Part shown: positions 1 to 64,000 of the stretch, piece by piece | How the letters are laid out: the number at the start of each line of letters is the position of its first letter | How positions within the stretch are numbered: the stretch's first letter is position 1 | Source of the DNA: a bacterium | GTDB taxonomy: Bacteria; Hinthialibacterota; Hinthialibacteria; H5-UNCL2 | Direction: 5' to 3' | NCBI GenBank assembly: GCA_015075175.1 | Contig: JABTUV010000003.1 | Coordinates: 62,001 to 126,000 of the forward strand | Length of the DNA: 64,000 nt | Notes under the pieces: generated by a model | Seen by the model: only the letters and a program-made list of their open reading frames with translations | What the model was told of the DNA's origin: nothing | The model's database searches: none | Translations under genes and position numbers: made by a program

Positions 1-1731
1 ATGCGCGGACGACGCGCCGGGGCGCGCTGGTTTGCGTCCAACGAATCGGGCCGCTATCAGCTCTGCGCCTGGGAAGTGGGCCAGCCGCCGCGCCGCATCA
101 CCAACGACCCCTGCGGCAAGAACTCAGGCTGGTTTGCCTGACGGCGGGCTGGATCTGTTTACCTGGAGGACAAGGGATGCGCGAGGGCGCTACGTGCGCA
201 TTCCTTCGCGGGCGGAACGCCGGAAAACCTCACCGGCGAGCCGCCCACTGGGCTTCAGGTTTCTCGTTCGCCCGCGACGGTCGCTTCGTGGTCTTCTTGA
301 CCTCGGATCCAGCCAACGGTTTCCGCCTCTGGCGCAAGGACGAAGAGACATTCCAAGGTGCTGCTCTACCAGCACCGCAGCGAACTTGCGCAGCGCCGTC
401 CACTGTCGCGCGATGCAAGCCTCGTCGCCATCGCGCAGAGCGAGCGCAAGCCCGACCGCAACATGGCGACATCGGTCCTGTCCACCGCGGACGGGCGCGC
501 GTGGCGGAGCTGTGGGACGGGCCGGGCGTGCGCGTCACGCCCGTGCGCTTCTGTCCCACGCCCGGCAGTCCGCTGCTGCTCGTGAACTACAACTCAGCAG
601 GCGCGTTCGTCCCGCCGTTGGGTGATCAAGACCGGCGAGCGCATCAACCTGCCCCATCGATCTGCCCGGCGAACGCCCGGCTGGCGCTGGTCGCCGGACG
701 GCAGGTCCATTCTCGTCGCGCAGACCCACGAGGGGCGCGTGCAACTCTACCTCTACACGCTGGAGACTGCGTCGCTCTCGCGGATCAAGCATCCCGCGGG
801 CGTCGTGGACGACGCCTGGTTCCGGCCCGACGGCAAGCTCTGGATCAATCGCAGCGACGCGGCCACGCGCAACCAGGTTCTGGAAATCGATCCGGGCACG
901 GGGGAGTCGCGGGTGCTCTTGGGGAGCGAAAACGTTCCTCCGGGAACAAGGCTCGAGTCGGTTTCCTTTACCGGCGCGCGCGGCGACCGCATCCAGGGCT
1001 ATCTCGGCCTGCCGCCGGGCAAGCCGCCGTTTCCGGCGGTGCTGCACGTGCACGGCGGGCCGGCCAGCCAAGTCATGGACCGCTGGATGCCGCTCCTGCA
1101 GGCGTGGATCGACGCGGGCTTCGCGTTGCTCTCGCTCAACTATCACGGCAGCACGGGCTTTGGCCGCGAGTTTGAAGACTGCATCAAGGGCGACCTGATG
1201 AACCTGGAGCTGGCGGACTACGCCGCCGCGCGGCAGTATCTGGTCGAGCGCGGGATCGCCGATCCGGACAAAGTCGTCATTACCGGCGCCTCGTATGGCG
1301 GGTTTTCAACCTTGTCGGCGTTGACGCGCCAGCCGGAACTCTGGGCCTGCGGTGTCGGCAGCATCGTGATCGGCGATTTGGCCCTCATGTACGAGGACGC
1401 CTCCGCGCCGCTGCAAGGCTGGTGTCTCGTGTACACGGGCGGCAGGCCGGAGGAGAAGCCGGAAATCTACCGGGAGCGCTCGCCCATCACGCACGTGGCC
1501 CATATGCGCGCGCCGCTCCTGATCCTGCAAGGCAAGAACGACAGCCGCACCCCGGCCCGCCAGTGCGAGAAGTTCGTGGAGGCGGCCCGCGCCGCGGGCA
1601 AGGACGTGACGCTGGTCTGGTTCGAGGAAGGCCACGGCACGCTGGGCATCGAGCAGGCCATCGAGAACGCGAGACGGAGCGTGGAGTTTGCGCGACGCGC
1701 GGTGGGACTTGCCGCCGCCGGGCAATCATAG
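1..1731 (+). CDS. S9 family prolyl-oligopeptidase-like peptidase, 5'-truncated and frameshifted
   Basis: Serine peptidase of the S9 (prolyl oligopeptidase / acylaminoacyl-peptidase) family, which cuts short peptides. From about 622 the frame is intact. It holds the end of the beta-propeller and the whole alpha/beta-hydrolase domain, with nucleophile elbow GASYGGF (Ser codon 1291), acid loop GKNDSRTPAR (Asp 1540) and EEGHGTLG (His 1633). Upstream, clear propeller pieces lie in different frames: WFASNESGRYQL near 30-65, FSFARDGRFVVFL near 260-300, SKVLLYQHRSELAQR near 350-400 and WDGPGVRVTPVRFCP near 515-555. At least four indels are therefore needed between about 125 and 620. The start lies beyond the left edge. 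The catalytic half is so well conserved that sequence error is as likely as pseudogenisation. Confidence 0.85.
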
Positions 1732-1740
1732 CCTGTTGAC

Positions 1741-2112
1741 ATGAGCAGGCAGGCAAGCGGGAACCATCCACTTCGTTTCCAGGCGGCTGTCGCCGAGTTG
1801 TGCAGGCGTTACTCGGTGCGACGCCTGGAACTCCTCGGTTCCGCGGCTTCCGGCAGGTTTGCAGAAATTAGCGACGATGACTTTCTCGTCGAGTTCCTGC
1901 CGCTTCCCGAAGGGAAGCGCGCGGACGCCTATTCCGGCTTGTTGGAGGACCTGCGCGCGTTGCTGGAGCGACGCGTGGACCTGGTAGTGGAGTCCGCGAT
2001 TCGAAACCAGGTCTTCCGGGAGGCCATCGCCGAAGAACGCACGCTGGTTTATGGACGTCAAGACTCGCAAACTGCTCCTTTATGTCGCGCTGCCGAGCTT
2101 CGATGCGATTGA
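1741..2112 (+). CDS. MNT-type minimal nucleotidyltransferase (MntA-like antitoxin)
   Basis: Small nucleotidyltransferase-fold protein of 123 aa. It shows GSAASG followed by SDDDFLVEF, so the DxD metal-binding pair is kept, and a later RRVDLVVES strand supplies the third acidic residue. Proteins of this size are usually paired with a HEPN protein. In the HepT-MntA (type VII) toxin-antitoxin systems the MNT partner adenylylates the HEPN RNase and silences it. Here the expected partner starts inside the 3' end of this gene (ATG 2051) but stops after 33 codons. The last 20 or so residues, after LVYG, run past the normal family end and overlap that partner frame. It starts 9 bp after the S9 peptidase stop. 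Confidence 0.75.
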   Translation: MSRQASGNHPLRFQAAVAELCRRYSVRRLELLGSAASGRFAEISDDDFLVEFLPLPEGKRADAYSGLLEDLRALLERRVDLVVESAIRNQVFREAIAEERTLVYGRQDSQTAPLCRAAELRCD

Positions 2113-2152
2113 GTTCGGAGTCCAGGTTGGAGCCTGTTCGAACGCAAACTGA
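2051..2152 (+). pseudogene. Truncated HEPN-domain (HepT/DUF86-like) remnant
   Basis: A 33-codon frame overlapping the MNT gene by 62 bp. It begins MDVKTRKLLL and continues SFDAIE, the usual opening of DUF86/HepT proteins (about 110 aa). It then loses similarity and stops where a CAAACTGAAGTTTG repeat begins. The central RX4-6H RNase motif is absent. It reads as the 5' end of a HEPN toxin gene whose remainder was lost, perhaps with insertion of the repeat. The family call rests on about 20 residues and on position behind an MNT gene. Confidence 0.5.
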
Positions 2153-2163
2153 AGTTTGTACTC
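2136..2163. repeat. Intergenic repeat, CAAACTGAAGTTTG family (copy 1)
   Basis: Short palindromic element with arms CAAACT/AGTTTG followed by TACTCC. A diverged double copy lies at 7750-7797, where CAAGCTAAAGCTTGTACTCC preserves the same layout with changed arms. It separates the HEPN remnant from the convergent KDPG aldolase gene. Confidence 0.6.
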
Positions 2164-2169
2164 CCGCCC

Positions 2170-2820
2170 TTACCGCCCCACGGCCGCGTCGCGGGCCGCG
2201 ATGAACTCGCGCGTGTTCTGGACAACCGCGTCGTAGTTGCCGGCGCGCACTTCCTTCATGGGGACCAGGTTGCCGCCTGCGCCCGCGCAGAAGGCGCCCG
2301 CGTCCAGGTAGCCTTTCAGCGTGTCCTTGTCGATGCCGCCGGTGGGACAGAAGCGATAGTCGGGCAGCGGACCGCGCACGGCCTTCAGATAGGCCACGCC
2401 GCCCAGGCAGTTGATGGGAAAGACCTTCAACACGTCCGCGCCCGCTTGATGCGCGGCCACCATTTCAGTGGGGGTGATCACGCCTGGACAGCTCACCTTG
2501 CCGGCCTCCAGCGTCATGCCGACCACGCGGGGATCAAAGTTGGGGGCGACGATGAACTGCGCCCCCGCCGCCAGGGCCTCGCGGCAACGTTCCGGGGTGG
2601 TGATGCTGCCCGCGCCCCAGAGCGCGTCGGGATACTCGCCGGACAGTTGCGTCAGCGCCTCCCCCGCGCCGGGAACCGTCCAGGTGATCTCGATGCACGC
2701 CATTCCCGCTTCGACCATGGCCCGGCTGGCCAGCACCGCCTGCTCCGCCGTATCCGTGCGCAGGATGCCGACCACCCGCTCCCGCCCCATCCGCTCGATG
2801 ATTTCAGCTTTCTTCATCAT
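2170..2820 (-). CDS. eda: 2-dehydro-3-deoxy-phosphogluconate (KDPG) aldolase
   Basis: Class I aldolase splitting KDPG (or KDPGal) into pyruvate and glyceraldehyde 3-phosphate, the last step of the Entner-Doudoroff and uronate pathways. Family marks: catalytic Glu in CIEITW, PGVITPTE, Schiff-base Lys in DVLKVFP and phosphate-binding GGIDKDT. At 216 aa it is the usual length. The ATG at 2820 lies behind a GAGGGAGG ribosome site; an upstream in-frame start at 2847 would overlap dctM. It is the last gene of the dctP-dctQ-dctM-eda operon, 7 bp after the dctM stop. Coupling to a TRAP transporter suggests that the imported substrate is a sugar acid degraded through KDG or KDPG. Confidence 0.9.
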   Translation of the reverse strand: MMKKAEIIERMGRERVVGILRTDTAEQAVLASRAMVEAGMACIEITWTVPGAGEALTQLSGEYPDALWGAGSITTPERCREALAAGAQFIVAPNFDPRVVGMTLEAGKVSCPGVITPTEMVAAHQAGADVLKVFPINCLGGVAYLKAVRGPLPDYRFCPTGGIDKDTLKGYLDAGAFCAGAGGNLVPMKEVRAGNYDAVVQNTREFIAARDAAVGR

Positions 2821-2827
2821 GCCTCCC

Positions 2828-4130
2828 TCATCCCCCCGTCTTCGCAAACAACTTCGGCAACCATACCACCCATTCCGTGGGCAACACCGCGATGATCGCC
2901 AGCGCCACGATCATGGCGATGAAGAACGGCAGGAGCGAGCGGAACACGCGCGACACCGTGGTTTCCGCGACCGCGCAGCCCACAAACAGGATCGTGCCCA
3001 CGGGCGGCGTCACCAGCCCGATGCACAGGTTGGCGATCATGATGATGCCGAAGTGCAGATCGTCTATCCCCAGGCTGCGCGCGACCGGCAGGAAGATGGG
3101 CGTGAAGATCAGCACGGCCGGCGTCATGTCCATGAACGCCCCCACCGCCAGGAGAAAGGCGTTGACGATGAGAAGGATCACCCACTTGTTGTCGGAGATA
3201 CCCAGCAGCATAGTCGCAAGTCTCTCGGGAATCTGCTGGTCGGTGAGCGTCCATCCCATCGCCTTGCTGGCGCCGATCAGGAACATGATAAAAGCCGTGA
3301 TGACGCCCGTCTCCAGCATGATGCCGGGCAGGTCGGCGAGCTTGACCTGGCGATACAGGATGACGGAAAGAAAGAACGAGTATAGGACGGCGATGGCGGC
3401 GGCCTCGGTGGGGGTGAACTTGCCCGCGACGATGCCGCCCAGGACGATCACGATCAGCATCAGGGAGAGAATGGCGCGCTTGAAGCGCACAAGCGTTTCT
3501 TTCAAAGAGACGGAGTCGGCCTTGGGATAGCGGCGCCGGATGGAGATCGTCCCGCTGGCGGTCATCAGGCAGAGGCCGACCACGATGCCGGGAATGAAGC
3601 CGGCCAGAAACATGTCCTGGATGCTGACGGCGGAGACGGCGGCGTAGACGATCATGATGTTGCTGGGCGGAATGAGAAGGCCGGTGGTGGCCGCGGTCAT
3701 GGTGAGGGCGGCGGAAAACTCGCGGTCGTAGCCCTCCTTGCGCATCTCGGGAATGAGGGCGGTTCCGATGCTGGAGGTAGCCGCGGCGGCGCTGCCCGAG
3801 ATCGCCCCGAAGAACATGCAAGCCAAGACGTTCACGTATCCGAGGCCGCCGCGGAATCGTCCCACCAGCGCGTTGGCGAAATCCACCAGCCGCCGCGCGA
3901 TCCCCCCGCGTCCCATCAACAGTCCGGAAAAAACGAAGAACGGAATGCACAGGAGGACGAAGCTGTTGGGTCCCTCGACCAGGTCCTGGCAGATCAGGAT
4001 GACCACCATTTTCGCGTCGAACTGCGTGATCGCCGTCAGGAAGGTGGCGATGCCGATGGAAAAGGCGATCGGGACCCCGAGCGCCACCAGGATGAAGAAG
4101 GAAGCGGCAACCAGGCATGGGCGCTTCCAT
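2828..4130 (-). CDS. dctM: TRAP transporter large permease DctM, N-terminal frameshift
   Basis: Large membrane subunit of a tripartite ATP-independent periplasmic transporter, which moves the bound organic acid across the inner membrane using the sodium gradient. About 420 aa with a dozen hydrophobic segments. It has the family stretches ALGVPIAFSIGIA, GAISGSAAAATSSIGTALIPEM, LIPPSN, FTPTEAAAIAVLYSF and LVTPPVGTILFVG. An AAGGAG site precedes ATG 4130 (MEAPM), but the frame that follows is wrong. One base must be removed or added near 4107 to run into VAASFFILVALGVP. The uninterrupted frame starts only at 4087. It lies between dctQ and eda in one operon. Confidence 0.9.
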
Positions 4131-4151
4131 CCAGAACGTCTCCTTCTTTCG

Positions 4152-4632
4152 TTAAAGCAGCGGCGCCCGCAGCCGCCGCAGGATCGCCTCGGCGCAGTAG
4201 CAGAGGATGGAACAGTCCCGCGACCGGCAGTGCGGCGTAGATGTAGCGCATCTTCATCCAGGTGAGGGCGCTGGCGGTCTGGTCGGGGAAGGTTTTCATG
4301 TAGAGCACGCCGCCCACGATCATGACGCCCAGGCTGAAGGCCATGATGATGAGATTGACGGCGACGGCGGTCATGCGCTTGGCGGGCGGCGGGAAGAGGC
4401 GGGTGAGCGCGTCGATGCCCAGGTGCGCGTTCAGCCGCACCGCGTAGGCGCTGCCCAGAATGGCCACGTAGACGAGGCAGAAGCGCGCCGCCTCCTCCGT
4501 GTAGTTGGAAAATCTCCCCCGCTGGAAAACCTCCAGCGAGACCACCAGCGTCATCAGTCCGATCAAGCCGACGATCAGCCTGGAAAGGACCGTGTCGATG
4601 CCCCGGTTGATCCGTTGCAGGAGCGCGAACAT
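4152..4632 (-). CDS. dctQ: TRAP transporter small permease DctQ, frameshift near the C-terminus
   Basis: Small membrane subunit that partners DctM. About 160 aa with four hydrophobic segments. The family signature is visible as SLEVFQRGRFSNYTEEAARF and LVYVAILGSAYAVRLNAHLGID, and near the end as MKMRYIYAALPVAGL. After that point the annotated frame runs on into dctM. Shifting by one base near 4210 gives ILCYCAEAILRRLRAPLL and a TAA at 4152-4154, a normal DctQ ending 21 bp before the dctM start. I therefore take a one-base error near 4210. It starts 7 bp after the dctP stop. Confidence 0.85.
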
Positions 4633-4639
4633 GGCGCCC

Positions 4640-5639
4640 CTACTCTACGGCCCTGATCTTTTCGACCAGGTCCACCAGCTCGGGGTCCGTCAGCTTGTCG
4701 TAAAAGGACTGCGCGGCGGCGATGAAGCTGCTCTTGTCGGGACGGATGACTTCCAGGCCCTTGGACTGCATCTCCGCCAGTTGCGCCTCGCAGTCCTGCC
4801 GCCACAGTTCCTTCTGGAACTCGACGGCCTCCCTGAAAGCGGAAACCAGCCAGTCCCGCTCTTCCTGCGTCAGTTTCTCCCAGCTCTTGCGGCTCATCAT
4901 GATCACATCGGGCACGGCGGTGTGCTCGTTGAGCGTGTAGTACTTGACCGCCTCATACTGCCGGGAGGTGTAGAGGGACGGGACGTTGTTCTCGGCTCCG
5001 TCCACCACGCCGTTCTGGAGCGAGGTATAGAGTTCGCCCCACTCGATCACGGTGGGAGTGCAGCCGAGAGATGCCAGCACGGCGATCATGGTTTCGCTGT
5101 TGATGGCGCGGATCTTCAGGCCCTTCAAGTCCTCCGCCTTTTCCACGCGCTTGCCCGCGCGCGTGTAAAAACTGCGAAACCCGGCGTCGAAGTAGCAGAT
5201 GCCCTTCAGATTGTTCTCCAGCGCCACGTCCAGAAACTGCTGCCCGATCTCCCCCTCCAAGACCTTCCAGTAATGGGCGTCGTCCCGGAAAAGATAGGGG
5301 AAGGAAAAGAGGCGGCTCTTGGGTTGAAACTGCTCGATGGCGGCCATGCTCACCTTGGTGAGATCGAGCGTGCCGATGCGCAGCTTCTCGACGCATTGCC
5401 GTTCCGTGCCCTGGCTGCCGGGTGAAGACCGTCATCTTCATCTTGCCGGCGCTCTTCTCTTCCAGGAGTTGGGCGGCCTTCATGATGCCCTTATGGACGG
5501 GATGGTCCTCGTTGAGCACGTGGCCCAGCTTGAGCGTCCTGGGGCCGGAGGCGTCCGAGCCGCAACCGGTCGAGAACGTGGCCGCCAGCGCCGCCGTGGT
5601 CAGGAGAACCAGGAACTTGCGTCGCAACATCGAGAGCAC
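4640..5639 (-). CDS. dctP: TRAP transporter substrate-binding lipoprotein DctP, one frameshift
   Basis: Periplasmic solute receptor of the TRAP system. The N-terminus has a lipoprotein signal with lipobox FSTGC, so it is probably membrane-anchored. It continues with TLKLGHVLNEDHPVHKG, typical of the DctP/SiaP family. Near 5420 the frame changes (GSQGTERQCVEKLRIGTLDL is one base out). The rest then follows: KVSMAAIEQFQPKSRLFSFPYLF, LKGLKIRAINSE and the ligand-contact region VIEWGELYTSLQNGVVDGAE. Total about 330 aa, normal for the family. It is the first gene of the operon and lies behind a good divergent promoter at 5712-5740. The ligand cannot be read from sequence; context favours a uronate or aldonate. 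Confidence 0.88.
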
Positions 5640-5711
5640 CTCGCGGGGGAAAGGATGGCGCGCGAATGCAGGGGCGGGCCGGCAGCGCCCCCCGGGTCAC
5701 GCGCTTCGCGT

Positions 5712-5740
5712 ACTATCCGGTTGCCTCTTGCGCTTGTCAA
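5712..5740 (-). promoter_or_regulatory. Putative sigma70 promoter of dctPQM-eda
   Basis: On the minus strand TTGACA (5740-5735), a 17-bp spacer and GATAGT (5717-5712), about 70 bp before the dctP start. The -35 box matches consensus and the -10 matches at several positions. Confidence 0.55.
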
Positions 5741-5747
5741 GCCAACT

Positions 5748-5755
5748 TGCATGCA
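5748..5755. promoter_or_regulatory. TGCATGCA palindrome between divergent promoters (candidate operator)
   Basis: Perfect 8-bp palindrome midway between the two outward-facing -35 boxes (5735-5740 and 5761-5766). A regulator bound here could control the transporter operon and the isomerase together. No regulator gene for sugar acids lies in the window. Confidence 0.3.
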
Positions 5756-5760
5756 CCGCC

Positions 5761-5790
5761 TTGACAGCCGATCGCGCCCTGTCCTACGCT
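5761..5790 (+). promoter_or_regulatory. Putative sigma70 promoter of the KduI/IolB-like gene
   Basis: TTGACA at 5761-5766, 18-bp spacer, TACGCT at 5785-5790, about 60 bp before the start codon. Perfect -35, weak -10. Confidence 0.45.
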
Positions 5791-5850
5791 GAAGGTCCTG
5801 CCGCGGCGAGATCGTTGCGGCCAATTCAGGTTTAAGATGGAGTGCTTACC

Positions 5851-6651
5851 ATGTCCACTCGTCCCGATTGGTGCATGCACCATACCGACAAGGAAATCGG
5901 TTTTCGCATGGTGATGGCGCCGCCGCAATGCGACCTCGAGTACATCCATTACGGCCGCGTGCGCCTGGATGGGTCGCACCCGCGTGAAGAGCTGGCGACC
6001 GGCGGGCTTGAGTTCGCTTTACTGGCCGTGTCGGGCGCGGCGCGTCTCGAAGTGGGCGGCGCCTCGTTTCGCTTGGGCAAGTTGGACACGCTCTACGTGC
6101 CGTGCGGCCGGCAGGTCGCCGTCGAATGCGAAGGCGCCTGCGATCTGATCCTGGGCGCCGCGTCCAGCACGCTGGCTTCCGAACCGGTGCTCGTGCGCTG
6201 GGCCGACATCAAGGACGACCCGGCCCGCTACTTCGACGTGGGCGATTCCGCCCTGGGGACGCAGCGGCGCATCTACAACGTGATCACCACCGACATTAAG
6301 GCGGAGCGGTTGCTTTTTGGTTTCACTTTCGGGACGGCGGGCGCCTGGACCAGTTGGCCTCCGCACGAGCACGCTGCGACCAAGGAGGAGATTTACGTCT
6401 TCTTCGACATGCCCGCGCCCGCGTTCGCGGTACAATTCGTGTACACCAACCCGGCCAGGATGGAAGTCTGTGAGCCGGTGCGCGAGGGCAGCGCCGTGGC
6501 CGTGCCCCGAGGCTATCATCCCACCGCCGTCGCTCCGGGTTTCAAGACCACCTTCGCGTGGATGATGGCGGCGCGCAATCCCAAGACGGACCGCGACTTC
6601 AAGTCAGGCATCCACGTCCAAGAGGACTACGCCGCCGTCCGCTTCCTCTGA
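5851..6651 (+). CDS. KduI/IolB-family uronate isomerase (5-deoxy-glucuronate isomerase-like)
   Basis: Bicupin isomerase related to IolB (5-deoxy-glucuronate isomerase) and KduI (5-keto-4-deoxyuronate isomerase). 266 aa, close to IolB length. Metal-site pattern WPPHEHAATKEEIYVFF with the following VQFVYT, then REGSAVAVPRGYHP and MMAARNPKTDRD, as in IolB. I chose ATG 5851, with ATGGAG 8 bp upstream, over a GTG at 5842. It is transcribed divergently from a TRAP operon that ends in KDPG aldolase and has no other inositol genes nearby. A role in breaking down unsaturated or deoxy-uronates is therefore likelier than inositol catabolism, but sequence alone does not separate the two. Confidence 0.8.
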   Translation: MSTRPDWCMHHTDKEIGFRMVMAPPQCDLEYIHYGRVRLDGSHPREELATGGLEFALLAVSGAARLEVGGASFRLGKLDTLYVPCGRQVAVECEGACDLILGAASSTLASEPVLVRWADIKDDPARYFDVGDSALGTQRRIYNVITTDIKAERLLFGFTFGTAGAWTSWPPHEHAATKEEIYVFFDMPAPAFAVQFVYTNPARMEVCEPVREGSAVAVPRGYHPTAVAPGFKTTFAWMMAARNPKTDRDFKSGIHVQEDYAAVRFL

Positions 6652-6687
6652 ACCCTCTCCCCGGGGGAGAGGGCAGGGTGAGGGGCT
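6652..6687. repeat. CCCTCACCC-family hairpin after the isomerase gene
   Basis: CCCTCTCCCC and GGGGAGAGGG form a nearly loopless hairpin starting one base after the stop codon, followed by AGGGTGAGGGG. It belongs to the repeat family also seen at 44847, 51028 and 59586. It could end transcription but has no T-tract. Confidence 0.7.
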
Positions 6688-6695
6688 GTTCCGCC

Positions 6696-7784
6696 ATGAC
6701 CCGACGTCGTGCTGATTCCTCCTCCTTGCGACGCGCGCTGCTTGCCTGGTACTGCCGCCATCGCCGACCCATGCCCTGGCGCGACCATCCCACGCCCTAT
6801 CGCGTCTGGGTTTCCGAAGTCATGCTGCAGCAGACCCAGGTTGCGACCGTCATCCCCTACTTCGAGCGCTTCATGGCGCGGTTCCCCGACCTGGCGTCGC
6901 TGGCGCAGGCGGACGAGTCGGAGGTACTGGCGTTGTGGGAAGGACTGGGCTACTACCGGCGCGCGCGCTTGCTTGTCGCCGCGGCCCGCGCCCTCACGCG
7001 CGCGGGCGGCCAACTGCCCGACCGTTATGACTGCCTGAGAAAGCTGCCCGGACTGGGGCCTTACACCGCCGCCGCCGTCGCCAGCATCGCCTTTGGCCAG
7101 CCCATCGCGGTCGTCGATGGGAACGTGCGCCGCGTGCTCTCGCGCCTGTTGGGAGCGAAAGAGATGTCCGAGGCGCAGCTCCGGCGCGAGGCGCAAGCGT
7201 TGCTCGACCCCGACTCTCCCGGCGACTTCAACCAGGCCATGATGGAACTGGGCGCGACCGTCTGTTCGCCCAAGGCGCCGCGTTGTCGGCAGTGTCCCGC
7301 CAGGGACTACTGTCGCGCGCGGAGGCTGGGCCGCCCGGAGGCGTTTCCCCCGCCGAGACCGCGCCCGGCGACGGTGCCCCTCGAGGAACACGCCGCTGCG
7401 CTCTTTCGTCGCGGGCGGTGGTTGCTGGCACGACGCGACGGCGGCGAACGCTACCGCGGGCTGTGGGAGTTGCCCCGCTGCCGGACCCCGCTGGCCGCTC
7501 CGCTGGTGGAATGGGTTGAAACCGTGCTGGGATTGATCGCAACTGCGTGTGGAGAGAGCCGGGAACTGACTTACTCGATCACGCACCATCGCGTGCGCCT
7601 GGTCGTCCACCCTTTCCGGGTCCAGTCCGGCCGCGCCCGCCGGGGTTTGTACGCCGAAGTGCGCTGGCTGGCGCCCGCCGAGCTGGAGGACCTGCCCATG
7701 AGCGCCCCCATGCGCCGCGCCGTGCGGTTGCTGGTTGGACGGGAAACCGGAGTTCAAACTTCAGTTTGGAGAAGGACAAGCTAA
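6696..7784 (+). CDS. mutY: A/G-specific adenine DNA glycosylase MutY
   Basis: Removes adenine mispaired with 8-oxoguanine. Domain order is normal: catalytic HhH-GPD domain with Glu in EVMLQQTQV, hairpin LPGLGPYTAAAVASIAFG and Asp in VVDGNVRRVL; then a 4Fe-4S loop with four cysteines spaced C-x6-C-x2-C-x5-C (TVCSPKAPRCRQCPARDYC); then a C-terminal NUDIX-like 8-oxoG-recognition domain (residues about 235-350) with LLARRDGGERYRGLWELP. 362 aa. Start ATG 6696, just after the hairpin repeat. The last dozen residues (GVQTSVWRRTS) are encoded by a CAAACTTCAGTTTG repeat, so the C-terminus has been rewritten by the element. It ends convergently with, and overlaps by 4 bp, the GGDEF gene. Confidence 0.95.
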   Translation: MTRRRADSSSLRRALLAWYCRHRRPMPWRDHPTPYRVWVSEVMLQQTQVATVIPYFERFMARFPDLASLAQADESEVLALWEGLGYYRRARLLVAAARALTRAGGQLPDRYDCLRKLPGLGPYTAAAVASIAFGQPIAVVDGNVRRVLSRLLGAKEMSEAQLRREAQALLDPDSPGDFNQAMMELGATVCSPKAPRCRQCPARDYCRARRLGRPEAFPPPRPRPATVPLEEHAAALFRRGRWLLARRDGGERYRGLWELPRCRTPLAAPLVEWVETVLGLIATACGESRELTYSITHHRVRLVVHPFRVQSGRARRGLYAEVRWLAPAELEDLPMSAPMRRAVRLLVGRETGVQTSVWRRTS

Positions 7785-7797
7785 AGCTTGTACTCCG
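7750..7797. repeat. CAAACTTCAGTTTG repeat, double copy
   Basis: Two adjacent hairpins, CAAACTTCAGTTTG and CAAGCTAAAGCTTG, ending in TACTCC as at 2136-2163. It supplies the C-terminal codons of both mutY and the convergent GGDEF gene (EYKL end). Confidence 0.7.
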
Positions 7798-9282
7798 AGG
7801 CTGGTTGAAACACGGAGACGCGGTTTCTGCCGGCGCGCTTGCTTTCATAGAGGGCCTGGTCGGCCTCCAGCGTCAACTGCTGGCGGTTCTTGCCTGGCTC
7901 GAATCCCGCCACCCCCACGCTGATGGTGAGAAACGCGGTTCCCGTCGCCTCCATGCTGGTGAACGGTTGCTCGGCGATCTTGGTCCGCAGGCGCTCGGCG
8001 TACTGGCGCCCTCCCTCCAGTCCCGTCTCGGGAAGAAGAATCGCGAATTCGTCGCCCCCGTAGCGCGCCAGAACATCCACGCCCTCGCGCATGTTGGACA
8101 GGAGTACGCGCGAAAACTCCTCCAGTACCGCGTTGCCGACCAGGTGCCCGAACTGGTCGTTGACCCTCTTGAAGCCGTCCAGGTCGATCATGATCAGCGC
8201 CAACTCGCCGTGGTAGCGTTCGGCGCGGCGGATTTCGCTCTCCAGAATCTTCTGAAAGTGCGCGTGGTTATAGAGTCCCGTCAGGCCGTCGCGCTCGCTC
8301 ATCTCCCGCACCTGCATGTACAGCCGGCAGTTGTTAAGCGCCATGGTCAGGTACTCCGACGTGATGATGGCCATCTGGTAATCGACCTCGTAAAAGCGCT
8401 CCTGGGAGAAGTTGTTGATGTTCATTACGCCCAGCAGGTCGTCTCCCACTTTCAGCGGCAGGCACATGCAGGGGGGAGTGTGGTACTTGGAGCGGCGTTC
8501 GCCGGTGTCGTAGCGCGAGCCCTCGAAGGTCTCCAGGATGATGGTCTCGCCGGTCATGCGCACCTCGTCCATCAGCGGCGAGACCCCGCGGGCACCTCGA
8601 GGCCGCCATGCTTGGGAAGGTTGGGATGGTTGTGGGACGCCATGACGAAGACGTTGCGCTCCGGCCGCCAGAGAAACAGGCTGTACTGCCACTCGATGGG
8701 GGTGCGCGAGAAGCATTCGTCCGCCGCCCGGATGATGTCCTCGAACTCCAGCGAGCGGATCACCCGCCGCGTGAACTCCGCGCCCAGCGACAGCACCATG
8801 TTGTCGCGCTGCAGCTTGCGACTCGCCTCCCGCACCGCCTCCGTCAACTCCTCCTGGTGCTTGCGCAGGCGCGCGATCAGGTCCTCGTTCTCCCGGTGCA
8901 GGCGGTACTTCTCCAGCGCCTTGTTGACCGTCAACCCGATCAGGTCCAGGTTGTCGATGGGCTTGGTGAGAAAGTCAAAAGCCCCCAGCCGCAGGCACTC
9001 GACCACCACGTCCATGTTGCCGTAGGCGGTCATCACGATCACGACTACTTCCGGGTAGTGCCGGCGCAGCCAGCGGAGGAGTTCCAGGCCGTCCATGGGC
9101 GTCATGCGGAGGTCGGTGACGACGACCGAGGCGGGGTGGGCCTGCATCTTCTTCTGTGCTTCCACGCCGTCGCCGGCGATCTCGACGCGGTGGCCTTCCG
9201 AGCGCAGTATTTCCGCCAGCATCTCGGCGACGACCGCTTCGTCATCCACGACGAGAATGGTCGGGTCGGTAAGTTGGTTCAT
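7781..9282 (-). CDS. Response regulator with GAF and GGDEF domains (diguanylate cyclase), one frameshift
   Basis: Receiver-GAF-GGDEF protein of about 500 aa, predicted to make c-di-GMP when phosphorylated. Receiver (residues about 8-125): acidic pair in LVVDDE, phospho-Asp in VVVTDLRM, Lys in FLTKP. A coiled stretch and a GAF domain follow. The frame breaks near 8590; adding one G to a run of four joins LEVPAG to VSPLMDEV. The cyclase domain has GLYNHAHF and the exact active site RYGGDEFAIL. No RxxD inhibitory site sits five residues upstream (EGVD instead), so feedback inhibition may be missing. A promoter lies at 9322-9350. An HD-GYP gene 4 kb away could supply the opposing hydrolase. Confidence 0.9.
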
Positions 9283-9321
9283 AAGCCGGATGGACCTTGA
9301 CCGTTCAAGTTCTCACAACAG

Positions 9322-9350
9322 AGTATACCGCGCGTCGGCCAATCCTCCAA
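9322..9350 (-). promoter_or_regulatory. Putative sigma70 promoter of the receiver-GGDEF gene
   Basis: Minus strand TTGGAG (9350-9345), 17-bp spacer, TATACT (9327-9322), 40 bp before the start at 9282. Confidence 0.5.
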
Positions 9351-9384
9351 GCCGGGGGGATTTTTCCCGCAGGCTAGGCGCCCG

Positions 9385-10848
9385 TCACGTGTCGGTATGC
9401 GAGGGCGGGCGGCTCCAGGCCTCGGGAATCCGGGGCCGGTAGTCGTCAGGCTCGCGGTACTTGCCCAAGAGGCGCTTGAGCGCCCGCAGCAGCCGATGGG
9501 GCAGGGAGGAGCGCAGCGCCTCCAGGTCGCGGGAAGCGATGTAATAGGCCTCCTCCAGCGCCTGGCGGCACAGGCGGGCGGCGTGCAGGCTGGCCTCGCG
9601 ATCCGCCGCCAGGCGTCCCAAGTGCGCGATTTCGCCCGCCTGCGCCGCCGCCGTGGCTTCAAGTTGGCCGATCCGTTCTCGCAGGCCGTGCTCCAGCTCC
9701 CGAACCTGCCGGTCCAACCGCTCGGTGAAAGGCTCAGGGCGCCGACCGACCTCCAGACGATCCACGACCGCCAGGAACTCCAGCATGGCGCCGGGGCAGG
9801 TGAAGCGCGCCTGCGCCAGCCGCCGCGCCGCGTCGCCCCGCCGAGTGACCTCGTCGGCATCATTCAGGACGGCCTCGAACACCGGCTCCAAGCCACCGGG
9901 CGCGTCGTCTACAATCCAGCCGGCTCCGGCCGCCGCAATCGCCTCCACCAGGTAGCTGTGCCGGCTGACGACCACGGGAAGCCCGCAGTGCAGATAGACG
10001 ACGGTGCGGATGGTGGAGGACAGCTCCCGTTCGGCGTTGCAGGGAACCACGTCGACGGCCACGCCGGCCGTTTCCAGGCGCTCCGTCAGTTGCTCGAACG
10101 GCAGCATCCCGCGGTACTGAACGCGCGGGCCGGGCGGGAGGGTCGCTGTCGGGTCGAGATAGCGCTGGCCCTCGACTTCGTGCTGGGGATGCGGTCCGCC
10201 GAAGATCTCCAACGTGCCCCGACCGCGCCGCTCCAGGACCGACACGAGCGCCGAGAGGGCGGGCGTGGGGTCCTGCCAGGGCCAGAAGACGCCCGCGTAA
10301 ACAAAACGCGAGGGATCGCGTTCCCGTCCACTTGCGGGTTGCGCCGGAAAGGCAATGGGCGCGTGGACCAGGGCCGGCGCGGCCAGGTCGTGCCCCGAAA
10401 GCGCCATGAACGCCAGCCAGTAGTAACGCTGCCGGGGTGTCGCATAAAGCCAGACGTCGGCCCGCCCCAAGGCCCGCAGCTTGGCCAGCGCCATCCGCTC
10501 CGTCGCCGCTACCCGCCGCCAGTAGTTCTCCAAAAGCAGCGGACCAGGCAGGTCGACCACGACGGGGCGGTCGACTCGTTCCGGCAGGCTGAGCGGATAC
10601 CATTGCTCGAAGACGAAGACCTCCGCCGGACTGGCGTCGAGAAACGCCTGCATGGCTGCCGGTTGGAAGGCGGAGTACTGCGTGAGGCCGTACTGGTCGA
10701 TGAGCGCCTGCGGCAGGCAGACGCGCACGTCGTGGCCGGCCGCCCGCAACGTTTCCAGGAGGGACCACGTGCGCAGTCCGCCGCCCGCTACCGGCGCGCC
10801 GTGGCCGGGGAGCATCTCCATGCTGATGAGGTCGATTTTGCGGCTCAC
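9385..10848 (-). CDS. GT-B type glycosyltransferase with coiled-coil tail
   Basis: About 488 aa. The N-terminal Rossmann half opens IDLISMEMLPGHGAPVAGGGLRTW, a sugar-acceptor loop with several glycines like GT4 enzymes. The C-terminal half has RFVYAGVFWPWQDP, the donor-domain hinge region, and later HCGLPVVVSRHSYLVEAI. A helical tail (about 390-460) with heptad-like LEATAAAQAGEIAHLGRLAADRE follows, then a basic motif ALRSSLPHRLLRALKRL common at the ends of surface-glycan enzymes. I chose GTG 10848; earlier in-frame residues (RSHESHRSHR) are encoded by a repeat at 10868-10945. The product sugar is unknown. Probably builds cell-surface or exopolysaccharide. Confidence 0.7.
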   Translation of the reverse strand: MSRKIDLISMEMLPGHGAPVAGGGLRTWSLLETLRAAGHDVRVCLPQALIDQYGLTQYSAFQPAAMQAFLDASPAEVFVFEQWYPLSLPERVDRPVVVDLPGPLLLENYWRRVAATERMALAKLRALGRADVWLYATPRQRYYWLAFMALSGHDLAAPALVHAPIAFPAQPASGRERDPSRFVYAGVFWPWQDPTPALSALVSVLERRGRGTLEIFGGPHPQHEVEGQRYLDPTATLPPGPRVQYRGMLPFEQLTERLETAGVAVDVVPCNAERELSSTIRTVVYLHCGLPVVVSRHSYLVEAIAAAGAGWIVDDAPGGLEPVFEAVLNDADEVTRRGDAARRLAQARFTCPGAMLEFLAVVDRLEVGRRPEPFTERLDRQVRELEHGLRERIGQLEATAAAQAGEIAHLGRLAADREASLHAARLCRQALEEAYYIASRDLEALRSSLPHRLLRALKRLLGKYREPDDYRPRIPEAWSRPPSHTDT

Positions 10849-10867
10849 GCCGGGCCTCGTTTGGGGG

Positions 10868-10945
10868 CGATGGGACCTATGGGACTCATGGGACCTATGG
10901 GAACGGCGCAGACCCCACCGGATCACCTGGGTCGCATAGGTCCTA
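10868..10945. repeat. GGGACCTATGGGAC-family repeat (copy 1)
   Basis: Tandem 11-13 bp units GGGACCTATGGGAC / TCATGGGACC followed by an inverted unit ATAGGTCC, forming an imperfect hairpin between two same-strand genes. Other copies lie at 24002-24056, 28504-28540 and 44820-44846. Confidence 0.75.
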
Positions 10946-10948
10946 TCC

Positions 10949-11968
10949 TTACGCCGGCAGCATCTTCTCCAGAAGATGCCCCACGATGGCGTCGGTCGAC
11001 ACGTTTTCCGCTTCAGCCGTGAAGGATCTTACCAGGCGGTGTCGCAGGACGGCCGGGGCGGCCACGGCGAGGTCCTCACGGCTGACGTTAGGCCGGCCGG
11101 ACAAGAGGGCGCGCGCCTTGGCGGCCAAGATCAGGTACTGGAGGGCGCGCGGCCCGGCTCCCCATCGCACCCAGCGTCGCACCTTCTCGGGGCAACTGGA
11201 CTCGCCCGGGCGCGTCGCTCGCACCAGGCGGGCCGCCAGCCCCGCCGTCTCCCGGTCTACCGGGGTACGTCGCACCAAGGCCTGCGCCGCCAGGATTTCC
11301 TCCCGCATCAGCACTTTGCGCGGTTGCTCCTGCCCGTCCACGGTCGTGCGCAGGGCGATCTCGATTTCCTCCGCCTCGCTGGGGTAGCCAATGCGCAGGT
11401 TGAACATGAAGCGGTCCAGCTGCGCCTCCGGCAGCGGATAGGTTCCCTCCTGCTCGATGGGATTCTGGGTCGCCAACACGAAAAACGGCGGGTCCAGCGG
11501 ATAGCGCTGCGTGCCCGCCGTCACCTGCTGCTCCTGCATCGCCTCCAAGAGTGCCGACTGCGTCTTGGGCGGGGTGCGATTGATCTCGTCGGCCAGTAAC
11601 AGGTTGCAGAAGACCGGTCCGGGCAAAAAACGCAGGCGCCGGCGACCGGTTTCCGGCTCCTCCTCGATCACATCGGCCCCGGTGATGTCGGTAGGCATCA
11701 GGTCGGGAGTGAACTGGATGCGTGAGAAGGAGAGGTCCAGGACCTGCGCCAGGGTCTTGACAAGCAGGGTCTTGCCGAGGCCGGGCACGCCTTCCAAGAG
11801 GATGTGGCCGCGCGACAGGAGGCCCACGACGACCGCCTCGACCACGAGCTCCTGGCCGAAAAAGACCTTGCCGACCTCCGCGGACAGGCGCGACAAAACG
11901 CCGGCCAGCCGGTCGATGACTTCGGCGTCGGCGGGAAAATTGGGGTCAGCGCCTATTTTTGAGGCCAT
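10949..11968 (-). CDS. MoxR-family AAA+ ATPase
   Basis: MoxR chaperone-like ATPase of about 340 aa. Motifs in order: GHILLEGVPGLGKT (Walker A), RIQFTPDLMPTDITG, LLADEINRTPPKTQSALLEA (Walker B), ATQNPIEQEGTYPLPEAQLD (sensor 1), then the lid with GAGPRALQYLILAAKARAL. These ATPases usually act with VWA and DUF58 partners in metal insertion or surface assembly. No such partner is next to it; pilT lies upstream. The most likely start is ATG 11968. The first 15 codons (MASKIGADPNFP) are encoded by one arm of a 25-bp inverted repeat, so the native N-terminus has been replaced or the true start is internal. Confidence 0.88.
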   Translation of the reverse strand: MASKIGADPNFPADAEVIDRLAGVLSRLSAEVGKVFFGQELVVEAVVVGLLSRGHILLEGVPGLGKTLLVKTLAQVLDLSFSRIQFTPDLMPTDITGADVIEEEPETGRRRLRFLPGPVFCNLLLADEINRTPPKTQSALLEAMQEQQVTAGTQRYPLDPPFFVLATQNPIEQEGTYPLPEAQLDRFMFNLRIGYPSEAEEIEIALRTTVDGQEQPRKVLMREEILAAQALVRRTPVDRETAGLAARLVRATRPGESSCPEKVRRWVRWGAGPRALQYLILAAKARALLSGRPNVSREDLAVAAPAVLRHRLVRSFTAEAENVSTDAIVGHLLEKMLPA

Positions 11969-12022
11969 GTTCTTCCGATAGTGATTGCCGGCTCCGCAAA
12001 AATAGGCGCTGACCCCAATTTT
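11936..12022. repeat. 25-bp perfect inverted repeat spanning the moxR start
   Basis: Arms at 11936-11960 and 11998-12022 are perfect reverse complements (core GGGGTCAGCGCCTATTTTT) around a 37-bp loop. The GGGGTCAG...AAAATAGG type resembles REP elements mobilised by tyrosine (RAYT/IS200-like) transposases in other bacteria. One arm encodes the MoxR N-terminus; the other lies 5 bp from the pilT stop codon. Confidence 0.85.
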
Positions 12023-12027
12023 CCCCG

Positions 12028-13125
12028 TTAGAGTCCGACCAGGCCGGTCTGGTCGCCGCCGGAGACGCCGCCGGCCATCATGCGCCGCAGGGCCGCCGGG
12101 TTGTCCGAGTTGGCCAGCGCCGTGTCGCGTGAGATGATCTTGCGGTTGACCAGCTCCAGCAGATGCTGGTTGAAGGTCTGCATGCCGCCCTCGCGGTTCT
12201 GGATCGCCTGCCGCAGCTGGGAAATCTTGTTCTCCAGGATGAGTTTCTTGACCGTGGAGGTTCCCAGCATGATCTCCAGGCATGGGATGATGCCCGGCCG
12301 GTCGGAGCGAGGCAGCAGCCGCTGGCTGATGACCGCCACGATGTTGGCCGCCAACTGCTGCCGCACCTGCTCCTGCTCAGGACCGTCGAAGAAGCTGATG
12401 ACGCGGTCGATGGTGGTCTGCGCCTCGACCGTGTGCAGGGTCGAGAACACCAGGTGTCCCGTTTCCGCCGCGGAGATGGCCGCCCGGATGGTCTCGCTGT
12501 CGCGCATCTCGCCGATCAGCATCACGTCCGGGTCCTGGCGCAGGGCGCGTTTGAGCGCCTCCAGGAAGCTGTGCGTGTCGTGTCCCACTTCGCGCTGGCT
12601 GATGATGCTGTTGCCCTCGTCCTCGTAAATGTACTCGATGGGGTCCTCCACGGTCACGATATGACAGCGGCGCGTGCGGCCGATGTGTCGCACCATGGCC
12701 GCCAGCGTGGTCGACTTGCCGCTGCCGGTGATACCGGTCACCAGAATCAGCCCGCGCTCATTTTCCGCGATCGTCTGCACGACCGGCGGCAGGTGCAACT
12801 TGGTGAACTCCAGGATGTCGTTGCGGTTGTAGCGCATCGCCATCGCCATGGTCCCGCGATGGAAGTAGGCGTTGGTGCGAAAGCGGACGTTGCCCACCTT
12901 GTAGGCGAAGTCCAACTCCAACTTATCCTGAAAGGTGTGAAACTCTTTCTTGGTCATTGCAGATTCGATCAGCGCCTGCGCCGCCTCCGGCGTCAAGATC
13001 TCGTCCCCCGCCGGTTGCAGGATGGTGTTCACGCGGATCATGGGCGGACTGCCCACCTTGATGTGGAGGTCGGTGGCGTTGACCTCCATGACTTTTTTCA
13101 CCAGTTGCTCAAGCGAATATGACAC
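12028..13125 (-). CDS. pilT: Type IV pilus retraction ATPase PilT
   Basis: Hexameric secretion ATPase that depolymerises type IV pili, giving twitching motility. N-terminal PAS-like domain VNATDLHIKVGSPPMIRV, then Walker A GITGSGKSTT, Asp box VTVEDPIEYIY, Walker B DPDVMLIGEMRD, His box ETGHLVFSTLHT and the C-terminal MQTFNQHLLELV. About 365 aa, normal for PilT. I prefer GTG 13125 (VSYSLEQLVKKVMEV) behind GGAG. It is the second gene after the HD-GYP gene, 72 bp away, and before moxR on the minus strand. No pilB or pilC is in the window, so it works with a distant pilus locus or is a PilT paralogue. Confidence 0.93.
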   Translation of the reverse strand: MSYSLEQLVKKVMEVNATDLHIKVGSPPMIRVNTILQPAGDEILTPEAAQALIESAMTKKEFHTFQDKLELDFAYKVGNVRFRTNAYFHRGTMAMAMRYNRNDILEFTKLHLPPVVQTIAENERGLILVTGITGSGKSTTLAAMVRHIGRTRRCHIVTVEDPIEYIYEDEGNSIISQREVGHDTHSFLEALKRALRQDPDVMLIGEMRDSETIRAAISAAETGHLVFSTLHTVEAQTTIDRVISFFDGPEQEQVRQQLAANIVAVISQRLLPRSDRPGIIPCLEIMLGTSTVKKLILENKISQLRQAIQNREGGMQTFNQHLLELVNRKIISRDTALANSDNPAALRRMMAGGVSGGDQTGLVGL

Positions 13126-13197
13126 GGTTGCATGCTCCCAGATGGACCCGGGCCGGAAATGCGCGAAGCGACCTGCGGCCGGGGCCGCCCACACGCC

Positions 13198-14187
13198 TCA
13201 CGACTGGAATAAGTATACGAACTTGGCGAAAAAGTCAGGATCAAAATTCTTGATCATCTCTTTTTTCATGATCGCCAAGGCGTCGAAGGAGCTGGAGGCG
13301 GCCCGGTAGGGCCGATTGGTCGTCAGCGCGTCGAAGACGTCGGAAATGCAGCAGATTTTTCCATAAAGGTGAATTTCTTCACCTTTTAGCTTTTTGGGAT
13401 AGCCGTTGCCGTCGTAACGCTCGTGGTGCTGCATGACGATCACGCCGATGTCGTGATTCATGAAGCCCAGTTCCGTGAGGATTTGGTAGCCTTCCTCGGG
13501 GTGCCGGCGCATGATCGCCCACTCCTCGGGAGTGAGCGGGCCGGGCTTGTTGATAATGTCCGGCGATACGTGGCACTTGCCGATATCGTGCAGGAGAAAG
13601 GCCGTGCCCAACTCCTTCAACACGCGTTCATCGCCGCCGGGGAAGAGTACCTTGGTAAGCATAACGCTATAAATGCAAACATTAACTGAATGAGTATAAG
13701 TATAATAATCATGAGACGTTAACGAAATGAGGCTCTGGCACGTTTGGCGTCCCGACAAAATATAATCCACCGTGTGCTCGACCATCTCCTGGCAGCGCCG
13801 GATGCCTTCGGGTTGGCGCGGATTCTCAAACATGTCCGACATCAGCGAAGTCGAGGTGGAATAAAGAATCTCGCTTTTTTCCGCCAGTTCCAAGGTATCA
13901 TCCCGGAGGATGTCCCCCATGTTGTGCTCGAGATACTGGCGGTACTTGCGGCGGTCGTCGTTGCGCACGAAGAGTTGCCGCACCCCGTTGTCCACCAGGC
14001 GCTGGTGGACGTCGGCGGGAAACGGCAGGTCGCGGGAGCGGAAAAGCACCGGCTGGCCCCCACCGCCAACGCGCGTGTAGAGGTCAAAGTCCAGGATGGA
14101 GTCCACGCGGACTGTGGACAGGTTGATAGGGAAATACCTGTCGGTCAACCCAGTCTGGGTCTCTTCAAACATGGCCGTCAACGACAT
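13198..14187 (-). CDS. HD-GYP domain c-di-GMP phosphodiesterase
   Basis: Metal-dependent hydrolase predicted to degrade c-di-GMP. The N-terminal 120 residues (a PilZ-like or sensory region with LFVRNDDRRKYRQYL) precede an HD-GYP domain. All key residues are visible: HSVNV, LLHDIGKCHV, MRRHPEEGYQIL, HHERYDGNGYP and ISDVFDALTTNRPY. About 330 aa. ATG 14187 has GGGAGGA 10 bp upstream, better than a TTG at 14205. It is the first gene of an HD-GYP-pilT-moxR run, divergent from the receiver/HEPN-like gene. Pairing an HD-GYP protein with pilT matches the known link between c-di-GMP and pilus motion. Confidence 0.92.
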   Translation of the reverse strand: MSLTAMFEETQTGLTDRYFPINLSTVRVDSILDFDLYTRVGGGGQPVLFRSRDLPFPADVHQRLVDNGVRQLFVRNDDRRKYRQYLEHNMGDILRDDTLELAEKSEILYSTSTSLMSDMFENPRQPEGIRRCQEMVEHTVDYILSGRQTCQSLISLTSHDYYTYTHSVNVCIYSVMLTKVLFPGGDERVLKELGTAFLLHDIGKCHVSPDIINKPGPLTPEEWAIMRRHPEEGYQILTELGFMNHDIGVIVMQHHERYDGNGYPKKLKGEEIHLYGKICCISDVFDALTTNRPYRAASSSFDALAIMKKEMIKNFDPDFFAKFVYLFQS

Positions 14188-14363
14188 GGGGAAGCGTCCT
14201 CCCAAGTTTGCGTATCATCAGCAGCGACACGAGGCCGTACCATCATACAAATAATACGTGGAATCCTCCGAAATATCCAGCCGCCGGAAGGAATCGAGGG
14301 TTAGAGACGATGGCGCGGCGGCCCCGATTGACGCGGGGCGGCGGGTCGGATAGGGTGGACATC

Positions 14364-15593
14364 ATGGAACCGCAAACCCTGCTTCTGGTCGACGACAACC
14401 CTAATTACCGCAGTGCGTTTCGCCGCAACCTGGAGATGGAGGGATACCGGGTGCTGGAGGCGGAAAACGCCTCGGAGGCGATGAGCGAGCTGGCCCGGTC
14501 CCAGCCGGCGGTGGTCATCACCGACTTGGACATGACGCACCGGACGGAGGGGCTGGACCTGATCCGGGAGTGCAAGCGGCACTACCCGCTCTTGCCGGTG
14601 ATTCTCATATCCGCGGTGGGGACTTTTGACGAGGGGGCCTTGGCCCAGCAATTCGGGGCGTCGGCGGTCTTGTCCAAAAGCCGGATTGAGGAGGCGGCGG
14701 CGCATTTTTGCGAGCGGTTGCAGGGGGTCGTGCGGCAGCGGAGGCGGGTGGAAGAGGAGCTGGCGCGGGCGGAGGCGGCGCCGGCGGAGGAAAGCGCGCG
14801 CGCGGAGACGCGCGCCCGCCTGGCGGCCCTGCTCTCCGAGCCGGACCTGGACGCCGGCTGCAAGGGCGCCCTCTACGAGGCCATCCTTTCCCTGGAAACC
14901 CGGCCCGACGGCGGCGTCCTCGGCCGGAGCACCCAGGAGATCGAGCGGCGTCTCGCCCAGGACCTGCCCCAATTCGCCCAACTCACCGCCGAAACCCGGG
15001 AAATGATCGTCCTCGCCGACGACCTCTACTTTCGCGGCGAACGCGAGGAGAGCGTCTCCATCTCCCGCAACATCGGCTTCTCCTACACCTTCGCGGTGGA
15101 ATGCGAGATCAAGCATCGCATCAACAAGAAGATCGTGCGCCTCCTGGCTGACAAAGCCTTCGGACGGCTCCTGGACGGCATGATGGATGCGCGCACGGGT
15201 GGCCTGGACCTGTTTTTCAACCAGTACGTGATCCAAGCCACCCGCCAACTGGGCGAGGACCTGAACGCCGACATCGCGCGGCAGGTGCTGGGCAAGATGC
15301 GCGAGCTGCGCACGCGTTACAAGGCCGACGGCCTGAAGGCGCTGGGCGTGATCGTCTTTCTTTTTGGGCGCAACTACGCCTTCAAGACGGTTCGGGGCGA
15401 GCAGAAGGTGGCCAATCCGCTGGGGCTGAAGGGCCTGTCGGAAGAGGAGACGCTGGCCTTGGCGGACATGCTGGTGCGGCTCCAGCATCTGCGCAATCCT
15501 TACGTGCATCCGGAGTTCACCGCGCGCGAGAAGGCGGGCAAGTTGCGCGAGACGGCGCTGGAGTGTCTGGCGCTTATCCTGCGGCTGTACTGA
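14364..15593 (+). CDS. Response regulator with C-terminal HEPN-like domain
   Basis: 409 aa. Residues 1-120 are a receiver domain: LLLVDDNP, phospho-Asp in VVITDLDM, Lys in AVLSKSR. An acidic, alanine-rich coiled stretch follows (VRQRRRVEEELARAEAAPAEE). Residues about 160-405 are all-helical with no known output motif. They contain DDLYFRGEREESVSISRN-like and ECEIKHRINKKIV helices and end with ADMLVRLQHLRNPYVHPEF, where RNPYVH fits the RX4H motif of HEPN RNases. The tail may bind RNA or be a catalytically weak HEPN module. Start ATG 14364. The stop overlaps the next gene by one base (TGATG), so the two are translationally coupled. Confidence 0.7.
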   Translation: MEPQTLLLVDDNPNYRSAFRRNLEMEGYRVLEAENASEAMSELARSQPAVVITDLDMTHRTEGLDLIRECKRHYPLLPVILISAVGTFDEGALAQQFGASAVLSKSRIEEAAAHFCERLQGVVRQRRRVEEELARAEAAPAEESARAETRARLAALLSEPDLDAGCKGALYEAILSLETRPDGGVLGRSTQEIERRLAQDLPQFAQLTAETREMIVLADDLYFRGEREESVSISRNIGFSYTFAVECEIKHRINKKIVRLLADKAFGRLLDGMMDARTGGLDLFFNQYVIQATRQLGEDLNADIARQVLGKMRELRTRYKADGLKALGVIVFLFGRNYAFKTVRGEQKVANPLGLKGLSEEETLALADMLVRLQHLRNPYVHPEFTAREKAGKLRETALECLALILRLY

Positions 15594-16405
15594 TGCCCAA
15601 ACAAAGGCCGGCGGACGCTTCCCAATTGTGGTTTTGGGGAAGGAGGGAGGAGGCCGGGGTCCGGCCGGCACGACCGACCGTCCGGCCCGCCCCCGATGAC
15701 CTGCGCACGGTCGTGGCGCGTGAGTTTGCGGGCTTTCGTTCCCTTTCCCACCTGCGACTGGTGGTCGAGCTGTTTCCCTACAGGGACGTGAAAATCTCGG
15801 CGGCGGTGCAGGACGGCGCGTTGTGCATCCGGCTGGGTGAAGCGTTCCAGGCGGCGGACGAGGCGACGCTGCGCGCCGCGGCCCGCATCGTGCTCCACAA
15901 GCTGACCGGCCGCCGCACGCGGCCGGCCGACCACGCGGCCTTCAACCGCTTTTCGGAGACGCCCGCGGCACGCGCTCTCCTGCCACTCCACACCGCGACT
16001 CCACGTCCGCGCTACCGGACCGTCGGCCGCCACTACAGCCTGCCGCGGCTTTTCGACGCCCTCAACCGCCGCTATTTCCACGGCGCCCTGCCGCGCCCGA
16101 ATCTGGGCTGGTCGCCCCAGTTCGTCAGTCGATTAGGCTCGTATTATTCAGAAACCGACTTGATCCTGCTCAACGCCCGGCTGGATGACGCCAGGGTACC
16201 CCCGCTCTTGGTGGAGTACATCCTGTACCACGAAATGCTGCACAAGAAACACGGTTACCGGATCGTGGGCGGCCGGCGTCAGTACCATACGCGACAGTTC
16301 CGGCAGGATGAGCGCAGGTTCGACGGTTACGAGGAGGCGCAGCGGTTGTGCGAGAGTTTTGCGCGCGGTCGCCGCCCGCGTTCGCCACGCCGGCCGGGTG
16401 CATGA
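15593..16405 (+). CDS. SprT-like zinc metallopeptidase
   Basis: 270 aa. The C-terminal half is SprT/M48-like: LPRLFDALNRRYFHGALPRPNLGW, then YILYHEMLHKKHGY, where HEMLH is the HExxH zinc site, followed by a third ligand candidate in RQYHTRQFRQDE. The N-terminal 140 residues are unrecognised and contain a second degenerate copy of the fold start (RVVLHKLTGR-like ILHKLTGRR). It is coupled by TGATG to the receiver/HEPN-like gene. Cellular SprT-like proteins act on DNA-protein crosslinks or on unknown targets; nothing here fixes the substrate. Confidence 0.75.
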   Translation: MPKQRPADASQLWFWGRREEAGVRPARPTVRPAPDDLRTVVAREFAGFRSLSHLRLVVELFPYRDVKISAAVQDGALCIRLGEAFQAADEATLRAAARIVLHKLTGRRTRPADHAAFNRFSETPAARALLPLHTATPRPRYRTVGRHYSLPRLFDALNRRYFHGALPRPNLGWSPQFVSRLGSYYSETDLILLNARLDDARVPPLLVEYILYHEMLHKKHGYRIVGGRRQYHTRQFRQDERRFDGYEEAQRLCESFARGRRPRSPRRPGA

Positions 16406-16943
16406 AGGGCCGCCCCTCGACTTCGCGCCTGGCGCTTCGCTCAGGGCTGCCGGTTCTGATAATTGTCGCCGCTCAGCCCTGTCGGTTCAGTCCCAGTCTG
16501 CTGAAGAATCCCATCGCACAACCAACCCGACAGCTCTGAGCAGGACGGCTTGAGGCGCGCGCCACTCCGGCCTTCTTGCCCACGACTGCCGTTGCTTCAA
16601 GCCATCCGTGTCGACGGGTGGAGAGGGTCGGGCGCAGATGGAGTTTTTTACACGTGGCGGTGAATCTGTCATTTCGACCGAAGGGAGAAATCTTCTCCCG
16701 CGCACTCGCACCGCGGCGGCGGCGGGTAGGATTTCTCCCTTCGGTCGAAATGACAGCGTGGTTCGCTCGAAATGACGGTTCAGACGCCGTCCGCAACCGC
16801 GACGACCGCCCAGTGCACTTCCGCGCGATTTGCAGCCGCAAAGTCTTACGGCTGCGCCCGGCAGGGTCTCCCGCCTTGATTGCGGAGGGTTGCAAGAGTA
16901 ATCTCCGTGCGATTCCGATGTACGGCGGCGGAGAGGAAACCCC
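16406..16943. other. Gene-free gap of repeats before the histidine kinase
   Basis: 538 bp without a credible gene. It holds a CTCGACTTCGCGCC...CGCTCAGGGCTG element (16418-16460; related copy at 27400-27430) and the long palindrome at 16666-16756. Reading frames here give only the low-value peptides that such repeats encode. Confidence 0.8.
16666..16756. repeat. CTGTCATTTCGACC palindromic element, copy 1
   Basis: Arms of 27 bp: CTGTCATTTCGACCGAAGGG + AGAAATC on the left and the reverse complement on the right, around about 37 bp of unrelated GC-rich loop. Copies at 41710, 53364 and 56854 share the arms but not the loop, like REPIN or MITE elements. Confidence 0.9.
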
Positions 16944-18933
16944 ATGGAGTGGCCGAAACTGGCGCCATTGTTTTCGCTCCTGTCCGCGGGGGCGCAGGTC
17001 TTTCTCATCTACCTGGCGCTGTGCCGGCGCTCGCGCGGCCGGTGCATCGCGGATTCGTCGCCATCCTAGCCTCGCTGGCGCTCTGGAACCTGGGCAGCTG
17101 CCTGATCTTTCTGGATCGGAGTTCGCAAACCCTGCACGTGCTGGCGTTCCTGGGCGTGCTGGCCGCCGGCCCGTCGGCGCTCCTCTTCGCCGCCGCCTTC
17201 GCCGAGCGCCGTTTGCGAGGCGTGACCCTCGGCTACTGGATCGCCTCCTCTCCGCCCTTTCTGATTCTCAATCCAAACAACCTGACCTGGCGGGACGGCG
17301 GGATCACCAACCTGTGGCGCTGCTACGTGCTGGGCTATCTCGTGCTTTTCGTCGGCGGCGCTTTGGCGTACTTCTCTCCAGCCTGCCTTCCGCCCAAGGC
17401 AAGGTGCGCCGCCGGCATTATGCCTACCTGCTCCTCATTTCTTCTCGGATTCGCGAGGAGGACTGACGAACCTCAGGTCTGGATGTGCGGATTCCGCCGG
17501 TGGGGGCCTCTCGACCGCGCTCTGGTCGATCCTTTTGGGTTACGCGATTCTCCGGCACCGCCTGATCGCGCTGCCGCTGGAGCGGCGGGCGATCCTGGGG
17601 GTACGTGGCGGGATTGGCGCTGGTCCTCGCGCTGGGTCTGACCGCGGCCTATCGCACCCGGCAACTGGAGACCGTCATCCTGGCGCTGGCTGTCTTGCCC
17701 CTTCTCTATTTCATCATCGCCAATCGCCTCCTGCCCGGACTGTCGCTTTGGGAATGCAACCCAAGGCGCAGCCGCTGCAACCGACCAGTTGCGGGCAGGA
17801 GTACGGTGAGCGGCTGGCGGAGGTGCGGGATGCCGGTCGGGTCGCGGCAGCATGGCAGGCGTTTGCGGCGGGACTCTTCCCCGAGGCGCGGTGCCGGCTG
17901 GTGCAACCCGAGGAGGATTCGCGCCGGACGCTGGAGAAGGCCCTGGCGGAGGGCCGCCGCAATGCATGCGGGCGAGTGCCTGCAACGCGAGGCGCTGGAG
18001 CGAGGCTTTTCTCTCCGGTCGGCACAATCCGGTGGGACGGGCGTCGCTGGCTGTGGCGCGTGCTGGCGGACCATGAGGCGGACGTGCTGTCGGTGCTGCC
18101 AGGCCGGCCCGAGGCGCCCTGGCTGGCACTCTCCAGCGCGCGCGCCGGCACGCTGTCGCTCTCCGACGAGGAGGCGCGCACGCTGCGCGCCCTGGCGCAG
18201 GAAACCGCCGCCGCCGTGGCGCGCCTCGAAGCTTCTGGACCAGCTGCGCCGCGCCGACCGTCTCTCCATGGCCGGCAGTATCGCCGCCCGCCGCGTCGCC
18301 CACGAGGTCAAGAATCCCCTCGGCGCCATCGCCGGCGCCGTGCAGGTCCTCCAGCAGCAACTCCCCGACGACCAGGGCAGTCGCGAGTTCCTCGGTATGA
18401 TCGCCGACGAGGTACGCCGCCTGGACCGCATCGTGCGCGACTATCTGCAATTCGCCAGGCCCCGTCCCCCCGAGCCGACTGCGGTTGAGCTGCGCCCGCT
18501 CGTGCAAAGAATCCTCGCCGGCATGAAGACGCAGCCCGACTGGGCCGTCCAGGTTGAATGGGACTGGCCGGAGCCGGATCCGCCCGTTCTTGCGGACGCC
18601 GAGCAACTGGCCCAGGTCCTCCATAACCTGCTCAACAATGCCTTCGAGGCCATGAGCGGAGGGGGCAGGCTGCGCCTGCTAGGACGCATGGAAAACCTTG
18701 ATGGAAGACCCGGTTTTCAACTAGAAATGAGCGACAGCGGCCGCGGCATGGATGCGGCGACCCTGGCGCGCGCCTTTGATCCGTTCTTTACGACTCGCGC
18801 GCGGGGCAGCGGACTGGGCCTGGCCATCGCCCGCGACCTGGTCGAGGGCATGGGCGGCCGCATCTCCGTTTCATCCACACCTGGGGCGGGCACGACCGTG
18901 ACGCTGTGGTTGCCCCGACAGGAGCCGGTATGA
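16944..18933 (+). CDS. Membrane sensor histidine kinase, frameshifted N-terminal half
   Basis: Kinase of a two-component pair with the NtrC-type gene that follows. From 18235 the frame is clean: H-box VAHEVKNPLGAIAGA (phospho-His codon at about 18301), N-box NLLNNAFEAM, G1 MSDSGRGMD, G2 GSGLGLAIARDLVEGMGG. The N-terminal half is a multi-helix membrane sensor (LFSLLSAGAQVFLIYLAL; GFVAILASLALWNLGSCL; GYAILRHRLIALPLERRAIL) and then a GAF-like region. Its pieces lie in all three frames, so five or more single-base changes are needed between about 17040 (one C short) and 18235. ATG 16944 (MEWPKLAP) follows GAGAGGA. The 3' end overlaps the regulator by ATGA. Confidence 0.85.
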
Positions 18934-20286
18934 ACGCAAGCCCGCCCACCATCGGGCGCATCCTGGTCGTCGATGACGAGGCCAACATGCGCCGCATTCT
19001 CTCCACCCTGCTTTCCCAGGTGGGTTACGAGGTGGACGACGCGCCGTCCGGCGCGGCCGCCCTGGCGCTGGCCGGCCGCCGCCGGTTCGACGTGATCCTC
19101 TCGGATCTTTGCATGGAGGGCATGGACGGCCTGGAGTTGATGGAGGCCTTGCGCAAGCGGCGCATCAATGCGCCCTTTGTTTTGATTACCGCGCACGGCA
19201 CGGTCGAGACTGCCGTCGAGGCGATGAAGAAGGGCTGCCTGGATTTCATTACCAAGCCGTTCGAGCGCGAGGAAATCCTGCGCGTGGTGGAAAAGGGCGT
19301 CGCAGAGAGTTGCGCGCAGGTCGAGCGCCCGCCCCTGGCGGAGGATGCGGGCATCGTGGGCAGGAGCACCGCCATGAACGCGCTCTTGGCCGACGCGCGC
19401 CGCCTGGCCGACCTTCCCACTACCGTGCTCCTGTGCGGTGAGACGGGCACCGGCAAGGAACTGTTGGCGCGGGCGCTACATTCGCAGGGGCGCCGGGTGG
19501 GTGGGCCGTTCGTCGCTGTCAACTGCGCCGCCTTGCCCGAGCACCTGGTCGAGAGCGGCTCTTCGGTCACGAAAAGGGCGCCTTTACCGGCGCCATCTGC
19601 GCCAAGCCGGGGCGCTTCGAGCTGGCCGACAGGGGGACCATCTTTCTGGACGAAGTCGGCGACCTGCCCGGCCCGGTGCAAATCAAGCTCCTGCGTGTGC
19701 TTCAAGAGCGCGTGGTGGAGCGCGTTGGGGTGTCACCTCGCGCAAGGTGGACGTGCGCGTGGTCGCGGCCACCCACGTCGATCTGGCGGAAGCGGTCAAG
19801 GGCGGCTCGTTTCGCCAGGACCTCTACTATCGCTTGGCGGTTGTGCCCCTGCGCCTGCCCCCGCTGCGGGAACGTCCCGAGGACATCCTTCCCCTGTGGG
19901 AGCACTTCCAGCGTCATCTGTCGGCGCGCCTGGGCCGGCGACCGCTGGGACTGTCACCTGCGGCGGAACGCGCGCTCCTCGCTTACGACTGGCCGGGCAA
20001 CGTCCGCGAACTGGCCAATCTGGCCGAACGCTGCCTGGCCTTGGCGACGAAAACGGTCCTGGAGCCGGAGGACCTGCCCTTGCCCGGACGACAAACGGAT
20101 CCGCAACAGGAACCGGGCGGCTCGCTGCTCTCCGCCGCCCATCATCGCGGCCTGGCGGTGCAAAAGGCCATGATCGAGGAGGCGCTGCGCAAGACCGCCG
20201 GCAATCGCACCCACGCCGCGCGCATCCTCGAAATCAGCCGCAAGACGTTGCAGAATAAGATCAAGGAGCTGGGCATCGATCTGTAA
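18930..20286 (+). CDS. NtrC-family sigma54-dependent response regulator, two frameshifts
   Basis: Receiver, AAA+ and Fis-type HTH protein of about 450 aa that would activate sigma54 promoters. Receiver: [11 protein letters not shown], phospho-Asp in VILSDLCM, Lys in FITKPF. AAA+: Walker [19 protein letters not shown], then [19 protein letters not shown] with the sigma54-contacting GAFTGA loop, Walker [33 protein letters not shown] and [11 protein letters not shown]-terminus [20 protein letters not shown]. The frame is lost near 19565 (one A missing in GAGAGCGAGCTC) and again near 19729 (one G missing from a run of five). Both fixes are single-base insertions. ATG 18930 overlaps the kinase stop. 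No -24/-12 promoter is obvious nearby. Confidence 0.9.
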
Positions 20287-20287
20287 C

Positions 20288-20330
20288 GGCGACATCTTGT
20301 CGCCAGTCCCGGCGGCGTCCCGTCGCCGGG
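20288..20330. terminator. Two adjacent hairpins after the NtrC-type gene
   Basis: GGCGACA-TCT-TGTCGCC (20288-20304) starts two bases after the stop, then CCCGGCG...CGCCGGG (about 20308-20330). No T-run follows, so this is either a weak terminator or one more REP-like element. Confidence 0.4.
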
Positions 20331-20364
20331 CGCGCTTCGGTTCGCATGGCATCTGGCATCTCGC

Positions 20365-20628
20365 GCAAGATTAAGAGCAAGATTAAGAGCAAGATTAAGA
20401 GCAAGATTAAGAGGATTAAGAGCAAGATTCAGCAAGATTAAGAGCAAGATTAAGAGCAAGATTAAGAGATTAAGAAGATTAAGAGCAAGATTAAGATTAA
20501 GAGCAAGATTAAGAGCAAGATTAAGAGCAAGATTAAGAGCAAGATTAAGAGCAAGATTAAGAGCAAGATTAAGAGCAAGATTAAGAGCAAGATTAAGAGC
20601 AAGATTAAGATTAAGATTAAGATTAAGA
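20365..20628. repeat. 12-bp minisatellite AGCAAGATTAAG
   Basis: About 264 bp of a near-perfect direct tandem array with unit AGCAAGATTAAG (about 20 units). It is broken in the middle by shorter AGGATTAAG, AAGATTAAG and AGATTAAG pieces and ends in four GATTAA hexamers. It is almost free of C on the top strand and AT-rich, in strong contrast to the surrounding GC-rich DNA. It fills the gap between the NtrC-type gene and the secreted GH67-like gene, ending 34 bp before that gene's start codon. Translated frames (KIKS or LNLA repeats) have no start or ribosome site of their own and are not genes. Confidence 0.95.
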
Positions 20629-20661
20629 CATCAATTGGGATGGCGCCGAGGAGGCGACTCC

Positions 20662-23600
20662 ATGCGTTTGTTCACCATCCTCCTCCTCATCTCGCAGGTT
20701 GTGGCCATGAGCGGCGCGGAGCAGGTGCGAGTCAACGCCGTGGGAGAGTCCTTTCTGGAACAGACGGCGGCGGGGAAGGCTCGTGCGCTATCTCAACCTG
20801 ACGACCGAGGAGGGCGCGGTCTTCGGGCGGGGAGGGGCGCGCGAAATCCGCGTGGGCGTGCAATTGTCCGGCGCGCGCGTGGCCGGCGGCAGCGACGCCT
20901 ACCGCCTGCGCTTCGAGAGCGACGGCAAGGGCGAAACCCTGCTCGTCTCCGGCGCGGACGCCCGCGGCGTCCTTTACGCCGCCTACGACCTCCTGGAACG
21001 CATGGGCCTCGTTTTCACCATCACCGACGATCTCCTTCCCTCGCGGCGCTCACCGGTGCGACTGCCGCGCATCGACGAGACCGTCGCCCCCCGCTTTGCC
21101 GTACGCGGACTGCTTCCCTGGCCGGATTTCCTCAACGGCATCACCGCCTGGGACCTTTCCGATTATCAGAATTACATCAACCAGATGCTGAAGTTGCGCA
21201 TGAACACGCTCATGTTGCACTGCTACGCGCGCACCTACGCCGACAAAAATGGAGCGAGCTGTTTCTCGGCTTCCAGCACAAAGGCGTCGGGCATCACGCC
21301 TTCCTGGACACGTCGCTCACGGAGCGATGGGGCTACAACGGCTACAGCACGGACAACTTTGCGTTCGGCGCGGGGATCTCTCTTTTTCGGCCGCGCGTTC
21401 GGCAGCGAGGCGGCGCGCTTCTGTCCCGACCAGGCGGCCGTGTATGCGCGCGCCAAGGCGCTGTGGCAGGATGCCATCGCCTACGCGCAGCGCCACGGCA
21501 TGAAGGTCGCCGTGGGATTCGAGATCAACCTGATTCCCGTCGAGATCGAGGCGCGGGCGGTTCGGCCATGGACGAGGACGTGATCCGCGCCCGCCTCTCC
21601 GACCTCCTGTCTACCTATCCCAGCGTGGACTTTGTTCAAGTCTGGTTTCCGAGTTCAATCGCACCACGCGCCCGAGCAGTTCGCCGACGGCATGAAAATC
21701 CAGCGGATTCTGGCCGAATTGGCGCCGGACAAGCGCATCGTGACGGGCGGCTGGTTCGCCGAATCGAAACTGGGCGAGCTGGATAAGCTGGTGGGGCCGG
21801 ACGTCATCTTCAGTACCTTGACGCCGCACAAGGGGCGCATGGACGCGGCCTGGTCGCGGATAGAGGCAGGCCGCGAGCGCTGGCCTGTTCCCTGGCTGGA
21901 GTTCGATGGCAACCTGTGGGTTCCGCAACCGTTCGTGTCAGGTCTGCGCACGACCCTGCAGGAGGCGATGGAGGCCGGCGTCGAGGGCCTCTTCGGCATC
22001 CACTGGCGCACGCGCGAACTGGACGCCAACTTCGACTATCTGGCGCGGGGCATGTGGGGTCACTTGCCCTCCCCCAGCGTCTACTATCGCGACTTCGCGC
22101 GCACGCGCTTCGGCGCCGCCGAAGTCGAGATCGCCGACGCCCTCATCGACCTGGAGCAACTGGACCTCTTCGGCAAGACCGATTCGCAGGAGTACAGCCC
22201 TTTCCGGCATTTCAAGTGGGCGCGGCACGCCAGCCGGCAGGCGGACCTGGCGGCGTTGCGCGAGCGCCTGGCCTCGCTGGCCAACCGCATCCCTCCGGGT
22301 GAGCCGCGCGCCCGCTTCCAGTATCTTCTCGACACGCTGGAGTGGTCCGCCGAGTTCTATCGCATCAAGAACAGCGTGCCGGACGTGCAGACCTGGGACG
22401 ACGTGACGCGCCTGGGACTGAAGGAAAGTCTTGAGCTCTACGCGCGGCGCACCACGACCACGGAGGAATTGGGGACGCTGGCGGCGCTCACCTGCAAGTA
22501 TTATCACGACTATCGCCGCCACGAGGATCGCGCACGCGGGGGACTGACCATGCAGCCGCCGGACCAGGTGGTCGCGGAGGCGGACGGCGACTGGGTGGTG
22601 GTGGGCTGGCGGCCGGCGCGGGGTTGCCGGCCGGCTCAGGTTGACCTCCAGCGGCGCGGCTCTCGGGGCGGGGAGTTTCGCGCGGTCGGCCGTTTTGAGG
22701 CTTCCCTGCGCGAAGGCCGCGACCGGCCGGGGCCGGGCGTCTGGGAGTACGCCGCTGCGACCATCTCCGCGACGGGCGAGGCCAGTCCTCTCTCGCTGCC
22801 GCATCGCGTGGCCGTCGGCAAAGCGGATACGGAGCCGCCCTGGTTGCTCGTCACGCCGCGTAACCCCGTGGGCGTCGAGGGTACGACCTTCTGGTTGCCG
22901 GTCGTGGTGCGGGACGACCAGCGTAGCGCGGGCGGGACGCTTTACTATCGCCGCAGCGGGGCGCCGCGCTGGGACAGTTTGCCGCTGTCTCCCTGCGCGC
23001 GGCGGACGTTTATGGCGCGCATTCCCGGCGAGGCGGTCGCCGCGCCGGGGATGGAGTTCTATTTCGAGCTCACCGACGGCCAGAACACGACGCGCCGGCC
23101 CGCCTCCGCCCCGGCCGTCCCCTACGGCCTGCGCGTGCTGCGATCCTCCTCCGCAACGCCTGCCGTCACACTGCAATTGGAGCCTGCCCGGACCTCGCCG
23201 GAGCATGTGCTGTTGCGCTGGAAGGTGGTGTCCGGCGCAACGCCGGCCAGCTACCACATTCTTCGCCGCGGCAGCGAGGATCGCGACTGGATGCTTTACG
23301 CGCGCGCGCCCGCGGGCCTGTCCTCGCTCATGGATGACGAGGTGGTCGCCGGCGCGACCTACCAGTACCGCGTGCTGCCCTGCAACGCGGACGGCGCCGA
23401 AGGCCCCGGCCTGGAGACCGGCGCCATCCACGTGCCCGCGCGCGACAAGTACCAGCTCCACGTCAACTGCGCGGGCCGCGACTATCTGGACCCGCAGGGC
23501 ACGCTCTGGCGCGCGGATCACGTCTACAGTCCACTCATGGGATGGGGATACGTGGATGCGCCCGCGGACGCGCATTGGCTTTCCGGCGCGCCCGTGCGCA

Positions 23601-23943
23601 AGACCGATCGTCCCGCCCTCTTTCAGAGCGTGCGCTACGGCGCGGGAGGTACGTTGACCGATCGCTTAGACGTGCCCGACGGCGCCTATACGCTTGTATT
23701 CCTGACCGCCGAGATGTAATACGGCGTGGAAGGCCGGTCGGGGGCGAGGCGCGCGTCTTCTCCCTCAGCGCCGAGGGAAAGACGCTGCTGCGCGACTTCG
23801 ATCCCACCGCCGCCGCCGGACCGGCGACGGCGATGGAAAAAGTCTTCACGGGCATCCCGGTGGACGACGGAAGGCTGGAGCTCGTGTTCACCGCGTCACG
23901 CGACTTTCCGGCGGTCTGGGCCTTGTGGTTGAAACAGGAGTGA
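20662..23943 (+). CDS. Secreted GH67/alpha-glucuronidase-like protein with C-terminal malectin domain, frameshifted
   Basis: About 1,090 codons. Signal peptide MRLFTILLLISQVVAMSGA. Residues about 40-150 form the alpha-glucuronidase N-terminal (GH67N/GH20b-like) domain with GADARGVLYAAYDLLERMG. The barrel follows: FAVRGLLPWPDFLNGI, QMLKLRMNTLMLHCYA, GGWFAESKLGELD, PWLEFDGNLWVPQPF, GLFGIHWRTRELDANFDYLA. Then come two Ig/fibronectin-III-like modules (about 22.55-23.45 kb) and a malectin-like domain (YQLHVNCAGRDYLD ... FSLSAEGKTLLRDFDP, ending WALWLKQE at 23943). Frame changes near 20780, 21240, 21580 and 23717. Probably binds and cleaves uronic-acid side chains outside the cytoplasm; catalytic acids cannot be assigned with confidence. 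Confidence 0.75.
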
Positions 23944-24001
23944 TGTGGAGCGCGACCGCGGACGGCCTCCCTCCTTCTGCAGAAGTGAAGGGCCTATAAG
24001 A

Positions 24002-24056
24002 CGTGTGGGACCTATGGGACCTATTCGTCTCATTCGTCCCATAGGTCCGATTCCTA
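24002..24056. repeat. GGGACCTATGGGAC-family repeat (copy 2), between convergent genes
   Basis: GTGGGACCTATGGGACCTAT and CCCATAGGTCCGATTCC flank a TCGTCTCATTCG loop, giving a hairpin between the GH67-like and UPF0173 genes. It may act as a bidirectional terminator. Confidence 0.7.
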
Positions 24057-24057
24057 C

Positions 24058-24753
24058 CTATCCCACCTCAACCGTCTCTCCCGGCGTTACGACCCGCCCG
24101 GCCAGACCCTTCCTTGCCAGGGCGGCGACGAAGGCCTGCGGATCCTGCCGGATCAGCGGAAAAGTGTTGTAGTGCATGGGAATGGTAAGCTTGGCGGCCA
24201 GCATTTCGGCGGCGGCCAGGGCGTCGGCCGGCCCCATGGTGAAATTGTCGCCGATGGGCAGAAGCGCCACGTCCAGCTTGTCCAACTGGCCGATCAATTT
24301 CATGTCGGAGAAGATGCCGGTGTCGCCCGCATGGTAAATCACCTTGCCGCCCAAGTGGATGACGAAGCCCGCCGGATTGCCGGTGGGAAAAAGCCCGTCG
24401 TCGTCCTCGACCACGTTGCCGTGCAGGGCGGGGGTGAGCTTGACGCGCCCGAAGGGGAAGTCAAAGCCGCCGCCCAAATGCATCCCGTGGACCTGCGCGC
24501 CCTTGCGCGCGCAATACATGGCCAGCTCGAAGTTGGCGATGATGGTCGCGTTCCACTTGCGCGCCAGCGGAATCGCGTCTCCCAGATGGTCGCCGTGGCC
24601 GTGCGAAAGCAGAATGTAGCCGCACGCGAGATCGGAACTCTCCACGTCGATCACCGGGTTGGGATTGCCCGAGATAAACGGATCCACAAGCAGGGCGTGC
24701 CCGTTTCCCGAAAGTTTCCAGGCGGAATGGCCGAAATAGGTCAGTTTCAGCAT
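24058..24753 (-). CDS. UPF0173 metallo-beta-lactamase-fold hydrolase
   Basis: 231 aa, the usual size of the UPF0173 metal-dependent hydrolases. It shows LTYFGHSAW at the N-terminus, the di-metal motif SHGHGDHLGD, HAGDTGIFSDM, LPIGDNFTMGPADAL and MHYNTFPLI. Cytoplasmic, no signal peptide. The substrate of this family is not established. ATG 24753. It ends two bases from a hairpin repeat and converges on the GH67-like gene. Confidence 0.9.
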   Translation of the reverse strand: MLKLTYFGHSAWKLSGNGHALLVDPFISGNPNPVIDVESSDLACGYILLSHGHGDHLGDAIPLARKWNATIIANFELAMYCARKGAQVHGMHLGGGFDFPFGRVKLTPALHGNVVEDDDGLFPTGNPAGFVIHLGGKVIYHAGDTGIFSDMKLIGQLDKLDVALLPIGDNFTMGPADALAAAEMLAAKLTIPMHYNTFPLIRQDPQAFVAALARKGLAGRVVTPGETVEVG

Positions 24754-25073
24754 GGGTGACTCCTCCGCGCTTGGGATGGAAACGAGAGTACCGCTGAGGT
24801 CGCGTTTCGTCTACCGCAATTGGGCAGAAGGGACAGTCCCTCACGAGGCTTCGCCTCACCCATGGAGGATGAAAAGCAAAGCCGCTCCGAGGGCGGGATG
24901 GCCGCATCGAGGCCGTCCTCTCGATACGCCGGAGTACCGGCTACTCGAGGACTCGGTTCTCTTTTCTGTCGCAACCCCCCGGAAGCCTTTTTTCAGAGCA
25001 GGCGCCAATTTTCCGCGGGCGTCTGCGGGTTTTCCGTGGGAATCACCTGGAAAATCGGCGACTGTCCCAGAGG
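24754..25073. other. Repeat-bearing gap between UPF0173 and pseudopilin genes
   Basis: 320 bp with no gene. It has GAGGCTTCGCCTC (small hairpin, 24846-24858) and a CTCGATACGCC...CTCGAGGACTCGG element at 24918-24955. The rest shows no feature I can name. Confidence 0.7.
24918..24955. repeat. CTCGATACG...CTCGAGGACTCGG repeat (copy 1)
   Basis: TCTCGATACGCCGGAGTACC then GGCTACTCGAGGACTCGG: inner hairpin CCGGAGTACCGG with outer TCGA ends. Other copies at 44276-44516, 53178-53300 and 55645-55707; the 55645 copy is its reverse complement. Confidence 0.75.
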
Positions 25074-25670
25074 TTATGGATTGGGCCAGTTCCGCGGATT
25101 GGCTGCGGCGCGGAAGTTGGCCGCCCACATGCCCACGGTGCTGGGCGAGAGACGATAGATGTCGCCACGGCTCATGACGCCGTTGCTGATGTCGTAGGGG
25201 CAGGCGTTGTTGGTGCGCGGAAAGTACATGATGTAGTGGGTGTCGTCCGACAGGTCCGGGCCGTAGCTGGCGATCACGTACACGTCCCGGTCGGTGTTGG
25301 GCGTGGCCCCTGTCATGCGCGTGCTGCCCGTGCCGATGTTGTAGAAACCGATGTCGGTATCCGGCGTCATCCTGGTGTTAAAGGCGTCTATCGGCATCGA
25401 CGACAGATACTTGACGGGCGTGGTGAGCCGGACGAAGGCCTTGAAATCGACGCCCCAGTAGCCGTCCTCCAGCGGATAGCTGGCATGATCGGTGTAATAG
25501 GCCTCCAGGCCGGTTCCCAGCTCGTGCATGTCCGACTCGGCGCGGGCGACCTTGGCGCGCACCTGGGCGGTGAGAAAGTTGGGCACGGCGATGGCGGCCA
25601 GGACCGAGATGATGGCGACCACGATCAGGAGTTCGATGAGGGTAAAGGCGCAGGGGCGGGGCGTGCGCAT
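25074..25670 (-). CDS. Type IV pilin / type II secretion pseudopilin-like protein
   Basis: 198 aa. It has a prepilin leader MRTPRPCA followed by FTLIELLIVVAIISVLAAIA, the class III signal with the conserved Glu+5 and a hydrophobic helix, then ALPNF-like VPNFLTAQVRAKVARAE. The residue before the cleavage site is Ala, not Gly. The globular part (YYTDHASYPLEDGYWGVDFK; YVIASYGPDLSDDTHYIMYFP; SRGDIYRLSP) is typical of orphan GspG-like pseudopilins that occur in many copies per genome in some phyla. It is probably exported by a distant type II secretion or pilus machine. A broken relative lies at 44550-44803. Confidence 0.88.
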   Translation of the reverse strand: MRTPRPCAFTLIELLIVVAIISVLAAIAVPNFLTAQVRAKVARAESDMHELGTGLEAYYTDHASYPLEDGYWGVDFKAFVRLTTPVKYLSSMPIDAFNTRMTPDTDIGFYNIGTGSTRMTGATPNTDRDVYVIASYGPDLSDDTHYIMYFPRTNNACPYDISNGVMSRGDIYRLSPSTVGMWAANFRAAANPRNWPNP

Positions 25671-25747
25671 TTGTCGGGTTCACTCCATCGGGAATGTGTG
25701 CTACAAGGCGACAGTAGCACGTTTTACACTCCACTGCGAGGGTCAGG

Positions 25748-27373
25748 ATGAGAAAGCTTCTTCTGATCGCGTTCCTGTCGCCGTCATGCCTGGCAAGCGA
25801 GGCGCCATGGAGCCGGGCGGACCTTGCGGCCTTTGCCTCGGCGGAGGCCAACGCGCCGCTCGCCGCCGAGGGCCTGGAGCGCGCCCATCGCTTCGTACTC
25901 GGCTGGCTGCCCCACGCCGATCCGACTACCGGCCTTTTCCCCCAGCGGTTCCGTCCTCCCCGGATCGACGTCTGGAACGCCCATAACTGCGCCGCCGACT
26001 GCTATCCCTTCATGGTCCTCTCCTGCGCCCTGACCGACCGCCCCCTCCTGGATGGACGCATGAGGCAGGTCCTGGCGACCGAACAGCGCCTCACCAACCG
26101 ACTGGATCGTCTGCCGGATTCCTGGTCGCTGACGAAACAGGCCTTCGAGCATGAGGAGCCGGACCTGGGCCGGATGCTCTTCGGCGCGGCGGAGTACGTG
26201 AAGGACGGGCTTCTGTCGGTGGCGGAGTTGATCGCCGACGGCTCTTGGAACGAGCGCATGATCGGGCTGGTGGACGACATCTGGAAGCACGCGCCGGTCC
26301 AGACGCGCTGGGGCCGCCTGCCGGACGCGGGCCACGAGGTCAACGGCGACGTGATGATCGCGGTCGCGCGCCTGGCGTGGATGACGGGCCGGCCCGACTA
26401 TCGGCAGTACGCCTTCCGACTGGGGGATCATTTTCTGCTCGGCGATCAGCATCCCACGCGCGACAGCGACAATCTGCGCCTGCGCGATCACGGCTGCGAA
26501 GTGACCGCGGGACTGGCCGAGGTTTACGCGCTGGCGTCCTACGCCTCGCCGGAAAAGGCCGCCGTCTGGCGCGCCCCGCTGTACGAGATGTTCGACCGTC
26601 TCCTGGAAGTGGGTCGCCTGCCCGACGGCATGATGTACGACCGCATCAATCCGAAAACCGGCCAGGTCTTGGACCGGCACGTGTGCGACAACTGGGGCTA
26701 CAATTACAACGCGATTTATACCCTCTATTTGCTGGACGGTACCGGTACCGCGCCGGAGCGTCCGCGCGCCTATCGCGAGGCGGTGCGACACGCGCTGCGC
26801 GGGGTGCTGGCGTATCGCAATTACTCCTGGGAAGGCAATCGCTCGCCCGACGGCTTCGCCGATTCGATTGAGTCCGCGATTTATCTCCACCGCTACGAGC
26901 CCACGCCGGAGGTGGCGGAGTGGCTGGACGGCGAGACGCGGATTCTTTTTGACATGCAGGATGACGACGGAATCACCACGGGTTTCTATCACGATGGCAA
27001 CGTGGCGCGCACGACGCTCCTGTATGCGCTGTGGAAGTCGGCGGGGGTGCGCGCGGAGCCGTGGCGCGCCGATGTCCAAGTGGGCGGGCACGTTCGCGGC
27101 GACGCCCTGTATGTGCACGTCTCGGCGGCTCGACCCTGGAGCGGCAAGTTGCTCTTCGATCGGCCGCGCCATCGCGATTTCATGCGCCTTCCGTTGGATT
27201 ATCCGCGCATCAATGCCTTCCCCGAGTGGTATGCGGTCGATGCTGGGAAACGCTATCAACTGGCGCGCGACGGGGAAACAGCCAGGACGCTGGATGGTGG
27301 AGAACTCATCGCAGGGCTTGCGCTGGCGGTGGATGCGAATCCGGTAAAGCTGCGAATCCACCCCACGCCGTGA
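25748..27373 (+). CDS. Secreted (alpha/alpha)6-barrel glycosidase-like protein, family not assigned
   Basis: 541 aa with signal peptide MRKLLLIAFLSPSCLASE. The body has evenly spaced helical hairpins and aromatic loops (WNAHNCAADCYPFMVLSCAL; MMYDRINPKTGQVLD; DNWGYNYNAIYTLYLLDGTG; SPDGFADSIESAIYL). This is the pattern of six-hairpin glycosidases and uronyl hydrolases, with Asp-rich loops suitable for a catalytic acid. A beta-rich C-terminal domain starts at about residue 440. I do not recognise the CAZy family. Secretion and the three GH67-like genes in the window support a role in polysaccharide breakdown. It stands alone on the plus strand, divergent from the pseudopilin gene. Confidence 0.65.
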   Translation: MRKLLLIAFLSPSCLASEAPWSRADLAAFASAEANAPLAAEGLERAHRFVLGWLPHADPTTGLFPQRFRPPRIDVWNAHNCAADCYPFMVLSCALTDRPLLDGRMRQVLATEQRLTNRLDRLPDSWSLTKQAFEHEEPDLGRMLFGAAEYVKDGLLSVAELIADGSWNERMIGLVDDIWKHAPVQTRWGRLPDAGHEVNGDVMIAVARLAWMTGRPDYRQYAFRLGDHFLLGDQHPTRDSDNLRLRDHGCEVTAGLAEVYALASYASPEKAAVWRAPLYEMFDRLLEVGRLPDGMMYDRINPKTGQVLDRHVCDNWGYNYNAIYTLYLLDGTGTAPERPRAYREAVRHALRGVLAYRNYSWEGNRSPDGFADSIESAIYLHRYEPTPEVAEWLDGETRILFDMQDDDGITTGFYHDGNVARTTLLYALWKSAGVRAEPWRADVQVGGHVRGDALYVHVSAARPWSGKLLFDRPRHRDFMRLPLDYPRINAFPEWYAVDAGKRYQLARDGETARTLDGGELIAGLALAVDANPVKLRIHPTP

Positions 27374-27728
27374 GGGCGGGATGGCTGCGCCCAAGGCCGC
27401 CCTTCGACTTCGGCCTTCGCTCAGGGCTGTCGGAGTGGCTTATCGGGGAAGTTGAGCCACGGCAAGTACCCGGAACCGAAAGCCCTGAACCGCCGCACAA
27501 TCTGAAACCGAAAGCGCAGAGCGAAGCGCGCGGCGCCAAGTCGAAGCGCGGCTTGGATGCGGAGGACCGGCTTTGTGCGGCCATCCGCTCCCCCCTTAAT
27601 AAGGGCGGAGGGGGGCATAAAGCATGAGTACGGCACGCCTGCTTGCCATCGGCCCGGCGAAGCGTTAGCATAGCCCCAACGCCGGGCGGTCCGCGCCCGC
27701 GTATCGACGTGAATCCGGGAGGAACATC
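27374..27728. other. Gap with two repeat elements
   Basis: 355 bp. It holds the CCTTCGACTTCGGCC...CGCTCAGGGCTG element (27400-27431) and a CCCCCCTTAATAAGGG...GGAGGGGG element (27590-27617). No supported gene; GGAGGAACATC before 27729 is the ribosome site of the next gene. Confidence 0.7.
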
Positions 27729-28505
27729 ATGCGAACCGTGGCGCTCTTTTTCGCTCTCTTATTGACGGTCGAGAAGGGAATGACGGCGGTGAAAACGGAA
27801 GCAGTCGAATATCGGGACGGCGACGTGGTCCTCGAGGGCTACCTGGCCTATGACGATGCGACGGCCGGCAGGCGGCCGGGCGTTTTGATCGTGCATGAGT
27901 GGTGGGGGCTTTCAGAACACCCCAGGAACGTGGCGGAGAGGTTGGCGGGGTTGGGCTACGCGGCCTTCGCGCTGGACATGTACGGCAAAGGTAAGGTGAC
28001 GACCAACTCGCAGGAGGCAGGGGCGTGGGCGGGACAGTTCCGGCGCGACGTGGGTCTGGCCGAGCGGCGGTTCCGGGCGGGCCTGGCGGCGATGCAGGCC
28101 GCGCCCGTGGTGGACGGCTCGCGCATCGTGGCCATCGGCTACTGCTTCGGCGGCGGCATGTGCCTGGAAATGGCGCGCCTGGGCGTGGACGTGCTGGGCG
28201 TGGTCAGCTTTCACGGCGGACTGGCGAGCAATCTGCCGCCGGCGGAACGCAAATTGACGGCGAAAATCCTGGTCTGTCACGGGGCGGACGATCCCGCCGT
28301 GCCGCCCAAGGATATCAATGCCTTCATCGAGGAGATGCGCCGCGCCGGCGCCGACTGGCAGATGAACATCTACGGCAACGCGGTGCACAGCTTCACCAAC
28401 CCGGCCGCCAATAGTGAGCGCGCCCGCTACAACGAGAAGGCCGACCGCCGCTCCTGGCAGGCGCTGAAGAGCTTTCTGAGTGAGTGCTTCGCGGAAAGCG
28501 AGTGA
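27729..28505 (+). CDS. Dienelactone hydrolase family protein
   Basis: 258 aa alpha/beta hydrolase. The N-terminus MRTVALFFALLLTVEKGMTA looks like a signal peptide, so it may be exported. Family marks: GVLIVHEWWGLSEH, cysteine nucleophile in IGYCFGGGMCLEMA, acid in CHGADDPAVP and His in YGNAVHSFTNP. Dienelactone hydrolases open lactones or related esters; exported members often have unknown substrates. The start is supported by GGGAGGAAC just upstream. It stands alone, 0.1 kb before the giant gene. Confidence 0.88.
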   Translation: MRTVALFFALLLTVEKGMTAVKTEAVEYRDGDVVLEGYLAYDDATAGRRPGVLIVHEWWGLSEHPRNVAERLAGLGYAAFALDMYGKGKVTTNSQEAGAWAGQFRRDVGLAERRFRAGLAAMQAAPVVDGSRIVAIGYCFGGGMCLEMARLGVDVLGVVSFHGGLASNLPPAERKLTAKILVCHGADDPAVPPKDINAFIEEMRRAGADWQMNIYGNAVHSFTNPAANSERARYNEKADRRSWQALKSFLSECFAESE

Positions 28506-28540
28506 TGGGACTCATAGGAGCTGTCGGACCTGTGGGGCGA
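28504..28540. repeat. GGGACCTATGGGAC-family repeat (copy 3, degenerate)
   Basis: GATGGGACTCATAGGAGC and CGGACCTGTGGGG follow the dienelactone hydrolase stop directly. More diverged than the copies at 10868 and 24002. Confidence 0.5.
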
Positions 28541-28650
28541 CAGCGGACAACATTTGGCTTTTACGAGGACGGCGAAATTAGTAGAATAGATGTTTCCGTC
28601 CCTGCAGCATGCCGGCGGCGGCCGTGTCGGCAATTCCGGGAGGCTCGCTC

Positions 28651-31600
28651 TTGAATCGGTTCCTCGCATCGTTTGCGCACGTCCTGACGCTATCCTTCAT
28701 CGTCGCCGGTGCTCCCATCTCATGGTCGGCGCCGCCCTCGATCGCGGGAACCGTCCGCAACTCGACCGGCCAGGCGCTCTCAAGCGCCTACGTGGTCGCG
28801 TACCGCGGCGGCGCCTACCAGACCTATGCCTACACCGACGGCTCGGGAAGCTACAGCTTCTCCAGCCTTCCCGAAGGCACGTACACGCTGCGGGTCAGCC
28901 ACAGTCCCTACCTGGGACAGTACTACGGCGGCAGCGTGTTCGAGGATGGAGCGACTCAACTGGCGCTGGGCGCAACCACGGAACTGTCGGGCATCGACGT
29001 GGTCCTGCCCGACGGGGACTGGGTGCAGGGCCACGTGTATGACGATCACGGCCAACCGCTCGCTTCCGCCGCGGTTTACGCACAAGCGGTCGGCAACGAT
29101 CCGTACTTCTACTGGTATCCTTACGCCTACACGGACACCTCGGGTTATTACCGCATTTACGGGCTGCCCGCCGGCAGTTGTGTTCTGCAGGCGGAATCCG
29201 CCCCCCACCTGCCGCTCTACTACGGCGACGCCTACAAGGTTGAGGACGCCTCGGTGCTGGCCTTGTCGGGCGGTTCGCACCTGTCCGGCGTCGATTTTCA
29301 TCTGCCGCTGGGGGCGCGGTTCCAAGTCGCGGTCTACGACAAGAACGACGGCCTGCCGCTGCATGATCCCGGCCAAAGCGTCCTGACCGACTGGATAGTC
29401 AACGCCCTCATCAGCGATCCGACCGGGCCGGTGTGGGTGGGCACGGACGGCGGTGTGACGGGTTTCGTCTCAGGGGCGACGATGGGACTGCACGCCTGGA
29501 ACGCGGGCCTGCCCAACGCGCCGGTGCGCGCGCTGGCGCGCTCCAGCGACGGCTCCCTGTACGTGGGAACCGACAACGGCCTGGCCGTCTATCGCACCTG
29601 GGGCACGACCATCTACACGACGACCAACTCGGCGCTGCCCCATAATCAAGTCACCGCGCTGGCGGCCTCGGCTACCGGGCCGGTCTGGATCGGCCTGGCC
29701 AACGGCACGTTGGCGCGCCTTTCGGCTGGAACCTTCACCAGTTGGACCGCGGCCACCCGCGGACTACCCGGACCCTCGCCCATCACCTGCCTGGCCATCG
29801 ATCCCGCCGGCGTGGTGTGGATGGGTTGCGCGGACGGCGCGCAGCGTTACGCGGGCGGCGCCTCCTTTCCCCGTACCACGACCTCGAATTCGGCTCTGCC
29901 CAGCAACGCCGTTCAAGCCATCGCCTGTGCGACCGACGGTTACCAGTGGATCGGAACCGACAGCGGCCTTCTGCGCACCAACCTCTCCAGCGAGATGGTC
30001 TTTCACAGCGGCAGCGGTCTTCCCACCAGCGACGTCCGCTCGATTTCGCCGGCCCACCACCGCGACGTGTGGGTGGGAACCAGCTACGGCATGGCGCGCA
30101 TCCTCAACGAGGCCGTCACCGCAACCTATACGACCGGGAATTCCTCGTTCCATCAAGGCGCGGTGAATGCGGTGCTGGCGCGGGGAGCCATCTACGCGGG
30201 CGGCGGGTCCGGACTGGACATTTTCCAGAATGGGGTTTTCATCCAGATTCCCGCGCCGCAGCGATACGTGCAGGTGCGCGCGCAGATGGTGGCGCCCGAG
30301 TTTCAGAACTTCTACAACGGCGTGTACTCGACCATTCTGGGCGAGGTCAATTCGCTGCCGGGCGGAGAATACCAGGTGCAGGTGACCAGCGCCGACTACG
30401 CCGAACAGTGGTACGCGATGAAACCGTCGGTGGCGCAGGCGGACGTGCTCTCCGTGGCGCTGGGCGAGACCTATCCCCAAGTGCTGGTGTTCGCGATGGA
30501 AATGGCAGGCTCCATCAGCGGGACGGTGCAGGACGCCTCGGGCAATCCCATCACCTTCGGCACGGCGCGGGCCGTCCCGGCTGGCGACGACTCCCTCAGT
30601 TATGCGGGCGGCATCGGCGGCGGCGGCGCCTACTTCATCGACGGCGTCCCGCCCGGAGACTACTACGTGTACGCGCAGGTCTCAGGTTATCCGCCGGGCT
30701 TTTACGGCGGCGGCTTCAATCGCTCGGCGGCTTCGACCGTGCACGTCACGAGCGGACAGGACACGCCCAACGTCGATATCGTCGTCACGCAGAACTTCCA
30801 GAACGGCAGCGTGGCGGGGCGCGTGCTGGACGCGATGGGCCACCCCTTCGTGAACGTGAGCGTGTCTATCCAGGGCCGGGACGGCACGGTTCACTCGGGC
30901 TACGCGACGACGGACGGAGCGGGCGCGTACAAGTTCACATCCGTGCCGCCGGGCACGCACCGGATTTATGCCGAGCTCAATTCGCGGCCTACGCTGTACT
31001 ATCCCGGCACGTACCGTTCGAGCCAGGCGGGCCACGTGGACGTGAACAGCGGCCAGCATCGCGTGGGCGTGGACCTGGTGGCGCCGGACAGCCCGCGCGC
31101 CACCGTGGAGGGGGTGGTCACGAGCGGCGGCGGCCAACCCGTGGCCGGCGCCGCGGTCATGCTCGCCGCCGGCGTTACCTACCAGGCCGTCACTTCGGCG
31201 ACCGGCTTCTACCGCATCTCCAACGCCTGGCCCAGCGACGACTATTATTTCCTGGTCACGCACCCTGATTATCTGCCCCACTCGCAGGACTTCGCGCTTG
31301 CGCCTGGTCAGACGTTGACGAGAAACGTCAACCTGGGCGCGGCCATTCCGGCGGAGACGAAACTGCTCGGGATAGTCCGCGACGCTTCCGGCAACCGCCT
31401 CTGGAGCGCGCAGATTTATGCGACCGTCAACAACTCCATCAATTTGCCGGCGGTGTACACGGAGTGGGACGGTTATTACGAGTACGACCCGATCGCGCCG
31501 GCGCCCACCACATTGAGCGTGTACCATTCAAATCTCGTTTCGCAGCACATCGACCTCACCCCCCTTGCCGGGGCGACGACGATAAGGGACATTACGCTGG

Positions 31601-34600
31601 CCTACAACCTGGCGGGATACGGGGCCATCTGGGGGCACGTGTACGACGCCTCGGGCCGTCCGCAACCCGGCTTGCAAGTGCGCCTGTCGGGCGCCGGTTC
31701 ACGGAACGTTTACACCAACGAGGACGGCGTGTACGTCGCCGCGGGACTCTCTCCCGGAACCTGGACGGTGGAGGTCACGTCGCTGGGCCAGCCGTATCCG
31801 AAGGTCACGGGCATCGTCGTTGCGTCGGGCCTGGTGCTGGGCGACGTGGACGTTACCGTGCCGATTCCGTTGGGGCAAATCCGTGGGACGGTGCGCAGCC
31901 AAGGCGGCGTGCCGCTGCCCAATCCAGTCGCAGACGAGAATCCCATCAATCACTCCAAGACGGCCGCCTACCGCTATTCCGACAGCCGGGGACGCTACGC
32001 GCTGTGCGGATTGCGGGCCGGCTTGTACCGCGTGTCCGCCGCGGCGGAAGGGTACGCGCGGCAGTATTACGACCATGCCGAGACGAGCGACGCCGCCACG
32101 TTGCTGTTTGTGGGCCAGAGCCAGGTCCTGACCGGCATCGACTTTTCGCTGCCGGACGCCGTCTGGGTACGCGGCCGGGTGACGACCGCGTGGGGCGAGC
32201 CTCTCGCTGACGTCAACCTGGAGGCGAATTCCCCCGACCTGCAGCGCTGGTTGGGCGATGCCTGGACGGACACGCAGGGATACTACAATCTGTACGTCCA
32301 GGAGGCGGGCGACTTCGTCGTGTCGGCCCAGTACGACGGCTACGCCTTCCAGTATTACAACCAGCGTCCGGTGTTTGATGCTCCGGACGTGCTTTCGGCG
32401 ACCTACGGCGCGGTCGTCGAGCCGGTGGACTTCATGCTGGCGCGTTCGTGCGTCATTTCCGGGACGGTTGTGAACGCATCCAACGAGCCTTACAACTGCG
32501 GTTACGTTTACGTCTATAACCTGTCCAACCTGGAGGACTCCTGGTTCGCCAACAGCATCGACAGCCAGGGGCGGTTCACCGTCTGGGGTATGCCGCCGGG
32601 CGTGTACGCTCTGCGCGCCAACGTCTGCGGCAAGACACCGGTGTTTCTGGCCGGCGCCTACAACGTGGCTGACGCCAGCCTTTTGACCCTGAATGAGGGA
32701 GATATCCTCTCGGGGGTGCGCATCGAGGTCCCGGAAGCCGTCGCGAGTGCCAGCATTTCCGGACGCATTACTCGGGCGGGCGGCGCTCCCGTCGCTTACG
32801 CCTTCGTGCAACTCTACGGCGTGGACGGCACTTCCTACAATTCCGGCACCTCTGCCGGCTCGGATGGACGCTATTCGTTTTCCAGTCTTCCGCCGGGGGT
32901 GTATGCGGTCGCCTACGTGAGGGACGACCAGCCGCCGTACTACTACGGCGCGACTTACTCGCAGGCCGCCGCCACGCGCGTGGCGCTGGGTCCCGGCGAG
33001 AACGCCGAGAACATCGACATCGAGGAGTCTGCTTTCACCGATTTTGCCATGCTCTCTGGGGTCGTGCGCGACGACCTCGGCCAACCGCTGGAGGGGGCGC
33101 AGGTGAGCCTCTACGACACGTGGTACAACCACACGGCCTATTCGCGTCCCGACGGCGGTTTTGCCTTTTACGATTTGCATCCGGCGCTGGGTTCGCTGGT
33201 CCTGTTTGCGCAGAAGGCGGGCTACCGCGAGGCGATGGTCAGCGGAATTGCGCCGACGCCCAACACCTCGCTCGTGCAGGACGTGACGCTGGTCCAATTG
33301 ACCGGTTTCGGCGTCTCAGGCACGGTCTACAACGCGTCGGGCAGTCCCCTTTCGGGCGCACTGGTCCAAGTCACGGGCATCGACAATGCCCACGCATTCT
33401 TGACTTACAGCGATCCCTTCGGCGTCTACGCACTGGGGCCTGTTCCCGCAGGGCTTTATCGCCTGCAGGCTTCGCTCTCCGGCTATGACAACGCGCTGCT
33501 GGACTGGCAGAACATCACCGCGGACCGGCAGTGGAATCCCGTACTGGCGACGCCGGCCGCCGCCGGCGCGGTCGCCGGCGTCGTCACCGACGCTTCGGGT
33601 TGGCCCGCGTACGGCATCACCGTGCGCAGCCAGGGACCCACCACCCGCCAGACCACCACGGACGACTTGGGGCGCTACCTCCTGCCCAACCTCTCCGCCG
33701 GCAGCTATCGCATCTATCTCAGCCAGGAGGCCGACTCGGGTTATCCCGAACAGAACGGCGTGCCGGTGGTCGTCGGCCAGCTGACGGACGGCGTGGATTT
33801 CACTGTCGGCGTTCACTACGGCACGATTTCGGGGCGCATCGCGGACGCGACGGGCATGGGCATTCAAAGCGCGCAGATTTCCACCACTCCGGTCGGGCAC
33901 AACTGGTATCCGCCCACCGTTTACAGTGGACTGGAGGGACATTTCAAAGTGGGGCGCGCGCGCGCCGGAGCGGAGCGCAACTATCGCTTGTACGCCAACC
34001 TGGCGGGTTACGTGCCGGTTTACTACGTCGATTCCCTGACCTCGTCAGGAGCCGCCGTCGTCAGCCTGCCCGCGAGTACGGATGTTTCCGGCATCGACTT
34101 CGCGCTACAGGCGGGCGCGACCGTCGCGGGCCGCGTGGTCGACCGGCTGGGGCGCGGCGTTTATGGGACGAGCCTCTCCTTCTACCGGCGCGAGGAGCCG
34201 CGCGTGATCCTTTATGCCGGCAGCGACAGCCAGGGGGACTACCGCGTCACTACGCTGCCGCCGGGTTCCTACGAGGTTTACGCCTCGCATTCCAGTTACG
34301 TGGACGAGTACTACGACGACAAGCTGGCGGCGGCGGACGCCGATCTCGTGGTGGTGGCTGCGGGAGAGCGGCGCGACGACATCGACTTCATGCTCATCCG
34401 CGGCGGCGCCCTGGCCGGCCAGGTTGTTGATGCCTCCGGCAATCCGGTCACGTCGGGGACCGTGTATGCGCTCTCGGCCGACCCCAATACCCCTTACGAA
34501 GTCTCGACGTCGCTCAACAACCAAGGTGAGTGGAGCTTCGCGGCGTTGCCGCCGGTGGCGTACTATCTCTATGCAAAGGTCAGCGGGCGGCCGGTCATCT

Positions 34601-37600
34601 TTTATCCCGCCAACTACAGCCGCAACTCGGCGACCATCGTCTCCGTGTCCGACGAGCAGAGCGTCAGCGGACTGGTGATCACGGTCCCGACCGAATCGGT
34701 CCCGGGCGGCACCATCGCGGGGCGCGTCTTCCGCCCGGACCACTTCCCCTATCCCAACCTGTCGGTGCGCATCTACGGCGCCGATGGAACCACGGGATCG
34801 TACAGTTACACGACCAACACGAGCGGCGAGTACTTGTCGAGCGCGCTGCCGGCGGGTTCCTACATCGTGGGCGCCATCGTTTCCAATCAGGCTCCCTATT
34901 ACCACGGCGGCACGTACTCGGCGGCGGCCGCGACGCGCGTCGAGGTCGCCCCCGACTCCAGCGTGGCGGGCGTCGACGTCACCCTGCCGGCCGTCAACCA
35001 TGCCCGACTCTCCGGTACGGTGAGAGACAATCACGGCCGGCCCGTGCCGCAGGCGGTCGTTTACGCCTACTCGCAGGATGGTTGGAGCAGCTACAGCGCC
35101 AACAGCGACGGGGACGGCCTCTGGCACATCGAGATGGTCTTTCCCTCGGGTGAATATTCCGTCTATGCGCAGAAGGCGTCGTACTTGACCTCGCCATCGC
35201 TGATCGTCGACGTGACGCCGGGCGCGGACATTGCCGGGTTGGACCTGGTGCTCGTGGGATTCGCCCCCGCCATGGTACGCGGGCAGGTCAACAGCCCCAA
35301 CGGCACCCCCATCTACAACGCCTACGTGTCGGCCGTGCTGGCAGGCGGCGGCTTCAACACCTATGCGTATACGGACCTGTACGGCAGCTTTGTCATGCGC
35401 GACCTGCCGCCGGGCAGCTACACCTTTGCGACCGGTCCCTCGGGCTACAGCTCGCTGTCCCTGCCGGGCGTGATGATCGCGCCGGGGACCGGCAATGAAG
35501 TCATCCTGACGCCGCAGTACGCCACGGGAGGCATCGTCTCCGGTCGCGTCAGGGACGCCTCGGGCGCGCCCGCCGTGCACGTTTACGTTCGCACCGGCAA
35601 CGGCACGACCCGCACGACTTATACCGACGGCGCCGGCCGCTACACGTTGGGGGGAGTCTCGACCAACACGACCATCATCCGGTTGAGCGATGAACCGGGT
35701 ACGCCCGAAGTGACGGGGATTACCGTGGCGGACGGCTCGCACACGGCGGGGATCAACTTTGACCTGGCCACGACCTACGGGACCATAGAGGGCGACGTGT
35801 ACGATGCGACGGGCGAACTGATACGCGGCCTTTTGTCGATTCGCGGCGAGCCGGTGTCCGGCGGGTCCAACACCGAATCCGTTCCCTCCGGCAGTGACGG
35901 TCACTATCTGATCGGGCGCGTGCCGGTGGGGGCCGGCAAAACGTATCGCGTGCGGGCCAGCGGCGCACCTTACCCGACCCGCTATTATGCAGACGGCTAC
36001 GTGGCGCGCGAGGCGCTGCCGGTCGGCATGGAGCCCGGCGACCATCGCGCGGGCATCGACTTCGTCATGGTCGACGGCGCGGCCCTCCACGGCAGAGTGC
36101 GCGATGGAGACGGCGACCCGCTGGAGGCCGTCTCGGTGCGCGCCCGCTGGTTCTACGGACCCGACGTCACTAATTTCAACGGCACTACCGACAACAACGG
36201 CGACTATCGCATCACCGGCCTTCCGCCGGGCGAATATACGCTCCGCTTCATGCACTCCGAGCACTTGACGGAGTACTACAACAACGTATTTCAGGAGAGC
36301 CTGGCGACCAGAATACCCGTGGCGACGGGAGAGACGCAGCGTCTTGACGCCCAGTTGACGCGCGGCGGCTCCATCGCCGGCACGGTCCGCAATACGACCG
36401 GCGATCTGGTCGGCGCCGGCGACGTGTCCGTCGAGCGCGTCTCGGACGGCCTGGACTTCTACGCAACGGTCGAGCCGAACGGAACCTACCGCGTGCCTGG
36501 CCTGCCGGGCGGCCACTACGTTGTGTACCTCAGCAGCCTCGGCTACGTGCCGCAGTACTACAACGGCGCGACTACGTGGGAAGCGGCCGCGCGCATCGCC
36601 GTCGTTACGGGACAGGCGACTGCCGGCGTCGACTTCGTGTTGATTACCGAGTCCAGCATCTCCGGCCACGTCAGGAAGGGCATCGGCGATCCGGTGACGT
36701 CGGGCACGGTTCGCGCCTACCGCTCCGATGGGACCTTCGTCACGAGCACGAGCCTCTCCGCCCAAGGCGCTTACACGCTGCGGGGACTGGCAGCGGGAAG
36801 CTATCGCGTGCGCGTCTCCGCCTCCGGTTATCTGGACCATTACTGGCAATACTCGGCGACTCTGGCGGGCGCGACCGACATCGTCGTGCCCACGGCTACG
36901 GCCCTGACGGGTTATGATTTCATCCTCTTGTCCGGCGGCACGCTCTCCGGCACGGTCAAGAACGAAAACGGCGATCCGTACCCCAGCGGTACGGTCTACC
37001 TCGCGCAGACCTGGTCTCCACTGAGCGACTTGCGCAGCACGTCGCTGACGAGCAGCGGCGAGTTCACGTTCAGCGCGGTCTGGCCGGACACGTACTACGT
37101 GTACACGTCGCTCTCCGGCAAGCCCCGCATTTACTATCCCTCGTCCTACTCGGTCGGCGCGGCTTCGCCGGTCCTGGTCAACGAAGGGGCGGCCACCACG
37201 GGCATCCACATCGTGGCGCCCTCGTCCATCGCCTCGGGAACGGTCGCGGGGACGGTGAAATTCGCGGACGGCACGCCCGTCTCGGACAACGTGCCGAACA
37301 TCGGCGTGGACGGTTACTCGGGCACGCACAGCACCAATACGGACGTGTACACGGGCGCCTTCCTGCGCAGCGGCATCACTCCGGGAACCTACATCGTGCG
37401 CGTGAACCGGAGCAACACGCCTTCGTATTACCATCACGGCACGTTTGTGAGCGGCCAGGCGACGCGGCTGGTGCTCCTGCCCAATCAGTCGCTGGACAAC
37501 GTCGCCGTGGTCTTCCCCGACGAACCGGCGATGGAAACCGGTCTCCGGCGTGGTAGAGGATCAGGCCAGCCAGCCGATCGCCGGCGCGCGCGTGTGGTTG

Positions 37601-39435
37601 TCGCGCAGTCCAACGCGTACCTGGAGGTTCCCTCGCAGCCGGACGGCGTTTACCTTCCGTCGGTTTATCCCGCCCAGGGTTACACGCTGGGTGCGTACCT
37701 GGACGCTCAGGTGGATGCGCCGCTGCAGTTAGTCAACGTCGCGCCGGGACAGGCCGTGAGCGGGCGCGTGCTCACCATGACGCGCTACGCGATCGGCGCC
37801 CTGGCCGGTTGGATCACGGGACCCGCCGGCACGCCCATCGGCAATACGTCGGTCAATTTGCAGATACAGGGTACCAGTCAGTACTTCTACGCCACGACCC
37901 ATCTGGATGGCTATTACTTCTTCGCTACCGTGCCCGCCGTGCCGTGTCGGATCACGTGCTACCCCTCCGGCTACGCGGGATTGGACGTCTCGGGGTTGAC
38001 CGTGCCGGCCGGGGGAACGCTGGTTCGCAACTTCAACCTGGCGTATGCCGCCGGAGGGGTCGTCGCGGGCACGGTGCGCGACGCCTCCAATCTGCCCGTG
38101 GCGGGAGTCCGCGTGCTTTCGACCAACGGTACGGGTCGCACGGGTTACACCGGCGTGGACGGGCGCTACGCGCTGGCGGGCCTGTCGGCGGGGAGCGACT
38201 ATCGCATCTACCTGCCGGATGAACCCGGCGTGCCGGAAGCGACGGGCGTCGCTGTGGTCGCCGACGCGACCACGGCGGGCGTCGATTTTGCGCTCTCGGT
38301 GCCTTACGGGCGCATCACCGGCGCGGTGCGCGATGCGACCGGCCAACCGCTCGGCAACGTCGAGGTGGACGGCACGAGCCTCTCCGGCACGCCCAAGCCG
38401 GCGGACGCTTCCTCGCGCCACGACGGAAGCTACTCCATGCTGCGCGTGCGGCGGGACGCCGGGGCGCAATACCGACTCTTCGCCCGCGACGGCGTTCACG
38501 TGCGGCAATACTGGAATCACGTGCTCACGCAGGCGGCGGCCTCGCCGGTTTCGATTCCGGGTTCGGGGCTTCTGTCCGGCATCGATTTCGATTTGGCGCC
38601 GGGCGCCAGTCTGGAGGGCCGGGTGATCGACGCGACCGGCGCGCCGCTCGCCTACGCGGACCTGCGCGCCGACCATGCCGGCGATCTCGGCCAGTTCACG
38701 ACCAGCGCGGACCTGGCCGGCTTCTTCACCCTTGCCGCCCTGCCCGCGGGCCAGTACACGTTGCGCGCGCAGAAGGCCGGTTATCGCGTCGAATACTGGG
38801 ACGACCAGGTGCGCGCTGCTGACGCCACGCTGATTTCCCTTTCCACCGGCGAAAGCCGGGACGGCTTCGCGGTCACGTTGGACGACGGCGGATTCATCGC
38901 TGGCACGGTGCGCAACACCACGGGCGAGCCGCTCTTTTACGCCAACGTGTACACGCAGAATCCGCAGAATACGGAAGGCTCCAGCAGCGCGTTCAGCAAC
39001 CTCGCCGGCGGTTATCGCCTGACCGGGCTGCCGGCGGACCGCTATCGCGTGCGCGCCAGCCGCAACGGCTATCTGGATGCCATGGTTGACCACGTCAACG
39101 TGACGGAAGGCCAGACGACCGCGCTCGACCTCGTGATGTTCGCGGTAGGACAGCCGACGTGGACGCCCACGCCCACGCCGACCGGCTCGACTACGCCCAC
39201 GTACACGCCGACGGCGACGCGCACGCCTACGCCGACGATGACAAACACGCCTACCGTCACGAACACACCGAGGCCGCTGGACATCCGCCCCGACGGGCAG
39301 GTCAACGCGCTGGACGTGCTGGAGTTCTGCCGCAACTGGAACGCGGTTCCGGGCGGTCCATCCGACCTGAACGGCGACGGCATCGTGGACGGCGCTGACC
39401 TGCTGATCTTCTTGGAGACGTGGGAGAGCCGCTGA
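28651..39435 (+). CDS. Giant secreted multi-repeat protein: carboxypeptidase-regulatory-like units, beta-propeller, dockerin-like end
   Basis: About 3,594 codons. TTG 28651, with GGGAGG 7 bp upstream, gives a clean signal peptide NRFLASFAHVLTLSFIVAGA; an ATG at 28609 would add 14 residues. About 33 units of 85-100 aa follow the pattern G.V.D..G.P..., TD..G.Y.F..LPPG.Y.V, YY.G, G(V/I)D, as in carboxypeptidase-regulatory-like (Cna-B/transthyretin) folds. Units 1-2 are followed by a seven-blade propeller (29340-30240; WVGTDGG and WIGTDSG blades), then units 3-33. The end is a Pro-Thr linker (39157-39275) and two EF-like loops, DIRPDGQVNALD and DLNGDGIVDGAD, like a type I dockerin. Unit 28 carries a compensated frameshift (37541 to about 37605). 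Probably a surface adhesin or scaffold. Confidence 0.9.
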   Translation: MNRFLASFAHVLTLSFIVAGAPISWSAPPSIAGTVRNSTGQALSSAYVVAYRGGAYQTYAYTDGSGSYSFSSLPEGTYTLRVSHSPYLGQYYGGSVFEDGATQLALGATTELSGIDVVLPDGDWVQGHVYDDHGQPLASAAVYAQAVGNDPYFYWYPYAYTDTSGYYRIYGLPAGSCVLQAESAPHLPLYYGDAYKVEDASVLALSGGSHLSGVDFHLPLGARFQVAVYDKNDGLPLHDPGQSVLTDWIVNALISDPTGPVWVGTDGGVTGFVSGATMGLHAWNAGLPNAPVRALARSSDGSLYVGTDNGLAVYRTWGTTIYTTTNSALPHNQVTALAASATGPVWIGLANGTLARLSAGTFTSWTAATRGLPGPSPITCLAIDPAGVVWMGCADGAQRYAGGASFPRTTTSNSALPSNAVQAIACATDGYQWIGTDSGLLRTNLSSEMVFHSGSGLPTSDVRSISPAHHRDVWVGTSYGMARILNEAVTATYTTGNSSFHQGAVNAVLARGAIYAGGGSGLDIFQNGVFIQIPAPQRYVQVRAQMVAPEFQNFYNGVYSTILGEVNSLPGGEYQVQVTSADYAEQWYAMKPSVAQADVLSVALGETYPQVLVFAMEMAGSISGTVQDASGNPITFGTARAVPAGDDSLSYAGGIGGGGAYFIDGVPPGDYYVYAQVSGYPPGFYGGGFNRSAASTVHVTSGQDTPNVDIVVTQNFQNGSVAGRVLDAMGHPFVNVSVSIQGRDGTVHSGYATTDGAGAYKFTSVPPGTHRIYAELNSRPTLYYPGTYRSSQAGHVDVNSGQHRVGVDLVAPDSPRATVEGVVTSGGGQPVAGAAVMLAAGVTYQAVTSATGFYRISNAWPSDDYYFLVTHPDYLPHSQDFALAPGQTLTRNVNLGAAIPAETKLLGIVRDASGNRLWSAQIYATVNNSINLPAVYTEWDGYYEYDPIAPAPTTLSVYHSNLVSQHIDLTPLAGATTIRDITLAYNLAGYGAIWGHVYDASGRPQPGLQVRLSGAGSRNVYTNEDGVYVAAGLSPGTWTVEVTSLGQPYPKVTGIVVASGLVLGDVDVTVPIPLGQIRGTVRSQGGVPLPNPVADENPINHSKTAAYRYSDSRGRYALCGLRAGLYRVSAAAEGYARQYYDHAETSDAATLLFVGQSQVLTGIDFSLPDAVWVRGRVTTAWGEPLADVNLEANSPDLQRWLGDAWTDTQGYYNLYVQEAGDFVVSAQYDGYAFQYYNQRPVFDAPDVLSATYGAVVEPVDFMLARSCVISGTVVNASNEPYNCGYVYVYNLSNLEDSWFANSIDSQGRFTVWGMPPGVYALRANVCGKTPVFLAGAYNVADASLLTLNEGDILSGVRIEVPEAVASASISGRITRAGGAPVAYAFVQLYGVDGTSYNSGTSAGSDGRYSFSSLPPGVYAVAYVRDDQPPYYYGATYSQAAATRVALGPGENAENIDIEESAFTDFAMLSGVVRDDLGQPLEGAQVSLYDTWYNHTAYSRPDGGFAFYDLHPALGSLVLFAQKAGYREAMVSGIAPTPNTSLVQDVTLVQLTGFGVSGTVYNASGSPLSGALVQVTGIDNAHAFLTYSDPFGVYALGPVPAGLYRLQASLSGYDNALLDWQNITADRQWNPVLATPAAAGAVAGVVTDASGWPAYGITVRSQGPTTRQTTTDDLGRYLLPNLSAGSYRIYLSQEADSGYPEQNGVPVVVGQLTDGVDFTVGVHYGTISGRIADATGMGIQSAQISTTPVGHNWYPPTVYSGLEGHFKVGRARAGAERNYRLYANLAGYVPVYYVDSLTSSGAAVVSLPASTDVSGIDFALQAGATVAGRVVDRLGRGVYGTSLSFYRREEPRVILYAGSDSQGDYRVTTLPPGSYEVYASHSSYVDEYYDDKLAAADADLVVVAAGERRDDIDFMLIRGGALAGQVVDASGNPVTSGTVYALSADPNTPYEVSTSLNNQGEWSFAALPPVAYYLYAKVSGRPVIFYPANYSRNSATIVSVSDEQSVSGLVITVPTESVPGGTIAGRVFRPDHFPYPNLSVRIYGADGTTGSYSYTTNTSGEYLSSALPAGSYIVGAIVSNQAPYYHGGTYSAAAATRVEVAPDSSVAGVDVTLPAVNHARLSGTVRDNHGRPVPQAVVYAYSQDGWSSYSANSDGDGLWHIEMVFPSGEYSVYAQKASYLTSPSLIVDVTPGADIAGLDLVLVGFAPAMVRGQVNSPNGTPIYNAYVSAVLAGGGFNTYAYTDLYGSFVMRDLPPGSYTFATGPSGYSSLSLPGVMIAPGTGNEVILTPQYATGGIVSGRVRDASGAPAVHVYVRTGNGTTRTTYTDGAGRYTLGGVSTNTTIIRLSDEPGTPEVTGITVADGSHTAGINFDLATTYGTIEGDVYDATGELIRGLLSIRGEPVSGGSNTESVPSGSDGHYLIGRVPVGAGKTYRVRASGAPYPTRYYADGYVAREALPVGMEPGDHRAGIDFVMVDGAALHGRVRDGDGDPLEAVSVRARWFYGPDVTNFNGTTDNNGDYRITGLPPGEYTLRFMHSEHLTEYYNNVFQESLATRIPVATGETQRLDAQLTRGGSIAGTVRNTTGDLVGAGDVSVERVSDGLDFYATVEPNGTYRVPGLPGGHYVVYLSSLGYVPQYYNGATTWEAAARIAVVTGQATAGVDFVLITESSISGHVRKGIGDPVTSGTVRAYRSDGTFVTSTSLSAQGAYTLRGLAAGSYRVRVSASGYLDHYWQYSATLAGATDIVVPTATALTGYDFILLSGGTLSGTVKNENGDPYPSGTVYLAQTWSPLSDLRSTSLTSSGEFTFSAVWPDTYYVYTSLSGKPRIYYPSSYSVGAASPVLVNEGAATTGIHIVAPSSIASGTVAGTVKFADGTPVSDNVPNIGVDGYSGTHSTNTDVYTGAFLRSGITPGTYIVRVNRSNTPSYYHHGTFVSGQATRLVLLPNQSLDNVAVVFPDEPAMETGLRRGRGSGQPADRRRARVVVAQSNAYLEVPSQPDGVYLPSVYPAQGYTLGAYLDAQVDAPLQLVNVAPGQAVSGRVLTMTRYAIGALAGWITGPAGTPIGNTSVNLQIQGTSQYFYATTHLDGYYFFATVPAVPCRITCYPSGYAGLDVSGLTVPAGGTLVRNFNLAYAAGGVVAGTVRDASNLPVAGVRVLSTNGTGRTGYTGVDGRYALAGLSAGSDYRIYLPDEPGVPEATGVAVVADATTAGVDFALSVPYGRITGAVRDATGQPLGNVEVDGTSLSGTPKPADASSRHDGSYSMLRVRRDAGAQYRLFARDGVHVRQYWNHVLTQAAASPVSIPGSGLLSGIDFDLAPGASLEGRVIDATGAPLAYADLRADHAGDLGQFTTSADLAGFFTLAALPAGQYTLRAQKAGYRVEYWDDQVRAADATLISLSTGESRDGFAVTLDDGGFIAGTVRNTTGEPLFYANVYTQNPQNTEGSSSAFSNLAGGYRLTGLPADRYRVRASRNGYLDAMVDHVNVTEGQTTALDLVMFAVGQPTWTPTPTPTGSTTPTYTPTATRTPTPTMTNTPTVTNTPRPLDIRPDGQVNALDVLEFCRNWNAVPGGPSDLNGDGIVDGADLLIFLETWESR

Positions 39436-39762
39436 GTCGCGGCCTCTTCTCCCCCCGCCGTAACAAGGGGGGCTGGGGGGATTGATGGCGAGGGACAGGC
39501 GCCGATTCTGAAGCGGGAGCCCAAGCTCATTGCGGGCTGGACGCGCCCAATCGGTCACTGTCCCACGCGCCCATCGCGTTGCAAGGTTGCCATCGCCGCG
39601 TGACCGTGTTAGGTTAAGAGCTGCAGAGCCCAACGCGGCAGCGCCGTCGCGCGGTAGCGGGACCCGACAGACGCCTCACGCGGCAATCTCTCGTCCGTTT
39701 CGTCCTCTTCCGACCTCCTCGGCTGCCGGTTGCGGCGACAGGCGGAATCCGAGGATGCGAAC
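39436..39762. other. Gap after the giant gene
   Basis: 327 bp. CCCCCCGCCGTAACAAGGGG and GGCTGGGGGGATT at 39450-39484 form a repeat hairpin (related to 27590 and 62237) and may terminate the giant transcript. I see no gene and no convincing promoter in the remainder. Confidence 0.6.
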
Positions 39763-40449
39763 ATGTCTCTACCAGCTCGGGACTCGGGCGGCGACCAACC
39801 CTTTGCGGTCAAGGACTGCGCGCTGGCCGCGATCGCGACCGGCCGCCGGGCGCACACGCTGCGGGAGCTCTACGACGGTGTCTCGGCGACCACCCCGAGC
39901 AGTCTTTATTATCACTTCTGGGGCGGCCTCCTGCGCCCGCGTTTCGACGATCCCGAGTACAACAACGATTTCGCCGTCTGGGCCTTTCGCGATTTTCACG
40001 ACGAAACCCTGGCGGAGCGATTGTCGGTGATCGATCCCACCGACTATACCGACATGGAGGAGTTGCGGCAGGAGGTTCTGGACACGCTGGAGGAGCGGCT
40101 GGACGAGGACCCCGTGGTTTCCTGGAAGCGCGCCGAAAGCGCCTTCACCTTCATCCGCTCGCAGATCGTGGTACTCGACACGCATACCACCATCACGCAT
40201 CCGCGGGAGATGCCGGAGATCGTGTCGGCCATGTCGCTGGGCAGCGTGTTTTACCATTTCATCGACGCGCGGAGGCGGCCGCCCATCGGGATCAATGATT
40301 TTTCGGCGTGGATCGTCGGGGCGTTTCCCGAGCACACGCCGTTGGCGGAGCGCCTGGCCCACCTGGACCCTTACTTCAACAGGTTGGCGGGCCTGCGCCG
40401 CCAGCTGGCCGGCGTCCTGGCCGATTACTTCGGGGAGGCGGCGTCATGA
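39763..40449 (+). CDS. Uncharacterised protein of the trehalose operon (DUF5752-like)
   Basis: 228 aa, cytoplasmic and helical. The conserved-looking stretches are HTLRELYDGVSATTPSSLYY, HFWGGLLRPRFDDPEYNNDF and AVWAFRDFHDETLAERLSVI. A second partial copy of the same layout follows: SVFYHFIDARRRPPIGINDF and SAWIVGAFPEHTPLAERLAH. The protein therefore seems to be an internal duplication (YHFW...NDFA.W then YHFI...NDFSAW). It resembles a family of unknown function found next to trehalose synthase genes. Its stop overlaps the treT start (ATGA). It may regulate or assist TreT. Confidence 0.65.
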   Translation: MSLPARDSGGDQPFAVKDCALAAIATGRRAHTLRELYDGVSATTPSSLYYHFWGGLLRPRFDDPEYNNDFAVWAFRDFHDETLAERLSVIDPTDYTDMEELRQEVLDTLEERLDEDPVVSWKRAESAFTFIRSQIVVLDTHTTITHPREMPEIVSAMSLGSVFYHFIDARRRPPIGINDFSAWIVGAFPEHTPLAERLAHLDPYFNRLAGLRRQLAGVLADYFGEAAS

Positions 40450-41687
40450 GCGCGACGCTGGCTCGCTATCAGGACATCGTGGGCGCCGATGTCGTCTCGC
40501 ATCTGCGGCAGCTGGCCGCGCCGCTCGCGGGCATGAAGGTCGTGCACGTCAACTCGACCCGCACCGGCGGCGGCGTGGCGGAAATCCTCCACATGTTGGT
40601 ACCCCTCAAGGTGGAGCTGGGCCTGGATGCGCGCTGGGAAGTGATTACCGGCGATAGCCTCTTCTATCAGTGCACCAAGGGCTTTCACAACGCGCTGCAA
40701 GGGACCGCGGTGGAAATCACGCCCGCCATGATCGCGGCTTATGAAGAGACCAATCGAAAGAACGCCGAGACGCTGCGGGAAGTGCTGCAGGAGGCGGACC
40801 TGGTGTTCATTCACGATCCACAGCCTGCGCCGCTCCTGGGGCTTTGCCCCACCCGCCGCGGCAAGTGGGTCTGGCGCTGCCACATCGACGTCAGCCATCC
40901 CTTCCGGCCCGTCTGGAAGTACCTGCGACGGCACGTGGCGGCCTACGACGCTTCGATCTTTTCGCTGGCCTCTTTCGCCCAGCCCCTGCCGCATCCCGAG
41001 TACCTGATTCCGCCCAGCATCGACCCGCTGACGGAAAAGAACATGGACCTGCCCGAGGACGAGATCCGGCAGGTCGAGGAGCGCTTCGGCATCGATCCCG
41101 AGCGGCCCATGATCCTGCAAGTGTCGCGTTTCGACCGCTTCAAGGATCCCGTGGGCGTGATCCAGGCGTACCGCATGGCCAAGCGTTACATTCCACGGTT
41201 GCAGTTGGTGCTGGCGGGAGGGGGCGCCTCGGACGATCCCGAGGGCGAGGTGGTGCTGGCGGAGGTACGCGCGGCGGCCGGCGACGATCCAGACGCTCAC
41301 GTGCTGCTCCTGCCGCCCGATGCGCATCGCACCATCAACGCCCTGCAGCGCGCCGCCGATCTGGTCCTGCAGAAGTCCTTGCGCGAGGGTTTCGGCCTCA
41401 CCGTCACCGAGGCCATGTGGAAGAGCAAGCCGGTCGTCGGCGGCAACACCGGCGGCATTCGCCTGCAGGTCGTCAATCATCATACCGGGTTTCTGGTCAA
41501 CACGCCGGAGGGCGCGGCCCAGCGCGTGCGTTATCTCCTGTCGGACCGCGATCGGCGCGTCAAGATGGGCGAGAAGGCGCGCGAGTTCGTGCGAGAGAAC
41601 TTTCTTCTAACCCGCCACCTGCGCGAGTATCTGACGGTGATGCTGGCCATCGTGCGCGGCGTGGACGATCGTATCGAGGTGGCGTGA
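40446..41687 (+). CDS. treT: Trehalose synthase of GT4 type (TreT)
   Basis: Retaining GT-B enzyme that joins NDP-glucose and glucose to trehalose (reversible). 413 aa. VHVNSTRTGGGVAEILHMLV is the signature N-terminal loop. WRCHIDVSHP, FSLASFAQPLPHPEYLIPPS, VSRFDRFKDPVGVIQAY (hinge and donor site) and LREGFGLTVTEAMWKSKPVV (with the E-x7-E pair) follow. The start overlaps the preceding stop (ATGA). It sits in an operon with otsB and otsA, so the cell has both the TreT and the OtsAB route. The gap to otsB carries two repeat elements. Confidence 0.88.
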   Translation: MSATLARYQDIVGADVVSHLRQLAAPLAGMKVVHVNSTRTGGGVAEILHMLVPLKVELGLDARWEVITGDSLFYQCTKGFHNALQGTAVEITPAMIAAYEETNRKNAETLREVLQEADLVFIHDPQPAPLLGLCPTRRGKWVWRCHIDVSHPFRPVWKYLRRHVAAYDASIFSLASFAQPLPHPEYLIPPSIDPLTEKNMDLPEDEIRQVEERFGIDPERPMILQVSRFDRFKDPVGVIQAYRMAKRYIPRLQLVLAGGGASDDPEGEVVLAEVRAAAGDDPDAHVLLLPPDAHRTINALQRAADLVLQKSLREGFGLTVTEAMWKSKPVVGGNTGGIRLQVVNHHTGFLVNTPEGAAQRVRYLLSDRDRRVKMGEKAREFVRENFLLTRHLREYLTVMLAIVRGVDDRIEVA

Positions 41688-41709
41688 TGACGCGTAATCT
41701 TAATCGTAG

Positions 41710-41799
41710 CTGTCATTTCGACCGAAGGGAGAAATCTTCTGCATCGCACCCGCCACGCGGTAACAGCGAAGAGGATTTCTCCCTTCGGTCGAAATGACA
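41710..41799. repeat. CTGTCATTTCGACC palindromic element, copy 2
   Basis: Same 27-bp arms as the copy at 16666, with a different loop (CTGCATCGCACC...). It sits inside the trehalose operon between treT and otsB. Confidence 0.9.
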
Positions 41800-41850
41800 T
41801 CTTTATCCGTACGAGTATGATTGCGAATTACCAGCACGAGCACGTTGACG

Positions 41851-41870
41851 AATCGTAATCGATTACGATT
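41851..41870. repeat. 20-bp perfect palindrome before otsB
   Basis: AATCGTAATCGATTACGATT is its own reverse complement. It is followed by further ATTACG/ATTGCG units up to 41885 and ends about 20 bp before the otsB ATG. AT-rich in a GC-rich region. Could be a regulator site or an intergenic repeat. Confidence 0.6.
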
Positions 41871-41892
41871 ACGATTGCGAATCGAGGTAGAT

Positions 41893-42708
41893 ATGAAGGA
41901 ACTGCAACGCGAAGGCGTTCTGGCTGCGTTCATGCGGCGCCTTGGCGAGGTGGGGCGGGGCGTGCTGCTCTTGGATTACGACGGGACGCTGGCCCCCTTC
42001 CGGCCCGAGCGGGACGCCGCGCACATGTATGCCGGCGTGCGCGAGGCGCTGTCGTCGATGATCAGCGGCGGCGGCACGCGGGTGGTCGTGATCAGCGGGC
42101 GGCCGGCGAGCGCGCTCCTGCCGCTTTTGGGACTTGCGCCCGCGCCGGAAATATGGGGATGCCACGGCGCCGAGCGGCTCCATCCCAACGGACGCTATGA
42201 GCTCATGCCGCTGGACGAAGCGGCTGTCGCCGGGCTGTCGCAGGCGACCGCCTTTCTCATGGATAACGGACTCCAGCGGCATTGCGAGCCTAAGCCGGCG
42301 GGCGTGGCTCTGCACACGCGCGGCTTGCCCGATGATGAAGAGAAGCGTGTGACCGGTCTCGTGGCGCCGGTATGGCGGGAGATAGCCTCACGCGCCGGCC
42401 TTTCGTTGCGCTCGTTTGACGGCGGCCACGAGCTGCGCGTCCCGGGCGTGGACAAGGGGCGCGTGGTCGAGCAGATCCTGGCCGAGTGTGCGCCGGATGA
42501 GCCGGTCGCCTTTCTCGGCGATGACTTGACCGACGAGGACGCTTTTGCCGCACTCTCCGGGCGCGGCCTCTCCGTCCTGGTGCGAACCGAGCCGCGTCCC
42601 ACCGCCGCCGAAGTGTGGCTCGTGCCGCCCAAGGAATTGCTGGCCTTTTTCACCGATTGGAGCCACAGCCTGGCACGCAGCCGGCGGCTTGGAACGGAGC
42701 TCGGATGA
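41893..42708 (+). CDS. otsB: Trehalose-6-phosphate phosphatase
   Basis: HAD-superfamily phosphatase that removes phosphate from trehalose 6-phosphate. 271 aa. Motif I LLLDYDGTLAPF (nucleophile and acid Asp), motif II VVISGRPA, cap domain with GCHGAERLHPNG, KPAGVALHTRG, SFDGGHELRVPGVDKG and motif IV FLGDDLTDEDAF. ATG 41893 is chosen because the upstream frame runs through repeats. The stop overlaps the otsA start by ATGA, so the two enzymes of the pathway are translationally coupled. Confidence 0.93.
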   Translation: MKELQREGVLAAFMRRLGEVGRGVLLLDYDGTLAPFRPERDAAHMYAGVREALSSMISGGGTRVVVISGRPASALLPLLGLAPAPEIWGCHGAERLHPNGRYELMPLDEAAVAGLSQATAFLMDNGLQRHCEPKPAGVALHTRGLPDDEEKRVTGLVAPVWREIASRAGLSLRSFDGGHELRVPGVDKGRVVEQILAECAPDEPVAFLGDDLTDEDAFAALSGRGLSVLVRTEPRPTAAEVWLVPPKELLAFFTDWSHSLARSRRLGTELG

Positions 42709-44210
42709 ATCCCGAGGCCAATCCCAGTCGTCTCTTGATCATTTCCAACCGCCTGCCCGTCGTGGTCGCCCGCGATGAGCATGGCGACTGGGAGGTCGAG
42801 TCGGGTTCGGGCGGCCTGGTGACCGCACTGGCCCCGGTCCTGCGCCACCGCGGCGGCGTTTGGATCGGCTGGGCCGGCGCGCCCGAAATCCCCGAGGAAG
42901 AACTGGAGCGCCTCTTGGCCGCCCGCAGCCGGCCTCTGGGTTACACCATGAAGCCGGTGACGCTCTCGGACGAGGACGTGGAGGAGTTCTACTACGGCTT
43001 CGCCAACGAGATCGTCTGGCCGCTCTTTCACGACCTGCCTTCGCGCTGCAACTTCGAGCCGGCGTACTGGAGCGGCTATCGCCGCGTCAACGAGAAGTTC
43101 ACGCGCGTGATTCTCGCCAACCGTGAGGAGAACGACTTCATCTGGGTCCACGATTATCATCTCTTTCACGTGGCCGAGGAGCTGCGCAGGTCGGGCGTGT
43201 CGGGAAAGATCGGCTTTTTCCTGCACATTCCCTTTCCGCCGCTGGACCTTTTTCTCAAGCTGCCGTGGCGCTTTCAGGTTCTGCACGCGCTCCTGGCCTA
43301 TGATCTCTTGGGATTTCAGACCGTGCGGGATCGGCGCAATTTCCTGCAATGCGTGCGACTGCTCCTTTCGGACGTGGCGGTCGAGACACGCGGGTCGATG
43401 GTGTTCCTGAGGCGCAAGGGCGCCGAGGTGCGCGTGGGCGTCTTTCCCATCAGCATCGACTTCGCCGAGTTCGCCAACCAGGCGGCCAGCCCGGAGGTCG
43501 CGGAGCGCGCCTGGTACATCCATGAGCACCTGCCCAATACGCAAATTCTTTTGGGCGTGGACCGACTGGACTACACCAAGGGCATCCCCGAGCGGCTGCG
43601 GGCGTTCCGCGACGCCCTGCGGCGCTATCCCGAGCTGCATGAGCGCATCGTCTTCATGCAGGTCGTCGTGCCCAGCCGCGCCCGGCTGAAGCGCTACCAG
43701 GACCTCAAGCTGGACATCGAACGGCTGGTCTCGCAGATTAACGGCGAGTTCACGCGCTCCGGCTGGGTCCCCATTCACTACGTTTTTCGCCCGTTGGAAC
43801 GCGCCGAGCTGCTCGCTTACTATCGCACCGCCGAGATCGCCATCGTCACGCCGTTGAAGGACGGCATGAACCTGGTTGCCAAGGAATATTGCGCGGCCAG
43901 CCTGGAGACGGGAGTTTTGATCTTGTCCGAGTTCGCGGGCGCGGCGGCGCAGATGCAGAAGAGCGCGCTCCTGGTCAATCCCAACGACATCACGGGCATG
44001 GCCGACGCGATCTACCGGGCGTTCACGATGGACCGCGCCGAGCGGATGGCGCGGATGCGCCGCCTGCGGGCGACGGTCAAGCGCCAGGACATTTACGACT
44101 GGGTCAATTCGTTCCTGTCGGCGGCCATCGCCCGCAAACTGGACAACTTCCCGGTCCTGCCGGACTACCTGCCTCAGATGGAGTACGAGCCGCACTCCAA
44201 TGCCGATTGA
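42705..44210 (+). CDS. otsA: Trehalose-6-phosphate synthase
   Basis: GT20 enzyme making trehalose 6-phosphate from NDP-glucose and glucose 6-phosphate. 501 aa. LIISNRLPVVV, SGGLVTALAPVL (phosphate loop), ANEIVWPLFHDL, VHDYHLFHVAEELR, GFFLHIPFPP, LLGVDRLDYTKGIPERL and PLKDGMNLVAKEYCAA are all present and in order. All family-defining contacts appear intact. It overlaps otsB by ATGA and ends the trehalose operon; a repeat cluster follows. Confidence 0.95.
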   Translation: MNPEANPSRLLIISNRLPVVVARDEHGDWEVESGSGGLVTALAPVLRHRGGVWIGWAGAPEIPEEELERLLAARSRPLGYTMKPVTLSDEDVEEFYYGFANEIVWPLFHDLPSRCNFEPAYWSGYRRVNEKFTRVILANREENDFIWVHDYHLFHVAEELRRSGVSGKIGFFLHIPFPPLDLFLKLPWRFQVLHALLAYDLLGFQTVRDRRNFLQCVRLLLSDVAVETRGSMVFLRRKGAEVRVGVFPISIDFAEFANQAASPEVAERAWYIHEHLPNTQILLGVDRLDYTKGIPERLRAFRDALRRYPELHERIVFMQVVVPSRARLKRYQDLKLDIERLVSQINGEFTRSGWVPIHYVFRPLERAELLAYYRTAEIAIVTPLKDGMNLVAKEYCAASLETGVLILSEFAGAAAQMQKSALLVNPNDITGMADAIYRAFTMDRAERMARMRRLRATVKRQDIYDWVNSFLSAAIARKLDNFPVLPDYLPQMEYEPHSNAD

Positions 44211-44275
44211 ATAGGTGTCCAGAGATCGAGAGGACGGCCTGAGAGTGGCATCGGCCAGTGCCGAGCCGCCGTGCC

Positions 44276-44516
44276 TCTCGATACGGCCCTCCGCAGACTC
44301 CGGGCCTACTCGAGGATACGGCTCGGGTTTTCGCGTCAACGCCGCGACGGAATCATCGAGTCGCGAGCGAAGAGGGGAGGTATTCGCGAAAACAGGAAAT
44401 ACCGAGTCCTCGAGATTTGGCGCGAAGAGAGAATCCGAGTCCTCGAGTAGCGGCCCGACGAGTTACTTCAATTACGTGAGCTGCGGCTTCGGGCCGCGTA
44501 TCGAGAAGACGGCTTG
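44276..44516. repeat. Cluster of CTCGAGTAG / TCGATACG repeats
   Basis: Several degenerate units: TCTCGATACGGCCCTCCGCA, GGCCTACTCGAGGATACGGC, CCGAGTCCTCGAGATTTGG, CCGAGTCCTCGAGTAGCGGC and CGTATCGAGAAGACGGC. They form nested inverted repeats in the gap after otsA. No gene is supported across 44211-44549. Confidence 0.65.
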
Positions 44517-44549
44517 AAAGCGCCATGGGGCGCTGCAAAGCCGCCGTCG

Positions 44550-44803
44550 CGGCGCTTCCGGGCGATCCCTTCAGTCGGCCCGGCGCGGGACTTCCACTAC
44601 TGCTACTACTACTTCAGCGACGGGACTACCGGATGGATTCTCGGCAGCGTCGGCCCCGACCGCCAAGTGGACTTCTTCTCGGGTCCGGAAGGGCGCTATG
44701 CGAACCGCTCCATCACGGCGGTGCACCGGGGATGATCGACTCCATCTTCGATCCCACCATTGGAATTGTCAGTCGGGGCGACATCATCAAGACGGGGCCG
44801 TGA
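44550..44803 (+). pseudogene. 3' fragment of a pseudopilin gene
   Basis: FHYCYYYFSDGTTGWILGSV, GPDRQVDFFSGPEGRYANRS and, after a one-base shift near 44728, MIDSIFDPTIGIVSRGDIIK then TGP. This is the C-terminal pattern of orphan GspG-like pseudopilins (SDG..GWI..SPGPD..., DPTNGT.S.GDI). The leader and helix are missing, and CTCGAGTAG repeats abut the 5' edge, so it looks like a truncated copy. Confidence 0.6.
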
Positions 44804-44819
44804 ATGCGTCGCGCGCCAT

Positions 44820-44846
44820 GGGTCGTATAGGTCCTATAGGTCCCAT
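44820..44846. repeat. GGGACCTATGGGAC-family repeat (copy 4)
   Basis: CATGGGTCGTATAGGTCC then TATAGGTCCCATT: inverted units of the family seen at 10868. It directly abuts a CCCTCACCC element. Confidence 0.7.
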
Positions 44847-44926
44847 TCCCCCTCACCCCGACCCTCTCCCCTTGGGAGAGGGAGCCATTCCCCCTCACCC
44901 CTGCCCTCTCCCGCTGGGAGAGGGAG
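44847..44926. repeat. CCCTCACCC-family repeat, tandem pair
   Basis: Two copies of CCCCCTCACCC..(A/G)CCCTCTCCC followed by the GGGAGAGGGAG hairpin, ending at the radical SAM stop codon on the other strand. Confidence 0.85.
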
Positions 44927-46987
44927 TTACGGGCGGTTGGTGTGCGCGTAGAGCCGGGTCGGCGAGAGGCGCAGGTCGGGCATGTTGCTGGCCCAATCCA
45001 CCTTCTCCGGCTGGAGTTGCAGCCAGTTGCCCTCGCGGCGATTCTTGTACTTGATCCACCACTTGACCGGACGGCTGCCGCGCAGGCGGCCCAGGTCCTC
45101 CTCCAACATGCGCATGTAGTCGTTCTTCAGCATCAGGCGGTCGCCGACTTCGACGTAAGCGTGCTTGTGAAAGCTGTCCGCCAGTTGCATGAGACCCACC
45201 GGATGGGCGCGCAGTTCCGGCGAGTTGCGCAGATGCTGGATGCAGGCGTCGGAGACGCCGGCCAGCTCCTGGATCAACTTCAGGTTGGCCTCGATGTCGC
45301 TCGTGTGCACGCCGCCCGCGGCGGAAGACGCCCCGCCGAAGACGCGTTGCGTGGACTTGCGGTACTGCCGCGTGCGAATCCAGCCTCCGTCGCCCGAAAG
45401 CCGGTCCTTCAGGGCGATCCACGCCGCCACCGGACGGCTGCCGCGCATCTTCGACAGGTCCCGCTCCAGCTCCGACAAATAACGGTCCTTGCGCTTCTTC
45501 TCGCACGACTCGGTGAAGATATACTGATGCCGCTTGAGCGCCTCCGACAGCTCCGTCAGCGCCTCGGCGTGCTCGCGCAGGTACGGACAGTCCATGAACG
45601 GCGCCATGCCCTCGGCCGTGAAGTAGCCGATAGCCGCCAGGTAATAAACCGCCTCCCAGAACGTGTACTCCGGCTTGTAGGGAGCCAGCCAGGTGTTTTC
45701 GTTCACCTGCACCAGCTCGATGCCCTTCTTCTCGGCGTGGATGGTGTGCCCGTAATTGCGATAGAAGTGCAGCTTGTACACGCCGATCACGTTGTAGGGC
45801 CGCGGCAGCCGCAGGAGCAGATCCACCGACTCGCGATAATCCTGTTCCGTCTCGAACGGGCTGTCGCCCAGCATGTCGATGTGGTACTCGAGTCCATAGG
45901 AGTTGATCAGCGTGCAGGCCGCCAGCGCGTCCTTTTTGGTCGTGGGTCGGGCGTAGTCCTCGCGGTTGAGCCGGTCGCTGCCGCTCTGGATGCCGATCAC
46001 CACGTCCTGAAGGCCCGCCTTGATCAGGCTGTCCAGAAACGGCTTCTTGGTCGTCTTGGGGTAGGTGTAATACGAGAACTCCAGCCCCGACAGCTCCTGC
46101 GCGTAGCGCTCGCTCCACTCCGCGATCCACTGCGGCATGAGGGTAAAGACTTCGTCGTTGAAAGCGAAATGCTGGAGACCGGGCGTGGTGTCGCGCAGCC
46201 ACTTCATCTCGGCGATCACGTTCTCGACGCTCCTGCGGCGCACGCGCTCGTCGAAGCCCTCGTTGTTCTTCACCGACTCGGAGCCGTGAAAGCAGTACGA
46301 GCAGGTGAAAGGGCAGCCGCGGCTGGTCAGGACGATGCGCCGCCAGGGCGTGATGAATCCGTCCGGCGTCAACCGGTTGCGGATCAGCCGGTTGCTGGTG
46401 ATCGAGTAGTAGTTGGAGAAGTCCCAGTCGGGGAAGGGCAGTTCGTCCAGATTGTCGATGGTCGGCGCCAGCGGATTCCTGACGACCTCGCCCTGCTCGT
46501 TGCGGAACCAGACGCCGCGCACGCCCTCAAGGCTCCTGCCGGCGTCCAGCGTCTCGACCAGTTCGACGATGGTTCGCTCCGCTTCGCCCAAGACGCAGAT
46601 GTCGGCATAGCCGATGGCCTGCTCGGGGTGCATGGTCACGTCGATGCCGCCCCAGATCAGCGGGATGTCCGGCGCCACTTTGCGCAGGTGCTGGGTAACC
46701 AGTTGCGAGACCTGGATGTAGTGCGAGATCACCGAGAGCCCGACGTAATCGACCTTCAGTTCGCGCAGGAGATCGACCAGCAGGTCGAGCTCGTGCGGGG
46801 TGACGCCGGTCGGCCCGCCCAGCACGGGATCGGGCAGACCGGGAGTGGCGCCCGGGTTGATGAAGTCGTACTGGTTTTTGAAGGTGATAAGCACGCACTC
46901 ATGCCCCGCCTGCTTCAGGCACGACGACATGTACCGCAGCCCCAGGAAGGCGTTGTCGTAGGTGGCGATGAGTGCGATTTTGCCCAT
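44927..46987 (-). CDS. B12-binding-type radical SAM protein
   Basis: 686 aa. N-terminal Rossmann domain of the cobalamin-binding type (residues 1-150: GLRYMSSCLKQAGHECVLIT; PLIWGGIDVTMHPEQAIGYA) but without the DxHxxG cobalamin ligand motif. The radical SAM core has RGCPFTCSYCFHGS (CxxxCxxC for the 4Fe-4S cluster), DEVFTLMPQWIAEW, GIQSGSDRLNRE and MLGDSPFETEQDY. The C-terminal 200 residues are helical. They contain two copies of a motif near residues 504 and 627, DLSKMRGSRPVAAW and DLGRLRGSRPVKWW. Such proteins modify lipids, hopanoids, tetrapyrroles or natural products; nothing here fixes the substrate. Promoter at 47032-47060. Confidence 0.85.
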   Translation of the reverse strand: MGKIALIATYDNAFLGLRYMSSCLKQAGHECVLITFKNQYDFINPGATPGLPDPVLGGPTGVTPHELDLLVDLLRELKVDYVGLSVISHYIQVSQLVTQHLRKVAPDIPLIWGGIDVTMHPEQAIGYADICVLGEAERTIVELVETLDAGRSLEGVRGVWFRNEQGEVVRNPLAPTIDNLDELPFPDWDFSNYYSITSNRLIRNRLTPDGFITPWRRIVLTSRGCPFTCSYCFHGSESVKNNEGFDERVRRRSVENVIAEMKWLRDTTPGLQHFAFNDEVFTLMPQWIAEWSERYAQELSGLEFSYYTYPKTTKKPFLDSLIKAGLQDVVIGIQSGSDRLNREDYARPTTKKDALAACTLINSYGLEYHIDMLGDSPFETEQDYRESVDLLLRLPRPYNVIGVYKLHFYRNYGHTIHAEKKGIELVQVNENTWLAPYKPEYTFWEAVYYLAAIGYFTAEGMAPFMDCPYLREHAEALTELSEALKRHQYIFTESCEKKRKDRYLSELERDLSKMRGSRPVAAWIALKDRLSGDGGWIRTRQYRKSTQRVFGGASSAAGGVHTSDIEANLKLIQELAGVSDACIQHLRNSPELRAHPVGLMQLADSFHKHAYVEVGDRLMLKNDYMRMLEEDLGRLRGSRPVKWWIKYKNRREGNWLQLQPEKVDWASNMPDLRLSPTRLYAHTNRP

Positions 46988-47031
46988 GATCTCCCCGTCA
47001 GCGCAGTGCGGGATCGGCGCGTTTGCGGTTT

Positions 47032-47060
47032 AGTTTAATTCCGGCGCAAGATACTGTCAA
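47032..47060 (-). promoter_or_regulatory. Putative sigma70 promoter of the radical SAM gene
   Basis: Minus strand TTGACA (47060-47055), exactly 17 bp, TAAACT (47037-47032), 45 bp before the start codon. One of the best promoter matches in the window. Confidence 0.6.
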
Positions 47061-47172
47061 GCCGCATTTCCCCGCGCGAGCCTCGCGAATGCATCGGTGC
47101 GCGGTGCGCACCCTACAGCGGGATCCCGCACGTGACCCTATCCGGTCAATCCCGTATTCCCCTCAAGAACTC

Positions 47173-48000
47173 CTATCCCGCAATCCCGTCCCGTTCATGC
47201 GACAAGTCCCGCTCGATCACCGCATACGCGTTATGGTTGTGGATCGACTCGTCGTTGTCCGACTCCACGGAAAACCACGTGATCTGGGGAATCTTCGACA
47301 GCTTCACGGCTACCTCGCGCACCACGTCCTCGACAAACCGCGGATTCTCGTAGGCGTGCTCGGTCACGTACTTCTCGTCCTCGCGCTTGATGAGCGTAAA
47401 GAGTTCGGCCGAGGCGCTCTCCTCCACCAGCCGGACCAGGTCCTCGATCCAGACGATGCCGGTAAAGCGCGCCCGTAGGGTCACGAGACTGCGCTGATTG
47501 TGCGCGCCGTAGCTGGAAATCTCCTTGCTGCACGGGCACAGCGTGGTCACGGGCACCTGCACCTCCAACGTGCATTGATGCTCGTCGTTCTGGGTACCCA
47601 TGAATTTGCACATGTACTGCATCATGCTCTTGGCCTTGCTGACGGGGGCCTCCTTCTCGATGAAGTAGGGGAACTCCAGCTCGATGTGGGCCTCCTCCGC
47701 GTCCAGGACCTCCTTCATACGCGCCAACAGATGCTCCATCTTGGGAAAGCCGATCAGCTGGTTGCGGTATTCATTGATGACCTCGATGAAGCGGGACATG
47801 TGCGTGCCGCGGAAGTGATGCGGCAGGCTGACGTACATGTTGACCGTGGCCACGGTGTGCTGCTGCTTGTGGGCCTTGTCCAGGACGATGATGGGGGTCT
47901 TCACGCCCTTCACTCCCACGCGGTCGATGGGCATGTTGCGTAGGTCGGGCTGGCTTTGGATGTCCTTGATCTGACTTTTGTCGAATACCGCGACGGGCAT
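47173..48000 (-). CDS. folE2: GTP cyclohydrolase I type 2 (FolE2)
   Basis: Converts GTP to 7,8-dihydroneopterin triphosphate, the entry to folate and queuosine, using a metal other than the zinc of FolE. 275 aa. Features: LPHHFRGTHMSRFIEVINEY, HIELEFPYFIEKEAPVSKA, metal-ligand cysteine in VTTLCPCSKEISSYGAHNQR, and HAYENPRFVEDVVREVA. ATG 48000 (MPVAVFDKSQ) lies 11 bp after the prenyltransferase stop, so the two form an operon. Together with the PTPS-III-like gene at 61863 it supplies consecutive pterin steps. Confidence 0.95.
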   Translation of the reverse strand: MPVAVFDKSQIKDIQSQPDLRNMPIDRVGVKGVKTPIIVLDKAHKQQHTVATVNMYVSLPHHFRGTHMSRFIEVINEYRNQLIGFPKMEHLLARMKEVLDAEEAHIELEFPYFIEKEAPVSKAKSMMQYMCKFMGTQNDEHQCTLEVQVPVTTLCPCSKEISSYGAHNQRSLVTLRARFTGIVWIEDLVRLVEESASAELFTLIKREDEKYVTEHAYENPRFVEDVVREVAVKLSKIPQITWFSVESDNDESIHNHNAYAVIERDLSHERDGIAG

Positions 48001-48011
48001 GGAAAAACTCC

Positions 48012-48965
48012 TTACGTTCCGGGCGCTCCGAAGAGTGCCAGGACGGTCACGTTGGTAGCGGCCCACGCGGCCAGGGCACGATACATGCCCCGCTGATGCG
48101 GGTAGCGCTGGAAGTCTTTATACCATAAAAGGAGGAGGATTGACCAGCACAAAAAGGACGGAATTAGTCCTATTTTGCCGGCGGCGAGTCGTTGAGCCAA
48201 GATCAAGCCGGCCAGAAAGGCGGCATGGGCCACGACCGCGCATCCCAGGGCGAAGAGGACGCTCCGGCGGGGGCCTATCCAGAGTGCCAGCGTGCGGTCG
48301 CCGCGCCGTTTATCTTCTTCGACCTGATAGAGTTGCGTGAGCGGATAGAGCGCCCCGAAAAGGAAGAAGAAGCCCACGGCGACCAGGAGCAGGGGCATGC
48401 CGAGCCTTTCGGGCAGGGTGAGCGACAGGCTTAACCACTCGCGGGGGCTTTCCCATACTCCGGTCATCAATCGATGCAGCGCCAAGGCGGGAACCATGGC
48501 TCCCGCCAGAAAAGTCCACAGCCCGTAGCCGAAGCAGTTGATGGCCAGATCGACGCCCGCCAGTCGCTTCCAGCGGAACGGCGGCACGCTGTAGAGAATC
48601 GACATCAGGAAGCAGACGGCATAGGCGGCGGCGAACTTGGTCCCAAACAGGACGGCGACCACCTGCCCGCCGACCAGAAAGAGCAGCGCAAAGGGCGCCA
48701 ACCACCAGCGCGCGGGCGGCGGTCGGTCCAGGTAGCCGACGTCGCCCTCGTCGCGGTCGAAAGCCGAATTGAGCGCCAGCGTGCCGCCGTTGAGTCCCAC
48801 CGCCCACACGATGGCGGCGAAAAGGAAGGTCTGCCAGTCGCGCGCCACGCGAGCGGCGCCATGGGCGACCACGGCGCCGGTAAGAAAATGGACCATGACG
48901 ATGGGCCAGGCGCGCGGCCGCAGGTGCCGCACGCCGTCGGCCAGAACCGGAAAGGGAAGAGCCAT
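48012..48965 (-). CDS. UbiA-family prenyltransferase
   Basis: 317 aa membrane protein with about eight or nine hydrophobic segments. Both Asp-rich prenyl-diphosphate motifs are seen: NSAFDRDEGDVGYLDRP (NxxxDxxxD) and QLYQVEEDKRRGDRTLA. The family moves a prenyl chain to quinone, heme or lipid acceptors. The short loop spacing is closer to 4-hydroxybenzoate/digeranylgeranylglyceryl-type enzymes than to CtaB, but I cannot assign the acceptor. First gene of an operon with folE2. Confidence 0.85.
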   Translation of the reverse strand: MALPFPVLADGVRHLRPRAWPIVMVHFLTGAVVAHGAARVARDWQTFLFAAIVWAVGLNGGTLALNSAFDRDEGDVGYLDRPPPARWWLAPFALLFLVGGQVVAVLFGTKFAAAYAVCFLMSILYSVPPFRWKRLAGVDLAINCFGYGLWTFLAGAMVPALALHRLMTGVWESPREWLSLSLTLPERLGMPLLLVAVGFFFLFGALYPLTQLYQVEEDKRRGDRTLALWIGPRRSVLFALGCAVVAHAAFLAGLILAQRLAAGKIGLIPSFLCWSILLLLWYKDFQRYPHQRGMYRALAAWAATNVTVLALFGAPGT

Positions 48966-49023
48966 GCGAGGGCATACATTTCTCGTAGGTCAGCCGCGAG
49001 CGCTACCGAAGGCTCCGGCATCG

Positions 49024-49158
49024 TAGCGCCGGCATCGTAGCGCCGGCATCTTGCCGGCTGGCGTGGGTGGCGTCCCGCCCCCACGCTTCGGGCGAAAGCC
49101 GCCAATCCCGAAGCGTGTGGGCAAGATGCCACACGCAAGCCGGCAGGATGCCGCCGGC
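49024..49158. repeat. GCCGGCATCTTGCCGGC repeat cluster
   Basis: AGCGCCGGCATC occurs twice, then CATCTTGCCGGCTGGCGTGG, and on the other side CAAGATGCCACACGCAAGCC and GGCAGGATGCCGCCGGCG, giving nested inverted repeats in the 200-bp gap after the GH67-like gene. Confidence 0.65.
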
Positions 49159-49166
49159 GTTGCGCG

Positions 49167-50994
49167 CTACCGCCAGGCGCCCGTCGCCATCAGCCGCAAG
49201 CCCTCGTGGAGCTGCTCGGTATTGTACAGCCGGTACTTCCCATCGTACTCGGAGAGCGACGACTCCATGCGCTTGCGCGCCTCCCGGTAGTTGCGCAGAT
49301 AGCTCCGGGCCTCGCCCTCGACGCGGCCGCCGTTAAAGGCGGCCTCGCCCGCGCGCGCGCGCGTCTGGAAATAATACAGCGCCGTCTCACGCCAGTCGCG
49401 CATCAGGCGGTAGAACGCCTCGGCGTGCTCCAGCGAGTCCAGCGTGTCGGCCGCCAGCTGCCGGTCGGCGACCTTGTCCTTGACACCCAGAAAGATTTCT
49501 GGAGCTGCGACAGCGCCAGTTCATGCCCCTCGTAGCCCTCCATCGCCATGCGCGCGACGGCGCCGGGCAGGGGCTCCAGCCGGTAGGGATCAAACCCCAC
49601 GAGTCAGGACAAACCAGCGGATATGCGGCAGCTGGCCACCTGCGTTGTCCTTCGCGTAATCGCTGATGTAATGCCCGCGAAAGACCGTGTGCGGGGCGAG
49701 CATGAGGATCTCCGTAATCGCATCGGCGGCATCGGGACCATAGGTCGCCTCGGCCCACTTGTGCAGGACGGCGCGCGGCTCCACGCTCGGATCGTGCCCC
49801 AGCGCGCTGGCCAGGTAGGTATTGGCCTCGTTCCAGGCGGGAAGAGCCCTTCAGGTACGAGTAGTGCGTCTGCGGCGGTTGTCCACGCCGTTGGGCCGCC
49901 GCCCTCGTTGGGCCAGAGCCAGTAGCCGCCGCCTGCGGCAACCGCGCCATCAGCCGGTACGCCTGCTGATAGTCCTGCCACGGGCAGTCGGGCCACACGC
50001 CCATGGCGTGATACTCGCGCCGCGTTTGCACCTCGATGATCTGTTTGTGCCTGCCCACGCCCAGACACGGATTGACCGGATTGTAATACCAGAAGTCGGT
50101 CTGCGTATGCTTGACGCTCACGATCACGCCTTCGGTCGGCATGCCGTTCCAGATGCGGTCGTAAAGATACGCCTGCCCCGTGAGCGAATCGTGGCCAAGC
50201 GACCAGGTGCGATGCACGTAGGTCTTCTTGTGTTTCTTGCAAACCACTTCCCAGGTCTTCTCGATCAGCTTGCGGTAGTTGGTGGGGTCGTGCCCGCGGC
50301 TGTCGGCGATGCCCCGCGCCAGGTAGCCCTTGGTGGGATAGAGCTCGCCCAGCCGCACGACCACGCCGGCGATCTCGGGCATCTCGGTCAACATTTCATC
50401 GAATTGCGCCTGGTACGCCTGCCACAGCCTGGGGTTGTCGGCGGAGATGCGTCCGATCCAGTCGCCCAGCGGCGGCGTGTACATGAACTCGTCGGTGTAA
50501 ACGTAGAAGTCCAGCCCGTACTTCTTCGCGATCGCAATCAGTTCCGTAAAGTAACGCCGATGGTAGAGATGCCGCGCGCGGTACAAGCTGTCCTTCGGAT
50601 AGATGGCGAAGGGATCGCCAGGGACCAGTCTGTCGAACGTCACGAGATGGATGGCGTCGCCCAGCATGATGGCGTTGCCGCCCAGGTCCGAGACCACCTT
50701 GCAGTATTTCTCCCAGCGCGGTATCGCCTGCCGCGCGAAGGCCTCGTCGACGTAGTTGGGACCTTCATCGCTGTCCATGCTGTTGTGAAAATAATTGTCC
50801 CAGAAGACGACCTTGCCCTCCGAGTGGATGTCGTAGCGATAGAAGGGGCCGATGCCGGCGAACATCCGCAGCTCGAAGGGGCTGGTAGCCGCTTTTAGCG
50901 ACAGCGATGCGGGCAAGTGCTCAGTTGCGGTGAATCCCGACGTCGCCAAGATGAAACCTGCTATGTTTAAGTGTGCAAAGCGGTGGAACTTCAT
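49167..50994 (-). CDS. Secreted GH67-like protein A, frameshifted C-terminal part
   Basis: About 605 codons, paralogue of the gene just upstream (51161-52993). Signal peptide-like MKFHRFAHLNIAGFILATSG. Clean from 50994 to about 49960: FELRMFAGIGPFYRYDIHSE, LGDAIHLVTFDRLVPGDPFA, KYGLDFYVYTDEFMYTPPLG, YVHRTWSLGHDS, TDFWYYNPVNPCLGVG and EVQTRREYHAMGVWP. The DF.y..P.nP......Q..E.QtrrEY pattern parallels the GH67 alpha-glucuronidase stretch. After that, fragments lie in three frames (YWLWPNEGGG; HKWAEATYGPDAADAITEIL; EGYEGHELALSQLQKSF; RDWRETALYYFQTRARAGEA). Four or more indels are needed between about 49950 and 49400. Enzyme activity on glucuronosyl groups is plausible but unproven. Confidence 0.7.
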
Positions 50995-51027
50995 GCTTTA
51001 TCCTCCTGCGAAACTTTCCGGCGCCTT

Positions 51028-51154
51028 CCCCCTCACCCGGCGCTGCGCGCCGACCTCTCCCTCAAGGGAGAGGTGAAGAACGCGCTGCGCGCCGACCTCC
51101 CCCTTGGAGAGGTCCGATCCCCTCTCCCTTGGGGAGAGGGTTAGGGTGAGGGGG
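51028..51154. repeat. CCCTCACCC-family repeat cluster between the GH67-like paralogues
   Basis: CCCCCTCACCCGGCGCTGCG, GACCTCTCCCTCAAGGGAGA, GGTGAAGAACGCGCTGCGCG and CCCTCTCCCTTGGGGAGAGG with the closing AGGGTGAGGGG. At least three hairpins. The same GGCGCTGCGCGCCGACC spacer recurs at 59605-59665. Confidence 0.85.
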
Positions 51155-51160
51155 CGCGAA

Positions 51161-52993
51161 CTACCACAACCTTCCGCTGTTGAAGTTCTCCGGCGTGGCC
51201 GAGCCGTCCTGCATCATCTTCATGCCGCGATGGAGCTCATCAGTGTTAAAGAGACCATAATCCCTGTCATAGTCCGGCAGCGACTTCTGCCAGCGGGCCA
51301 TCGCCGCCTGAAACTGCTCTTGGAAGGGCGTCGCATCGCCGGGCTTGCCGTGCCGGCGATGCCATGCCTGAAAATAAGCGACGATGCATTCGCGGAAATC
51401 GCGCATCATGCCGTAAAACGCCTGCTGGTGCTGGAGCGAATGGAGCGTGCCCTCGCGCAGCTCCTTGTTTTGAACCGAACCCATCACGGAAACGAAGAGC
51501 TCCAGCTGGCGCGCGGCGATGTCGTGCGGCTCGTAACCCTCCAGCGTCATGGCCGTGGCGACGTTGGGCAGCTGGTACTCTTTATATGGATCATAACCGT
51601 TGAGCTTGAGGATGAACCAGCGCTTCTGCGGATCAGGCAGCCACAGATGGCGCTTGCTGTAGCTCTCGCAGTAAAGCCCGGTCTCGGCGGCGCGCGCGCT
51701 CATGAGGAGAATCTCAGTGATCGCGTCGGCCGCCGTCTCGCCGTACATGGCGGCCGCCCATTCACGAATGACCTCTCTCGGCTCGCGTTTCGGATCGTGC
51801 CCCAGGGCCGCCACGAAGTAAGTGTTGGCCTCGTTCCAGGCGGCGAAGCCCTTCAGAAACGAGTAGTGCGTCTGCGGCTGCTTGTTGCGGCCCGCCGCCC
51901 AGCCGCCTTCGTTGGGCCACAGCCAGTAGCCGACCACGTTCTTCTTACCCGCCATGCGCACCACGTCGTTCTTGTAGTCCCGCCACGGCATGGCCGGAAA
52001 CACGCCCATGCCGTCGTACTCGCGCCGCGTCTGATACTCCACGATCTGATCCTGCTCGCACATGCCGATGGTCGGATTGGGCGGTTGATAGTACCAGAAG
52101 TCCGTCTGGGGATGTTTGATGCTGACGATGAGGCCCTCTTTCTTCGGACCGCTGAATACGTCTTCGTAAAGGTCGGGCTGACTGTGAATGTAGTTCTCCG
52201 TCACCGTCCAGGTGCGATGCACGTACTTCTTCCCATGCTTCTTGCAGACGACGTTCGAGGTTTCGTCGATGAGGCGCCGATAGCGGTCGGGATAATAGCC
52301 TCGACTGTCCACGATGTCCTTGCCCGCGTAGCCCTGATAGACGTAGATTTCGCCCAGCCGCAGGAGCACCCCGGCGGCCTCGGGCAGCTCGGTCAACAAC
52401 TCCTCGTACTTCGCCCGATACGCCTCCCACAGTTTGGGATTCTGATCGGAGATCTCGCCGATCCACTCCGCCAGGTCGGGCGTGTACACGAACTCGTCGG
52501 AGTAGATGTAAAAGTCCATGTCGTACTTGCGCGCGATGCGAATCAACTGCCTGAAGTACTCCCGATAGAAGAGATGGCGCTTGCGGTACTTGCTGTCAGG
52601 ACCGTAAATGGCGTAGGGCCGGCCGGGGACCAGCTGGTCGAAGGTGACGAGATGGATCACGTCCCCGACCACGGTGGCGTTGCAGCCCAGTTCCGACATG
52701 ACCCTGCAGAAGTTCTCAAATCGCGGCAGGGCCTCGCGGAAGCGCTTCTCGTTGACGTAATTGGGTCCCTCGTCGCTGTCGTAATCGAAACGCCACTGGT
52801 TGTCCCAGAAGGCGCCGGAGCCGCCCATGCTTTCATCGATCAGATAGAACGGCGACGAACCCATGGTCATGCGCAGTTTGAAGGGCGAAGGTTTGCCCTT
52901 CAGGATCAGCGCCTCCGGCAGGGATGCGGTCGCCGCATAGGCGACGGGCAGAAGCGCCGAGAAGGCCAGAACGAGGCCGAGCGAACGGGGCAT
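51161..52993 (-). CDS. Secreted GH67-like protein B (alpha-glucuronidase-like)
   Basis: 610 aa, intact. Start ATG 52993 behind GGGAGGT gives signal peptide MPRSLGLVLAFSALLPVAYA. The barrel has LGCNATVVGDVIHLVTFDQL, KYDMDFYIYSDEFVYTPDL, EAAGVLLRLGEIYVYQGYAG, KYVHRTWTVTEN, IVSIKHPQTDFWYYQPPNPT and EYQTRREYDGMGVFP. It then continues YWLWPNEGGWAAG, FAAWNEANTYFVAALGHDPK and the helical GH67-like C-terminus EWAAAMYGETAADAITEILL. Relatives hydrolyse alpha-1,2-linked glucuronic acid from xylan side chains. Candidate acids are E/D in YSDEF, LGEIY and NEGG. It is probably co-transcribed with paralogue A, 166 bp downstream. Confidence 0.75.
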   Translation of the reverse strand: MPRSLGLVLAFSALLPVAYAATASLPEALILKGKPSPFKLRMTMGSSPFYLIDESMGGSGAFWDNQWRFDYDSDEGPNYVNEKRFREALPRFENFCRVMSELGCNATVVGDVIHLVTFDQLVPGRPYAIYGPDSKYRKRHLFYREYFRQLIRIARKYDMDFYIYSDEFVYTPDLAEWIGEISDQNPKLWEAYRAKYEELLTELPEAAGVLLRLGEIYVYQGYAGKDIVDSRGYYPDRYRRLIDETSNVVCKKHGKKYVHRTWTVTENYIHSQPDLYEDVFSGPKKEGLIVSIKHPQTDFWYYQPPNPTIGMCEQDQIVEYQTRREYDGMGVFPAMPWRDYKNDVVRMAGKKNVVGYWLWPNEGGWAAGRNKQPQTHYSFLKGFAAWNEANTYFVAALGHDPKREPREVIREWAAAMYGETAADAITEILLMSARAAETGLYCESYSKRHLWLPDPQKRWFILKLNGYDPYKEYQLPNVATAMTLEGYEPHDIAARQLELFVSVMGSVQNKELREGTLHSLQHQQAFYGMMRDFRECIVAYFQAWHRRHGKPGDATPFQEQFQAAMARWQKSLPDYDRDYGLFNTDELHRGMKMMQDGSATPENFNSGRLW

Positions 52994-53177
52994 GGAAAAC
53001 GAACCTCCCAGGGAAAGTTGTGGCCAGGACTGCTTGGCAACCACGGAAAGCCTAGATAACCGTCTGCGAAATGTCAACTTAAGGCGTCAGACTGACGCCT
53101 TCCACCGCCGCGGTTACTACGTCGGCCACGCCTTACCTGGCATCGAGACGCCGCAGTTGCGCAGCGCCTTGCCCCGA

Positions 53178-53300
53178 GTGGGCCGGAGGCCGTACCGAGG
53201 GATAGGCCGAAGGCCGTATCGAGGGGAGCTGCGCCGCCCGCGCGCCGCGTCGTGCTGCTTCCACAACTCCGGATAGGCCGAAGGCCGTATCGAGGGGTGT
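53178..53300. repeat. GGCCGAAGGCCGTATCGAGG repeats
   Basis: Three units of GG(C/G)CG(A/G)AGGCCGTA(T/C)CGAGGG at about 53181, 53203 and 53276, joined by GC-rich spacers. Part of the TCGATACG-type repeat set. No gene is supported between 52994 and 53538. Confidence 0.65.
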
Positions 53301-53363
53301 TGCGCCTGCGCCCGACTTCCCAAGCCAGGTATTTCCTGGCCGCCGTAGTAATCCGACCGACGG

Positions 53364-53455
53364 CTGTCATTTCGACCGAAGGGAGAAATCTTCACGTTCG
53401 AGCCGGCGCAGCGGTCAGGAGAGAATGGGATTTCTCCCTTCGGTCGAAATGACAG
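53364..53455. repeat. CTGTCATTTCGACC palindromic element, copy 3
   Basis: Arms identical to those at 16666 and 41710; loop of about 37 bp starting TTCACGTTCGAGCCGG differs. Confidence 0.9.
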
Positions 53456-53538
53456 CTTTTTGCAGTGGGTGTAAAGAATTGAATCGGCACTCCTTCGCGC
53501 CGGAATCCGCGCAAACCAACCTTGCTTGAGATTCACTC

Positions 53539-53567
53539 TTGAATTGGCTTCCCCCAAGGCGTACTAT
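53539..53567 (+). promoter_or_regulatory. Putative sigma70 promoter of the small lipoprotein gene
   Basis: TTGAAT (53539-53544), 17-bp spacer, TACTAT (53562-53567). The implied leader is about 140 nt and contains a GC-rich stretch ending in a run of seven T (about 53677-53683) before the ribosome site. Confidence 0.45.
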
Positions 53568-53711
53568 CATATCGTGCCGTGCACTCTGCCCAGGGACGCC
53601 GTCGGGGCGGTACTCGCCCGCCGACGGCGCCCGCACCTGCCGGTCTCCTGCCGAGGTCTGCCGGGGTGGGCGGTTGTTTTTTTCGCGCATCCCCGGTGAG
53701 GGGAGGGCATC

Positions 53712-53891
53712 ATGTCCCGACTGTGTCTGCTCTTGCTTGTGCTCGTCACGCTGCTTGCGGGATGTAGCGGCGGTTCCGGCAGTTACACCGAGGGCCGCCG
53801 GTACTACAACAACGACCGCTATGAAGCCAGCTACGGAAGCGTGGGCTATCCGCAGTTGTTTTCCCGGTCGTATTACAGCGAGCTGCGTTAG
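53712..53891 (+). CDS. Small lipoprotein, 59 aa, tyrosine-rich
   Basis: Signal MSRLCLLLLVLVTLLAGC is a textbook lipoprotein leader (LLAGC lipobox). The mature part is only about 42 residues, rich in Tyr, Ser, Gly and Arg (EGRRYYNNDRYEASYGSVGY; SRSYYSELR). A GGGAGGG ribosome site lies 5 bp before the ATG and a promoter-like sequence lies at 53539. Function unknown. Small Tyr-rich lipoproteins can bind peptidoglycan or envelope partners. It ends 10 bp from the convergent rdgB stop. Confidence 0.7.
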   Translation: MSRLCLLLLVLVTLLAGCSGGSGSYTEGRRYYNNDRYEASYGSVGYPQLFSRSYYSELR

Positions 53892-53901
53892 ACGAGAGAA
53901 A

Positions 53902-54633
53902 TCAGAGCGGGGCGGGTGAGAGCCGCTTGGGGGCCACGCCCGCCAGGAGCTGCAAAAGCGCCGGACGCGCGCCTTCCAGCGCCGCGCGCCGATGTGAGAT
54001 GGTGTGTTTTCTTGCCGGCGCCACCTGCCCGAAAGTCTGTCCAAACGGCGGATAAAAGAACACCGGATCGTAGCCGAAGCCGTGGCCGCCCGCGCGTCCC
54101 GGAGCGATCCGTCCCTCGCAGGCGCCGTGAAACACGCACAGCACGTCGCCGTCCAGGGCCAACACGACCTCGGAGATGAACCGCGCCGTCCGCTCCGCTT
54201 CGCTCCGTCCTTCCAGGAGCAGGAGCAGCGCGTCGATATTGGCCTCGTCCGGGTTGGCCGCGTAGCGTTCGCGGAACTCCGGTCCGACCAGCCCTTCCTC
54301 GACCGCCCGCAGCGCGAACCGCGCGCTCCAGATGCCCGGCCGGTTGGCCAGCGCGGGCACCTCCAGGCCCGAGTCGTCCGCGACCACCAGAACGCCCCGC
54401 AACTTGCGCCGATCCCGCAGAAAGCTCGAGATGCCGCCTGCCTTCAGCATGGCGTTCTCGACGAATGAATCCCCGGTCTCGGCAATCGGCGGCGCGTCGG
54501 GAAAATCGGCCAGCGTGCTCACGTCGCCGTTGCCCAGCGCCGGCGACGACGGTCCAAGCGACAACAGCTCGACGATCTCCCGCGCCTTCTTCCGGTTGCC
54601 CGAAGCCACGACGATGCGGGGCAGCCCTGCCAT
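53902..54633 (-). CDS. rdgB: XTP/dITP diphosphatase (RdgB/HAM1 family)
   Basis: Hydrolyses dITP, XTP and ITP to monophosphates, keeping deaminated purines out of DNA. 243 aa, longer than the usual 200 because of insertions at residues 26-40 and 160-170. Motifs: VVASGNRKKAREI at the start, VVADDSGLEVPAL with PGIWSARF, and GGHGFGYDPVFFYPPFGQTF with SHRRAAL. ATG 54633 (MAGLPRIVV), with AAAGGA a few bases upstream. The family is highly conserved, so the call is safe. Divergent from the rhomboid gene. Confidence 0.92.
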   Translation of the reverse strand: MAGLPRIVVASGNRKKAREIVELLSLGPSSPALGNGDVSTLADFPDAPPIAETGDSFVENAMLKAGGISSFLRDRRKLRGVLVVADDSGLEVPALANRPGIWSARFALRAVEEGLVGPEFRERYAANPDEANIDALLLLLEGRSEAERTARFISEVVLALDGDVLCVFHGACEGRIAPGRAGGHGFGYDPVFFYPPFGQTFGQVAPARKHTISHRRAALEGARPALLQLLAGVAPKRLSPAPL

Positions 54634-54780
54634 GACGGTCCTTTCCCTTTGAAGTGCTTCCACTCTCCGGCGGCGCGCCATCCCTGTCAAGGGACGATCC
54701 GGCGACGCAGAATGTAACGCCGCCCGGCGCGTTTTTGACGAGAATTCCCCGGCTCCCGCTCCCGCCGTCGGTTTTTCCCC

Positions 54781-54809
54781 TTGGCAAGCGCCGGCCTGCT
54801 GCCTATAGT
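54781..54809 (+). promoter_or_regulatory. Putative sigma70 promoter of the rhomboid gene
   Basis: TTGGCA (54781-54786), 17-bp spacer, TATAGT (54804-54809), 30 bp before the start codon. Strong match at both boxes. Confidence 0.6.
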
Positions 54810-54838
54810 CAACGCAATTCCCGGTTCCGTGGCCGCGC

Positions 54839-55621
54839 ATGAAATCCTTCAACGTTGACGACAGCATCTGGGCGCGCATTGAACGCTGGGAGCCTTATGT
54901 AACCCTCCGGCTGATCGTCATCAACGCGGTGGTCTTTCTGGCCAGCTCCGCGGCCCAACCCGGCCGCCAGGACACTCCCGTCTTCGACCGCTTCGGCATG
55001 GACTACCTCAGCGTCGTCATGCAGAACCAGCACTACCGCATGTTTACGGCCATGTTCCTGCACGACGGATGGATGCACATCTTCAACAACATGCTGTTTC
55101 TGGCGCTCCTGGGCTACATGGTGGAACGGCCGCTGGGGCGGGCGCGATTTCTTCTGGCCTACTTCGGCGCCGGCTACCTGGGGTTCGTCTTCGCGCTGGT
55201 GTGGCAGTACGATCCCCAAGTCGCGGCGGTGTCGCAGCGCGGGTTGGCGCTGTTGGCGCGTCCTACCGTGGGCGCCTCGGGGGCGGTCCTGGGGATGCTG
55301 GGCGTCTGGCTGGCCTACGAGCGCTCGCTGCGCGTCAGCTTGTCCCAGATGTGGCACAGTCCCAACGGCCAGCGGGTGATGGTGTTCACGGGTTACTACG
55401 TGATCGCCAGCCTCGTGGGCATCAACCCCCGCGTCAGTCATTCCGCCCACCTGGGCGGCATCGTGGGCGGATTCCTTTTGGGATTTTTTCTTTTCAGCAT
55501 GGGCTATCGCGGGCGAACCCTACCGCGGCAGGGTTGGATGGCGCTGGCGGCGTACCTGGCGCTGGCCGTCGGCGGCTTGGTCTACGCCTACCAGAGGGCG
55601 CCCGGGTTTAATCTGCTCTAG
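54839..55621 (+). CDS. Rhomboid family intramembrane serine protease
   Basis: 260 aa with six or seven hydrophobic segments. Features: MFTAMFLHDGWMHIFNNMLF (the H...N loop), GRARFLLAYFGAGYLGF, the nucleophile in VGASGAVLGMLG and the catalytic His in HSAHLGGIVGGFLLGF. All three key sites are present, so it should be active and cut transmembrane substrates. A 40-residue insertion between TM3 and the Ser helix is larger than usual. ATG 54839, just downstream of a strong promoter-like sequence. Confidence 0.92.
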   Translation: MKSFNVDDSIWARIERWEPYVTLRLIVINAVVFLASSAAQPGRQDTPVFDRFGMDYLSVVMQNQHYRMFTAMFLHDGWMHIFNNMLFLALLGYMVERPLGRARFLLAYFGAGYLGFVFALVWQYDPQVAAVSQRGLALLARPTVGASGAVLGMLGVWLAYERSLRVSLSQMWHSPNGQRVMVFTGYYVIASLVGINPRVSHSAHLGGIVGGFLLGFFLFSMGYRGRTLPRQGWMALAAYLALAVGGLVYAYQRAPGFNLL

Positions 55622-55644
55622 CGCCTTTTCAAGGAGAGCGGTTC

Positions 55645-55707
55645 CGAGTAAAGAAAGACCGAGTCCTCGAGTAGCCGGTACTCCGGCGTATCGAGAGGAC
55701 GACCCCG
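55645..55707. repeat. CTCGAGTAG / TCGATACG repeat, reverse orientation
   Basis: GACCGAGTCCTCGAGTAGCC followed by GGTACTCCGGCGTATCGAGA: reverse complement of the copy at 24918-24955, identical over most of 38 bp. Confidence 0.8.
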
Positions 55708-55768
55708 TGGTGGTACCTCTTCTTGCAACGGCGCGACGGGCGCGAACAAACGTATCGGAGGTGGATCA

Positions 55769-56782
55769 ATGTCGAGCGCAGGACAACGCGCACGCATGGA
55801 AGAGTTCATGGCCCGGGCGGGCGCGTTCCGCGAGTCGCGCGTGATACTCGTGGCCGTCGAGTTGGGCATCTTTCAAACCCTCGCAAAGGGGCCATTGTCG
55901 GCGGAAGGGTTGGCTCGGCAGCTGCGGCTGGTTCCGCGCGCCGTGACTACCGTCTGCAATGCGCTGGTCTCGCTCGGATGGTTGAAGAAGAAGAAGGGCG
56001 ACGCCTACAGCCTTCCGCGGGGGCTGCGGCCGCTGCTGGACCCGGACAGCCCCCATACCCGCGTGCACGGCCTTCTCCACACGGCTTACGTGTTCCACTC
56101 CTGGGCGCAGTTGGACGCCGTGGCGCGCGGCCAGGTCGATCCCGGCGAGACGCGCGGCAAGCGCCGCACCCGCGAGTCCAACCGCAACTTCATCCTGGCT
56201 ATGCAAGAGCTCTCCCCCGGCCGCGAACACGAGATGGCCGCGTTGTTGGACCTCTCCGATTGCAGCACGCTTTGCGACGTGGGACCGGGGCCGGGGCACT
56301 ACTCCGTTGCCCTTGCGAAAAAGTATCCCCGAATGCGTTTCACGCTGGTGGACGACCCCGAATCGCTGGAGGTCGCGCGCGATTACGTCGGCAGGATGCC
56401 GCCGGCGATTTCGTCCCGCTTCACCTACGTCCCCGGCGACCTCTTGAGAAAGAAGAAGCCGGACTGGGGTGGGCCTTTCGACGCCATACTTCTGTCCAAC
56501 GTGGTCCACATCTTCGGCGAAGAGGAGAACCAGGCTATCGTCCAGAGGCTGGCGGGGATGCTGTCGCCCCGCGGGGTGCTCATCGTACGGGATTTCGCCA
56601 TCAACGACGAGCACACGGCGCCGCCGGTGGCGGCGCTGTTCGCCGTCAACATGCTGGCCAACACCAGCCGCGGCGGCTGCTACAGCGAGCGGCAGGTGAG
56701 GGCGTGGATGGCCGGTGCGGGCCTGTCGCGCTGTAAGACGCTGGACTTCCCGCCGTCGTATTTGGTACTGGGATACAAGTGA
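55769..56782 (+). CDS. SAM-dependent O-methyltransferase (class I, dimerisation-domain type)
   Basis: 337 aa. N-terminal winged-helix dimerisation domain (ILVAVELGIFQTLAKGPLSA; VTTVCNALVSLGWLKKK) and a C-terminal Rossmann methyltransferase: LCDVGPGPGHYSVALAKKYP (SAM loop), FTLVDDPESLEVA, FDAILLSNVVHIFGEEE and GVLIVRDFAINDE, as in polyketide/hydroxyindole O-methyltransferases. The acceptor is unknown. GGAGGTGG lies before the ATG. It stands alone between repeat elements. Confidence 0.85.
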   Translation: MSSAGQRARMEEFMARAGAFRESRVILVAVELGIFQTLAKGPLSAEGLARQLRLVPRAVTTVCNALVSLGWLKKKKGDAYSLPRGLRPLLDPDSPHTRVHGLLHTAYVFHSWAQLDAVARGQVDPGETRGKRRTRESNRNFILAMQELSPGREHEMAALLDLSDCSTLCDVGPGPGHYSVALAKKYPRMRFTLVDDPESLEVARDYVGRMPPAISSRFTYVPGDLLRKKKPDWGGPFDAILLSNVVHIFGEEENQAIVQRLAGMLSPRGVLIVRDFAINDEHTAPPVAALFAVNMLANTSRGGCYSERQVRAWMAGAGLSRCKTLDFPPSYLVLGYK

Positions 56783-56853
56783 TTTGGACTGCGGCAGCTT
56801 GCTGCCGCCGATTCAACGGGTGCAGCTTCAATTCCTGACACCTGCAGACGAGA

Positions 56854-56980
56854 CTGTCATTTCGACCGCAGGGAGAAATCCAGAGTCTGGCGCCGGAGGC
56901 TGGAGTGGCGCGGGGAAGATTTCTCCCTGCGGTCGAAATGACAGTCCCGGTCGAAATGACAATCCCGGTCGAAGTGACAG
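56854..56980. repeat. CTGTCATTTCGACC palindromic element, copy 4, with extra right arms
   Basis: Left arm CTGTCATTTCGACCGCAGGG and right arm CCCTGCGGTCGAAATGACAG: the A-T pair of other copies is changed to C-G on both arms together. Two further partial right arms (CCCGGTCGAAATGACA and CCCGGTCGAAGTGACAG) follow. Confidence 0.9.
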
Positions 56981-56989
56981 CTATCCCAA

Positions 56990-57994
56990 TCAGAGTTCCC
57001 GTTCCGCCTCCTGGCGCACTTGGCGCGCGCTCTCGAAGTACGCCAGGGTCGCGGCCAGTTCGGCCTTCATGTTGGCGTCGGTCGCCAGTTCCAGCGCCCG
57101 GCGCTCCGCGTCTATCGCCCGGTCGACCAACCCCAGTTCAAAGTAGACGCGCGCCATCGTGTCCAATATGGCCGGATGCCGGCCGCCGGACAACTGCATC
57201 GCCTCGCGTCCCAGCCGGTAGGCCGCGGCCAGGTCGCGCTGCCGGATGTCCTCATGCGTCGCCAGCATCCAGGCCACTTGATTCAGGTTCTCCGTCGTGC
57301 GGGGCAGAGCGCGAATCATCGCCTCCCGCGCCGACCGGGCGCCCACCAAGTCGCCCTTTTGCGTCAGGATGTCCACCTTCATCGTGTGGTATTGCAGGTT
57401 GGACGGATCCAGTTTGACCAGCTCATCGACCGTCGGCAGGGCGGCGTCAGGACTGTCCGCCGCTTCCAGACTCTTGGTAAGCGCGTCAACCTTGCGGGCC
57501 TTCTCGATGTTCCAGTCGCCGGAGAGGACCCGCGCCAGCGCCTCCTCCAGTCCCCCCATCGGATGCCCCGCCCAGAGAATCCTGCCTGCCTGCACCGCGA
57601 ACGCATGGGGAATGCCGGGTACGCCCTCCATCCACGCCTTGTGGGTCGCACCGGACGGATCGATTCCGACGGTATAGGCCATCTTCATCTGCTCCACAAA
57701 CGGGCGCACCGTTTCCGGCTTCTCATCGCTGATACCGACGATCGTGACCTTGTCCTTGTATTTCTCCTGCAACTGGGAGAGATGGGGAATCGACTGCCGG
57801 CACGGCGCGCACCAGGTCGCCCAGAACTCGACCACGTAGACGCGGGGACTGGCGTCCTTGGCGGGATCGACGGCCTGTCCGCGTACCCAGGTTGCTACCG
57901 AAAGGGGCGGGGCAGCGTCCCCGACCGCCAACGGTGCTGCGACCACCGCTCCTGCGGTCGCAAGCGTAAGAATCAGGGTGAGTAATGCGCGCAT
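56990..57994 (-). CDS. Secreted TlpA-type thioredoxin with TPR-like C-terminus
   Basis: 334 aa. Signal peptide MRALLTLILTLATAGAVVAA. The thioredoxin-like domain (residues 25-165) has VVEFWATWCAPCRQSIPHL with the redox CxxC, and GIPHAFAVQAGRILWAGHP around the cis-Pro. The C-terminal 170 residues are helical hairpins (LVKLDPSNLQYHTMKVDILT; TENLNQVAWMLATHEDI; PAILDTMARVYFELGLVDRA) in a TPR-like layout. Probably a periplasmic disulfide reductase or redox sensor docked to a partner through the TPRs. ATG 57994 behind GGAGG; the longer upstream frame has no such site. Confidence 0.85.
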   Translation of the reverse strand: MRALLTLILTLATAGAVVAAPLAVGDAAPPLSVATWVRGQAVDPAKDASPRVYVVEFWATWCAPCRQSIPHLSQLQEKYKDKVTIVGISDEKPETVRPFVEQMKMAYTVGIDPSGATHKAWMEGVPGIPHAFAVQAGRILWAGHPMGGLEEALARVLSGDWNIEKARKVDALTKSLEAADSPDAALPTVDELVKLDPSNLQYHTMKVDILTQKGDLVGARSAREAMIRALPRTTENLNQVAWMLATHEDIRQRDLAAAYRLGREAMQLSGGRHPAILDTMARVYFELGLVDRAIDAERRALELATDANMKAELAATLAYFESARQVRQEAEREL

Positions 57995-58389
57995 TCGAGT
58001 ACCTCCGGTAGGTTCCCAGACCGTCGGGAGTCTATCATGCTCCCTGGGTTTTTGACGCGCGGTGCGACCGGGATTCACGCCTTTGTCAATGCCGAACGCC
58101 CCTGCGCGTGGCAGAGGCGTCCGTAACTCAACTCTGGAGGACAACAGAGCTGCGTGAAGCCGGTTTCTCGCGTCCCTACCCGTAGAACGTTAAGGGCGTC
58201 CAAAGTTGCGGAAAAAGTTCGCATGGACGACCAAGAACGGCCTTGCGGCCGGGCGCCTGGCAGGCTAGGATAACGCGCGAGCGGATTGGTATGGACCAAG
58301 TCCCGGAAGAGGGCCTCTTGCGACTCCGTCGCATCTGTGATAAGTATCAGACTCGTAACGATTCTATAGGGGATGAGAGGAGTTTAATT
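57995..58389. other. Gap between divergent TlpA-like and URO-D genes
   Basis: 395 bp. GAGAGGAG at 58375-58382 is the ribosome site of the downstream gene. TTGCGA (58318) with TAAGTA 17 bp later is a weak promoter candidate for it. Nothing else is recognised. Confidence 0.5.
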
Positions 58390-59316
58390 ATGACCGAAAT
58401 GACCGGACGCCAGCGCCTCCATGCGGCGCTTTTGGGCCAGCCCGTGGACCGCGTGCCGTTCGCCATCAACGCTTGGCAGTGGTACTACGCGCAAAAGTAC
58501 CGGGGCACGCTGCCGCCCGAGTTCGCCGACTGCCAGACCGCCATCCAGTTCCACAAGAAACTGGGGGCGGACGTGTTGACCCGCTGGGACGGCCAGATCA
58601 AGGGCCGCGCCGGGTTGGGGCAGTACGTCAGGTTCCCCCGCTGCAAGTACACGGTCGAGGAATTCGGCGAGCCCATGAAGATGCCCATCATCACGGCTTT
58701 TAACTCCTACCAGAAGCTCAACAAGGTGCGGCGCACGCTGGAAACGCCCGTGGGCACGCTCACCCAGGTCTGGCGCTTCACGCCCGAGAGCTGCGCCGAC
58801 TTCGAGGAGCAGTTCTGGGTCAAGGACTGGGAGCGGGACTATCCCGCGCTCAAGTTCGCCGTCGAGGATCGCAGCTACGACTACGAGATGAGTGAGTACC
58901 GGCGCGACCTCGCCGAGATCGGCGACGCCGGTATCATCATGATCGAAATCCCCGAGAATCCGGTCAAGATGCTGCATTGGTTGATGGGACCGGAGAAGGC
59001 GACCCTGGCCATGATGGACCATTTGGACGAGTGCCTGGAGATGTTCGCCGTCCATACGCAGAAGACGCTGGAGTTCATCGACGGCGTGTGCGCGCGCACG
59101 AGCTACGACGATTCGCCGCTGCTCATGAGCAACGACAACCTGGACGCCATGCTGATGCCGCCGGCCTGGTTCGATCTCGTGCTCTTCGACCATTACCACA
59201 AAGTCTCCGAGCGCATCCACGCGCACGGGAGGCTCTTTGCCGTGCATTCGTGCGGCAACAACTGGGACATCCGCGAGTGCATCCGGGATTCGGGCATCGA
59301 CATGATGGAGGGCTGA
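58390..59316 (+). CDS. Uroporphyrinogen decarboxylase (URO-D) superfamily protein, frameshifted 3' end
   Basis: The readable part is 308 aa. It opens TGRQRLHAALLGQPVDRVPF, typical of the URO-D/CmuA/MtaA superfamily, and has FAVHSCGNNWDIRECIRDSG, the zinc and corrinoid-methyltransferase-type HxC region. Homology continues past the stop in shifted frames: LTPPPLGNF, then EIGGHFIVEGGMYCAHQEMK, then AKAIDAYSRQL, up to about 59570. Three or more indels are therefore needed and the natural protein is about 390 aa. Such members are usually methyl-transfer enzymes rather than heme enzymes. No corrinoid protein is adjacent. Confidence 0.75.
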   Translation: MTEMTGRQRLHAALLGQPVDRVPFAINAWQWYYAQKYRGTLPPEFADCQTAIQFHKKLGADVLTRWDGQIKGRAGLGQYVRFPRCKYTVEEFGEPMKMPIITAFNSYQKLNKVRRTLETPVGTLTQVWRFTPESCADFEEQFWVKDWERDYPALKFAVEDRSYDYEMSEYRRDLAEIGDAGIIMIEIPENPVKMLHWLMGPEKATLAMMDHLDECLEMFAVHTQKTLEFIDGVCARTSYDDSPLLMSNDNLDAMLMPPAWFDLVLFDHYHKVSERIHAHGRLFAVHSCGNNWDIRECIRDSGIDMMEG

Positions 59317-60054
59317 CGCCGCCGCCGCTGGGCAACTTTCCCTGCACCTGGCGCCCCGGGAGATCGGGGGACATTTCATCGTCGAGGGCGGCATGTACTG
59401 CGCCCACCAGGAGATGAAGAAGGGGTGCCAAAGGCCATCGACGCCTACAGCCGGCAACTGTCGATGAACTGCGGACCGTGCGCGTTTCATCTACAGCAGC
59501 AGTTGCCAGACCAGTCCCAACACGCCCATGGACAATATCTATTATTCCGCGAGGGCGCGTTCAACGCACGGCCGCCGCGACAACCGACTCTGCGCCCTCT
59601 CCTGAGGGGAGGTCGGCGCGCAGCGCGTTCTTCACCTCTCCCTGAGGGAGAGGTCGGCGCGCAGCGCCGGTGAGGACGTCGCCTGGAGCGCGCCGTATCG
59701 ATGCAGCGCGCCTCCTCAAATCCCTCACCCCAACCCTCCCCGTGGGGAGAGGGAACTGCACCTCCCCTGAGGGAGAGGTCGGCGCGAAGCGCCGGGTGAG
59801 GGGAAGGTCACCGCCGGCGCGCCGCATCGATGCAGCGCACTCTCCCAGCTCCCTCACCCCAACCCTCTCCCCAGGGGAGGGATCACCTCTCCTGAGAAGT
59901 GAAGAACGAATCCGCAACCGGTCAGACCGGGCGCGGGGCGGAAGATTTCTCCCGCGGTCGAAAATGACAACTTCACCCACGAGGTGAGATACGGTCGAAA
60001 TGATGATACAGAAAACCAGTGACGGTCGCACCGTTCCTCGTTAGGATGACCGGC
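59317..60054. other. Decayed URO-D 3' end followed by a repeat-only gap
   Basis: 59317-59570 is the shifted C-terminal part of the URO-D gene. From 59586 to 59895 the DNA is almost all CCCTCACCC-type hairpins. 59943-59969 is one arm of the CTGTCATTTCGACC element (GATTTCTCCCGCGGTCGAAA). No other gene is supported. Confidence 0.7.
59586..59895. repeat. CCCTCACCC-family repeat array
   Basis: At least five hairpins (CCTCTCCCTGAGGGAGAGG; CTCCCCTGAGGGAGAGG; CCCTCCCCGTGGGGAGAGGG; CCCTCTCCCCAGGGGAGGG) linked by GGTCGGCGCG(C/A)AGCGC. CGCCG(T/C)ATCGATGCAGCGC occurs twice (59690, 59821), so part of the array is itself a direct duplication. Confidence 0.85.
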
Positions 60055-60747
60055 ATGGAACGAATCGTCGCCCTCGTGCCGTGCTACAACCCGGGCGAAC
60101 TTTGCCGCCCGGTGTTCTCGCAATTGCCGCGGTACGTGGACCGCATCCTGGCGGTCAACGACGCCAGCACGGACAACACGCCCGACATTCTGGCCGAACT
60201 GGGCGTGGAAACCCTGCACCACGCCGTCAACCGCGGCAAAGGCGCGGCCCTCTTGACCGGCTTCGACCACCTTCTGGCCGACGGATTCTGGGAGATGCTC
60301 CTGACCATCGACAGCGACGGCCAGCATCGCCCCCAGGACGTCCCGCGACTTGTCGCAGCGATGTCCGCGCCGAGGGCGGGGCTGGCGGTCGGCTCCCGCA
60401 TGGGCGAACCGGGCGCCATGCCGCTGCGGCGCCGCCTGGCCAATCGCCTCAGTTCGGGTCTCATCTCCTACGTCGCCGGCCAGCGCATCCCGGACTCGCA
60501 GTCGGGCTTCCGCCTGCATCGCCGGGAATTGTTAGAGAAGATCCGTCCCCGGCTGTCGGGGCAGGGCTTCGAGCTGGAGACGGAGGTGCTGGTCCTGGCC
60601 AGTTGGGAAGGATTCGGCGTGGTCGCCGTGCCCATTCCGTCCATTTACGAAGAAGGCTCCAACCGGGCCTCGCGCTATCGCCCCGTGGCCGACTCGTATC
60701 GCATCGGCAAGGTCATCTGGCGCTGCTATCGCAGCCGGCGATCATGA
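60055..60747 (+). CDS. Family 2 glycosyltransferase (polyprenyl-phosphate sugar transferase-like)
   Basis: 230 aa inverting GT-A enzyme of the dolichol/undecaprenyl-phosphate mannosyltransferase type. Features: RIVALVPCYNPGELCRPVFS, AVNDASTDNTPDIL, the metal-binding DSDGQHRPQDVPRLVAAM, MRRRLANR-like PLRRRLANRLSSGLI, DSQSGFRLHRREL and YEEGSNRASRYRPVADSYRI. No C-terminal membrane helices. ATG 60055 has AGGATG 6 bp upstream. It overlaps the next gene by ATGA and probably supplies a lipid-linked sugar to the same glycan. Confidence 0.9.
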   Translation: MERIVALVPCYNPGELCRPVFSQLPRYVDRILAVNDASTDNTPDILAELGVETLHHAVNRGKGAALLTGFDHLLADGFWEMLLTIDSDGQHRPQDVPRLVAAMSAPRAGLAVGSRMGEPGAMPLRRRLANRLSSGLISYVAGQRIPDSQSGFRLHRRELLEKIRPRLSGQGFELETEVLVLASWEGFGVVAVPIPSIYEEGSNRASRYRPVADSYRIGKVIWRCYRSRRS

Positions 60748-61859
60748 GAGTACTCATGCTCAACAAGGCCTATCCCCCCCACGTGGGAGGCATCGAGCGC
60801 GTGGTGGAGTCGCTGGCGGAAGGACTGGCGCGGCGCGGCGTCATGGTCGACGTGCTCGTATGCAGCGAGGACTTCTCCTTCTCGCGCCAGGTGAAGGAGA
60901 ATCTCTCCATCACGCGCGTGCGGCGCTGCGGGCGCGTCAGTTCCCTTCCCCTGGGAATCTCCACTTTGTGGCGGGCGCGACGCATGGCACCCGACGTGAT
61001 CCACGTGCACGTTCCCTATCCCCTGGGCGAAGTGGCGACGCTGCTGGCGCCGCGCCGCATCCCCGTGGTCGCCACCTGGCACAGCGACATCGTGCGCCAG
61101 GTCCGCCTTGGCCGGCTGTACCGTCCCTTGCAGGAGATGTTTCTGTCGCGTGCGCGTTTTCTCCTGCCGACCTCGCCCCCCATGCTCGAACATTCGCCGC
61201 AGCTGTCGCGATACCGGGAGAAATGCCGCGTCGTGCATCTTGGCGTGGAGGCGGCGCGCTTTGCCCTTACTCCCGCGCTGGAGCACCGCGTGGCCGAACT
61301 GAAACGCGAGTGGGGACGGCCCACCATTCTCTTTGTGGGACGCTTGATCGAATACAAGGGCCTGCCCATTCTCATCAACGCCATGCAGGGAGTGCCGGCG
61401 CGCCTGGAGATCGTGGGCGATGGGCGCCTGCGCGCCAGTCTGGCCGCGCAGGTGCGACACATGCAACTGGAGGAACAGGTCCACTTCGCCGGCGAAGTCA
61501 GCGAGCCGGAGCTGATCGCGCGGCTTCATGCCTGCGAATTCCTCGTCCTGCCCTCGACGGGCGTCAACGAGACGCTGGGACTCGCGCAACTGGAGGCGAT
61601 GGCCTGCGGCAAACCCGTCGTGTGCACGACCCTGCCGACGGGCGTGCCGTACGTCACGCAGGACGAAGTGACGGGGTTGCACGTGCCGCCGGGAAACGCG
61701 CCCGCGCTGCGAGCGGCGCTCCTGCGCCTCTTGACCGACGAGCCGCTGCGCCGGCGCCTGGGGCAGGCCGCGCGCGAGCGCGTCGAGGCGCGCTTCTCCG
61801 CCGACGCCATGGTCGAGGAAACTCTCGCCCTCTATCGAGAAGCTGTCAGAAAGGGATGA
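60744..61859 (+). CDS. GT4 family glycosyltransferase
   Basis: 371 aa retaining GT-B enzyme. N-terminus VLMLNKAYPPHVGGIERVVE with the GG loop, ATWHSDIVRQ, then donor domain ILFVGRLIEYKGLPILINAM, LEIVGDGRLRASL, FAGEVSEPELIARLHACEFL and the ETLGLAQLEAMACGKPVVCT region carrying the E-x7-E motif. It overlaps the GT2 gene by ATGA and ends 3 bp before the PTPS gene, so the three form one transcript. The sugar and acceptor are unknown. Confidence 0.92.
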   Translation: MRVLMLNKAYPPHVGGIERVVESLAEGLARRGVMVDVLVCSEDFSFSRQVKENLSITRVRRCGRVSSLPLGISTLWRARRMAPDVIHVHVPYPLGEVATLLAPRRIPVVATWHSDIVRQVRLGRLYRPLQEMFLSRARFLLPTSPPMLEHSPQLSRYREKCRVVHLGVEAARFALTPALEHRVAELKREWGRPTILFVGRLIEYKGLPILINAMQGVPARLEIVGDGRLRASLAAQVRHMQLEEQVHFAGEVSEPELIARLHACEFLVLPSTGVNETLGLAQLEAMACGKPVVCTTLPTGVPYVTQDEVTGLHVPPGNAPALRAALLRLLTDEPLRRRLGQAARERVEARFSADAMVEETLALYREAVRKG

Positions 61860-61862
61860 GTC

Positions 61863-62234
61863 ATGTATCGCGTTATCGCCGAGACCGCCTTCTCCGCCTG
61901 CCATCAACTGCGCGATTATGAGGGCACGACCGAGCGCCTGCACGGCCACAACTGGCGCGTCGTGGTCGCCGTGGAAGGCCGCGAATTGTCGCCGGAGGGG
62001 TACCTGGTGGATTTTCTCCAGCTGCAACGGCGTCTGGAGACCGTGCGCACTCGCTACGAGCACGAGCTGCTCAACGAGATTCCGCCCTTCGACCGCGTGA
62101 ATCCAACCGCCGAGCTCCTGGCGCGGGAGATTGCGGGACAGATCAGCGACATGCTGGAGGCGCCGGGCGTGCACGTCGCGTACGTGCGTGTGGAAGAGGC
62201 GCCGGGCTGCTGGGCCGAGTACCGGCCCGACTGA
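61863..62234 (+). CDS. 6-pyruvoyltetrahydropterin synthase-like protein, PTPS-III type
   Basis: 123 aa, T-fold. Zinc ligands: AETAFSACHQL and LHGHNWRVVV. Before HGH the sequence is TERLHGH: the catalytic cysteine of QueD/PTPS (CxxxHGH) is replaced and a Glu stands three residues before HGH (ExxHGH). This is the PTPS-III signature of enzymes that make 6-hydroxymethyl-dihydropterin for folate in bacteria lacking FolB. YLVDFLQLQRRLETV and the Glu in VRVEEAPGCWAEY are also as in the family. 3 bp after the GT4 gene and 63 bp before the MptE-like gene. Substrate assignment rests on one short motif. Confidence 0.8.
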   Translation: MYRVIAETAFSACHQLRDYEGTTERLHGHNWRVVVAVEGRELSPEGYLVDFLQLQRRLETVRTRYEHELLNEIPPFDRVNPTAELLAREIAGQISDMLEAPGVHVAYVRVEEAPGCWAEYRPD

Positions 62235-62236
62235 CT

Positions 62237-62266
62237 CCCCTCTAAACAACGGGGGGCTGGGGGATT
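62237..62266. repeat. CCCCTCTAAACAACGGGG-type repeat
   Basis: CTCCCCTCTAAACAACGGGG followed by GGCTGGGGGATTC, directly after the PTPS stop. Related elements at 27590 and 39450. Confidence 0.6.
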
Positions 62267-62297
62267 CTCCGCGTCCGCGCCGGGAAAGGAGCACGCT

Positions 62298-63974
62298 TTG
62301 CAGCCATTCTGGGAAGCCAACCGGCAGCGGGCCACGGCGCGCTTTCCGTGGCTGGCGGCGCCGCTGGCTGTCCCCCCTTCTCTCATCCACCGACTCGAAC
62401 CGACGCCCGCCGGTCTGCCGGCGCTCGTCGTCGTGGAAGAAGGGAGAGAGACGGCCTACACCAGCCGGCGCGATCCGCGGCGCGCGGCCGCGCGCTTCGC
62501 CGCCGAGCATCCCTTGCAGGGGAGCGGGATGGCGGTACTCTTCGGCTTCGCGTTGGGATACGCCGCGGAAGCACTGCTGCGCTCTGCGGAAGGGCAGGCT
62601 GCGCTCTTGACGGTCGAGCCGGACGTGGAGCTGCTCCGCGCGGCGCTCTCCGCGCGCGATCTGGGGCCGCTCCTGTCGCATCCGCGGTTCTTCCTGTGCA
62701 CACCCGACAGCTTGGACGCCGCCATGCGGGTGGTGGCGCCGTTGGCCGGCGAAACCGCCCCGCTCTGGCTGGCGCACGGCCCCAGCCTGCGACGTTTCCC
62801 CCGCCAGGCGGAAGCGGTGAGGGCGCGCGTGGACCTCCTCCTGGCACGGCATCATCTGGAGGTGCACCACCTGCGGCGCTACGGGCGCATCATCCAGGAA
62901 AACGTTCTCCGCAACGCCCCGGCGTATCTCTCGGCGGGCAGGCCCGCCAACCTCGCCGGCGCCTGGCGGGCCCGGCCCGCGGTCGTCATCGCGGCCGGCC
63001 CGTCCGTGCACAAGAATCTCTCCCAGCTGGCGAAATATGCCGATCGCGCGCTGATTCTGTGCGTGGACACGTCGCTGCGGCTGTGCCTGGCCCGGGACCT
63101 CGTTCCCGACGCGGTCGTGGCGGTCGATCCCACGCCCGAGAACTTCCGCCACTTTGAGGCCGTGCTGGACGATCCACGACTGGCGGAGATACCGCTGGTC
63201 TTCGATGCCGAGGTCTCCGCGCGCGTGGTGGAAGCCTGGCCCGGCCCCAGGTGGGCGCTGCCGCTGGACAAGTCGGAGACGCTGCGCATGCTGGCGGAGG
63301 CGCGAGGGGAGCGGGAGGCGGGGACGAAAGGCGCGTCGGTCGCGCATAGCGCCTTCGGGTTGGCGCGACAACTGGGGGCGAGTCCCATCATGTTCGTCGG
63401 TCTCGACCTGGCCTACGCGAGCGACGGGGCGACTCACGCGGCGGGCACGGCCTTGGCGCGCCACGTGGACCTTTCGCAGTGCCTCTGGGTTCCGGGAGTG
63501 CACGAGGCGCGCGTGCCGACGCCCGCCCTCGACCACTACCGGCGGCTCCTGGAAGAGGAGATTGCGGAAAACGGCGGCGCGCTGTCTCGATTGCACTGAG
63601 GGCGGCGCCCGCATCGCGGATTTGAGATTGCGCCGCTGGCGGAAACGCTGGCCGCGCTGCCGTTGCTGTCGCCGAAAGGCAATCCGCTGGCGCGACCGCA
63701 AGTCGTACCGGGTGCGTACGAGCGGTTTCGCAAGCGATTGGCCGCGGACCTGCCCGAGCTCGTGCGGCTGGCGCAAAACCCGCCGGAGCAGTGGAGCGCG
63801 GAGACCGCCCTGGGCCATCCGGCGCTCAACCGCTGGCTGCGCGAGGCGCTGTTTGCGCCGCGACACGAGTGGCTGCGCTCGCAACGCGATGTGGAGAGCG
63901 ACCGTGCGTTGATCGGCGGCGTCCACAACGTGCTGGTCGAAATGCTGCCGTTGCTGGAAGCCTGCGGGCGCTAG
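62298..63974 (+). CDS. DUF115 / MptE-like protein, frameshifted near the 3' end
   Basis: About 558 codons. TTG 62298 with AAAGGAG 6 bp upstream. The N-terminal half is a nucleotide-fold-like domain of the motility accessory factor type (GFALGYAAEALLRSAEGQAA). The central DUF115/MptE domain has VVIAAGPSVHKNLSQLAKYA, LCVDTSLRLCLARDLVPDAV, VAVDPTPENFRHFEAVLDD and IMFVGLDLAYASDG. The stop at 63599 is a frame error: TEGGARIAD follows in another frame and, after restoring one T near 63622, FEIAPLAETLAALPLLSP-KG runs to TAG 63974. Bacterial members act in flagellin or surface glycosylation; archaeal MptE is a pterin pyrophosphokinase. Position beside GT2, GT4 and PTPS-III fits either. Confidence 0.8.
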
Positions 63975-64000
63975 GCTTTCGCCGCCCGGCGGGTGGCGGC

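Follow-up and report, generated by a model that had tools for sequence, protein, structure and literature searches.

The giant gene and its surroundings

The window, as the whole stretch of 64,000 nucleotides analysed here is called, holds a giant open reading frame, whose parts are listed in Table 1. In a Pfam search of its product, CarboxypepD_reg (PF13620) scores 898 bits over 27 stretches, above the curated cut-off, and when the units are cut by their conserved first strand, 33 are obtained, in agreement with a preliminary description of this DNA. Units are numbered along the protein, and those of the four seven-unit blocks are assigned ranks 3 to 9 after the units of block 1. Since frame +1 gives a normal start to unit 28, the break in the reading frame there would be due to two compensating frameshifts (indels) or to assembly errors. 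Membership in the Kustd1514 anammox S-layer glycoprotein family (NF052345) was considered and rejected, the score of 80 bits against a cut-off of 1400 bits representing generic repeat similarity.

Elsewhere in the window, a 12-bp unit (GCAAGATTAAGA), A-rich within a GC-rich region, stands in tandem in 22 copies at 20365-20628. Downstream of the giant gene (39730-44210), a DUF5752 gene is followed consecutively by genes for a TreT-type trehalose synthase and a GT20 glycosyltransferase, and intergenic-looking repeats of the CCCTCACCCCGACCCTCTCCC type lie at 44843-44926 and 59633-59879.

Table 1. Parts of the giant gene, in window positions. G007 is the genome of the relative described in the text.
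Feature	Position	Strand	Length	Remarks
Giant open reading frame	28609..39435	+	3608 aa	33 CarboxypepD_reg units, propeller, C-terminal dockerin, signal-like N-terminus
Units 1 and 2	28741..29307	+		Rank 8/9-like pair ahead of the propeller; same pair in G007
Putative unit U2b	29308-30507			Split by the propeller: strand ~29308-29361, rest 30262-30507
Reg_prop-type beta-propeller	29362..30261	+		Edges approximate; basis PF07494, near aa 300
Block 1 (units 3-9)	30508..32448	+	1941 bp	Block with the greatest divergence
Block 2 (units 10-16)	32449..34404	+	1956 bp	
Block 3 (units 17-23)	34405..36366	+	1962 bp	Modelled, mean pLDDT 87.8
Extra pair (units 24-25)	36367..36936	+		Both rank-9-like; not in G007
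Block 4 (units 26-32)	36937..38889	+	1953 bp	
Start of unit 28	37541..37602	+		Out of frame in the open reading frame
Unit 33 (last)	38896..39138	+	81 aa	Short, rank-5-like
Pro/Thr-rich linker	39139..39279	+		Read from the sequence
Dockerin type I domain	39280..39408	+		aa 3558-3600; two calcium-loop-like motifs; PF00404

A seven-unit super-repeat

In the preliminary description, it was proposed that the units do not form a simple tandem array but a seven-unit block present four times, with an extra pair between blocks 3 and 4. This super-repeat is confirmed: units 3-9, 10-16, 17-23, and 26-32 correspond rank for rank, and the block coordinates, the periods, and the position of the extra pair are as had been described (Table 1). 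Within the window protein, units of equal rank have a mean pair score of 99.5, compared with 61.7 for neighbours and 40.6 for units of different rank. The observed rank order scores 4180, which lies 10.8 sd above the result of 20,000 within-block permutations (2065 +/- 196; maximum 3123.5), and no cyclic shift of the blocks surpasses it. Autocorrelation of the units is highest at lag 7 (z 6.0), with additional peaks at lags 9, 16, and 23 (z 3.7, 3.6, and 3.4) because of the inserted pair U24-25; at lag 1, i.e., between neighbours, z is 1.9, and lags 2-5 fall below chance.

In a self-comparison of the protein, the offsets that stand out are 648-655, 842-844 (one block and two units), 1301, and 1496. 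The periodicity of 1.95 kb anticipated for the DNA is present as in-frame peaks at ~1941-1965 and 2526-2529 bp, but these are only faint. A tree of the units of this one genome bears out in part the expectation that equal ranks cluster across blocks: ranks 3 and 7 form one clade each, and rank 8 and rank 9 each hold together across blocks 2-4, but ranks 5 and 6 do not resolve. Clustering of neighbours, which had been named as evidence against a super-repeat, is seen for U05/U06 and U08/U09, on long branches; over the tree, there are 12 label changes, compared with 24.0 after shuffling.

A profile of the four blocks, searched against 41 genomes, has revealed the cassette in one other genome, on contig C598 of G007, which belongs to the same class but to another family. 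Four consecutive matches cover nearly the full profile, with distances of 1920, 1941, and 1944 bp between their starts; the fourth is cut by the contig end, and the protein, at least 3,105 aa long up to that end, follows the same plan of two units, propeller, and four seven-unit blocks. Its blocks are 28-36% identical to those of the window protein, its propeller aligns to the window propeller at 33%, and the unit lengths agree rank by rank in the two genomes (about 100/98/87/87/84/99/96). The G007 protein is without a counterpart of U24-25, and its units correlate at lags 7, 14, and 21 (z 10.8, 7.0, and 3.2). Rank HMMs built from the units of both genomes, the tested unit being left out, give the right rank to 54 of 55 units; when trained on one genome and tested on the other, they are correct in 27/28 and 26/27 cases. 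Unit length has an sd of 0.5-1.8 aa within a rank, compared with 6.2 overall (F = 115).

It could be postulated instead that single domains were added one at a time and that the periodicity arises from classes of length or composition. Long and short classes of unit do exist, and similarity at lag 1 is slightly greater than chance. However, the HMMs separate ranks 3, 4, 8, and 9, which are of the same length class, and lag 7 far exceeds lag 1. The rank classification and the permutation results refute this explanation, which is left with next to no probability.

Among the 14 genomes of the class that were searched, the cassette was found only in the window genome and G007. The matches from a contig search over a wider set of genomes were all to CarboxypepD_reg arrays of a generic kind; they come from Hydrogenedentota, Planctomycetota, Acidobacteria, Paenibacillus, and others, with 21-43% identity, and none of eight genomes with such arrays yielded a full-cassette match. 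Other arrays in the window's own genome and in G009 and G010 are without rank order, their rank scores being weak (at most 31.6 bits). A search of viral contigs with the giant protein gave no match, and a profile built from all eight blocks offered no part with enough conservation for such a search.

Anatomy and fold of the cassette

The cassette reads long-long-short-short-short-long-long. Ranks 3, 4, 8, and 9 are long (~93-101 aa) and have an insertion of about nine residues that includes an aromatic pair (YY or FY) and is missing from the short ranks 5, 6, and 7 (83-90 aa). A few positions are specific to a rank and almost invariant among its copies, e.g., E-Y-Y in rank 9, G-x-D-G in rank 4, and G16 and F64 in rank 3; for rank 5, none was found.

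It had been expected that structure prediction of one block would show a repeating shape. An AlphaFold model of block 3, made with eight sequences (mean pLDDT 87.8), is nearly all beta strand and does give a chain of beta-sandwiches, in which the aromatic-pair stretch of ranks 3, 8, and 9 includes a short helical turn; at a pTM of 0.59, however, the relative placement of the units is not trustworthy. Among the closest solved structures are CnaB domains, pilins, teneurin, and the transthyretin-like (TTL) domains of carboxypeptidases D and N. Although the whole 654-residue model was used, its matches are mostly to single domains at residues 197-375; the unit at residues 289-373 matches the TTL domain of human carboxypeptidase D with a Z of 13.3 and an rmsd of 1.4 over 80 residues. 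As modelled, the CarboxypepD_reg units have the transthyretin-like beta-sandwich fold.

Duplication history

There is strong support for growth of the array through successive tandem duplications, in frame, of a seven-domain cassette of ~650 aa (~2 kb) whose copies have diverged in sequence while keeping their length; the four-block plan of G007 confirms what had been proposed from the window alone. Because this plan is common to both genomes, the cassette is old. In a tree of the blocks of the window protein (W) and G007 (G), block 1 of both genomes is joined (99/98). Blocks 2-4 are not paired by position, W_B3 grouping with W_B4 (93/95) and G_B2 with G_B3 (89/93), and AU tests of like-position pairing reject it for block 3 (p 0.007) and marginally for block 4 (p 0.045), but not for block 2 (p 0.13). 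In each of the two genomes, the rank-8 units of blocks 2-4 carry an insert of three residues that block 1 lacks. The orthology of block 1 and this insert suggest that block 1 and blocks 2-4 had already diverged when the two lineages separated, so that the first duplication would be older than the split, and that blocks 2-4 were reshaped afterwards; they have probably been re-copied or homogenised, and the history is not one of simple fourfold copying.

The same data raise the question of whether the likeness in register stems from recent concerted evolution, by gene conversion or unequal crossover between blocks, rather than from old duplication. Such a process would fit the partial grouping of blocks 2-4 by genome and the rejection of W_B3 with G_B3. 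However, identity between the blocks of one genome is no more than 28-39%, their DNA similarity is almost gone, and block 1 is orthologous across the genomes at high support. Any homogenisation would consequently be old and partial, which makes recent concerted evolution an improbable explanation and leaves old duplication as the preferred one.

U1, U2, U24, U25, and the leading pair of G007 have rank 9 as their top rank HMM, or ranks 8 and 9 equally; for U24 and U25, this suggests derivation from the rank 8/9 part of the cassette.

Propeller, dockerin, and a model for the protein

In both genomes, a further unit, U2b, appears to be interrupted directly behind its first strand by the Reg_prop propeller. 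With the rank-9 HMM, U2b of the window protein scores 42.5 bits when joined, compared with 33.2 bits for the C-terminal part alone, but the gain in G007 is almost nil. The structure model of the propeller region is poor (pLDDT 53).

At the C-terminus, Dockerin_1 scores 21.5 bits in the whole-protein search, just below the cut-off of 22.9, and 27.6 bits, above the cut-off, in the genome search. A GC-type dockerin match is slightly below its own cut-off, and two D-rich loops can be recognised by inspection. The domain is known from the window protein, the C-terminus of the G007 protein lying beyond the contig end. In the same genome, there are 8 cohesin matches above cut-off and 35 dockerin matches, and cohesins are present in 14/14 genomes of the class. 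The linker and dockerin, together with these cohesins in the genome and across the class, suggest that the giant protein may dock to a cohesin-bearing surface protein. This arrangement of a C-terminal dockerin and cohesin proteins in one genome is like that of cellulosomes, but no catalytic module was found in the giant protein. Elsewhere in the genome, a cohesin pair (L088, G000:C1:748060-748836) is encoded in an open frame of 912 aa together with a CarboxypepD_reg unit (C1:749137), and a dockerin match lies just upstream (C1:746726); the product of this frame is a candidate scaffoldin-like protein.

By inspection, the N-terminus of the giant protein resembles a signal peptide, and the protein is probably exported. 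In NOMO, each fold contributes ~3.5 nm (PMC12262048), and at this value, the array would extend for ~115 nm and one cassette for ~25 nm. Taken together, these results have led to a model, held here at a probability of roughly 0.8, in which the giant protein is a long extracellular stalk, grown by cassette duplication on a plan shared with a distant relative, that displays the propeller. Export would proceed via the signal-like N-terminus, the C-terminal dockerin would be held by a cohesin-bearing surface protein, and the stalk would carry the N-terminal propeller to roughly 100 nm from the cell, where a partner or polysaccharide could be bound. The pattern of the cassettes would be mainly a record of copying, kept as the fold and linkers of each rank fit their neighbours, and less likely a ruler.

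The preliminary description went further and proposed a seven-domain structural period in the protein. A sequence period of four long and three short units is real, but a structural one can only be inferred, and U24-25 shifts block 4 out of register, which does not occur in G007. If the period were functional, it might provide a fixed axial repeat of ~25 nm, with rank-specific surfaces for the binding of a partner, as for titin super-repeats on the thick filament. Unit lengths that stay within ~1-2 aa for each rank across two genomes with ~30-35% identity, the constant order of four long and three short units, and the few rank-specific positions kept in almost every copy are all compatible with this idea. 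However, such positions are few, with zero in rank 5, and inherited beta-sandwich domains would be expected to keep their length without any selected period. Furthermore, the functional period is weakened because U24-25 moves block 4 by two units in the window protein but not in G007, and it is considered unlikely. That the cassette acts as a bacterial titin-like molecular ruler, setting a ~25 nm period on a cell-surface filament with rank-specific sites for partners, is likewise quite doubtful.

Comparison with known giant proteins

Growth by duplication of multi-domain units is already known from titin and nebulin. The D-zone of the titin A-band consists of six copies of a seven-domain unit (PMC10665226). 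Titin, like the giant protein, is a giant beta-sandwich chain with a multi-domain cassette copied in tandem, in which equal-rank domains are most alike in the best-kept zone and the outer copies are most diverged. However, titin alternates two fold families, Ig and FnIII, in an intracellular muscle filament, whereas the giant protein uses one domain family and is bacterial, probably exported, and without a known template filament. The modules of nebulin are short, bind actin, and have an unrelated fold. Nebulin nevertheless expanded mostly seven domains at a time (PMC1553488), as the giant protein did. In bacteria, BAP of Acinetobacter has an EFG module that occurs two or four times (PMC4647330). 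It is likewise a giant surface protein in which a multi-domain unit is repeated as a set, but its unit has three domains of other families and is present in few, strain-variable copies, whereas the cassette described here has seven domains and is common to two families of the class. Finally, NOMO has 12 Ig-like domains (PMC12262048). It too is an extended rod in which transthyretin-like domains are strung together, but it is a eukaryotic ER protein. To our knowledge, it has no seven-domain cassette.

A literature search found no paper linking "super-repeat" to carboxypeptidase regulatory-like domains; within the material searched, what is new is the use of this domain family, a bacterial cassette of this size, and the fact that it is conserved from one family to another. 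The giant protein thus provides a clear bacterial case of a cassette of seven domains that is shared by two families at ~30-35% identity with rank-specific lengths kept. It offers a natural test, outside muscle and without introns, of whether super-repeats are only a by-product of copying or are kept for a structural period.
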